Below are positions 1-34,491 of a stretch of 34,491 nt of DNA, in pieces. The notes beneath the pieces were generated by a model. The model ran no database searches. It was given only the letters and a program-made list of their open reading frames with translations, and had not been told where the DNA came from. How positions within the stretch are numbered: the stretch's first letter is position 1; each line of letters starts with the position of its first letter. Both the position numbers and the translations under genes were made by a program. This stretch comes from Nanobdellota archaeon (GTDB lineage Archaea; Nanobdellota; Nanobdellia; Woesearchaeales; GW2011-AR4), in assembly GCA_022564635.1 (NCBI GenBank), contig JADFLA010000008.1:1-34491 (forward strand), given 5' to 3'.

Positions 1-2
1 AT

Positions 3-602
3 ATTTTTCCTAAGAATTATGGTAAAAAATTAGGATGTAAAACTGATGTTCTCTTTCTTATTAAGAAAAAACTTTCTAAAAAAGAAATCCAAAAGAAGAT
101 TCTTTCTTCTGATTTAATATATGTTGGTGGCGGAAATACCTTGAAAATGATGCGAATTTGGAGACGCTTAGGAGTGGATAAGCTTCTTAAAAAAGCTTGT
201 AACAAAGGAATAGTTTTGTCAGGACTTAGCGCTGGTTCAATTTGCTGGTTTAGTTACGGGCATAGCGACTCAATGAGTTTTTATAATCCCAAAAGTTGGA
301 AATATATCAAGGTAAAAGGCCTGGGTTTTATAGAATCCATTCACTGTCCTCATTTTAATGGCAAGACACTGGGCAAGAGCAGAAAAAGGGACTTTGCCAG
401 ATTTATGAAAAAACACAGTAGTATAGGTTTGGGTATTGACAACTGTTGCGCTGTAGAATTTGTAGATAATAAGTATCGAGTAATATCCTCCAAGAAGAAT
501 GCAAATGCGTACAAGGTATATAAAAAAAAAGGCAAGATTATTATCAAAAAAATAGAGAAAAAGAAAGAATATACTCCAATAGAAACGTTAATAAAAAGAT
601 AA
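3..602 (+). CDS. Peptidase E-like S51 family serine peptidase, 5' truncated
   Basis: The frame is open from the window edge, so the N-terminus is missing; 199 residues remain. The segment VGGGNTLKMM followed by LSGLSAGSICWF (about residues 70-83) is the S51 signature, with the nucleophile serine in SAGS. HCPHF and GIDNCCAVEF lie where the family carries its histidine and a conserved acidic stretch. Known S51 members are cytoplasmic peptidases, among them Asp-X dipeptidases and cyanophycinases; the specificity here cannot be told. The C-terminus is lysine-rich. The stop codon abuts sequence of very different character from base 603, so the downstream neighbour is probably not its natural one. 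Family call fairly sure, source organism uncertain. Confidence 0.72.
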   Translation: MFPKNYGKKLGCKTDVLFLIKKKLSKKEIQKKILSSDLIYVGGGNTLKMMRIWRRLGVDKLLKKACNKGIVLSGLSAGSICWFSYGHSDSMSFYNPKSWKYIKVKGLGFIESIHCPHFNGKTLGKSRKRDFARFMKKHSSIGLGIDNCCAVEFVDNKYRVISSKKNANAYKVYKKKGKIIIKKIEKKKEYTPIETLIKR

Positions 603-948
603 TATTATTCTTGGGCTTACGGTTCGAAATGTAAATTCACCAAATATCAGCGCCGACGATAAATCGTTACCGCCAAGTATTCGGCTGGGATTGTTTTACC
701 TTCCCGCAAATAATATTAAGGTGATCGCAGAGTATCAAAAAGAGGAAAATATTGGTGATATTCTTCGGGTTGGCACAGAAATAGAGTTGTATCCGTCACA
801 GTTTTTGAGGTTAGGCGTTTCGAATAATCCATCAATTATTTCTATGGGATTCGGGCTTACGTCAAATGGGATCACAATAGATTATTCAGCAGTCACTCAC
901 CAATTCCTCGGTACTACGCAAAACATTTCATTTGGTTTCACATTTTGA
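603..948 (+). CDS. C-terminal fragment of a Bacteroidota-type outer-membrane beta-barrel protein
   Basis: This frame has no convincing start; it is open through base 601 and is cut at the left. The product has alternating hydrophobic/polar strands (RVGTEIELYPSQFLRLGVS, then ISMGFGLTSNGITIDYS) and ends in ISFGFTF. A terminal phenylalanine strand of this kind is typical of outer-membrane barrels. Archaea of the kind suggested by the core genes have no such membrane. The codons are clearly less AT-biased than those of flanking genes. Its stop overlaps a TTG start of the next gene (TTGA), a normal bacterial operon arrangement. Probably a misjoined or transferred bacterial piece. The exact protein is not identified. 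Confidence 0.55.
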
Positions 949-1613
949 ATCGTACCCCAATATTGATCGCAGCGATAATATTTTTACTAAATACGGGCTC
1001 ACTTTTTGGTCAGGATTTTGAATTCGAAAGTTACATAAATTCTGATTCGGAGATAGAAGGAGCTTCCGATCTCTATGACTATCTTGAAGAATTGGTCAGA
1101 GAATCCATTAATTTGAATGATGCCTCATTAGAAAAATTAAAACAAAGCAAGCAATTTAAGGATTTAAATAATAAAAATAAAGATATCTACTTCTCATATG
1201 CATTAATAATGTTAGAAAATAACAAAAGTGGGCCATGGCAGCTTGGTTTTTATCAGAAATCAACAGATAAAATAATAACTTTTATAGTGGATAAAGATGA
1301 AATAAAAATGGAAAAAGAAGAAGATATATTCAAAAAACCTGGAATGGAAGTAAAAAAGGTAGATATTGAGAAAGCAAAAATCCCCTATACTCAAATATTA
1401 AAAACAGCAGAAGAATTTCAAAAAAAACAATATTCAAAGGAATTAGTAAGCAAAACAATTGCTATATTGCAAAACATTAATGAATATGGAAACATTTGGA
1501 ATATAACTGGTATAACCCATTCATTTAAAACATTAAATATGAAAATAAATGCAGAAAATGGAAAAATAATAAACCATAATTTAGAATCATTGATGAGTTT
1601 AGTCAAGAAATAA
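945..1613 (+). CDS. Apparent chimeric ORF: bacterial secreted HHH protein start fused to an archaeal-like tail
   Basis: The TTG start overlaps the preceding stop. Residues 1-23 form a signal peptide ending in LFGQ. Residues 43-65 (DYLEELVRESINLNDASLEKL) resemble the opening of ComEA-like helix-hairpin-helix proteins common in Bacteroidota. From about residue 62 (base 1130) the composition shifts to lysine/isoleucine-rich AT-biased codons. The tail (WQLGFYQKSTDKIITFIVDK, an IFKKPG turn, KINAENGKI near the end) looks like a small DPANN-type extracytoplasmic domain of PepSY-like flavour. No helix-hairpin-helix domain is completed. The most economical reading is an in-frame accidental joining of two genes, not a real fusion protein. 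Confidence 0.5.
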   Translation: MNRTPILIAAIIFLLNTGSLFGQDFEFESYINSDSEIEGASDLYDYLEELVRESINLNDASLEKLKQSKQFKDLNNKNKDIYFSYALIMLENNKSGPWQLGFYQKSTDKIITFIVDKDEIKMEKEEDIFKKPGMEVKKVDIEKAKIPYTQILKTAEEFQKKQYSKELVSKTIAILQNINEYGNIWNITGITHSFKTLNMKINAENGKIINHNLESLMSLVKK

Positions 1614-1630
1614 TATTAAATTCTGGTTCT

Positions 1631-1717
1631 ATAGTGGCGCAACTAAATAATTGAGCATAATTATTGCGCCACTATGTTAGAGAACACAAACTATTTTGCT
1701 CAATTATTTGTGTTCTC
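1631..1717. other. Two adjacent perfect hairpins with complementary loops
   Basis: Bases 1631-1642 pair perfectly with 1664-1675 (12 bp, 21-base loop). Bases 1680-1690 pair perfectly with 1707-1717 (11 bp, 16-base loop). Ten bases of loop 1 (TAATTGAGCA, 1648-1657) are the exact reverse complement of 1697-1706 in loop 2, so a kissing-loop complex, or a cruciform pair in DNA, is possible. It lies between the end of the chimeric ORF and the dut promoter. No protein is encoded. Function unknown; terminator, processing signal or mobile-element relic are all open. Confidence 0.6.
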
Positions 1718-1769
1718 AGCTATATATAAAATAAATAATTTTCTAACCTATATTTTCAATTTCCATATT

Positions 1770-1782
1770 CTTTAAATATAAG
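1770..1782 (+). promoter_or_regulatory. TATA-like box for dut
   Basis: CTTTAAATATAAG lies about 35 bases before the chosen dut ATG. Archaeal start sites usually fall about 25 bases after the box, giving a short leader of roughly ten bases. Confidence 0.45.
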
Positions 1783-1813
1783 TTTGTTAATGGAATTTCT
1801 GGTTTCTATAAAA

Positions 1814-2245
1814 ATGTCAATTACTATAAAGATGCAAAAAATCTCTGATCTTCCTTTACCTACTTATGCCCATAAAGGAGATTCAGGAATAGATATTTAC
1901 GCTGCAGAAGAATATGATTTAAAGCCAATGGAACGAAAATTAATACCAACAGGATTAAAATTAGAAATTCCTCATGGTTATGAAGGACAGGTGAGGCCAA
2001 AATCTGGTTTAGCTATAAACCACGGAATAAGTCATGCAAATGCTGTTGGTACTATAGACAGCTCCTATAGAGGAGAAATAAAAGTTCCTTTAATCAATCT
2101 CAGCGATAAAACTTATAGAATTGGAAAAGGAAAAAAAATTGGCCAGCTTATATTCGCTAAGGTTGAGGAAGCAATATTTGAAGAAGTGGAAGAATTAAGC
2201 AATACAACAAGAAATGATTCAGGTTTCGGTAGTACAGGTCTTTAA
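1814..2245 (+). CDS. dut: Trimeric dUTP diphosphatase
   Basis: Hydrolyses dUTP to dUMP and pyrophosphate, keeping uracil out of DNA and supplying dUMP for dTMP synthesis. The trimeric dUTPase motifs are present: the substrate region GDSGIDIYA, motif 2 RPKSGLAI, motif 3 GTIDSSYRGEI with the catalytic aspartate, motif 4 GKKIGQLIFAKVE, and the C-terminal P-loop-like NDSGFGSTGL. With the ATG at 1814 the protein is 143 residues, normal for the family. An upstream ATG at 1784 would add ten poorly placed residues and overlaps the TATA box region. The tmk gene for the next kinase step of dTTP synthesis lies about 0.5 kb away on the other strand. Confidence 0.93.
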   Translation: MSITIKMQKISDLPLPTYAHKGDSGIDIYAAEEYDLKPMERKLIPTGLKLEIPHGYEGQVRPKSGLAINHGISHANAVGTIDSSYRGEIKVPLINLSDKTYRIGKGKKIGQLIFAKVEEAIFEEVEELSNTTRNDSGFGSTGL

Positions 2246-2257
2246 AAGAGGTGAAAA

Positions 2258-2356
2258 ATGCCAGTAAGTTATAAAACAATGCAGAAAAACAAGAAGTTAG
2301 ATGAGTTTGCAGCAGAAAAAAAAGATGAAGCAGAGGATGAAGAGGAGGACGATTGA
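2258..2356 (+). CDS. Small acidic protein (32 residues)
   Basis: ATG at 2258 is preceded at good spacing by GAGGTGA, a strong archaeal ribosome binding site, 12 bases after the dut stop. The product starts MPVSYKTMQKNKKLDEF and ends in an almost purely acidic tail (EAEDEEEDD). A basic N-terminal half joined to an acidic tail could be a small nucleic-acid- or chaperone-associated protein, but that is speculation. The ribosome binding site and co-directional spacing are the main support. No family recognised. Confidence 0.55.
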   Translation: MPVSYKTMQKNKKLDEFAAEKKDEAEDEEEDD

Positions 2357-2420
2357 TTATTACTCTAAAGTAGTTCATTATATAAAGGTTTAAATACTAG
2401 TTTTTGCCCCTATTTCTAAA

Positions 2421-2768
2421 ATGAACCTTTTCAATAACAAAAGATCAGAAATCGTCACTATAATCCTAATTATAATAATAATTACAATAGCTTTAGGATG
2501 GTTAATTAATTTAGGATCTAGAGAATGCAGGTCAAATGCTCAATGTGATAGTGGTTATTACTGTGGAAGCGATTTCTCATGCCATCAGGTTCCTACAATT
2601 GAAAAGACTGTGGTAAAAAATAACCTCGTAGTACCTTCAATAATTATAGGGATTGCAATTATAATTGCTGCAATAGTATTGAAGTCGGAAAAATTTTCTT
2701 TTAAAAAAGATGCTACACAAGAAAAAAATCAGGAGAAACCCTATAAAAATCCCTTAAAAATACCCTAA
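2421..2768 (+). CDS. Small membrane protein with a cysteine-rich external loop
   Basis: 115 residues. Two hydrophobic helices (about residues 11-32 and 71-87) bracket a loop with four cysteines, CRSNAQCDSGYYCGSDFSC. The cysteine spacing resembles small disulfide-bonded domains found in other DPANN surface proteins. The loop is probably outside and both ends inside. The C-terminus is lysine-rich (KDATQEKNQEKPYKNP). The stop overlaps the convergent tmk stop by 4 bases. Function unknown. Confidence 0.65.
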   Translation: MNLFNNKRSEIVTIILIIIIITIALGWLINLGSRECRSNAQCDSGYYCGSDFSCHQVPTIEKTVVKNNLVVPSIIIGIAIIIAAIVLKSEKFSFKKDATQEKNQEKPYKNPLKIP

Positions 2769-3382
2769 ACTACCTTATTAACCTCTTCTCTCATATCCTC
2801 AAAAACTTCATTCATGTCTTTAGAAGCGTCTATTACCCTTATATTGTCATTTAAGAACTTAGGAAGCTCTAAAAACTTCTCTCTTAACTTGTTCATAAAC
2901 CCAATCTGTTCAAATTTCTCTTTTTTTCTTGTCTTTATTCTTTCCAAAGCAATTTCTGGTTTAATGTCCAATATAAAAGCAATATCTGGTTTCAGGAATT
3001 CTTTATTCAACTCAACAAGCATCTTTATGTCTAGGCCTTGTGTGGCTTGGAAAGCAATAGTTGAGTAATAATACCTGTCACTTATGACTATATTTGCCTC
3101 ATGGCCATTTGATTTGTTTAGGAAAGGAATAATGGTATTTTTCAAATGCTCTTCCCTGTCTTTTATAAATAACTCAAGCATCTTATCAGAATTTATATTT
3201 GGGTCACTCTCATTTGCTAAAATATCTCTTATTTCTTTCCCATATTTACTATTTGATGGTTCCCTTGTCATCAAAATATTATATTTATCATTCTTTGAAA
3301 GATAATCATGCAAAAGCTTCACCATCTCACTCTTGCCACTGCCGTCCATACCATCCAAAACAATAAAAATCGCTTTGACCAT
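2765..3382 (-). CDS. tmk: Thymidylate kinase (dTMP kinase)
   Basis: Phosphorylates dTMP to dTDP with ATP. The P-loop is at residues 11-18 (GMDGSGKS). The DRYYYSTIAFQATQG stretch matches the dTMP-binding DR(Y/F)xxSTxAYQ motif. EIALERIKTRKKEKFE corresponds to the LID region. The length of 205 residues is typical. It converges on the small membrane protein gene with a 4-base overlap. A TATA-like AT-rich run lies about 25 bases before the start, suggesting a leaderless transcript. Confidence 0.93.
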   Translation of the reverse strand: MVKAIFIVLDGMDGSGKSEMVKLLHDYLSKNDKYNILMTREPSNSKYGKEIRDILANESDPNINSDKMLELFIKDREEHLKNTIIPFLNKSNGHEANIVISDRYYYSTIAFQATQGLDIKMLVELNKEFLKPDIAFILDIKPEIALERIKTRKKEKFEQIGFMNKLREKFLELPKFLNDNIRVIDASKDMNEVFEDMREEVNKVV

Positions 3383-3507
3383 ATAAATTTAGAAAAATAT
3401 TCAATTTATTAATTTTGTGGAAAATAATGGAAATAAACATATAAAAATTTAGAAAAAGTTTGCAGTAAATTAAATAAAAATTTCTTAAGGTAGTAAAAAT
3501 AACAAAA

Positions 3508-3523
3508 TTTATATATTTATATA
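3508..3523 (+). promoter_or_regulatory. TATA box for the 3538 gene
   Basis: TTTATATATTTATATA is centred about 23 bases before the ATG at 3538, as expected for a leaderless archaeal transcript. Confidence 0.6.
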
Positions 3524-3537
3524 GGTTTCGATCTAAT

Positions 3538-4011
3538 ATGGTGGAAGCAAAATTAGTGACATATCTGGTTGACGCAAGTCAACGTGTTAATTCAATCGGG
3601 GATACTATTTCAAGAAAATCAGTCATTGCGTTATATGTTCAATCCGAAGAACTTCTTGTTCGTACCAATGAGAGAAGGAATTATCTAAGATTCCATGATC
3701 CTTTGGATCAACAGTACGAAGTTTTAATGGGGCAACAAGCACAAGCTACCTATAATGGTTTGTTAGAGCAATTAGTAATAGACCACGCAAAATCACACTC
3801 TAGAATTGATCCAAAAGAAGATACTGAGGTTTCTGACTCATATGCGGCTTTTGTTAAGAGTCTTTACCAAAAGGACATTGAAGTTCCCGATGTATTTATA
3901 GCTTGGGCTAAGTCTGTTCACCTAGCTAAGAATCCACCGCAAGAGATTTTAGATATTTTACCTTCTCGTAATGGTGTTATTCTGTTTCAGTTACAGTCAG
4001 AGACAGATTGA
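3538..4011 (+). CDS. Hypothetical soluble protein
   Basis: 157 residues with no signal peptide or membrane segment. The sequence looks mostly helical, with charged and glutamine-rich stretches (DPLDQQYEVLMGQQAQATYNG). It lacks the heavy lysine bias of neighbouring genes and ends LPSRNGVILFQLQSETD. The well-placed TATA box supports expression. No motif or family recognised. The surrounding spaces (3383-3537 and 4012-4116) contain nothing else convincing. Confidence 0.6.
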   Translation: MVEAKLVTYLVDASQRVNSIGDTISRKSVIALYVQSEELLVRTNERRNYLRFHDPLDQQYEVLMGQQAQATYNGLLEQLVIDHAKSHSRIDPKEDTEVSDSYAAFVKSLYQKDIEVPDVFIAWAKSVHLAKNPPQEILDILPSRNGVILFQLQSETD

Positions 4012-4116
4012 TAATTCTTCCAGACTTAAGTATTCAAGATCAATTCTACCAGAATCTCATAATCTAAGACCAATGACAGTATCGCAATAATAATTGATAA
4101 TTAAGATACTTTAGAA

Positions 4117-5184
4117 TTATTTAGCAAACTTCTCCGCACTTTTTCTTTCGTAATATAGATCCTTAATATCTTGATAAACTTTGGCTTTCTTTTTTGGCTC
4201 TAGATCATTATACGTCCTCATTACCTCTATATAAATTCTTTTTACCTCATCAAACTTGAAGTCCATTAAAGCTAACCTTGCCTTGTGCATCTTTTCTTCT
4301 ATTAACTCAACATAATCTATTTTATCATAAGTCCTTGGCATTACCTCTGGTGTTTCTATTTTCTCCTTAACTTTCTCTTTTTTCTTCCACAATCTTTTTA
4401 CAATAGAGGGTCTCTTTTTTACCTTCATACCTTGAATAGCCTTTTGTATCTCTTCCTCAGCACTTGCAAGCTCTGGCTTTTCTATCTCTTTTTCAATTTC
4501 CTCTAACTCTGGAATCTCCAATTTTTCTTCTTTAATCTTTTTTATTTGTTTTGGTGCTATTTCTTCTAACTCCTTTTCAAGCTCTAAATCAACCTCTTTC
4601 TTGCCAAAGAGCCCTAAAAATGATTTCTTTTTTGGAATTTCTTTTATTTGTTTTTCTTCTTTTATCCTTTTTTCATCTTCCTTCTTTTTTAACTCCAATT
4701 CCTTTTGCTTTCTTTTTTCAGCCTCTCTCTGTTGTCTTCCTTCTTCCTTTTTCTTCTTAATTTCCAATTCTTTTTCCTTTTGTTTTTCTGTTTCCCTTCT
4801 TTTCTTCTCAAGTTCTCTTTGTACCTTTGCATTTTCTTTTCTCTTTATTATCTCTCTTTTTTCTTTTTCAGTCTTAACCAAACCTAAACCACGAAAGAAA
4901 TTAAAAACCTGTTTTCTCCTAGCCTTACTTTTTTCTTTTCTTATGTTTTCCTTTCTGATTCTTTCCTTCTCTCTTTCTTCTTCCTTCCTTCCTTTTCCTT
5001 CCTTTTTTTTCCTAAGCTCAATCTGTCTTTGTTTTGCTTTTTCTTCTATTTCCTTTATTTTTTCATCTTCTTCTTTACTTTCTTTCCCAATCTCAGGAAA
5101 AGGCGGCGGAGGTGGTAATATATCTAGGTCATCATCCTTTTTACCAAAAATACCAGAAATAATAATTAAATACCTTAATAACAT
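4117..5184 (-). CDS. Highly charged coiled-coil protein with proline stretch
   Basis: 355 residues. The start is fixed by the ribosome binding site GGGGTGA a few bases upstream. A short hydrophobic N-terminus (LLRYLIIISGIFG) is followed by a run of six prolines, then about 200 residues of Lys/Glu/Arg repeats predicted as coiled coil. Two copies of a short Gly-Leu-rich element interrupt it (FFRGLGLVKTEK and FLGLFGKKEVD). The final 60 residues form a more ordinary helical domain (ARLALMDFKFDEVKRIYIEV, then DLYYERKSAEKFAK). The pattern suggests a DPANN cytoskeletal or scaffold-like protein anchored or docked by its ends. Function unknown. Confidence 0.65.
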   Translation of the reverse strand: MLLRYLIIISGIFGKKDDDLDILPPPPPFPEIGKESKEEDEKIKEIEEKAKQRQIELRKKKEGKGRKEEEREKERIRKENIRKEKSKARRKQVFNFFRGLGLVKTEKEKREIIKRKENAKVQRELEKKRRETEKQKEKELEIKKKKEEGRQQREAEKRKQKELELKKKEDEKRIKEEKQIKEIPKKKSFLGLFGKKEVDLELEKELEEIAPKQIKKIKEEKLEIPELEEIEKEIEKPELASAEEEIQKAIQGMKVKKRPSIVKRLWKKKEKVKEKIETPEVMPRTYDKIDYVELIEEKMHKARLALMDFKFDEVKRIYIEVMRTYNDLEPKKKAKVYQDIKDLYYERKSAEKFAK

Positions 5185-5307
5185 ATTTCACCCCTTTTTT
5201 AACTAGTATTTCAAAGATAATATTTAAATATTTATTATTTATATGTTCCTATTATTTTTATGTTGAAATATATTAAATAGGTTATACTAAATTGTTGGGA
5301 TACAAAC

Positions 5308-5625
5308 TCAATTATAATCCCTCCAAGTATGCTCGCATTTAGTGCATCTTAAGAACTTAGTTTCTGGTTCGTCTCCAGCTCTTGTTTGTATAGTCCAGTA
5401 AAAGGCTTCTTTATTGCCGCATTTCTCGCACTCCTCCTTGGTTTTTGGTAATATGTTTAATTTATCATTCTCTATTACCTCAACCTCTTTTTCCTTTTTG
5501 GTTAAAGTTTCAGTTATCTTTGTCTTTTCCACATTACTACCCTTATAACCACAACTACAAACAAGAACCTTTTTGCTCCCTTCCTTCTTGGGCAGCAATA
5601 CCGAACCGCACTTTGGACAAAACAT
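5308..5625 (-). CDS. tfs: Transcription factor S (TFIIS/RPB9-like cleavage factor)
   Basis: Stimulates transcript cleavage by arrested archaeal RNA polymerase. It has an N-terminal Zn ribbon (MFCPKCGS, then CSCGYKG) and a C-terminal Zn ribbon (CEKCGNKEAFYWTIQTRAGD, then CTKCEHTWRDYN). The acidic pair in RAGDEPET lies where TFIIS has its catalytic DE loop. I chose the ATG at 5625 because the family starts MFCPKCGS; a TTG 15 bases upstream is less likely. 105 residues is the usual size. Confidence 0.93.
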   Translation of the reverse strand: MFCPKCGSVLLPKKEGSKKVLVCSCGYKGSNVEKTKITETLTKKEKEVEVIENDKLNILPKTKEECEKCGNKEAFYWTIQTRAGDEPETKFLRCTKCEHTWRDYN

Positions 5626-5695
5626 CTTTAAAACCTTCAATTTTGACTCTTATTTAATAATTTATTTATTTTATTGTAAGGATTTATGGTTTTTA

Positions 5696-6301
5696 TTACG
5701 CCAAACCAATAAGTTTTAGTATTTCCACAAACCATATTTTTATGTATCCTAGTAACGGAACCCTAATAACAGCTTTTCCTATAATAATACCCTCCGTTAT
5801 ATAAGTCTCATCAAGTTCTTTGTTTTTTATTGAACCCTCATTATTATCCCCTTTTGTTTGGAAATAAATCTCGCCATTATCCTGCATTTTCTTGACAACT
5901 CTATGAATTATAGGATCTTTTCTGTTACTATTAAAAACTATCACATCCCCAATCTCAATATCTTCTGCATCTCTGCCTACTAAAAACATTATATCACCTT
6001 TATTAAAACCATTTTTTAATGAAAATGCTTCAAACTCCTCTTTGTCAATTTCATTTTCAAAATACCAATCATTATTTTTTTCCCACCATTCATCAAATCC
6101 CATTTTGTGTTCCATGCTTTCGCTAACAACAGCAACAACAGGATGACTAGTACTCAATAAAAATCCCAATCCAGGATACACAATAAATTTGATAAGAACA
6201 AAAGCCAGTATTATATTGACAATCCAGCTCCATATACTGTTATCTTCCCATATAAAGTACCATACCTTTTTAACTTGTTTCTTAACTTTCTTTTTATTCA
6301 T
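5696..6301 (-). CDS. Signal peptidase I, archaeal SEC11-like
   Basis: Membrane serine protease that removes signal peptides from secreted proteins. An N-terminal membrane helix (about 26-50) precedes VVSESMEHK with the catalytic serine at about residue 62. IIHRVV supplies the histidine that replaces lysine in archaeal/ER enzymes, and TKGDNNEG holds the conserved aspartate region. A C-terminal hydrophobic helix may be a second anchor. The ATG at 6301 has a GAGGTTT ribosome site; an upstream in-frame ATG at 6328 would add nine odd residues. Several secreted proteins encoded here (12.6, 14.8, 20.2, 24.9 kb) are potential clients. Confidence 0.88.
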   Translation of the reverse strand: MNKKKVKKQVKKVWYFIWEDNSIWSWIVNIILAFVLIKFIVYPGLGFLLSTSHPVVAVVSESMEHKMGFDEWWEKNNDWYFENEIDKEEFEAFSLKNGFNKGDIMFLVGRDAEDIEIGDVIVFNSNRKDPIIHRVVKKMQDNGEIYFQTKGDNNEGSIKNKELDETYITEGIIIGKAVIRVPLLGYIKIWFVEILKLIGLA

Positions 6302-6428
6302 AAACCTCAAAAAACAACAAGAAAGCATAAAAAGCTTTTGTTTTTAACACTATAAAACCGACTTCAATATAAAAAAACACTTCATTATTTAAACTATTAT
6401 TAATAAAAATATAATAATTGTAAATAAA

Positions 6429-6863
6429 ATGCAAATTAGGCATAATAATTATTATGAAGGAATATTGCAATTAAGGAATATAAGAGATGAAGTAGTTGAA
6501 TTTGCCATAAAAGAGGTAGAGAAAAGTGAAAATGTGCATATAGCCAAAATAAAAAAAGTGACAAATGGTATTGATATCTACATAAGCCCTCAAAAATATC
6601 TAAGAAGTCTAGGAAATAAGCTTCAAAAACGTTTTGGCGGTCAAATAATAGTAAGCACAAAACTGCATACAATAAGCAGAGTAACAGGCAGGGAACTTTA
6701 CAGAGTAAATATGCTTTTCCGCATTCCAAACTTCAAAAAAGGAGACATAATAGAATATAAAGGAGATAAAATAAAAATAATTGCAGTACATAAGAAAGTT
6801 TTTGCAAAAAATATCAAAACAGGAAAAAAACTCAATATAAGCTTTAAGGATTTATTTGGGTAG
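6429..6863 (+). CDS. NMD3-family protein lacking the N-terminal zinc region
   Basis: The core RHNNYYEGILQLR, then FGGQIIVSTKLHTISRVTGRELYRVNMLFR, is characteristic of archaeal NMD3 homologues, linked in eukaryotes to export of the 60S subunit. An SH3/OB-like end follows (FKKGDIIEYKGDKIKI). Archaeal NMD3 normally starts with CxxC zinc motifs. None is present here, and a TATA-like region just upstream of 6429 argues that this short form (144 residues) is the real gene and not a mis-called start. It probably acts on the large ribosomal subunit. Its end runs into the structured element at 6878. Confidence 0.8.
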   Translation: MQIRHNNYYEGILQLRNIRDEVVEFAIKEVEKSENVHIAKIKKVTNGIDIYISPQKYLRSLGNKLQKRFGGQIIVSTKLHTISRVTGRELYRVNMLFRIPNFKKGDIIEYKGDKIKIIAVHKKVFAKNIKTGKKLNISFKDLFG

Positions 6864-6877
6864 CCTGTTTCTACATG

Positions 6878-7041
6878 GGCATTGTTGAAAATGCAGGTGG
6901 CATCAATTCGTGAGCCTTCTTTAATTAATCATTCAAAGCGACAAGGGGGACGTCCCTTACGGGGAATGTCTCTCTTATCCAATAATATGAAAAAGGCGAA
7001 CCCGATGCCACCCGAACGATAGTGAGATTTTCAACAACGCC
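6878..7041. ncRNA. Putative structured RNA or cis-regulatory element before the riboflavin cluster
   Basis: Bases 6878-6892 pair with 7027-7041 (15 bp, one A-C mismatch). Inside, 6896-6904 pair perfectly with 7004-7012 (9 bp). Next, GCCTT 6914-6918 pairs with AAGGC 6993-6997, flanked by TGA and GA in a kink-turn-like arrangement. A G/C-rich apical region follows (AAGGG 6943-6947 with CCCTT 6954-6958). The element is conspicuously richer in G+C than its surroundings, as functional RNAs are in AT-rich genomes. It does not match the FMN riboswitch, RNase P, SRP or 5S consensus as I remember them. A TATA-like sequence exists on either side, so the strand is undecided. Confidence 0.5.
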
Positions 7042-7058
7042 TTATATGCATGGCAAAA

Positions 7059-7068
7059 CTTTATAAGG
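7059..7068 (+). promoter_or_regulatory. TATA box for the ribK cluster
   Basis: CTTTATAAGG is centred about 26 bases before the ribK ATG, predicting a leaderless transcript. If so, the structured element at 6878-7041 lies upstream of this start and would not be a classical riboswitch for it. Because the box is partly palindromic it could also drive minus-strand transcription of that element. Confidence 0.55.
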
Positions 7069-7089
7069 CTAATAATCCTACTAATCTAC

Positions 7090-8463
<1,374 letters not shown>

Positions 8464-8508
8464 ATTAATAATCAATAATCAAAAAATTGTAATAAAAAAT
8501 AATGCAAA

Positions 8509-8913
8509 ATGACAAATATAGCTTTAGTGGTTTCTGATTTTAATAAAGAAATAACCTCAAAAATGGAAAAGAATGCTGAGAAAACAGCAAGGGAATTAAA
8601 TGCAAAAATTGTCAAAAAAATTCATGTTCCAGGATCTTTTGAGATACCTTTTGCAGCACAAATCTTAATTAAAAAAGGTAATATTGATGCTGTTGTTATT
8701 TTAGGAGCAGTAACCCAAGGAGATACAGATCATGATGTAGTAATTGTTAATGCCATTTCAAAAAAATTACTGGATATATCCTTAAATTTTAATAAACCAA
8801 TTGGTTTTGGAATAATAGGCCCAAGAGTAACATGGCAACAAGCCCAGAAAAGAGCAGCACAATATTCAGAAAGAGCAGTAAAGACAGCTGTAGAAATGAT
8901 TAAAATCAATTAA
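8509..8913 (+). CDS. ribH: 6,7-dimethyl-8-ribityllumazine synthase
   Basis: Condenses 5-amino-6-ribitylaminouracil with 3,4-dihydroxy-2-butanone 4-phosphate to lumazine, the substrate of the ribC product. Motifs: VPGSFEIPFAAQ, VILGAVTQGDTDHDVV with the catalytic histidine in the TDHD segment, and PIGFGIIGPRVTWQQAQKRA. 134 residues. It follows the phosphoesterase by 45 bases and converges on the oxidoreductase gene. The earlier riboflavin genes (GTP cyclohydrolase, reductase/deaminase, ribB) are not in this window. Confidence 0.93.
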   Translation: MTNIALVVSDFNKEITSKMEKNAEKTARELNAKIVKKIHVPGSFEIPFAAQILIKKGNIDAVVILGAVTQGDTDHDVVIVNAISKKLLDISLNFNKPIGFGIIGPRVTWQQAQKRAAQYSERAVKTAVEMIKIN

Positions 8914-8921
8914 TAATGTAA

Positions 8922-9890
8922 CTAAGGAATCAACAACAACTTTCCCATTGTTTTCCTGCTTTCTAATTCTTTATGGGCTTCTTTTGCTTCTGAAAGTGGA
9001 AATGTTTTATGAATTCTTATTTTCAGTTCTCCAGAATTTATCCATTGAAATAGGTCATTCGTTCTTTGCATAATATCCTCATTGTTTGTGGCATAATTAG
9101 CTAATGTTGGTCTCGTCAAAAACAAAGAACCTTTTTCTGACAATATTCTTGTATTAAACTCAGGTATTGCACCACTTGATTGACCAAATGATACTAATAA
9201 ACCTCTAGGCTTTAAACAATTTAGGCTCTTAAGAAAAGTTGTCTTTCCAACAGAGTCATAAACAACATCAACTCCATTATTATTAGTTAATTTTTTAACC
9301 TCTACCTCAAAATCTTCTTTTGTGTATAAGATTATTTCATCAGCACCAGCTTCTTTTGCAAGCTTTGCTTTTTCCTCAGTTGATACAGTTCCTATTACTC
9401 TTGCCCCTAACTTTTTTGCAATTTGAGTTAATAATAATCCCACTCCACCAGCAGCTGCATGCAATAAAATAGTATTATTTTTTTTGATTTTAAATGTACT
9501 ATGAGTTAAATAATGAGCAGTCATTCCTTGTAACATTGAAGCACAAGCTGTTTTTATATCAATATCATCTGGTATCTTAACTAACTTCCATGCAGGAACA
9601 ATAACATATTCTGCATACGAACCAATATTCATAGCATATGCAATTCTATCACCTTTACTTACTTCTGAAACATTTCCACCAACAGCATCTACAACACCAG
9701 CTGCTTCCATACCTGGTGTAAATGGAACTTCATTTGGATACAAACCAGTTCTTTGGTAAATATCAATATAATTAACTCCAGCAACCTCTATCTTAACCCT
9801 TGCCTCATTTTCTTTAGGTTCAGGCATTGACATATCTTCATAAGAAAGTACATCCGAACCTCCAAATTTATTCACTCTTATAGCTTTCAT
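8922..9890 (-). CDS. Zinc-independent MDR oxidoreductase, quinone oxidoreductase-like
   Basis: A 322-residue medium-chain dehydrogenase/reductase. The GroES-like half carries GSDVLSYEDMSMPEPKENE and FTPGMEAAGVVDAVG, without the zinc-ligand cysteine cluster. The Rossmann half carries the NADPH motif HAAAGGVGLLLTQIAKKLGA and then YDSVGKTTFLKSLNCL. Known relatives reduce quinones or enones with NADPH. I chose ATG at 9890 (MKAIRVNKFG); a GTG nine bases upstream is also in frame. Its stop lies 8 bases from that of convergent ribH. The physiological acceptor is unknown. Confidence 0.88.
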   Translation of the reverse strand: MKAIRVNKFGGSDVLSYEDMSMPEPKENEARVKIEVAGVNYIDIYQRTGLYPNEVPFTPGMEAAGVVDAVGGNVSEVSKGDRIAYAMNIGSYAEYVIVPAWKLVKIPDDIDIKTACASMLQGMTAHYLTHSTFKIKKNNTILLHAAAGGVGLLLTQIAKKLGARVIGTVSTEEKAKLAKEAGADEIILYTKEDFEVEVKKLTNNNGVDVVYDSVGKTTFLKSLNCLKPRGLLVSFGQSSGAIPEFNTRILSEKGSLFLTRPTLANYATNNEDIMQRTNDLFQWINSGELKIRIHKTFPLSEAKEAHKELESRKTMGKLLLIP

Positions 9891-9940
9891 CAATACCACT
9901 CTAAATTAGAAATACAATTGTTATTAAAAATATTGTTAAA

Positions 9941-10027
9941 TTATTTAATTTTACTGGCTTTATACATATGCCAAGATAAATATCCTAAAATAATTACAGC
10001 TATTAACAAAGATTGATTTTTGTCCAT
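9941..10027 (-). CDS. Putative single-helix microprotein (28 residues)
   Basis: An ATG-initiated frame with one strongly hydrophobic stretch (SLLIAVIILGYLSWHMYKAS) and a basic tail, as expected for a small membrane protein oriented with its C-terminus inside. TGAGAT precedes the ATG and an AT-rich TATA-like stretch lies further upstream. It fills most of the 230-base space between two larger genes. Codon pattern and hydrophobicity support it, but a random ORF cannot be excluded. Confidence 0.4.
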   Translation of the reverse strand: MDKNQSLLIAVIILGYLSWHMYKASKIK

Positions 10028-10129
10028 TTTATCTCATATTTAATTTTTATTCCCAATTATTTTAATTTTATTATTATATTTGAAATATTTTTATATTAAA
10101 TTGTTGTTTTAATTTATTGAATTTAGAAT

Positions 10130-10918
10130 TTAACCAAAAAACTTATTCAAAGGCTTTTCTTTTTTAACTTCCAACTCTTTCTTGTATACCTTACCTATCT
10201 TCTTCTGCGCCATCAAGGATTCAACAAATGGCTTCCTTGTTCTTCTGTTTAAAACATCATTTTCCAGTATTTCGGCTAATTTCTCTGGCTTAATTGCAGA
10301 TTCTTTTAGAATTAAAGCTAACCTTTCCTCATTTGTCTTCTTAAACTCTTTTATTACATCATCTCTGTTCAATAACTCTGTTAAAAACTCCCTTTTTTTT
10401 GAATGACTTAAGGTATTATACAAAACATCAACAAACTTCTTTGGATTCTGCATTAACAAAAACTTGGTAATCTGCATTGTCCTTATAACATCATTCTTAA
10501 AATATTCAGTTTTAAGTTCTTTCATAACATCTGAAAGTATATCCTCAAACTCCATCATTATTATGCCATTTTTTTCCAATTTTCTTATTATCTCATCTTT
10601 ATCTTTTGGCAGCGAATTTAAAACAACAACATTCTCTATCCCAACATCCTTGCTCATATCCTTTGTATATTTTTTTATTGCAACAGCAATATTTTTGTCA
10701 TCAAACTTCTCATCAATAATTTTATCAATAGCATAGTTCTGTTCGTTAAATCCAGTTATTGAGCAATTAATCTCAACATGCATAATATGATTTAAAACAC
10801 CTTTATCAAACTTTAATGCAAGAATTCCAATATCCTTATTTCCACTCTTAAGATTATTGACTGTAAAATAGCCTCTCCTATTAAGCCAGAAATCAACTAC
10901 CTCTTTCTCAGCTGACAA
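10130..10918 (-). CDS. Hypothetical protein with a degenerate PD-(D/E)XK-like N-terminal domain
   Basis: 262 residues. The start is a TTG preceded by a strong GGGGGGTG ribosome site and a TATA box (CCTTATAAATCC) further up. Residues 1-60 (EKEVVDFWLNRRGYFTVNNL, then NKDIGILALKF and HVEINCSI) follow the order seen in PD-(D/E)XK folds, with an aspartate, then ExN where ExK is expected, so catalysis is doubtful. The rest is helical and charged, ending with a lysine-rich KKEKPLNKFFG tail that looks like a possible protein-interaction peptide. Function unknown; a DNA-binding or repair accessory role is a guess. Confidence 0.6.
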   Translation of the reverse strand: MSAEKEVVDFWLNRRGYFTVNNLKSGNKDIGILALKFDKGVLNHIMHVEINCSITGFNEQNYAIDKIIDEKFDDKNIAVAIKKYTKDMSKDVGIENVVVLNSLPKDKDEIIRKLEKNGIIMMEFEDILSDVMKELKTEYFKNDVIRTMQITKFLLMQNPKKFVDVLYNTLSHSKKREFLTELLNRDDVIKEFKKTNEERLALILKESAIKPEKLAEILENDVLNRRTRKPFVESLMAQKKIGKVYKKELEVKKEKPLNKFFG

Positions 10919-10974
10919 TAATCACACCCCCCTTAGGATTTGTAAAATAGCTTGGATTTATAAGGTTTTTGTTT

Positions 10975-11394
10975 TCAAATATCCAACAAATTCAACCCAA
11001 TAAGCTCATCATGCTTCCTATTAATTTCAGCATCTAACTTAACCAGAATAATCTCGCATGTTGCAGCTATTTTACCTTCCTTTAAATGACCAGAAATAGC
11101 TTTCATTTCATCATCTCCTAAAGTTATGTGGCAATGCAAATAAACCTCATTGTCCATTGTAGTTATATTTCCAGTTAAATTTGTTATCTCCAACACCTGC
11201 TTAAATACTTTTGATGTATATTTTTTATTTTCTACAATATAATGAGCCAACTCAACCTCATCTAAAGCTCCTATACCGGAAAAATAACCACATTTTATAT
11301 TATTTTTAGTGCAGAAATCCTTTACACTATCAATTATTTTCTCCCCTCTATCCAATCTTACAAAATAAGTATCTTTCATCTTTTTAAATCTCAT
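10975..11394 (-). CDS. PPC/DUF296-domain protein
   Basis: A single PPC domain spans the 139 residues: DRGEKIIDSVKDFC, the core CGYFSGIGALDEVELAHY, then HCHITLGDDEMKAISGHLKEGKI with the family histidines and GHL motif. In plants the domain follows AT-hooks; bacterial and archaeal stand-alone versions form trimers of unproven function, often suspected to bind DNA or metal. Start ATG at 11394; an ATG at 11379 is a better match to leaderless spacing from a TATA-like TTTAAAAAAATATT. It sits downstream (minus direction) of the structured region 11418-11558. Confidence 0.82.
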   Translation of the reverse strand: MRFKKMKDTYFVRLDRGEKIIDSVKDFCTKNNIKCGYFSGIGALDEVELAHYIVENKKYTSKVFKQVLEITNLTGNITTMDNEVYLHCHITLGDDEMKAISGHLKEGKIAATCEIILVKLDAEINRKHDELIGLNLLDI

Positions 11395-11417
11395 TTTTAT
11401 AATATTTTTTTAAACAA

Positions 11418-11558
11418 CGGAATTCCACCAATCTGTGATTGGTGGAATGAGTAGTGCTCGAAAACCACTAATTAAATTGGTGGAATTCCGAGCATCAAAA
11501 ACCACTAAATGTGTAGCTAATAAAATCATGCCACCCATCTAGGATGGGTGGTTTTTGA
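11418..11558. promoter_or_regulatory. Intergenic region with competing hairpins
   Basis: Four overlapping perfect pairings fill a 215-base gap between two minus-strand genes. Bases 11422-11432 pair locally with 11438-11448 (11 bp). The same arm, extended to 11418-11432, pairs alternatively with 11476-11490 (15 bp). Bases 11531-11539 pair locally with 11543-11551 (9 bp, then TTTTT on the plus strand). The right arm of that hairpin, within 11548-11558, pairs alternatively with 11495-11505 (11 bp). TGCTCG/CGAGCA (11455-11460 with 11489-11494) adds a fifth stem. Local and long-range folds exclude each other, as in attenuators. No ORF. Confidence 0.55.
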
Positions 11559-11608
11559 CATTTTTTATTATTGATTATTAAATATTATTATTTTTGTTAA
11601 TGAAAAAT

Positions 11609-12286
11609 TTATTTCTTCAAAATTATGATATTTCCCCTTCCTTTTTTAATCTTTTCAATTGTTCCTTTATGTTCTAACTCATCTATCATCAAGCTTATTT
11701 TAGCTTCTGACAAAGGTATTTGTTTTCTTATATGTTTTTGTGTTGTTCTTCCACCTTCATCTTTAATTATTTTTACTATTTGTCCTAAATCATTTCCTTC
11801 ATATTCTTCTTTTGTTTTTTTCTCTGCCTCCGTAATTGAAATTTTCTTTTTATTTTTTATATAGACAAAAATAGCTACCAAAATAAATAAAATTAAAATA
11901 AACAATATTACAAAATTTATCTTTGTTTCTGGATAGGGATCTATAATATTAATATCATCATCAAGTAAATCTTCTTCTAAGCTAGGAAATAAAATCAAAT
12001 CAAGAACATAGCTTCCCTGATCTTTTATTGTTATATTTTCACTTACAGAGGCTTTTAATAAATCCCCAATATATTGCCTTGCTTCTACTCTATAATCACC
12101 ATTTGGAACATTAAATGCATAACTTCCATTTTTTGATATGTAAAATTGTCTAGGTTCTGTATTAATTTCAACTCTTATATCCTTTGCTTTGTCTAAAGAC
12201 AAATCATAGATAGTTCCATATATAGTTGCAGAAAAAACTAGTTGAGGAAACAATAGTAGCATTACAAATGGTATTATAAGTCTCAT
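11609..12286 (-). CDS. Membrane-anchored winged-helix protein with extracellular beta domain
   Basis: 225 residues in clear order: signal peptide (to about 19, ending VFSA); an extracellular beta-sandwich resembling carboxypeptidase-regulatory/CNA-B modules (IYGTIYDLSLDKAKDIRVEI, then YAFNVPNGDYRVEARQY); one membrane helix (about 124-142); and a cytoplasmic winged helix-turn-helix (GGRTTQKHIRKQIPLSEAKISLMIDELEHKGTIEKIKKGRGNIIIL). Such one-component regulators occur in archaea and could link an outside cue to DNA. A TATA-like TTTTTATATAGC lies shortly before the ATG. Target unknown. Confidence 0.78.
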   Translation of the reverse strand: MRLIIPFVMLLLFPQLVFSATIYGTIYDLSLDKAKDIRVEINTEPRQFYISKNGSYAFNVPNGDYRVEARQYIGDLLKASVSENITIKDQGSYVLDLILFPSLEEDLLDDDINIIDPYPETKINFVILFILILFILVAIFVYIKNKKKISITEAEKKTKEEYEGNDLGQIVKIIKDEGGRTTQKHIRKQIPLSEAKISLMIDELEHKGTIEKIKKGRGNIIILKK

Positions 12287-12537
12287 AATAAGTGATTAGA
12301 TAGTGCTATATAAAAATTTTCTCAAAATTAAGAAGTTCAATAAAAAGCCATTAATTAAAAATATGAATAAAAATATCTCTAAAAAGTAAAATAAGCCAGA
12401 ATAAAGCTTTGTAAAGCTTTAAAACCATTAAAAAAGCCTCATTTTTCTGATAAAAAAAGTTTATTTATAAACAAAATAGCCTATCTTCTTTCTGCTCATT
12501 ACAAACAATGGGCATTAACCATACAAAAGTAGGACTA

Positions 12538-12565
12538 AAAATTTATAAACTTTATATGCGGAGGT
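12538..12565 (+). promoter_or_regulatory. Promoter and ribosome binding site of the coiled-coil protein gene
   Basis: TATA-like AAATTTATAAAC (12538-12549) is followed by a full GGAGGT Shine-Dalgarno (12560-12565) seven bases before the ATG at 12573, one of the strongest translation signals in the window. Confidence 0.55.
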
Positions 12566-12572
12566 AATTAAA

Positions 12573-14765
12573 ATGAAGAAATTAGCAACAATATTTACAT
12601 TAGCAATTTTTTTAATAAGCTTAATGCCTATTTCTATTGCTCAAGAAAGAACAGATGAAGAAAAAAGGCTTGATGATTTAGAAAAAGATAGGCTTCAAGT
12701 ACTGGAAGATCAAGAGAAAGATAGGTTAAAGGCAGATGAAGATCTACAGAAAGAAAGATTAGAACAAGCAGAGGATTTGCAAAAAGCAAGAACAAGAAGT
12801 TTAAAAGAAACACAGAGAGATGGGTTTAGAGCAGTAAGATTATCAAAAGATGAAATTTTAAAGGAAAGAAAATTTGCAGATCTTAGAGAAGATCGTCTAG
12901 CCAGATTTAGGGAACTAAAGGAAGAAGATTTGGATAAGTTTAAGGATTTAAAAAAAGAAGAACTTGAGAAATTTGCAGATTTAAAAAAGGAAAGATTAGA
13001 TAGGCTAAAAGAGTTAAAAAAAGAAGAACTTGAGAATTTAAAGCATTTGAAAAAGGAAAAACTAGAGAAGGTTAGCAAATTAAGCAAAAAAAAGCTTGAA
13101 AAATTATCAAAATTAAGACAAGAGCAAATTACAAGATTAACAGAAGTTAAAGCAGCTAGATTAAGAAAAATGATGGGGTTGAATGAAGACCAGCTTAAGA
13201 AAATTGCTGACCTAGATGTAAAACAAATAGAAAAACTTTCCCATCTAGATAGATCAAGATTAGAAGAAATTTCCAAGCTAGATAAAACCCAATTAAGACA
13301 AAGATTAGATAAGATAAAGATCAAAAAAGTAGATGCAAGATTAAAATTCAAGAAAAGAATAGTTTCAGAGCAAAGAATAAAGCAAGCAGAAGAGAGATTT
13401 AAAGAGGCAAGAGAAAAGCTTAAGGAAGCAAAAATAAAACTAGAAGAAAGAAGGAGATTATTGCTTGAAGCAAGGGAAGCAGGCAATGACGATGCAATAA
13501 TTGAGCATGCGAAAAATGGTTTGCTAAGAGCAGCAGACGCAATAATAGCTCATCTAGAGAAAGTAAAGAACAAAGTCTTACAATCTGAGGATTTAGACGA
13601 GGAAAAAGCAGATTCTATTATAGCCGATTTAGATGCAAAAATTGCTGAAATAAACGATGCAAAGGCAAAAGCAGAGGCAGCAACCACAAAAGAGGAAATA
13701 AGGGAAGCAGCCAAGGCAATAAATGCATCTTGGAAAAGAATAAAGGTAAAGTCAGAGCAGCATGCACGTGAAATTGTTAATGGAAAAGTAAGAAGCATAT
13801 TGAAAAGAAGCGAGCAACTAGAGAAAAAGTTTGACAAAATTCTTGCAGAAATGGAAGAAAGAGGCATTGAAGTAGAAGTTTTAGATGAAAAAGTAGATGC
13901 ATTTAGCGACAAAATAGCCGAAGCAAGAGAAAAACTTAAGCAATCTGAGGAAAAATTCAGGGAAGCAAAAGCAACTGGTATTGATGGAGATAGAAAAAGT
14001 TTGTTAGATGAAGCGAAAACCCTAGCAAGAGAAGCACATGGTGATTTAAAGGAAGCACATGACATTTTAAAAGAGATTGTAAGAGAAATTAAAACATCCT
14101 ATAGAGAAGTTGATTTTGAAGTAGAGGATGAAGATGAATTGATAGAAGTAGAAGAGGAAGATGAGGAAGAAGAAAAACAAAAAGTCGAGGTTGAAGTTGA
14201 AGGAACTTTAACAGACGAGCAACAATTAATCGTAGAGTCTTTGGTCAATAGCTTACAAGAAATAAAAACTGATGTGAAAATAAAAATAAAAGTTGAAATT
14301 GAGGATGACGAGGTCAAGATTAAAAAAGAAATAAAAGGAACTTTAACTGTTGGTCAACAAACTTTAGTTGATGAATTAGCAGCGAGTTTAGAAACAACAG
14401 TAGAAGACAAAGTAAAAATAGAAATAGAGACAAAATTTGAAGAGGAAGAAGAGCCTGAAGAAAAAGATGAAGAAAATAAAGCAAGGGAAAAGGCAGAAGA
14501 AGCAATAAATGATGCTAGGGAAGAAATAGCTAAAACAGAAGAAAGGATAGCTAAAGAAACAGAAAAAGGAATGGATGTTAGCGAAGCACAAGTTATTCTA
14601 GAGGACTCGATAAATGTCGTGTCCCAAGCAGAGGAAGCCTTTGCTAATAGAGACTATGCTAGAGCAAAAGAATTAGCGGAAAGCGCTGAGAAATTAGCTT
14701 CAGATGCGGGTAGGGGATCGATGTTCAAAGAAGAAACAAAAGCCTCTGAAACAGAAGAAGTATAA
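12573..14765 (+). CDS. Large secreted protein with 11-residue (hendecad) helical repeats
   Basis: 730 residues with a cleavable signal peptide (about 1-23, ending SIAQ). Residues about 28-250 consist of 11-residue units of the type FxxLKKExLxK (FKDLKKEELEK, FADLKKERLDR, LKELKKEELEN and so on), at least a dozen in register. This implies a long straight or right-handed coiled coil. A second helical region (about 265-500) has alanine/lysine-rich heptads. An acidic linker leads to two tandem copies of a beta-strand-like unit, GTLTDEQQLIVESLVNSL and GTLTVGQQTLVDELAASL, each followed by KVEIE-type strands. The C-terminal part is again helical. There is no membrane anchor. Possible cell-surface stalk or envelope spacer. 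Confidence 0.8.
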   Translation: MKKLATIFTLAIFLISLMPISIAQERTDEEKRLDDLEKDRLQVLEDQEKDRLKADEDLQKERLEQAEDLQKARTRSLKETQRDGFRAVRLSKDEILKERKFADLREDRLARFRELKEEDLDKFKDLKKEELEKFADLKKERLDRLKELKKEELENLKHLKKEKLEKVSKLSKKKLEKLSKLRQEQITRLTEVKAARLRKMMGLNEDQLKKIADLDVKQIEKLSHLDRSRLEEISKLDKTQLRQRLDKIKIKKVDARLKFKKRIVSEQRIKQAEERFKEAREKLKEAKIKLEERRRLLLEAREAGNDDAIIEHAKNGLLRAADAIIAHLEKVKNKVLQSEDLDEEKADSIIADLDAKIAEINDAKAKAEAATTKEEIREAAKAINASWKRIKVKSEQHAREIVNGKVRSILKRSEQLEKKFDKILAEMEERGIEVEVLDEKVDAFSDKIAEAREKLKQSEEKFREAKATGIDGDRKSLLDEAKTLAREAHGDLKEAHDILKEIVREIKTSYREVDFEVEDEDELIEVEEEDEEEEKQKVEVEVEGTLTDEQQLIVESLVNSLQEIKTDVKIKIKVEIEDDEVKIKKEIKGTLTVGQQTLVDELAASLETTVEDKVKIEIETKFEEEEEPEEKDEENKAREKAEEAINDAREEIAKTEERIAKETEKGMDVSEAQVILEDSINVVSQAEEAFANRDYARAKELAESAEKLASDAGRGSMFKEETKASETEEV

Positions 14766-14839
14766 TCTTCTTTGATTATTTTATATTTATTCAGAAATAT
14801 TTAAAAATAATTAAAACATAAAAACAAAATGGTGATTAA

Positions 14840-15112
14840 ATGATTAAACAACTTCAAATTACTTTGATGATAATATTAGTCATGGTTTTAATAGTAAGTT
14901 GTGCTCCTAAACCAGCTCCAGTTACTGCCCCCGCAGTAGAAGAACCTAAAGTAGCAATTCCAACAGTTCCAAAAGAAGTTCCTACAACAGGAGAAGCATC
15001 TGTGGATGAGGTTGCAACAGATATTTCTGATGCTAGCGATACAGACGACGAACTTGATACATCCGAGTTAGATGATGTAGATAGCATACTTGCAGAGATA
15101 GAAAACATATAA
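14840..15112 (+). CDS. Small acidic lipoprotein
   Basis: 90 residues. A hydrophobic N-terminus leads into VLIVSCAP, a lipobox-type sequence predicting lipid attachment at the cysteine near residue 21. A proline/alanine/valine-rich linker (APKPAPVTAPAVEEPKVAIP) follows, then a very acidic tail (ISDASDTDDELDTSELDDVD). GGTGATT just before the ATG is a good ribosome site. It follows the large repeat protein by 74 bases on the same strand, so the acidic tail may bind the basic coiled coil at the surface; this is inference. No enzyme motif. Confidence 0.65.
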   Translation: MIKQLQITLMIILVMVLIVSCAPKPAPVTAPAVEEPKVAIPTVPKEVPTTGEASVDEVATDISDASDTDDELDTSELDDVDSILAEIENI

Positions 15113-15151
15113 TTAACAATTTTTATATAATGATCTTAATTCTTTATTATT

Positions 15152-16240
15152 ATGATTGAATTAGACGGTTCCTACTTAGAAGGTGGAGGTAGTATAGCAA
15201 GAATAGCATTAGCCCTCTCAACCCTTACGCATCAACCTTTTGAAATAGAAAACATAAGAAAAAACAGGCCACAACCAGGTCTAAAACACCAGCATCTATT
15301 CTGCATCAAAGCACTAGAAAAACTATGTAATGCTAAAGCAGAAGGAGCATCATTAGGTTCAACATCTTTGGAATATTATCCTAAAAAAATAGAAGGAAAA
15401 ACAATAGACATAGACATACAAACTGCTGGATCTATTTCCTTGTTTTTGCAAGCAATTTTATTGCCTGCAATGTTTGCAGATAAACAAGTAAAATTAAATA
15501 TTGTTGGTGGTACAGATGGAAAATGGTCTGCTCCAATAGATTATTTTAATAATATCTATTTACCCCAAATCCAAAAATATGCAAATATTGAATGTAAGCT
15601 AATAAAAAGGGGTTATTATCCAAAAGGCAATGGTCAAGTACAAATAAAAATCAATCCAATATACAAAATTTCTGATTTCAATGAATTTTACAATAATTTA
15701 AAAGAAAATGCTCCAAAAATAAATCTAATTGAACAAGGAGATTTAATTCAAATAAAAGGCATTTCCCATGCATCTTCAAACTTGCAGGAAGCTAATGTTG
15801 CCGAAAGACAAGCAAAGTCAGCTGAAATAACCTTAAAACGTTACAATTGTCCAATAAACATACAAACAGAGTATAGTGAAACACTATCAACAGGCTCTGG
15901 AATAACCTTATGGGCAATATTCTCAAAAGACAAAGACGAAATTGACGCCAGAAATCCAGTTAGATTAGGCTCGGACGCATTAGGGGAAAGAGGCAAAAAA
16001 GCTGAAATCGTTGGCAAAGAAGCAGCACAAACACTTGCAACAGAAATAGAAAGCAAAGCACCAGTAGATACGCATCTAGCTGATCAAATTTTACCATTAA
16101 TGAGTCTAGTTTCAAACAGCAAAATAAAAACATCAAAAATAACCAACCATACAAAAACAAACATCTACACAATAGAGAAATTTCTCGGAAAAATATTTTC
16201 AATAAACGAAAGTAATAATATTATTTCTACAATAGATTAA
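15152..16240 (+). CDS. rtcA: RNA 3'-terminal phosphate cyclase
   Basis: Converts RNA 3'-phosphate ends to 2',3'-cyclic phosphates through an enzyme-AMP intermediate. The N-terminus IELDGSYLEGGGSIARIALALS and NIRKNRPQPGLKHQHL are signature stretches, as are YPKGNGQVQIKI and VDTHLADQILPLMSL. The nucleophilic histidine of the family is in the HxxTN motif, here HTKTNIYTIEKFL (about residue 333). 362 residues is a normal length. No rtcB or other RNA-repair partner is in the window. Confidence 0.93.
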   Translation: MIELDGSYLEGGGSIARIALALSTLTHQPFEIENIRKNRPQPGLKHQHLFCIKALEKLCNAKAEGASLGSTSLEYYPKKIEGKTIDIDIQTAGSISLFLQAILLPAMFADKQVKLNIVGGTDGKWSAPIDYFNNIYLPQIQKYANIECKLIKRGYYPKGNGQVQIKINPIYKISDFNEFYNNLKENAPKINLIEQGDLIQIKGISHASSNLQEANVAERQAKSAEITLKRYNCPINIQTEYSETLSTGSGITLWAIFSKDKDEIDARNPVRLGSDALGERGKKAEIVGKEAAQTLATEIESKAPVDTHLADQILPLMSLVSNSKIKTSKITNHTKTNIYTIEKFLGKIFSINESNNIISTID

Positions 16241-16298
16241 TAATAAAAAATAATGGAAAAACAATTTTATTGTATTATACATTAAATTGAAATAATAA

Positions 16299-16310
16299 GT
16301 TTTATAAATA
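16299..16310 (+). promoter_or_regulatory. TATA box for the Zn-ribbon gene
   Basis: GTTTTATAAATA is centred about 26 bases before the ATG at 16331, as for a leaderless transcript. Confidence 0.55.
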
Positions 16311-16330
16311 AAACACCAATCCTAAAAAAC

Positions 16331-16507
16331 ATGTTAAAAGAAAAAGTAGTATGCTCATCTTGTAAGAAAAACGTTGCAAATTCAAAAGGTACTACCGTAT
16401 TTAACTGTCCGAATTGTGGCAAAACAGAAATTACTAGGTGTATACATTGCAGGGAAATAGCTGCGAAATATGTTTGTTTGAGTTGTTCGTTTGAAGGGCC
16501 TAATTAG
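16331..16507 (+). CDS. Small Zn-ribbon protein of the COG2888/HVO_2753 type
   Basis: 58 residues containing four zinc knuckles: CSSC near the N-terminus, CPNCGK, CIHC and CLSC near the C-terminus. This is the pattern of the archaeal small zinc-finger protein predicted to bind RNA and act in translation. In many archaea its gene lies directly upstream of elongation factor 1-beta. Here that pair is kept, but a LAGLIDADG reading frame has come to lie between them. The TATA box gives a leaderless start. Confidence 0.85.
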   Translation: MLKEKVVCSSCKKNVANSKGTTVFNCPNCGKTEITRCIHCREIAAKYVCLSCSFEGPN

Positions 16508-16599
16508 ATTTCTTAATAATTTTTAATTTAGCATTTAAATCACTTTATTAGTATTTCAACTATCAAATTGTGATTTTTTATTTTCTATATTGAAAATAA

Positions 16600-16619
16600 G
16601 CACTGGACATTCACGCGTA
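16600..16619 (+). repeat. 20-base element shared by both LAGLIDADG genes (copy 1)
   Basis: GCACTGGACATTCACGCGTA is identical to 29155-29174. In both places a TATA-like TATTTAAA follows within a few bases and then a LAGLIDADG gene on the same strand. It may be a transcription-factor site carried with the gene or the conserved edge of a mobile unit. Confidence 0.75.
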
Positions 16620-16673
16620 AGCTATTTAAAAATCAATTACATAGTTTCAACCATGGAAAAATATGTGATTTAA

Positions 16674-17680
16674 ATGATTAAAAAATTAAATAATAAAGAA
16701 TCTGAATTAGAATCAGGTATATTCAATCTTTCAGATCTAAAAATAGTAAAGAATATACAATCTGAACAATTTTATTTTGGCCTAGAACAAACTTATAAAT
16801 CTTCATTATTCAAATTAGCATTATCAATTTCAAAAAATATTAAAAATTTAGCTAAAGAAACGAATATTCATTATTTTAATCTTTGGGATTGTATAAAAAG
16901 AACACCAATTTCATTAACAAATCTAATAAAACTATCAAATCATTTAACAAAATATGGTTATTATCAGTTCAGCTTAGAAAATATACAAAAGAATTTAGAA
17001 TACATGAAAGGAGGATTTACATCTGAAAGAATATATCACCCCAATTTCCTATAAATTTTGTCACAAAAAGTGGAATGAGATTTATAGCTCACATATATCA
17101 TGATGGAGGTATAGGTGAGGAGAATAGACAACCAGGTTACACTAATTATTCACTAGAAGAATGCAAGAAATTTCTAGATGACGCTAAAAACATTTTCGGG
17201 GATTTTGATAGAGAGATAAGGCGATATAAAGATGGTACTTATCGTGTTAATCTACCAACAATCATGGGAGATATAATGGTCTCAATAGGTTACACTAAAG
17301 GGGATAAAACTAAAAATAATGCCAAAACATTCGATTTCTTAAATAAAATAAATGATAGAGAACTAATCTCAGAATTTTTAGCTAAGGCATTTAATGACGA
17401 TGGTTGGGTAGGGAAACGGCAAGTTAAATTAATGCAAGTATCCTTAATAAAAAATGGAATTAAAAAGCCATCCAATGTTCTTTTACTAGATAAATTATTT
17501 TTAGAGAAGCTCGGTATAAAAGTTATTGGACCAAGCTTAAATGGCGTATATAAAAATAGGTATGGTAACTGTTCTAAGTATTCGATTAATATTTATTCTA
17601 AAAAACAGTTTAAAATATTTAATAAATATATTAAACTTATTGACTATAAAAGAAAAAAATTAGAAGAAAACATAAATTGA
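16674..17680 (+). pseudogene. LAGLIDADG endonuclease-like gene, frameshifted
   Basis: Frame one (16674-17054) encodes an HTH-like N-terminal region (TYKSSLFKLALSISKNIKNLAKETNIHYFNLWDCIK) and stops after SERIYHPNFL. Frame two is open just across that point and reads HPQFPINFVTKSGMRFIAHIYHDGGI, the usual continuation of such proteins. One extra C in the CCCC run at 17039-17042 would restore a single ORF of about 335 residues. The second part has both dodecapeptide motifs, FIAHIYHDG and LAKAFNDDG, with both acidic catalytic positions kept. So either a young disruption or a homopolymer sequencing error. It stands in no intron or intein; it lies between the Zn-ribbon gene and aEF1B. Confidence 0.8.
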
Positions 17681-17694
17681 TTAATAAACCAGAA

Positions 17695-17707
17695 ATATTA
17701 TAAATAA
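17695..17707 (+). promoter_or_regulatory. TATA box for elongation factor 1-beta
   Basis: ATATTATAAATAA ends 24 bases before the EF-1 beta ATG. It lies after the LAGLIDADG frame, so aEF1B can be expressed independently of the inserted gene. Confidence 0.55.
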
Positions 17708-17730
17708 AATCAAATTCCTTAAAAATTAAA

Positions 17731-18009
17731 ATGGCCCAGATAGTAGCTACAATAAAAATAATGCCAGAAAGCCCAGAAACTGATCTTTCTTTAATACAAA
17801 ACAAAGCAGAAGAAGAAATTAAAAAATTTGCAGGAGATACAGAAATCAAAGCAGAACAAGAACCAATCGCTTTTGGATTAAAAGCCTTAAAAATAATATT
17901 TGTAATGGATGAAAGCAAAGGTTCAATTGAAACATTAGAAGAAAGCATTAAAAAAATTGATGGTGTTAATTCTGTTGAAGTTGTTGATGTAAGAAGAGCA
18001 ATCGGTTAA
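17731..18009 (+). CDS. ef1b: Elongation factor 1-beta
   Basis: Guanine-nucleotide exchange factor that recycles EF-1 alpha-GDP. The 92-residue protein is the archaeal single-domain form: AQIVATIKIMPESPETDLSLI, the middle EPIAFGLKALKIIFVMDE, and the conserved end VEVVDVRRAIG. Normally paired with the small Zn-ribbon gene, here 1.2 kb upstream. It overlaps the convergent PEGA gene by 4 bases at the stops. Confidence 0.94.
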   Translation: MAQIVATIKIMPESPETDLSLIQNKAEEEIKKFAGDTEIKAEQEPIAFGLKALKIIFVMDESKGSIETLEESIKKIDGVNSVEVVDVRRAIG

Positions 18010-18824
18010 CTAAATAATTTATATGTAAGCTCTGCATTTTCAGTATCATCCCATACACCACCTATTGCTGCTATTTCATTTTCTTTTGTTATAACACACA
18101 AACTTTGCCCAGAATATAACCATTCAAATTGACCCTTTATACCAACGCAATCCTCTTTTTCCACATCATCAATACTTTTATCAATGGTTTTTACGTTTAT
18201 TGGATTAAACCTTGTAAAAACAAGATAAGTCTTATATCTTTTTGAAAAGATATCTTGTTCAAAATTCCTCTTTTCTGTAAATTCTCCCTCGCTGAAATCG
18301 TAATAAAGTAAAAATTTGTTTCCAATATTTACTGTACCTATAGCTTTTAAATCTTCTGTTAGAGTCTCTTCATTTTCTTCTTCAACAATTTCTACTATTT
18401 CTTCTTTCTCATCCACAGTATCAGGAGTCTCTTCTTCCTCTTTAACCACTTTTACTATTAATCGAGATTCCAGATAAGTTTTCCTCCCTGCCTCTATATT
18501 TACCTCGCTTGTAAAATCTTCATAACCCTCTTTTTTTATAACAACATTATGGGATCCAGCATCAACATTATATATAGTAGTTGGACTTACACCGCTGGAA
18601 ACGCCATCAATAAATATTTCCGCATCACTTGGAAAAGTTTCTATCTCCAAAAACCCAGAACCAGTACTTTCTTCAATTACCTGAGAAACTTCATCTATAA
18701 TTTCAATTTTTTCTCTTGTCTGCCTCCCAAAAATAAGCAGAAGAATAACTATAATAGCAATTATAAGATATAATATATTATTATTAAACTTAAATTTATT
18801 CTTAATTCTTACCTCTTTTTTCAT
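18006..18824 (-). CDS. Membrane-anchored PEGA-domain protein
   Basis: 272 residues: a basic N-terminus, a membrane helix (about 17-32), then an extracellular PEGA domain (GFLEIETFPSDAEIFIDG, SPTTIYNVDAGSHNVVIKKEGYEDF), a surface-exposed module common in archaeal envelope proteins. An acidic linker (EEEETPDTVDEKEEIVEIV) leads to a second folded domain with two cysteines (DVEKEDCVGIKGQFEWLYSGQSLCVI) that could form a disulfide. No catalytic motif seen. Convergent with aEF1B. Confidence 0.75.
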   Translation of the reverse strand: MKKEVRIKNKFKFNNNILYLIIAIIVILLLIFGRQTREKIEIIDEVSQVIEESTGSGFLEIETFPSDAEIFIDGVSSGVSPTTIYNVDAGSHNVVIKKEGYEDFTSEVNIEAGRKTYLESRLIVKVVKEEEETPDTVDEKEEIVEIVEEENEETLTEDLKAIGTVNIGNKFLLYYDFSEGEFTEKRNFEQDIFSKRYKTYLVFTRFNPINVKTIDKSIDDVEKEDCVGIKGQFEWLYSGQSLCVITKENEIAAIGGVWDDTENAELTYKLFS

Positions 18825-18856
18825 AATACATAACTTAACAATACTAATATAAAAAT

Positions 18857-20008
18857 TTATTCCTTTAATAATGAAATTAGTCTATCATAAGAAATATTAG
18901 ATCTGATTCCTGTACCAGAGAAATGTGTATTGGTCGCTTTAAAGCCCCTTTTCTTGATTTTTTTAATAATCGTTTCTTTTTTCTTTATTGTTTTCAATTT
19001 TTCCTTTTCAACAATATCATGAATATCAAAAAACCCAACAACATTTATTTTTGATTCTTCCTTAATAATTTTTAAAAATCTCAATAGTCCTTTATTATTT
19101 TGAGCATTATTTATTATATTATTTTTAATTATTTTTTTATTTTCATAATTATCCATTGTTTTGTTATTATTTAATTTATAAGTTGTATTAACTTTTTTAT
19201 TGTAATCTTTTAACATTGTACTATACATCTTACTAACCAATTTGCTATCCCACAAATTACCAACCCATAAAGGTCCAGCATCATTAATCATACCATGCTT
19301 TTCCGCAATCTCATCACATAATTTCTTTCCCTTAGAGCATTGAAAAAATATTCTAAAATAATGGTCTTTAAAGTATGAAAATATTGGTAACAAAGCCTTA
19401 TCATATTGCATTCCAATTAATTGTATCTTCCTTATTAATATCCTTAACCCAGTCTCATGCATCATATAATCCCTTTTAGGCACACTCCAGTATTTTCTGA
19501 TACAAGCTTTTGGGTAAGTCCCTGTCAAGGCTGCAGTGTCTGTGTTTGTAACAGCCAGAATCCCATTCCTCGAAATTCTTTTAACTGCAGAATCCAAATA
19601 AGAATTTGATGTACCAAACGGATCAATATCTATATAATCAAAACCTTTCGAATTTAATAACATAATATTAGCATCTTCATTTTTAATCACAAATTTTACT
19701 TTATTATGCTCAATATTTTTTTTTATCAGAGCTGTTGCCTTTTCACTTAAATCATTAGCAATTATTGATTTGTATTTTAGTTCTTTAGCAAACCTTATTG
19801 CTCTAATTCCGCTTGCTGCTAATGGGTCACAAAGATTCACGATAGGAAATTGTTGCAGTAAAAGAATTGTTATATCCCTGTTTAATTGCATTATTGGATT
19901 GTAAAAAACAGGAAGCTTTTTGGAAATCTTGCCTTCTTTAGGTATAAATATTTCCGCAGAGCCTTCTTTTATTTTCTTCATTGAAAAATTTAGTGATTTA
20001 TTTGCCAT
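18857..20008 (-). CDS. trm1: tRNA (guanine26-N2)-dimethyltransferase
   Basis: SAM-dependent dimethylation of G26 in tRNA. Typical Trm1 features: the N-terminal IKEGSAEIFIP, PVFYNPIMQLNRDI, the SAM site LCDPLAASGIRAIRFAKEL, the catalytic DIDPFGTSNSYLDSAV, and AVTNTDTAALTGTYPKAC. The C-terminal region ends FSGTGIRSNISYDRL, a family hallmark. 383 residues. Zinc-knuckle cysteines seem absent or reduced; asparagine/lysine-rich stretches (NNNKTMDNYENKKIIKNN) fill that region. Confidence 0.93.
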   Translation of the reverse strand: MANKSLNFSMKKIKEGSAEIFIPKEGKISKKLPVFYNPIMQLNRDITILLLQQFPIVNLCDPLAASGIRAIRFAKELKYKSIIANDLSEKATALIKKNIEHNKVKFVIKNEDANIMLLNSKGFDYIDIDPFGTSNSYLDSAVKRISRNGILAVTNTDTAALTGTYPKACIRKYWSVPKRDYMMHETGLRILIRKIQLIGMQYDKALLPIFSYFKDHYFRIFFQCSKGKKLCDEIAEKHGMINDAGPLWVGNLWDSKLVSKMYSTMLKDYNKKVNTTYKLNNNKTMDNYENKKIIKNNIINNAQNNKGLLRFLKIIKEESKINVVGFFDIHDIVEKEKLKTIKKKETIIKKIKKRGFKATNTHFSGTGIRSNISYDRLISLLKE

Positions 20009-20051
20009 ATAAAGAGAATAAGAATTATAATCAAAATAAAAACTTATTGAA

Positions 20052-20396
20052 TTAAACTATTGTAATCAATCTATGCTTTACTTCTCTTACATCATCATTG
20101 CTAACAGTTATTCTGGCCCAATAATCTCCAGGCTGCACATAACTTGGAACATCCCAAGAAATAATTTTTCCGGTTGTATCGCCATCGTTCAGGTCAAAAG
20201 AATTTGATTGGAAAATAGTAGCTAAATCATAAATAAGCACTCTTACCATTAAATCATCTAAATCTTTTACCCCATCGTTATTAACATTAACGTGCATAAA
20301 AAACAAATCTCCTGCACTTACAGGACCAAAGTCTCTTATCGCGCCAATTAAACCTAGCACTAGAAACATAACAAATAGTATTTTATGACTACGCAT
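20052..20396 (-). CDS. Small secreted beta-domain protein
   Basis: 114 residues with a signal peptide (about 1-20). The mature part (GDLFFMHVNVNNDGVKDLDD, LMVRVLIYDL, ISWDVPSYVQPGDYWARITVSND) has the strand pattern of a small immunoglobulin/CARDB-like domain found in DPANN surface proteins. No anchor, so secreted or bound to other surface proteins. No motif for activity. Confidence 0.65.
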   Translation of the reverse strand: MRSHKILFVMFLVLGLIGAIRDFGPVSAGDLFFMHVNVNNDGVKDLDDLMVRVLIYDLATIFQSNSFDLNDGDTTGKIISWDVPSYVQPGDYWARITVSNDDVREVKHRLITIV

Positions 20397-20504
20397 TTAC
20401 CCACCTCAAACCGATACTATTATGAAATGGTATATAATATTTAAACATTTCTATTATCCACAACAACGTTACAATTCAGAAAGAATTTATTTCCTAACTA
20501 GAAT

Positions 20505-21863
20505 CTATAAATTAACTGCTCTCTGTACAACCTCGCTCAAAGCAGGATGTACATGTACTGCTCTTCTTAATATATCAACTGTTTGTCTCGCTTTCATTGC
20601 AACAATAACCTCGTGTATTAATATAGAGGCATCAGTCCCCATAATATGACAACCTAGAATTTTTCTTGTTTTTTTATCAACCATAATTTTAACAAAACCT
20701 TCTCTATCCTCAATCGCAATCCCCATTCCTGAATTTATGTAATTATATTTTCCAACTGCATATTTAATGTTCTTTTCTTTTATTTCTTGCTCAGTCATAC
20801 CAACTCCGGCTATTTGCGGACTGGAAAAGATAGCATGAGGCATTGCATAATAGTCTATTTTTACTTTTTTCTTTCCAAAAGCATTGTAATAACAATATTC
20901 AGCTTCTAAATTTGCACTATGTTTAAAGAAAAACTTTCCCGCTATATCTCCTAAAGCCCATATATTCTTTGCACTTGTTTCCATATACTTATTAGTTTTA
21001 ACATAACCTTTCTTATCTGTCTTGACATTTGTTTTTTTAACATCCAAAATATCTGTATTAGGAACTCTTCCTGCCGCAACCAAGAGTTTTTCTGACTCGA
21101 TATTTTTTATTTTATTTTTATTATTTTTTATTGTTGTTGTTATTTTATTGTTCTTTTTACTGACTTTTATTGCTGTCGAATTTAGATGAATATTGTATTT
21201 TTTCTTAAAAATTTCAGTAAATTTTCTTGCAATTTCCTCATCTTCATAAGGAACAAGTACATCTCTCCTTTGGATTATGTTTATTTTGGTTCCTAAAGCA
21301 CCATAAAAATGAGCAAGTTCAGCAGAAATATAGCCACCACCAATAATTGTTAATGATTTAGGCTGTTTTGTAAGTCTTAAAGCTTCTGTACTTGTCATAT
21401 AATCAATTTCTTTTAAGCCTTCAATTGGAGGAATAGTAGGCCTTGTCCCAGCTGCAATAATAATCTTATCACCTCTTATTTTTTTATTTCCAACTTGCAA
21501 TGTTTTATAACCAACAAATTTACCTTCTATCTTAAACAAGGTTGTTTTTTTATTCGCTCTTATTGCTGCCTCTATATCTCTTGCATCCTTATCCACAATT
21601 TTAGAAGCCCTTTCAGTTACTTTTTTGAAATCGACAGTATAACCTTTTGCATTTATTCCAAATACTTTAGCTTTATCTATTGTTTCTGCAACATCCGCAG
21701 CATGAATTACCATCTTAGATGGTATGCAGCCTCTATTCAAGCAAGTACCACCCATAGGACCTTTCTCCACTATAGCTGTTTTTAATCCCAGGTTATTAGA
21801 AGTAGCAGAAGATATATTCAACCCAGAACCTGCACCTATAACAATAACATCAAAATGTTCCAT
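20505..21863 (-). CDS. Class I pyridine nucleotide-disulfide oxidoreductase
   Basis: 452 residues with the complete architecture: FAD-binding IGAGSG, redox disulfide GGTCLNRGCIPSK (Cys41/Cys46), NAD(P)-binding TIIGGGYISAELAHFYGALG, second FAD motif NIWALGDIAG, and the dimer-interface acid/base pair HPALSE (His439, Glu444). Relatives include dihydrolipoyl dehydrogenase and mycothione/mercuric-type reductases. No lipoyl-dependent dehydrogenase genes and no mercury genes are nearby, so the disulfide substrate is uncertain. Confidence 0.9.
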   Translation of the reverse strand: MEHFDVIVIGAGSGLNISSATSNNLGLKTAIVEKGPMGGTCLNRGCIPSKMVIHAADVAETIDKAKVFGINAKGYTVDFKKVTERASKIVDKDARDIEAAIRANKKTTLFKIEGKFVGYKTLQVGNKKIRGDKIIIAAGTRPTIPPIEGLKEIDYMTSTEALRLTKQPKSLTIIGGGYISAELAHFYGALGTKINIIQRRDVLVPYEDEEIARKFTEIFKKKYNIHLNSTAIKVSKKNNKITTTIKNNKNKIKNIESEKLLVAAGRVPNTDILDVKKTNVKTDKKGYVKTNKYMETSAKNIWALGDIAGKFFFKHSANLEAEYCYYNAFGKKKVKIDYYAMPHAIFSSPQIAGVGMTEQEIKEKNIKYAVGKYNYINSGMGIAIEDREGFVKIMVDKKTRKILGCHIMGTDASILIHEVIVAMKARQTVDILRRAVHVHPALSEVVQRAVNL

Positions 21864-21981
21864 CTATACACCTGTTTTTTATCTATTAATAAATTTTATC
21901 TTTAATAGAAATATATTTTTATTTAAAGGTTTCTTATATTTTGGGAAATAATAATCAATAAAATAAAAAAGAACTAAACAA

Positions 21982-22908
21982 TTACCTTTTCTTCTTGATC
22001 TTCTTCGTTTTCTTAATCTCTTTCTCTAGCTTCAACTCTTCAAGTAATTCCTTATACCTATTCCTGATTGTAACCTCTGTTACACCAGCAACATCTGCTA
22101 CTTCTCTTTGAGTCCTTTTTTCTCCATGCAGTAAAGCAGAAACGTATAAAGCTGCAGCCGCTATTCCAGTTGGACCTCTACCAGAAGTAAGCTCAGCTTT
22201 TTGTGCTTGTTCAAGAATTTCAATCGAATTACTTTGAGTTTCAGCATTTAACTTCAATGAAGAGGCAAACCTTGCAATATAATCTGCTGGATTTGATGGT
22301 AATATAGTAATACCTAGTTCTCTTGTTACAAACCTATAAGTTCTTCCAATTTCCTTTTTCTCAATACCAGAAGCCTCGCTTAACTCATCTAAAGTTCTAG
22401 GAACATCATGCCTTCTGCAAGCAGCATATAAAGCACCTGCTACAACAGATTCCATGCTTCTGCCACGGACTAAGCCTCTCTGAACAGCTAAAGTATAAAT
22501 CCTAGCACTCTCCTCCTCAACCGATTTAGGTAATTTTAAGTAAGAACTTACCCTCTTAAGCTCAGCTAAGGCTAATTTAAGGTTTCTTTCAATAGCTGTA
22601 GAAATCCTGTACTGCCATTTCCTTAACCTAAAGAATTTGTTTCTTTCTTTTCCACCCAGCTTAAATAAATCAGCTTTTTGTCCAACTTCAGTACCTAAAC
22701 CCTGATCATACTGTGTATAGGTCATAGGAGCTCCAGCTCTACGCCTTTCACCATCCTCACTATCAAACTCTCTCCATTCCTGCGTAAAGTCCACCATCTT
22801 CTCTTCAATGACTAGTCCGCAATCTTTACAAATTATTTCTCCACGTTCCTTATTCCAATTTAAGTTAATGCCTCCACATTCAGGGCATTTTTTTACTAGT
22901 TCTGGCAT
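21982..22908 (-). CDS. tfb: Transcription initiation factor B
   Basis: Archaeal TFIIB homologue that bridges TATA-bound TBP and RNA polymerase. The Zn ribbon is Cys8/Cys11 and Cys27/Cys30. The B-reader segment RRRAGAPMTYTQYDQGLGT and the two cyclin folds (SARIYTLAVQRGLVRGRSMESVVAGALYAACR; AQKAELTSGRGPTGIAAAALYVSALLHGEKRTQREVADVAGVTEVTIRNRYKEL) are complete. 308 residues, ending in a lysine tail. TAGGTGACT a few bases before the ATG is its ribosome site. It diverges from the Trm112-like gene. Confidence 0.96.
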   Translation of the reverse strand: MPELVKKCPECGGINLNWNKERGEIICKDCGLVIEEKMVDFTQEWREFDSEDGERRRAGAPMTYTQYDQGLGTEVGQKADLFKLGGKERNKFFRLRKWQYRISTAIERNLKLALAELKRVSSYLKLPKSVEEESARIYTLAVQRGLVRGRSMESVVAGALYAACRRHDVPRTLDELSEASGIEKKEIGRTYRFVTRELGITILPSNPADYIARFASSLKLNAETQSNSIEILEQAQKAELTSGRGPTGIAAAALYVSALLHGEKRTQREVADVAGVTEVTIRNRYKELLEELKLEKEIKKTKKIKKKR

Positions 22909-23046
22909 TTTTTAGTCACCTATTCTCACAAATAATTTAATCACAATATTAATATACATCCACCCTCTTTTAACCAATAGTAATAAAGTATATTGACTTT
23001 ATACACAATCAAAAAACAATAATATTTATAAAGAGGATACATAACT

Positions 23047-23058
23047 ACTATATAAACC
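23047..23058 (+). promoter_or_regulatory. TATA box for the Trm112-like gene
   Basis: ACTATATAAACC is centred about 28 bases before the ATG at 23080. The divergent tfb gene lies on the other side, with about 170 bases between the two starts. Confidence 0.55.
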
Positions 23059-23079
23059 TTTCCCTTAATATTGATTAGA

Positions 23080-23253
23080 ATGAATAAAAAAGACCCAATT
23101 CCAAAGGATTTATTTGATATTTTGGCCTGTCCAATCTGCAGAGCTGATTTACGCTACACAAAAGACAAAAATAACCTTGTCTGCGTCAAATGCAGCCATA
23201 AATACCCTATTAAGCAAGGAATACCCATTTTATTGCCTCAGAAAGCGAAATAA
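23080..23253 (+). CDS. Trm112-like/UPF0434 small zinc protein
   Basis: 57 residues from ATG at 23080 (a TTG nine bases earlier is unlikely given the leaderless promoter). PKDLFDILACPICRADL, then CVKCSHKYPIKQGIPILLP, is the Trm112/UPF0434 signature with CxxC pairs. Archaeal Trm112 activates several methyltransferases acting on tRNA, rRNA and release factor. Which partner applies here is unknown; Trm1, encoded 3 kb away, is not an established client. Confidence 0.82.
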   Translation: MNKKDPIPKDLFDILACPICRADLRYTKDKNNLVCVKCSHKYPIKQGIPILLPQKAK

Positions 23254-23256
23254 AGA

Positions 23257-23330
23257 TTTTTCTGTATTGAAAATAATAGTTTTGATTTTTAATTATGCGT
23301 AAAATTGTTGTTAAGTTCAATTCAGAAAAA
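23257..23330. terminator. Inverted repeat between convergent genes
   Basis: Bases 23257-23271 and 23316-23330 form 15-base arms with one mismatch around a 44-base loop, with T-rich and A-rich ends. It fills the gap between two convergent stop codons and so may act as a bidirectional terminator or transcript-end stabiliser. No ORF. Confidence 0.4.
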
Positions 23331-23332
23331 AC

Positions 23333-23704
23333 TTAAAATTGTGAAAAGGGGGTCGAATCACGATATTCCAATTTTGAATCAGCAGAACCCGCAAGGTCAA
23401 CACTTGTTTGTGTCAATGGGTTTCCATCTCTCCATCTATGCAATATCCTTGGAGTTACAAGATCATGTACTACTCCCATATGGGCTATATTTCCATTATC
23501 CTTTCTATAAACTGCTAAGCAGTATTTTACTGGTTCATCTAAAGTAGGCATTGCATCTACATGAACTCTAGTTTCATCTGATTCTAAGTATTTATCATCT
23601 GGTATAACCCCAACGATGTAAAGAGCCGTACCTCTACAATTAGTATCTTCTTGATGACTCCTTGCTAACTCAATTCTTTCATCAATCTTTTCTTCTATAC
23701 TCAT
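23333..23704 (-). CDS. Hypothetical protein, possible NlpC/P60-like fold
   Basis: 123 residues with no signal peptide. DTNCRGTALYIVGVI (Cys about 23), followed by a beta-rich half with HMGVVHDLVTPRILHRW, has the cysteine-helix then histidine-strand order of NlpC/P60-CHAP-type papain-like amidases or peptidases. The assignment rests only on this pattern. A TATA-like ATTTAAATATG lies about 20 bases before the start, giving a leaderless transcript. A non-enzymatic role is possible. Confidence 0.6.
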   Translation of the reverse strand: MSIEEKIDERIELARSHQEDTNCRGTALYIVGVIPDDKYLESDETRVHVDAMPTLDEPVKYCLAVYRKDNGNIAHMGVVHDLVTPRILHRWRDGNPLTQTSVDLAGSADSKLEYRDSTPFSQF

Positions 23705-23768
23705 GAGATAAAAAGAATTTTAATACATATTTAAATCTTTCTTTTTTAACTACTAAAAAATAATAAAA

Positions 23769-24785
23769 TTAAACAACTTCACCCTCACCAAACAACCTAT
23801 CAAACTCTCTAACAAATCTTAAAGCTAAATTCTCATTATAAATAATCAACATATTCTCATCATTTCTATTAAATCCACTAAAGCTATAATTAGGACTTCC
23901 AGTAACAACAATCTTATTATCTATTATTATAAATTTATGATGCATATTATACTTGTTTCCATCAACCTTAATATCAACTCCAAAATCTTTTAATCTTGTA
24001 TATTGTGAATTTTGGACATTTCTTTGCCTTCTTTCTATTAAAACAGATACATTAATCCCATTTATATCAGCTTTCAGCAATTCATCTGCCAGTTCTTCAT
24101 GAGTAAATGAAAAAGAAGCCACTTTAACTGATTCTTCTGCATTTTTTATTAAATCGATTATTTTATAAATCCCCCCTTGAAATTCCAATTTACAATCTTC
24201 TGGACAGAAATAATTCTCAATTATTCCGATATTTGTATTTATTTTATTATATTTAACATTATCACCAGAAGAATAAATATTATTCCACAATTCATTAAAT
24301 TCATCTTCATAATTCTCTGAAATATATTTTGAATTTATTATTACCAGATTATTATTATTGAATTTAGAGCCCCTTTCTGTTGGATTCATGCTTCCCGTTA
24401 TCACCTGATTATTATCTATAACACAAAACTTATTGTGCATATACCTACTTGATTTTGCAACTTTTACTCCATCCCCTTTTATTTGGTCGTCATAATTACG
24501 ATTATCAATAATAATCTTAACATCTACATCATGACTCTTTTTTGCAATTGTATTAATTAAATCCTTAAGATCTAAATCCCAAAATGCGCAATGAACGGAA
24601 TTTTTTGCATTATTAATATTCTTCTTTATTATTGAACTGCAATCGTCTTGAGGGCAGAAATAAACTTGCGTTTTAATATTACTTTCATATAATTCTTCTG
24701 AACCAACCACATTTCTTGTTAAGGCATTATTACACCCATTTATTAATAATAAGAATGAAAAAATCAAAATAATAAAATACCTCAT
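23769..24785 (-). CDS. Phospholipase D-family lipoprotein
   Basis: 338 residues with a lipoprotein-type N-terminus (ISFLLLINGCNNA). Two phosphodiesterase domains, each with an HxK(x4)D motif: HNKFCVIDNNQVITGSMNPT and HHKFIIIDNKIVVTGSPNYS. Each domain also has CPxDxC-type cysteines (FCPQDDCSSI, FCPEDCKLEF). The family includes Nuc-type nucleases and phospholipases. An extracellular nuclease that supplies nucleotides would suit a host-dependent archaeon, but this is inference. Confidence 0.87.
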   Translation of the reverse strand: MRYFIILIFSFLLLINGCNNALTRNVVGSEELYESNIKTQVYFCPQDDCSSIIKKNINNAKNSVHCAFWDLDLKDLINTIAKKSHDVDVKIIIDNRNYDDQIKGDGVKVAKSSRYMHNKFCVIDNNQVITGSMNPTERGSKFNNNNLVIINSKYISENYEDEFNELWNNIYSSGDNVKYNKINTNIGIIENYFCPEDCKLEFQGGIYKIIDLIKNAEESVKVASFSFTHEELADELLKADINGINVSVLIERRQRNVQNSQYTRLKDFGVDIKVDGNKYNMHHKFIIIDNKIVVTGSPNYSFSGFNRNDENMLIIYNENLALRFVREFDRLFGEGEVV

Positions 24786-24846
24786 TTTAGCCCAAAAAAT
24801 CCGAAATATTTAAATACTAATACTATTATCAAGTAACAATTAGATA

Positions 24847-24915
24847 AGACTATCGTTAAGTAATTAACGGTAATCTATCACCTCTTTTTCCCTAGCAAGG
24901 TCAAACTTGCTGGGG
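24847..24915. terminator. Tandem hairpins after the Lon-type protease gene
   Basis: Bases 24847-24859 pair with 24864-24876 (about 13 bp with one mismatch, loop GTAA). Bases 24890-24899 pair with 24906-24915 (10 bp including one G-T, followed by TTTTA on the plus strand). They lie just beyond the stop of the protease gene and before the PLD gene in minus-strand reading. Likely transcript-end or processing signals. Confidence 0.45.
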
Positions 24916-24923
24916 TTTTATGA

Positions 24924-26705
24924 TCACTTTCTTCTTTTAGATTTTTTTCTGGATTTAAAACTGGAAATCTTGCTAACAAAAACTCCAAAGATAATACCTA
25001 CAATTAGCGCAACAATCAATTTTTTATCAACTTTCTTAAACAAATTTACCCTTTCACTTACAGGACTTTTAAAATAAATATCCAGATTGCTTAATTCCAA
25101 AGCATATTCAGAGTAAAGCAATGCAGAAAATGGGTCTGTTTCCTTTAAAGAATTTGCATACTCAAAATAGCTATAGCCCACAATTGGAAACACCCCTTTC
25201 TCAGTTTCCTCCACCAAATTTCTTTCAACAATATCTAGCTTTTGATTTAATATATTAACAACATTTTTGTTTCTTACACCAAAAACACTCAGAACTGTAT
25301 TAACATTTGCTTTTGCCTTGCTTGCCTTAAAAAGACAAAGCTCATAATTCTCTTTTTTTAAATCCTCATAAGCATAGTTAAGCTCTTTTCTCGTATTTTC
25401 CAAATTCTGGGGAAAATAAAGCTGCACATACTGCAACCTCTCTTCAACTTCAGAAAGCTTTGTCCTGCATGCATTTTCTATTATTCTATCATTAAAATCA
25501 AATTCTTTCCCTGTATTTTCCAAAAACCTGGCCCAAGATTTGGCTGAATTTACACGCTCCACTGCATAAGCCAAGTTACGCAAATTTGTATTGTTATTAT
25601 CTATAGAGTCCTCTACTAGATCTAAAAATTCATAAGCCTCTAGTAGCCTTTCCTTAACAATCATGTAGCTTTCAAGATCCGTTATTGTCCTTATTCTCTC
25701 ATTATCTATAACTTCATCAAAATCCCTTATCTCTCTTCTTAGCCCTCTTATCTTCTCTACTATCTCCTCTTCTGTCAAATTTAGCTGGAATAGTGATAAA
25801 TAATTTAATTCCACATTAGCGCCAAAACAGTAGCTTGCTGAAGAATAATATGTGTTTTCACTGAAAGAATCCTTGCCTTTGGAAGATAGATTGATTGCAT
25901 TATCTAATATTTGTTTTGTTCTGTTGTCAGTAGTTAAATTTGAAATTCTGTTTTTTAATTTAGTGCTTCTTGAGCATAGTTGTATTGCTAACATTTTCAT
26001 TGTATCTTTATAGTCTTGGCTTATGGTCAGGTTTGCTTTCTTTTCCCTGAACCTCTTTCCTGTAAATTCTAATATAGCATCATCCAATGTTGGAACCTCT
26101 ATAATCTCTATTTTGTGTTTTTTCCTCAGCTCCTTTAAATCAAAACTCTCATTTACGCTTTCGTTTATTTCAAAACTTTCATTATCCCCATTAATTGAGT
26201 CACCAAAAGGTATAAGGACCTTCTTTAAACCAAACCTTTCAGCAGCTTCTATTTTGGCTTTTAAGCCTCCAACAGGTCCTATTAAACCACCTGAATTAAT
26301 AGTTCCAGTTATTGCAATATTTTTATCAAAATCAACATCTTTAATTAATGAGAATGTCAGGACAGAGATCGCAGCTCCGGCACTCGGTCCTGCTATTATT
26401 GGGCTGTCAGCAGTTATTGTATAGAAAAAGTCAAATTTATTACAATCAACATCTGCAAAATCGCAAGCTATTTGTTTTGCAAATCTGGTTGATATCTGTG
26501 TATCTAATCTGGTAAGAGGAAATGTCTCCAAAAAAACTCTTCCTGAACCTGGCTTTATCTCAAGAAAAAGGTCAGCAATACCTCCCACTTCACCATCAAC
26601 AGTATCAGTAACTGCCAAAAGCTTCATATGCCCTTTCTCAGCGTAAACTGTAGGAAGCAAAAATATTAACAATGCAAATACAGTAACTATCACAATTTTT
26701 TTCAT
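24924..26705 (-). CDS. Membrane-anchored Lon-type (S16) serine protease without ATPase domain
   Basis: 593 residues: signal peptide (1-22), then an S16 protease domain facing outside, with catalytic Ser108 in AGPSAGAA and Lys149 in GGLKAKIEAAERFG. About 300 residues of helical region follow, including three spaced cysteines (CSRSTK, CFGAN, CRTKLSEVEERL), and a C-terminal membrane helix with a basic cytoplasmic end. No Walker motif is present, so it does not depend on a fused AAA+ unit as LonA or LonB do. Likely processes surface proteins. It follows topA on the same strand. Confidence 0.88.
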   Translation of the reverse strand: MKKIVIVTVFALLIFLLPTVYAEKGHMKLLAVTDTVDGEVGGIADLFLEIKPGSGRVFLETFPLTRLDTQISTRFAKQIACDFADVDCNKFDFFYTITADSPIIAGPSAGAAISVLTFSLIKDVDFDKNIAITGTINSGGLIGPVGGLKAKIEAAERFGLKKVLIPFGDSINGDNESFEINESVNESFDLKELRKKHKIEIIEVPTLDDAILEFTGKRFREKKANLTISQDYKDTMKMLAIQLCSRSTKLKNRISNLTTDNRTKQILDNAINLSSKGKDSFSENTYYSSASYCFGANVELNYLSLFQLNLTEEEIVEKIRGLRREIRDFDEVIDNERIRTITDLESYMIVKERLLEAYEFLDLVEDSIDNNNTNLRNLAYAVERVNSAKSWARFLENTGKEFDFNDRIIENACRTKLSEVEERLQYVQLYFPQNLENTRKELNYAYEDLKKENYELCLFKASKAKANVNTVLSVFGVRNKNVVNILNQKLDIVERNLVEETEKGVFPIVGYSYFEYANSLKETDPFSALLYSEYALELSNLDIYFKSPVSERVNLFKKVDKKLIVALIVGIIFGVFVSKISSFKSRKKSKRRK

Positions 26706-26801
26706 ATATATCTAAGAATAGACTAATGCTTTAAATATTTATTATTTTTGATTTAATAATGTTTTTAAACAAAATAATCAATCACCAATTACGTTTAGTG
26801 T

Positions 26802-29042
26802 CTAGGATTTATTTTTCTTAAAATCCTCTTTTAATGGTCCTTCCCCTAATTTCTCAGTATACATACATTTAGGGTATTTAGAACATCCAAAAAATTTCCC
26901 GTAAATAGAACCCCTCAAAACTAATTTTCCTTCTTTGCAGGTAGGGCATTCTTTTTCTACAATACCTTTAGCAATCTCCTTAGCCTCCTTTCCAGCATCC
27001 CCCTCCACATTTTTTGAAGGACATTTCTTATTTAAACAAAAATTCTGGGGTCTTTTTCCACGTTTAATAGCAAGAACCATAGGATATTTACAAACCTCAC
27101 ATTCTTCCTTAGCAGGTTTAATCAACGCGTTATGGGGCAATGAAAACGTAGTTTTACATTTGGGATATTTATTACAAGCCGCAAAACTTCCATACTTACC
27201 TTTTCTCATATGTAATTCTCCATTTTTACAATTAGGACATTTTCCTAAAAGACTTAGTTCATCTCTTGTCTCAATACTTGCATCCAATAACTCTTTTCCA
27301 ATCTCCTTCTCATGTTTTTTAAAATCAGAAATTATTTCTGTTATTTTTTCTTTAGCTTCATCTAGAACTTTTTCACTTTTCACTTTATTTTCAATTATCT
27401 TTTCCATTTCTTCTTCAAAATGCCTTGTTAATTCTTCATCAACAATTTTAGGTGCATATTTCTCTAAAGTTTCAACAGTCTTAATGCCTAAATTCGTCGC
27501 TTCTATTGCTTTTCCATCTACATAGCCTCTCCTGAATAAAGTATCAACAATCTCCGACCTAGTAGCTTTAGTACCTAAACCACGTTTCTCAAGTTCTTTG
27601 ATTATGGAAGCAGGAGTATAGCGTTTCGGAGGTTGAGTTTCCTTGTCATGCATTTTTATTTTCTTAACGTCCACAACATCATTTTTGTTTACACTTGGCA
27701 GTTCTTCTTCCTCAATCTTCACGTACGGATCATAAAATATATGCCAACCCTTTTCAACAGTCCTTGTGCCCTTGGCAATGAAAATTTCATCTTTGCAGTT
27801 TACATCTATTGTCATTATTTCCCTTACAGCATGCTCCGCAAATGTAGCCATGAATCTCTTAACAATCAAATCATAAATTTTCTGCTCTCTTTCATTTGAC
27901 AGATTAGGAACATTACCCGTTGGATAAATAGCAGGATGTGCAGGGTCTGTTTTTTTGCCATTATTCGGCTTTAATGATTTTAATGATAATAATTTTTTAG
28001 TTAGTGCCAAATATTGTTTTTGTTTTGATAATGCAGTTAAGATTTTCTTAAAGCCTAATTTATCAGATAATTGTTGAGAAGAAGTTCTTGGATATGAAAT
28101 GACTCCGGATGTATAAAGCTCTTGTGCAATCTGCAAGGTCTCTTTAGGACTTATATAATGGCACCTATATGCTTCAACTTGTAAACTTGTAAGATCAAAC
28201 GGAAAAGGTGGTTGTTGCTTAAATTGCTTTTTTTCTGCTTTATCAACAACTGCTTTTTTTTCGTTTTTTACTATCTTCATTACTTTATCTGCTTTTTTCT
28301 TATCCCAAAATTTGTCTTCTTTATGCCAAGCTATTATATCTGCTTTATTCACATTGCCTTGCAGCTCAATCTGCCAGAAAGGAACCGGTTTAAATGCTTT
28401 AATCTCTTTTTCTCTATCAACAATTATCTTCAAAGCAGGACCCTGAACTCGGCCTGTTGACATTAATTTAAAACTCCCGGCTGCTTTTATTGAAGAAGTC
28501 AATGCTCTTGAGTAATTTATACCATTATAAAAATCCAAGTGATGACGAGTGTCTCCCGCATTAGCTTGTTCCCAATCCAAATGCTGTGTTTTATGCTCAT
28601 AAGATTCAATCAAATCATCCTTTGTTAAGGTAGAAAATTTCATCCGGTTTGCATCCTTCCTTTTGCAAGCAAAAACAATTATATTCTTCCCGATCACGCT
28701 CCCTTCCTGATCATAGTCACAAGCGATAGTAAACTCATCAGCTTCTTTTGCAAGTTTCTTTATTACACTAAGGTATTTTTTTGAAAAACCAGATTTTTTA
28801 CTTATTTCAGAAGCAGGTTTCCACTCAATATCAAAAACCGGAAATCTCCAACCCTTCTTTTCTTTTTCAGCAAGACCATATAAATGACCAACAGCACAAG
28901 CAACTACAATATCTCTGTTTCCACGGGTTATCTTATAGTAAGGAACTCCATTAAGATTTTCCTTTATTGGCTTCCCATTCGCTAGAGATTCTGCTATTTT
29001 TTTTGCCGCTGATGGTTTCTCGCAAATTATTAATTCGTACAT
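26802..29042 (-). CDS. topA: DNA topoisomerase I (type IA)
   Basis: Relaxes negative supercoils through a 5'-phosphotyrosine intermediate. The TOPRIM domain opens with ELIICEKPSAA and has ACDYDQEGSVIG. The active-site tyrosine is in SYPRTSS, about residue 315. GRVQGPALKIIVDRE and TKATRSEIVDTLFRRGYV are further family motifs. The C-terminus has tetracysteine zinc elements: CPNCKNGELHMRKGKYGSFAAC, CEVCKYPM with CLNKKCPS, and CPTCKEGKLVLRGSIYGKFFGC. 746 residues. A TATA box at 29062-29075 predicts a leaderless start. Confidence 0.95.
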   Translation of the reverse strand: MYELIICEKPSAAKKIAESLANGKPIKENLNGVPYYKITRGNRDIVVACAVGHLYGLAEKEKKGWRFPVFDIEWKPASEISKKSGFSKKYLSVIKKLAKEADEFTIACDYDQEGSVIGKNIIVFACKRKDANRMKFSTLTKDDLIESYEHKTQHLDWEQANAGDTRHHLDFYNGINYSRALTSSIKAAGSFKLMSTGRVQGPALKIIVDREKEIKAFKPVPFWQIELQGNVNKADIIAWHKEDKFWDKKKADKVMKIVKNEKKAVVDKAEKKQFKQQPPFPFDLTSLQVEAYRCHYISPKETLQIAQELYTSGVISYPRTSSQQLSDKLGFKKILTALSKQKQYLALTKKLLSLKSLKPNNGKKTDPAHPAIYPTGNVPNLSNEREQKIYDLIVKRFMATFAEHAVREIMTIDVNCKDEIFIAKGTRTVEKGWHIFYDPYVKIEEEELPSVNKNDVVDVKKIKMHDKETQPPKRYTPASIIKELEKRGLGTKATRSEIVDTLFRRGYVDGKAIEATNLGIKTVETLEKYAPKIVDEELTRHFEEEMEKIIENKVKSEKVLDEAKEKITEIISDFKKHEKEIGKELLDASIETRDELSLLGKCPNCKNGELHMRKGKYGSFAACNKYPKCKTTFSLPHNALIKPAKEECEVCKYPMVLAIKRGKRPQNFCLNKKCPSKNVEGDAGKEAKEIAKGIVEKECPTCKEGKLVLRGSIYGKFFGCSKYPKCMYTEKLGEGPLKEDFKKNKS

Positions 29043-29091
29043 AATTTCTCTAAAAAACTTATTTAATTTAAATATCTTTGGAATAACTCAA

Positions 29092-29166
29092 AATGTCCAG
29101 TGGTCCGAAACGTCAAAATTTAGACGATATAGACCTTATAAAGTGATATAATTTGCACTGGACATT
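29092..29166. repeat. 11-bp perfect inverted repeat between topA and LAGLIDADG gene 2
   Basis: AATGTCCAGTG at 29092-29102 is the exact reverse complement of CACTGGACATT at 29156-29166. The right arm is the first part of the 20-base element shared with 16600-16619. Read on the minus strand, the left arm sits upstream of the topA TATA box in the same orientation as the right arm sits upstream of the LAGLIDADG TATA box. Confidence 0.7.
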
Positions 29167-29174
29167 CACGCGTA
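29155..29174 (+). repeat. 20-base element shared by both LAGLIDADG genes (copy 2)
   Basis: Identical to 16600-16619, followed at once by the TATA box at 29175-29188. Confidence 0.75.
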
Positions 29175-29188
29175 GGATATTTAAATAA
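29175..29188 (+). promoter_or_regulatory. TATA box of LAGLIDADG gene 2
   Basis: GGATATTTAAATAA; 25 bases past its centre is base 29207, exactly where the stem-loop leader begins. Confidence 0.6.
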
Positions 29189-29206
29189 CAAATTCTGTAA
29201 ATATTG

Positions 29207-29351
29207 GAAAAAGAGAAAACGCAAAACTTCCAAATTAAGATTTTTGGTTTTTTACACAAAAATCTATTACGCAGTTTCGCTTAACATTCTCTTTTTCTAC
29301 ACCTCAATGATTTCTTTTAATTGAAAATAAAAAAGAAATCAAAATGAGGTG
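29207..29351 (+). promoter_or_regulatory. Structured leader RNA with Shine-Dalgarno-masking hairpin
   Basis: First fold, three tiers: 29207-29217 with 29287-29297 (11 bp perfect), 29221-29228 with 29273-29280 (one mismatch), 29238-29246 with 29257-29265 (9 bp perfect). Second fold: 29308-29318 with 29331-29341 (11 bp perfect), extended by CACCTCA 29300-29306 with TGAGGTG 29345-29351 (7 bp perfect). The right arm of the latter contains the GAGGTG Shine-Dalgarno of the ATG at 29358, so the closed hairpin would block translation. With the adjacent TATA box this accounts for nearly all of the 315-base gap between topA and the LAGLIDADG gene. Confidence 0.62.
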
Positions 29352-29357
29352 ATTAAA

Positions 29358-30485
29358 ATGAATTTAAATACACCAAATATTCAATTAAGTTTAGATGACT
29401 TTAGAAGTCAAGATATTTTTGTTTTATTGAGAAGCACATATAAAAATAATTTGCTCAAAAAAGCCATATTTAAAGCAGGCTCTCAAAGTAAATTAGCTAC
29501 AATTATAAAAGAAAATATAGACTATTCAAGATTAAAACAATCTGTCATTTCTTCTTTTGTTCACAAGAAGAACTTAAGGCTAGATTTGATATATTTTCTA
29601 TGCAAATTTACAGATATAAAATTTGATGAAAAACAAACCTTAGGAATAAAAGGTGTTCAAACAAGTAGAATGATTTACAATCCAGAAATAAATATTAGCC
29701 TAACTATAGAATTGGCCCAAATATTAGCTAATTTATACTGTGATGGGTCAATTGAAAAAAATAATTGTTATGTTTCTACATATATAAACGGATGCGAAGA
29801 GCTAATTGATGGATTCAAAAATAATTTTAAACTATGCTTTGGAGATCTAGATTATTACGAGAGATATACTCATGTTAAGAATGTCCGTATACCTTGTTTT
29901 ATTGGAAAACTTTTATATTATAAATTTAGATTATATGAAGATAGAATCTCATCTCAAATAATTCATTCTTCTAGAGATGTCAAAGCCGCATATCTTCAAG
30001 CAGCCTTTGACGATGAAGGGACTATCCACAAGACACATGGGCAAATAAGAATCAAGATGAAACCTAAGTCATATATCAAAGATGTGCAAAAATTAATTCA
30101 AGGATTCGACATTGAAACTTCTAAAGTAATTGAAGAATACGACAAAAGAAATGGAAGGAAATATTATTATTTCTTAATAAGTGGGATGTATAATTCGAAA
30201 AAATTTCATGACGAAATTGGTTTCTTTCATCCTAAAAAGAAAAAAAGATTAATTAAGCACTTAAGAAATATAAAAACTGAAAATTATGGATACAAAGCTA
30301 AAAATATTGTTTTTGACATTCTTAAAAAACATAAATCCTCAACTACAAAACAAATCGCCAAGTTATTGAAAAGAGATAAGAGAGTTATACATCAGCATTT
30401 AACCAACTTAAAAAAGAAAAATCTTGTAAGCTTTACTAAATTAAAAAGAAAATTTGTGTATGAATATTTATGGAAGGTAATTTGA
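29358..30485 (+). CDS. Free-standing LAGLIDADG endonuclease-like protein with HTH regions
   Basis: 375 residues from ATG 29358 (a GTG nine bases earlier overlaps the ribosome site). The N-terminal 100 residues are helical (TYKNNLLKKAIFKAGSQSKL, SRLKQSVISSFVHKK) and match the same region of the 16.7-kb gene. The nuclease core has ILANLYCDG and LQAAFDDEG, both acidic positions present, typical of a single-chain two-motif enzyme. The last 60 residues form a winged helix (SSTTKQIAKLLKRDKRVIHQHLTNLKKKNLVSF). It sits in no intron or intein. It could be a homing endonuclease or, as with WhiA, a derived DNA-binding regulator. Its stop lies 4 bases from the convergent nadC end. Confidence 0.87.
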   Translation: MNLNTPNIQLSLDDFRSQDIFVLLRSTYKNNLLKKAIFKAGSQSKLATIIKENIDYSRLKQSVISSFVHKKNLRLDLIYFLCKFTDIKFDEKQTLGIKGVQTSRMIYNPEINISLTIELAQILANLYCDGSIEKNNCYVSTYINGCEELIDGFKNNFKLCFGDLDYYERYTHVKNVRIPCFIGKLLYYKFRLYEDRISSQIIHSSRDVKAAYLQAAFDDEGTIHKTHGQIRIKMKPKSYIKDVQKLIQGFDIETSKVIEEYDKRNGRKYYYFLISGMYNSKKFHDEIGFFHPKKKKRLIKHLRNIKTENYGYKAKNIVFDILKKHKSSTTKQIAKLLKRDKRVIHQHLTNLKKKNLVSFTKLKRKFVYEYLWKVI

Positions 30486-30488
30486 TTT

Positions 30489-31406
30489 TTATTTTATTTC
30501 CAAAGAAATATTCAATGTTTTTGCAGAATGCGTTAAGATGCCAAGGGAGATAATATCTACTCCGGTCTTAGAATATTCTTTGATATTTTCTTGATTTATC
30601 CCACCAGAAGCCTCAAATAAAATATTTTTATTTTTATTATTTTTTTTAATATTGTTTATTTTAATTACTGTTTTTTTTATCACTGTAGGAGTCATATTAT
30701 CAAACATAATAGCAAAAATTTTATTGGATTTTAAATTGTAAATTGTATCTGCTGCTTTTAATGCTTCTTTTCCATTCTTTACTTCTATCTCGACATATTT
30801 TGTTTTTTTATTCTCGCTTGCAAGAATTATTGCCTTCTTGATATTATCATTCAGTATTTCCAAATGGCTGTCTTTAACAAGTATTGCACTGCTTAAATCC
30901 AGTCTGTGCGTCAAAGCGCCTCCAACGGAAAGAGCTTTTTCATCAAACAGAGGAAACAATGTTTTCCTTGTTCCTGCAATAAAACAATTATTTTTAACCA
31001 ATCTTTTCGTTTCATAAGTTAAAGTTGCTATTCCTCCCATTCTCTGCAATATATTCAGCAAAGTCCTTTCATAGTTCAGTATTTTCCTTGCATTTCCATA
31101 AATTTCAAGGATTTTATCATTATTCTTTATTTTGTCTCCATCTTTTTTATATTTTTTAACTTTAAATTGTTTAAGCAATAACAAAACTTCCTCCATTCCA
31201 GCAATTATTCCATTCTCTCTTGCAATTACAGAAGCCTTTATTTTCTTATTCTTGCTGATCAAAGAATTTGTTGTAATATCTCCTTTACCGACATCTTGCT
31301 TTAATTTATCCTTAAAAAAGTTTTCAACATAACTTTTATACTTTTTATTATTAATATTCAGTTCTTTACTCCTATCCCAAAATTCAAGAACAAGCTTATT
31401 TCTCAT
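30489..31406 (-). CDS. nadC: Nicotinate-nucleotide diphosphorylase (carboxylating)
   Basis: Quinolinate plus PRPP gives nicotinate mononucleotide, CO2 and PPi. Typical QPRTase sequences: DVGKGDITTNSLI, VIARENGIIAGMEEV, the catalytic core NILQRMGGIATLTYETKRLV, AGTRKTLFPLFDEKALSVGGALTHRLDLSSAILVKDSHL, and the phosphate-binding FEASGGINQENIKEYSKTGVDIISLGILTHS. 305 residues, a slightly long version. It starts one base after nadA ends, so the two form an operon. Confidence 0.95.
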   Translation of the reverse strand: MRNKLVLEFWDRSKELNINNKKYKSYVENFFKDKLKQDVGKGDITTNSLISKNKKIKASVIARENGIIAGMEEVLLLLKQFKVKKYKKDGDKIKNNDKILEIYGNARKILNYERTLLNILQRMGGIATLTYETKRLVKNNCFIAGTRKTLFPLFDEKALSVGGALTHRLDLSSAILVKDSHLEILNDNIKKAIILASENKKTKYVEIEVKNGKEALKAADTIYNLKSNKIFAIMFDNMTPTVIKKTVIKINNIKKNNKNKNILFEASGGINQENIKEYSKTGVDIISLGILTHSAKTLNISLEIK

Positions 31407-31407
31407 C

Positions 31408-32352
31408 TTAGTTAAATTCCAACATTCTATCTAAAGCTTTCCTTGCTTTTACTATTATATCTTGCGGCAAAGTAATTTCATGTTGATTATGTATTAATGA
31501 TTGCACTACCAAAGGCATGGTTATTGATTTCATGTAAGGGCAGATATTGCAGAATGAATAAAAATTCTTGTTTGGAACATCTTCTCTTAACTTTTCTGTC
31601 ATGCCGCATTCGGTTATAACAATAAAATCTTTTGCTCCATTGGAATTTGCAAATTTTGCCATTCCGCCAGTACCGCAAACATGATCTGCCATTTTTAATA
31701 TCTCATCTTTGCATTCAGGATGCGCAATTATCTTTGCATTTGGATTTTTTTTCTTTAAATCAGCAAGCATTGTAGCATTTAACTTATCATGAACAAAACA
31801 GTAACCATCCCACAAAATTATCTTTTTCTTGGTTTTAGATGCAACATATCTTCCAAGATTTCTATCTGGTAAAAAAATTATTTCTTCATTTGGCAAAGAA
31901 TCAACTATTTTTACCGCATTCATAGAAGTGCAGCAAACATCAGACATTGCCTTTATATCTGCAGTAGTATTCACATAACTTACAACAGCTGCATCAGGAT
32001 GCATTTTCTTTACTTCTGCAAGCTTTTCAGGTGTAGCCATGTCCGCCAAAGAGCAGCCAGCATCTAAAGTTGGCAATAAAACTGTTTTGTCCGGGCTTAA
32101 TATTTTAGCAGTCTCCGCCATAAATTTAACTCCACAGAATAAAATAACATCAGCATCTGTTTCAGCAGCTTGTTTCGATAAACCTAGAGAATCCCCAACA
32201 TAATCACCTATCTTATACATCTCTGGTTTTTGGTAATTATGGACAAGAATAACAGCATTTCTCTGTTTCTTCAGTTCCAAAACCAGATTTATTAGTTTCT
32301 CAGTTTGTTCATCAAATTTGGTTATAGCTTGCTGTTCCATTATATGCAACAT
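31408..32352 (-). CDS. nadA: Quinolinate synthase
   Basis: [4Fe-4S] enzyme condensing iminoaspartate with dihydroxyacetone phosphate to quinolinate. Cluster cysteines lie in LFCGVKFMAETA, WDGYCFVHDKL and FCNICPYMKSITM; HPDAAVVSYVNTTADIKAMSDVCCTSMNAV is a family stretch. 314 residues. Start at ATG 32352 (an ATG 12 bases on is the alternative). A TATA-like TATTTTAAAA lies about 25 bases before it. No nadB is seen; aspartate oxidation must be done by a gene outside the window. Confidence 0.95.
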   Translation of the reverse strand: MLHIMEQQAITKFDEQTEKLINLVLELKKQRNAVILVHNYQKPEMYKIGDYVGDSLGLSKQAAETDADVILFCGVKFMAETAKILSPDKTVLLPTLDAGCSLADMATPEKLAEVKKMHPDAAVVSYVNTTADIKAMSDVCCTSMNAVKIVDSLPNEEIIFLPDRNLGRYVASKTKKKIILWDGYCFVHDKLNATMLADLKKKNPNAKIIAHPECKDEILKMADHVCGTGGMAKFANSNGAKDFIVITECGMTEKLREDVPNKNFYSFCNICPYMKSITMPLVVQSLIHNQHEITLPQDIIVKARKALDRMLEFN

Positions 32353-32458
32353 TTACCTGTTCTTTTTAAAATACTTATGCAATGAGGCAAGTTAAGTTAT
32401 CAATATTAAAATTAGAGGCAAAAATTGCCTATAAATAGCAAATTATTTAAATGGTGTT

Positions 32459-33082
32459 ATGTTCTTTATCCTAATGTATTTCATAACAAGCAATGATACT
32501 TTTGATTCATTAGAATTAAGAAAAAAAGTATCTTCATATCTAAAAAAGAAAAATATGCCCTTTATTGCAGGCAAAAATACAAAAGGTATTGATGCTGAAT
32601 ATATCCTGGCTATAGGCGACGATAACTTAATTTTAGAGACTTTCAGAAGTTTAGAGAAAAAACAGATTCCTTTGCTTGGAATAGCTTCCACACAAAGTTT
32701 TCTTGCGCAGTCAGATGCTGCCTCTTTTCAGCAGCATATAGATTTAATTAAGAAGAAAAAATATAAGATCTTCAAAAGATCCAGGATAGTTGCAAGCTTT
32801 AATGGCCAAAAATATTCTGCTTTGAATGATATAGGTATATTTTCTTCTAAAAGCGCTTCTTTGATAAGATATTCATTAAACCTTAATTCCGGCCAGCTAT
32901 GGAAAGATAATGCAGATGGAATTATTGTTTCTACTCCTACTGGTTCTACCGGTTATAGTTTTTCTGCTCATGGCCCTATAATATTGGATGAGCCCTCAAT
33001 ATTATCCATAACCCCAATAGTAGTATTCTTAGTCAACTCTATTGCCTTCTCAACTGCTTCCTTATTTGTACCGGCAATATAA
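32459..33082 (+). CDS. nadK: NAD kinase, truncated at a sequence junction
   Basis: Phosphorylates NAD to NADP. The core ADGIIVSTPTGSTGYSFSAHGPII is diagnostic, and ALNDIGIF stands for the usual NE motif. The GGDG loop is altered to GDDN (AIGDDNLIL). After LSITPI, at about base 33015, the frame continues in VVFLVNSIAFSTASLFVPAI, which does not resemble NAD kinase and is antisense of another gene. The C-terminal domain, normally about 70 further residues, is therefore missing. A TATA box (CCTATAAATAGC) lies about 26 bases before the start. It fits functionally beside nadA-nadC. Confidence 0.82.
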   Translation: MFFILMYFITSNDTFDSLELRKKVSSYLKKKNMPFIAGKNTKGIDAEYILAIGDDNLILETFRSLEKKQIPLLGIASTQSFLAQSDAASFQQHIDLIKKKKYKIFKRSRIVASFNGQKYSALNDIGIFSSKSASLIRYSLNLNSGQLWKDNADGIIVSTPTGSTGYSFSAHGPIILDEPSILSITPIVVFLVNSIAFSTASLFVPAI

Positions 33083-33168
33083 GATGGTTTATTGTGGCCT
33101 TGTAGCTGTTGGATTCCTTTTTTCAGTGTACCACTTGGAGCCTTTAGAGTGATACCTAACCACCTCAT
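33018..33168 (-). CDS. Fragment of an unidentified ORF from the right-hand segment
   Basis: ATG-initiated frame (MRWLGITLKAPSGTLKKGI, then GHNKPSYIAGTNKEAVEKAIELTKNT) that runs into the NAD kinase junction, so its end is lost. Composition is less lysine-heavy than in the archaeal core. It lies just downstream of the integrase on the same strand. A competing 47-residue frame (33089-33232, MNNLSYNVVELDSFNFDND) overlaps the integrase stop in ATGAATAA fashion; one of the two, or a frameshifted merge of both, is probably real. Confidence 0.3.
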
Positions 33169-33224
33169 CAATTAAATCATTATCAAAATTAAATGAATCT
33201 AATTCAACTACGTTATAACTTAAA

Positions 33225-34295
33225 TTATTCATAAGGCAATTTCAATTGAGGTAAGCAATTTACTGCCTCTTTTTTCTTTTCACCAATGATCTTGGTATAA
33301 ATCTCGGTGGTCTTTATTTCTGAGTGCCCTAATAGATCTTTGATAACATAAATATCAGCCCCTTTAGTCAGTGCCATTGTTGCAAATGTATGCCTGGCAC
33401 AATGAAACGTGATGTGTTTCTCAATGCCTGCATTTTTAATCCACTTTTGAAGTTTTTTGTTCTCAAAAGCACTGTACTTTAAGCTGAAAATATTTGAGTT
33501 GGAATCTCCTTTTTTTCCTAATAACCTTTTGGCTGTTTGATTTAGTGGAATGTATAAAATATCCTTATTTGATTTTTTCGGTCGAAACTGGAACCCTTTG
33601 TTTTTGATGTCTGACCAGCAGAGTTTTGCGATATCACTCCACCTTAAACCGGTGTAACATGAGAATAAAAATGCCCTTTTTAGCTCAGGGTTTTCACACT
33701 TTGTTTTCACAACCTTTTTTAGTTCTTTGAATGTTAAGTACTCCCTTTTCGAATTAAGTGTTTCAATAAATTTTACATTAAAAAAAGGATTTCTAACCAA
33801 TATCTGATTATCAATAGCATGCTTAATGATCCAATGAAGTTTATTAAAATAATTAACAGCACTGTTTTGGGACAATTCCTTTAGTAAATATTGTTTGAAA
33901 CCTTCTAGCAGCTGCTGATCAATCTGTATTAAGGTTACCTTACGTCCATCAAGGAACCTCTCAAGATGTATTAACATACTTTGCCAGTTATAAACATGCT
34001 CCTTACTAATCCTTTTTTCCTCGATAACCTTTTTAGCATATGTTACAATATCTACATGCTTTTTAAACTCAGGAGAAAACCCAAAGTTGCCATTGAGGAT
34101 TTCGATTTCTCGATTGGCCCTGATTTGTTCAGCCAACCTTCTAAGTTCTTTATTTTCAAACCGGTCGGAGGAATTCTTTATTGGCTTAATTAATTTGATT
34201 TTCAAGAACTCATAAGATCGCTTACCGTTATTATATATATCTAGGTATAAACTAATACCTTTGTTAACTTTCTTTTCTCTAAGTTTTACGCTCAT
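33225..34295 (-). CDS. Tyrosine recombinase/integrase, Bacteroidota type
   Basis: 356 residues. N-terminal arm-type DNA-binding region (KLREKKVNKGISLYLDIYNNGKR), a SAM-like core-binding domain (about 95-195), and a catalytic domain with Arg in CYTGLRWSDIAKL, the HxxR box HCARHTFAT, and GHSEIKTTEIYTKI supplying the last histidine and tyrosine. This layout, with CARHTFAT and the KTTEIYTKI end, is common in integrases of Bacteroidota transposons and phages. It lies beyond the NAD kinase break, so it probably is not part of the archaeal chromosome, or marks an integrated element. Confidence 0.88.
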   Translation of the reverse strand: MSVKLREKKVNKGISLYLDIYNNGKRSYEFLKIKLIKPIKNSSDRFENKELRRLAEQIRANREIEILNGNFGFSPEFKKHVDIVTYAKKVIEEKRISKEHVYNWQSMLIHLERFLDGRKVTLIQIDQQLLEGFKQYLLKELSQNSAVNYFNKLHWIIKHAIDNQILVRNPFFNVKFIETLNSKREYLTFKELKKVVKTKCENPELKRAFLFSCYTGLRWSDIAKLCWSDIKNKGFQFRPKKSNKDILYIPLNQTAKRLLGKKGDSNSNIFSLKYSAFENKKLQKWIKNAGIEKHITFHCARHTFATMALTKGADIYVIKDLLGHSEIKTTEIYTKIIGEKKKEAVNCLPQLKLPYE

Positions 34296-34357
34296 TTTAC
34301 TGGTAGTAAGAAGAAAACATAAATAATATTGGGTAACAAGATAGCAACAAAAAATGA

Positions 34358-34486
34358 GAAAACAAAGGAAAGCAAGAATATACTAAAAACATATAAAATG
34401 CTGTATTACAGTAATTTACTTTCCTTTCTTTAGCTTTTGTTTTCCTTTGTTTTCATAGTTACTTTACAATACAGAAAGTGAATTAC
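34358..34486. repeat. Nested inverted repeats upstream of the integrase
   Basis: 34358-34371 (GAAAACAAAGGAAA) and 34441-34454 are perfect inverted 14-mers. 34411-34423 and 34474-34486 are inverted 13-mers with one mismatch. CTGTATT 34401-34407 pairs with AATACAG 34468-34474. They occupy the 196-base region before the integrase start and may be arm/core binding sites of the recombinase or part of an attachment site. No ORF seen here. Confidence 0.5.
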
Positions 34487-34491
34487 ACGTA

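Follow-up and report, generated by a model that had tools for sequence, protein, structure and literature searches.

A candidate structured leader element shared by unrelated mobile nuclease genes of Woesearchaeota

Translational riboswitches and ribosomal-protein leaders place a conserved structured domain upstream of a hairpin that takes up the Shine-Dalgarno sequence, and HEARO/omega RNA is a structured RNA lying beside the gene of an IscB-type mobile nuclease. In T4-like phages, the hiding of ribosome-binding sites by hairpins is an already known principle for homing endonuclease genes, and has been described for I-TevI, I-TevII, I-TevIII, Aeh1 mobE and T4 segB (PMC3014915). Archaeal group I introns and bulge-helix-bulge (BHB) introns occur with LAGLIDADG genes, also in Woesearchaeota (PMC6125680).

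The DNA analysed here (the window) is a 34,491-nucleotide stretch of a Nanobdellota archaeon genome, in which the segment upstream of a LAGLIDADG gene appears, from its sequence, to be one copy of a conserved and previously unlisted regulatory element of Woesearchaeota. The features of the locus are as follows.

29093-29102, minus strand: second, inverted copy of CACTGGACAT, between topA and the leader promoter
29156-29165, plus strand: CACTGGACAT, putative promoter element upstream of the TATA box (from exact genome copies and the family upstream motif)
29178-29185, plus strand: predicted TATA box, TATTTAAA (from sequence and its conserved position relative to the stem)
29207-29297, plus strand: domain 1 (from fold, covariance-model matches and covariation)
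29207-29217 with 29287-29297, plus strand: P1, outer stem of domain 1, 11 perfect pairs
29221-29230 with 29271-29280, plus strand: P2 of domain 1
29231-29237 with 29266-29270, plus strand: conserved internal loop of domain 1, with three A-U pairs inside
29238-29248 with 29254-29265, plus strand: P3 of domain 1
29300-29351, plus strand: domain 2, a hairpin with the Shine-Dalgarno at the end of its 3' arm (from fold and a family test against shuffles)
29346-29351, plus strand: Shine-Dalgarno GAGGTG (from sequence and pairing probability)
29358-30485, plus strand: stand-alone LAGLIDADG_3 endonuclease of 375 aa (Pfam LAGLIDADG_3, E = 1.5e-11)

Folding of the leader (29207-29380) gave -43.5 kcal/mol, against -18.2 +/- 3.0 kcal/mol for 200 dinucleotide shuffles (z = -8.5). 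The first-pass annotation had proposed that an 11-bp perfect outer stem opens a structured leader at the predicted transcription start, and both the stem (29207-29217 with 29287-29297) and its placement were borne out by the fold and the TATA distance. It had also described a second hairpin of 18 paired bases per arm with one bulge, covering the GAGGTG site. The 18 pairs were found (7 between 29300-29306 and 29345-29351, and 11 between 29308-29318 and 29331-29341), as was the coverage of GAGGTG, which was fully paired with a probability of being unpaired of 0.00 in the full leader; the two helices are, however, split by a 1x3 internal loop and not by a single bulge. The centre of the TATA box lies about 25 nt before 29207. 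A TATA box was present in 108 of 134 homologous leaders, at a modal centre-to-stem distance of 24 nt (interquartile range 23-25), and sense promoters were strong, with 93% and 80% of leaders above the score threshold. As this distance is fixed across the homologous leaders, 29207 is a well-supported predicted transcription start, and the element spans the interval from there to the start codon. The latter is likely ATG 29358, the mechanical open reading frame beginning at GTG 29349, within the Shine-Dalgarno. The C-terminal stretch of the encoded protein resembles a winged helix.

As in the T4-type cases, where stand-alone genes are included (PMC3014915), the window contains a homing-type endonuclease gene whose Shine-Dalgarno is paired in a stable hairpin. 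The T4-type structures are nevertheless short hairpins of phage genes, whereas here a conserved domain of about 91 nt comes first, from the predicted transcription start, and the Woesearchaeota element is common to unrelated nucleases and precedes archaeal chromosomal genes. Nearly invariant internal loops in a domain preceding the Shine-Dalgarno hairpin are shared with riboswitches and ribosomal-protein leaders, and compensatory structure was found; unlike in those systems, there was no Rfam match, no visible alternative pairing between the domains and no suggestion of a ligand, and a wobble preference on the mRNA strand was likewise not seen. The likeness to HEARO/omega RNA lies in a structured RNA encoded beside a mobile nuclease gene, but the nucleases here are LAGLIDADG or PD-(D/E)XK proteins and not IscB or TnpB, and no IscB/TnpB-type family ranked in the top 25 Pfam matches by frequency for the 131 downstream open reading frames. 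Archaeal introns likewise combine LAGLIDADG genes with structured RNA; the genes here, however, are stand-alone and intergenic, Rfam gave no group I match, and bulge-helix-bulge motifs were absent from the leader fold. Rfam 15 at gathering score returned no match in the window, and a permissive Rfam search of eight loci found nothing at the leader, the only hit being a tRNA elsewhere in one locus. Searches of mainly open-access literature on riboswitches of DPANN archaea and on the noncoding RNA and homing endonucleases of Woesearchaeota turned up no account of the element, nor of a conserved first domain that unrelated nucleases share or of such a leader in archaea.

A covariance model of domain 1 (R1) found matches in 73 of 353 genomes of the same order (Woesearchaeota), with up to 9 copies each; loci L067-L164 were fetched and rescored. 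A plain DNA search placed homologues in 62 of 99 relatives at E <= 0.01, a tally that takes in weak, short AT-rich matches. The window's own genome carries a second copy of the element (at C30), before another LAGLIDADG gene, and the separate upstream motif at several further places. In samples from the phylum and class, every match but one fell inside the same order, suggesting that the element is essentially order-restricted; named records with it comprised Woesearchaeota, other Nanoarchaeia-type genomes and one short contig labelled Micrarchaeota. Among viral contigs, a strict pattern gave no matches, and a loose pattern gave 78 contigs, none of which was confirmed by model R3. The sole copy outside the order (L249) immediately follows the apparent 3' end of a tRNA gene, with a LAGLIDADG gene downstream.

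Pfam LAGLIDADG_3 was matched by 91 of the 131 open reading frames downstream of element copies, other LAGLIDADG-type families by smaller numbers, HNH_repeat by 6 and 23S_rRNA_IVP by 2. Further frames without a LAGLIDADG profile were PD-(D/E)XK-like by eye, or short or cut. In five genomes searched, LAGLIDADG_3 matches in very long frames (about 850-1360 aa), which are probably inteins, were without the leader, whereas in genome G017 it preceded all three short-frame matches; this comparison of long and short frames was made by hand. At two loci, L086 and L101, the gene behind the leader encodes a four-helix protein of the 23S rRNA intervening-sequence type and not a nuclease.

Compensatory changes among homologues, which the first-pass annotation had proposed as a check, were found at 26 of 32 pairs of domain 1 across 95 copies. 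In this alignment, which is biased toward the structure because it was fitted to it, the 299 compensatory cells compare with 87.8 +/- 7.4 in shuffles, none of 500 shuffles reaching the observed number. A set of 30 copies gave compensatory changes at 11 of 33 pairs (46 cells against 19.6 in shuffles), and, counted on the tree, P1 (its inner 10 pairs), P2 and P3 together had 82 paired double changes. The internal loop between P2 and P3, with AAAU on one side and UUA on the other, is nearly invariant, and the stems of domain 1 have been replaced wholesale in a GC-rich host family. As the internal-loop sequences are conserved, a thermometer, one of the modes of control first suggested, is unlikely. 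Three paralogues of one genome (G340; L097, L098 and L109) differ in P2 by compensated changes, which fit a folded strand better than a double-stranded DNA operator read by one host protein, and the latter was rejected.

By a narrow balance of judgement, we infer that the mRNA of a mobile nuclease has this segment as its 5' untranslated leader, with a host factor-sensing domain 1 and a ribosome-limiting domain 2. The first base of domain 1 would be the transcription start, and the promoter may carry an operator common to host DNA-replication genes. Domain 1, modelled as a long, imperfectly paired hairpin containing two conserved internal loops, would bind in the mRNA a host-encoded factor (protein or metabolite), the same one for every copy in that host, and domain 2, by overlapping the Shine-Dalgarno, would limit ribosome access and repress translation. 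Together these features would hold nuclease synthesis at a low level and couple it to the state of the host.

A serious rival to this mRNA leader, though an unlikely one, is that the other strand or single-stranded DNA is what matters, with domain 1 either forming a bottom-strand hairpin to which a protein of the host or of a mobile element binds, or giving an antisense RNA that base-pairs with the mRNA of the nuclease. A wobble preference on the transcribed strand was absent in domain 1, where single-step departures from Watson-Crick pairing were A-C in 51 cases and G-U in 25, an excess of about 2:1 that reads as G-U on the other strand. With scoring equal for both mismatch types, G-U and A-C numbered 12 and 29 in P1, 21 and 78 in P2, and 55 and 43 in domain 2. 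One conserved P2 position was A-C in 61 of 95 copies and A-U in 29, which amounts to an alternation of G-U with A-U on the opposite strand. That strand of domain 1 was also the more stable in 127 of 134 copies (-36.6 versus -29.5 kcal/mol, or 7 kcal/mol better on average); no strand difference in folding stability was seen for domain 2. The opposite bias would be expected of an RNA helix under selection in the mRNA; both the mismatch ratio and the stability thus count against the mRNA reading, and make selection of domain 1 pairing on the mRNA strand uncertain. However, the per-base frequency of T>C changes in unpaired columns was about 1.6 times that of A>G (C>T and G>A being about equal), so that mutation bias explains part of the A-C excess, though only part. 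Antisense TATA boxes scored no better than shuffles, which counts against the rival, and an antisense gene with its own TATA box was rejected on the same result. Since the fixed sense TATA-to-stem distance and the position before the start codon tie the element to the nuclease transcript, the mRNA leader was kept as the best reading.

The contribution of domain 2 to such a leader varied over the family. A helix of at least 7 bp over the Shine-Dalgarno was present in 65% of 134 leaders versus 29% of shuffles, and in 74% of leaders outside the GC-rich family versus 30% inside it, where the Shine-Dalgarno is often left open. The mean probability of the Shine-Dalgarno being unpaired was only slightly lower than in shuffles (0.31 versus 0.35, P = 0.004), and the share of leaders pairing three or more Shine-Dalgarno bases showed no excess (75% versus 79% in shuffles). 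It therefore appears that the hairpin is a real, positioned feature in most copies, from which strong sequestration does not follow for every member; the burial of the Shine-Dalgarno in the original description holds in the window and is not universal. Domain 2 is reduced to TCACCT...AGGTGA in two copies (L121 and L126), and in two others that lack P1 (L038 and L159) the Shine-Dalgarno complement brackets the conserved core, their minimum-energy folds being weak. The 3' strand of P1 showed no excess complementarity to the Shine-Dalgarno, and a switch between the two was rejected; as no alternative pairing of domain 1 with the Shine-Dalgarno was found, no switch path is visible.

This modest pairing across the family, together with a stem that starts at the predicted 5' end, would suit a leader that only stabilises the mRNA, in which the 5'-terminal stem blocks exonuclease, domain 2 is a modest initiation hairpin and nothing is sensed. 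A plain blocking stem needs no particular loops, however, and the AAAU and UUA loops show almost no variation although the stems turn over; stabilisation alone was accordingly judged distinctly unlikely.

Leader sequence tracked the host family and not the nuclease. The median identity of domain 1 within a host family was 0.76 before related proteins and 0.79 before unrelated ones, and between families it was 0.69 and 0.68, respectively. The common reader of the element should therefore be a host factor or ligand. Autoregulation, also raised at the outset, in which the encoded nuclease would bind its own leader and shut off its translation, has precedents in that some homing endonucleases regulate their own genes, I-TevI being called a transcriptional autorepressor in the title of a reference listed in PMC3014915. 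As leader similarity follows host lineage and not the protein, and near-identical leaders precede unrelated folds (LAGLIDADG, PD-(D/E)XK/HNH-repeat and 23S-IVP), this explanation was not supported and is very improbable. At L136, in a genome of the window's family, the leader is 85% similar to the one at L143 in the GC-rich family and the proteins are related, which looks like a recent transfer of the whole cassette. GC-rich-type leader-nuclease cassettes were seen at both L136 and L142 in window-family genomes, where recent transfer is likely.

Most improbable of all is transcription attenuation, in which the U-rich 3' strand of P1 would be an archaeal terminator, for although TTCTCTTTTTC occurs in this strand in most copies, the U-tract is not conserved in the GC-rich family, where P1 ends in GTCCTCCTCGCC and the rest of the element is retained, and the terminator was rejected.

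Upstream of the TATA box, the leaders share a motif, CACTGGACA being found within 110 nt upstream in 104 of 134. In the window's own genome, CACTGGACAT has 24 exact copies against 1 for the reversed control, with window sites at 16601, 29093 and 29156, and G017, from another genus, has 14 sites. Downstream of the own-genome copies lie MCM, a Cas4/Dna2-like nuclease, RadC, an integrase, an RNase_H_2 protein and LAGLIDADG genes; in G017 the genes behind it are MCM, RNase_H_2, a Cas4-like nuclease and a homologous small protein, and further ribonucleotide reductase, a DNA methylase and several nucleases. As sites, placed upstream of TATA boxes, precede both groups, the nucleases share a promoter element with replication genes, and the genes behind CACTGGACAT form a candidate DNA-replication regulon of Woesearchaeota. 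The same promoter element was seen before own-genome putative nuclease genes (L203, L206 and L207; window 16600-16700) with short leaders that lack domain 1 and whose first bases appear, by eye, complementary to the Shine-Dalgarno region (GTGATTT).

A bolder version of the mRNA-leader reading, possible if doubtful, is that a control code specific to the host serves many selfish nucleases of unrelated kinds: domain 1 would represent a new DPANN aptamer class that senses a protein or metabolite of the host and controls the translation of each mobile nuclease carrying it, and the promoter element would have been taken from the host replication regulon, such that cutting would occur only when a repair template is present. 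If the leader reading is true, the element would constitute a large structured-leader family in the DPANN archaea, a mostly uncultivated group. The findings suggest a single regulatory module, tied to the host rather than to the enzyme, which unrelated homing endonucleases either acquired by convergence or pass among themselves. This would offer a testable case of selfish nucleases that tame themselves or are tamed by their host, and the promoter element in common with replication genes would make a concrete prediction on timing.

The inverted CACTGGACAT copy near topA probably came with the nuclease cassette, as CACTGGACAT was not visible in the aligned topA upstream regions of three same-genus genomes (G001, G004 and G005). 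In G005, topA and nadC adjoin without a nuclease between them. The topA-nadC interval (window 29043-30490; L227, L229 and L230) thus holds a nuclease cassette in the window and nothing in G005, and a gene resembling nadX lies between topA and nadC in G001 and G004. Elsewhere in the window, 33228-34295 on the minus strand encodes a tyrosine recombinase with Arm-DNA-bind_5 and Phage_int_SAM_5 domains, an integrase type associated with Bacteroidetes mobile elements.
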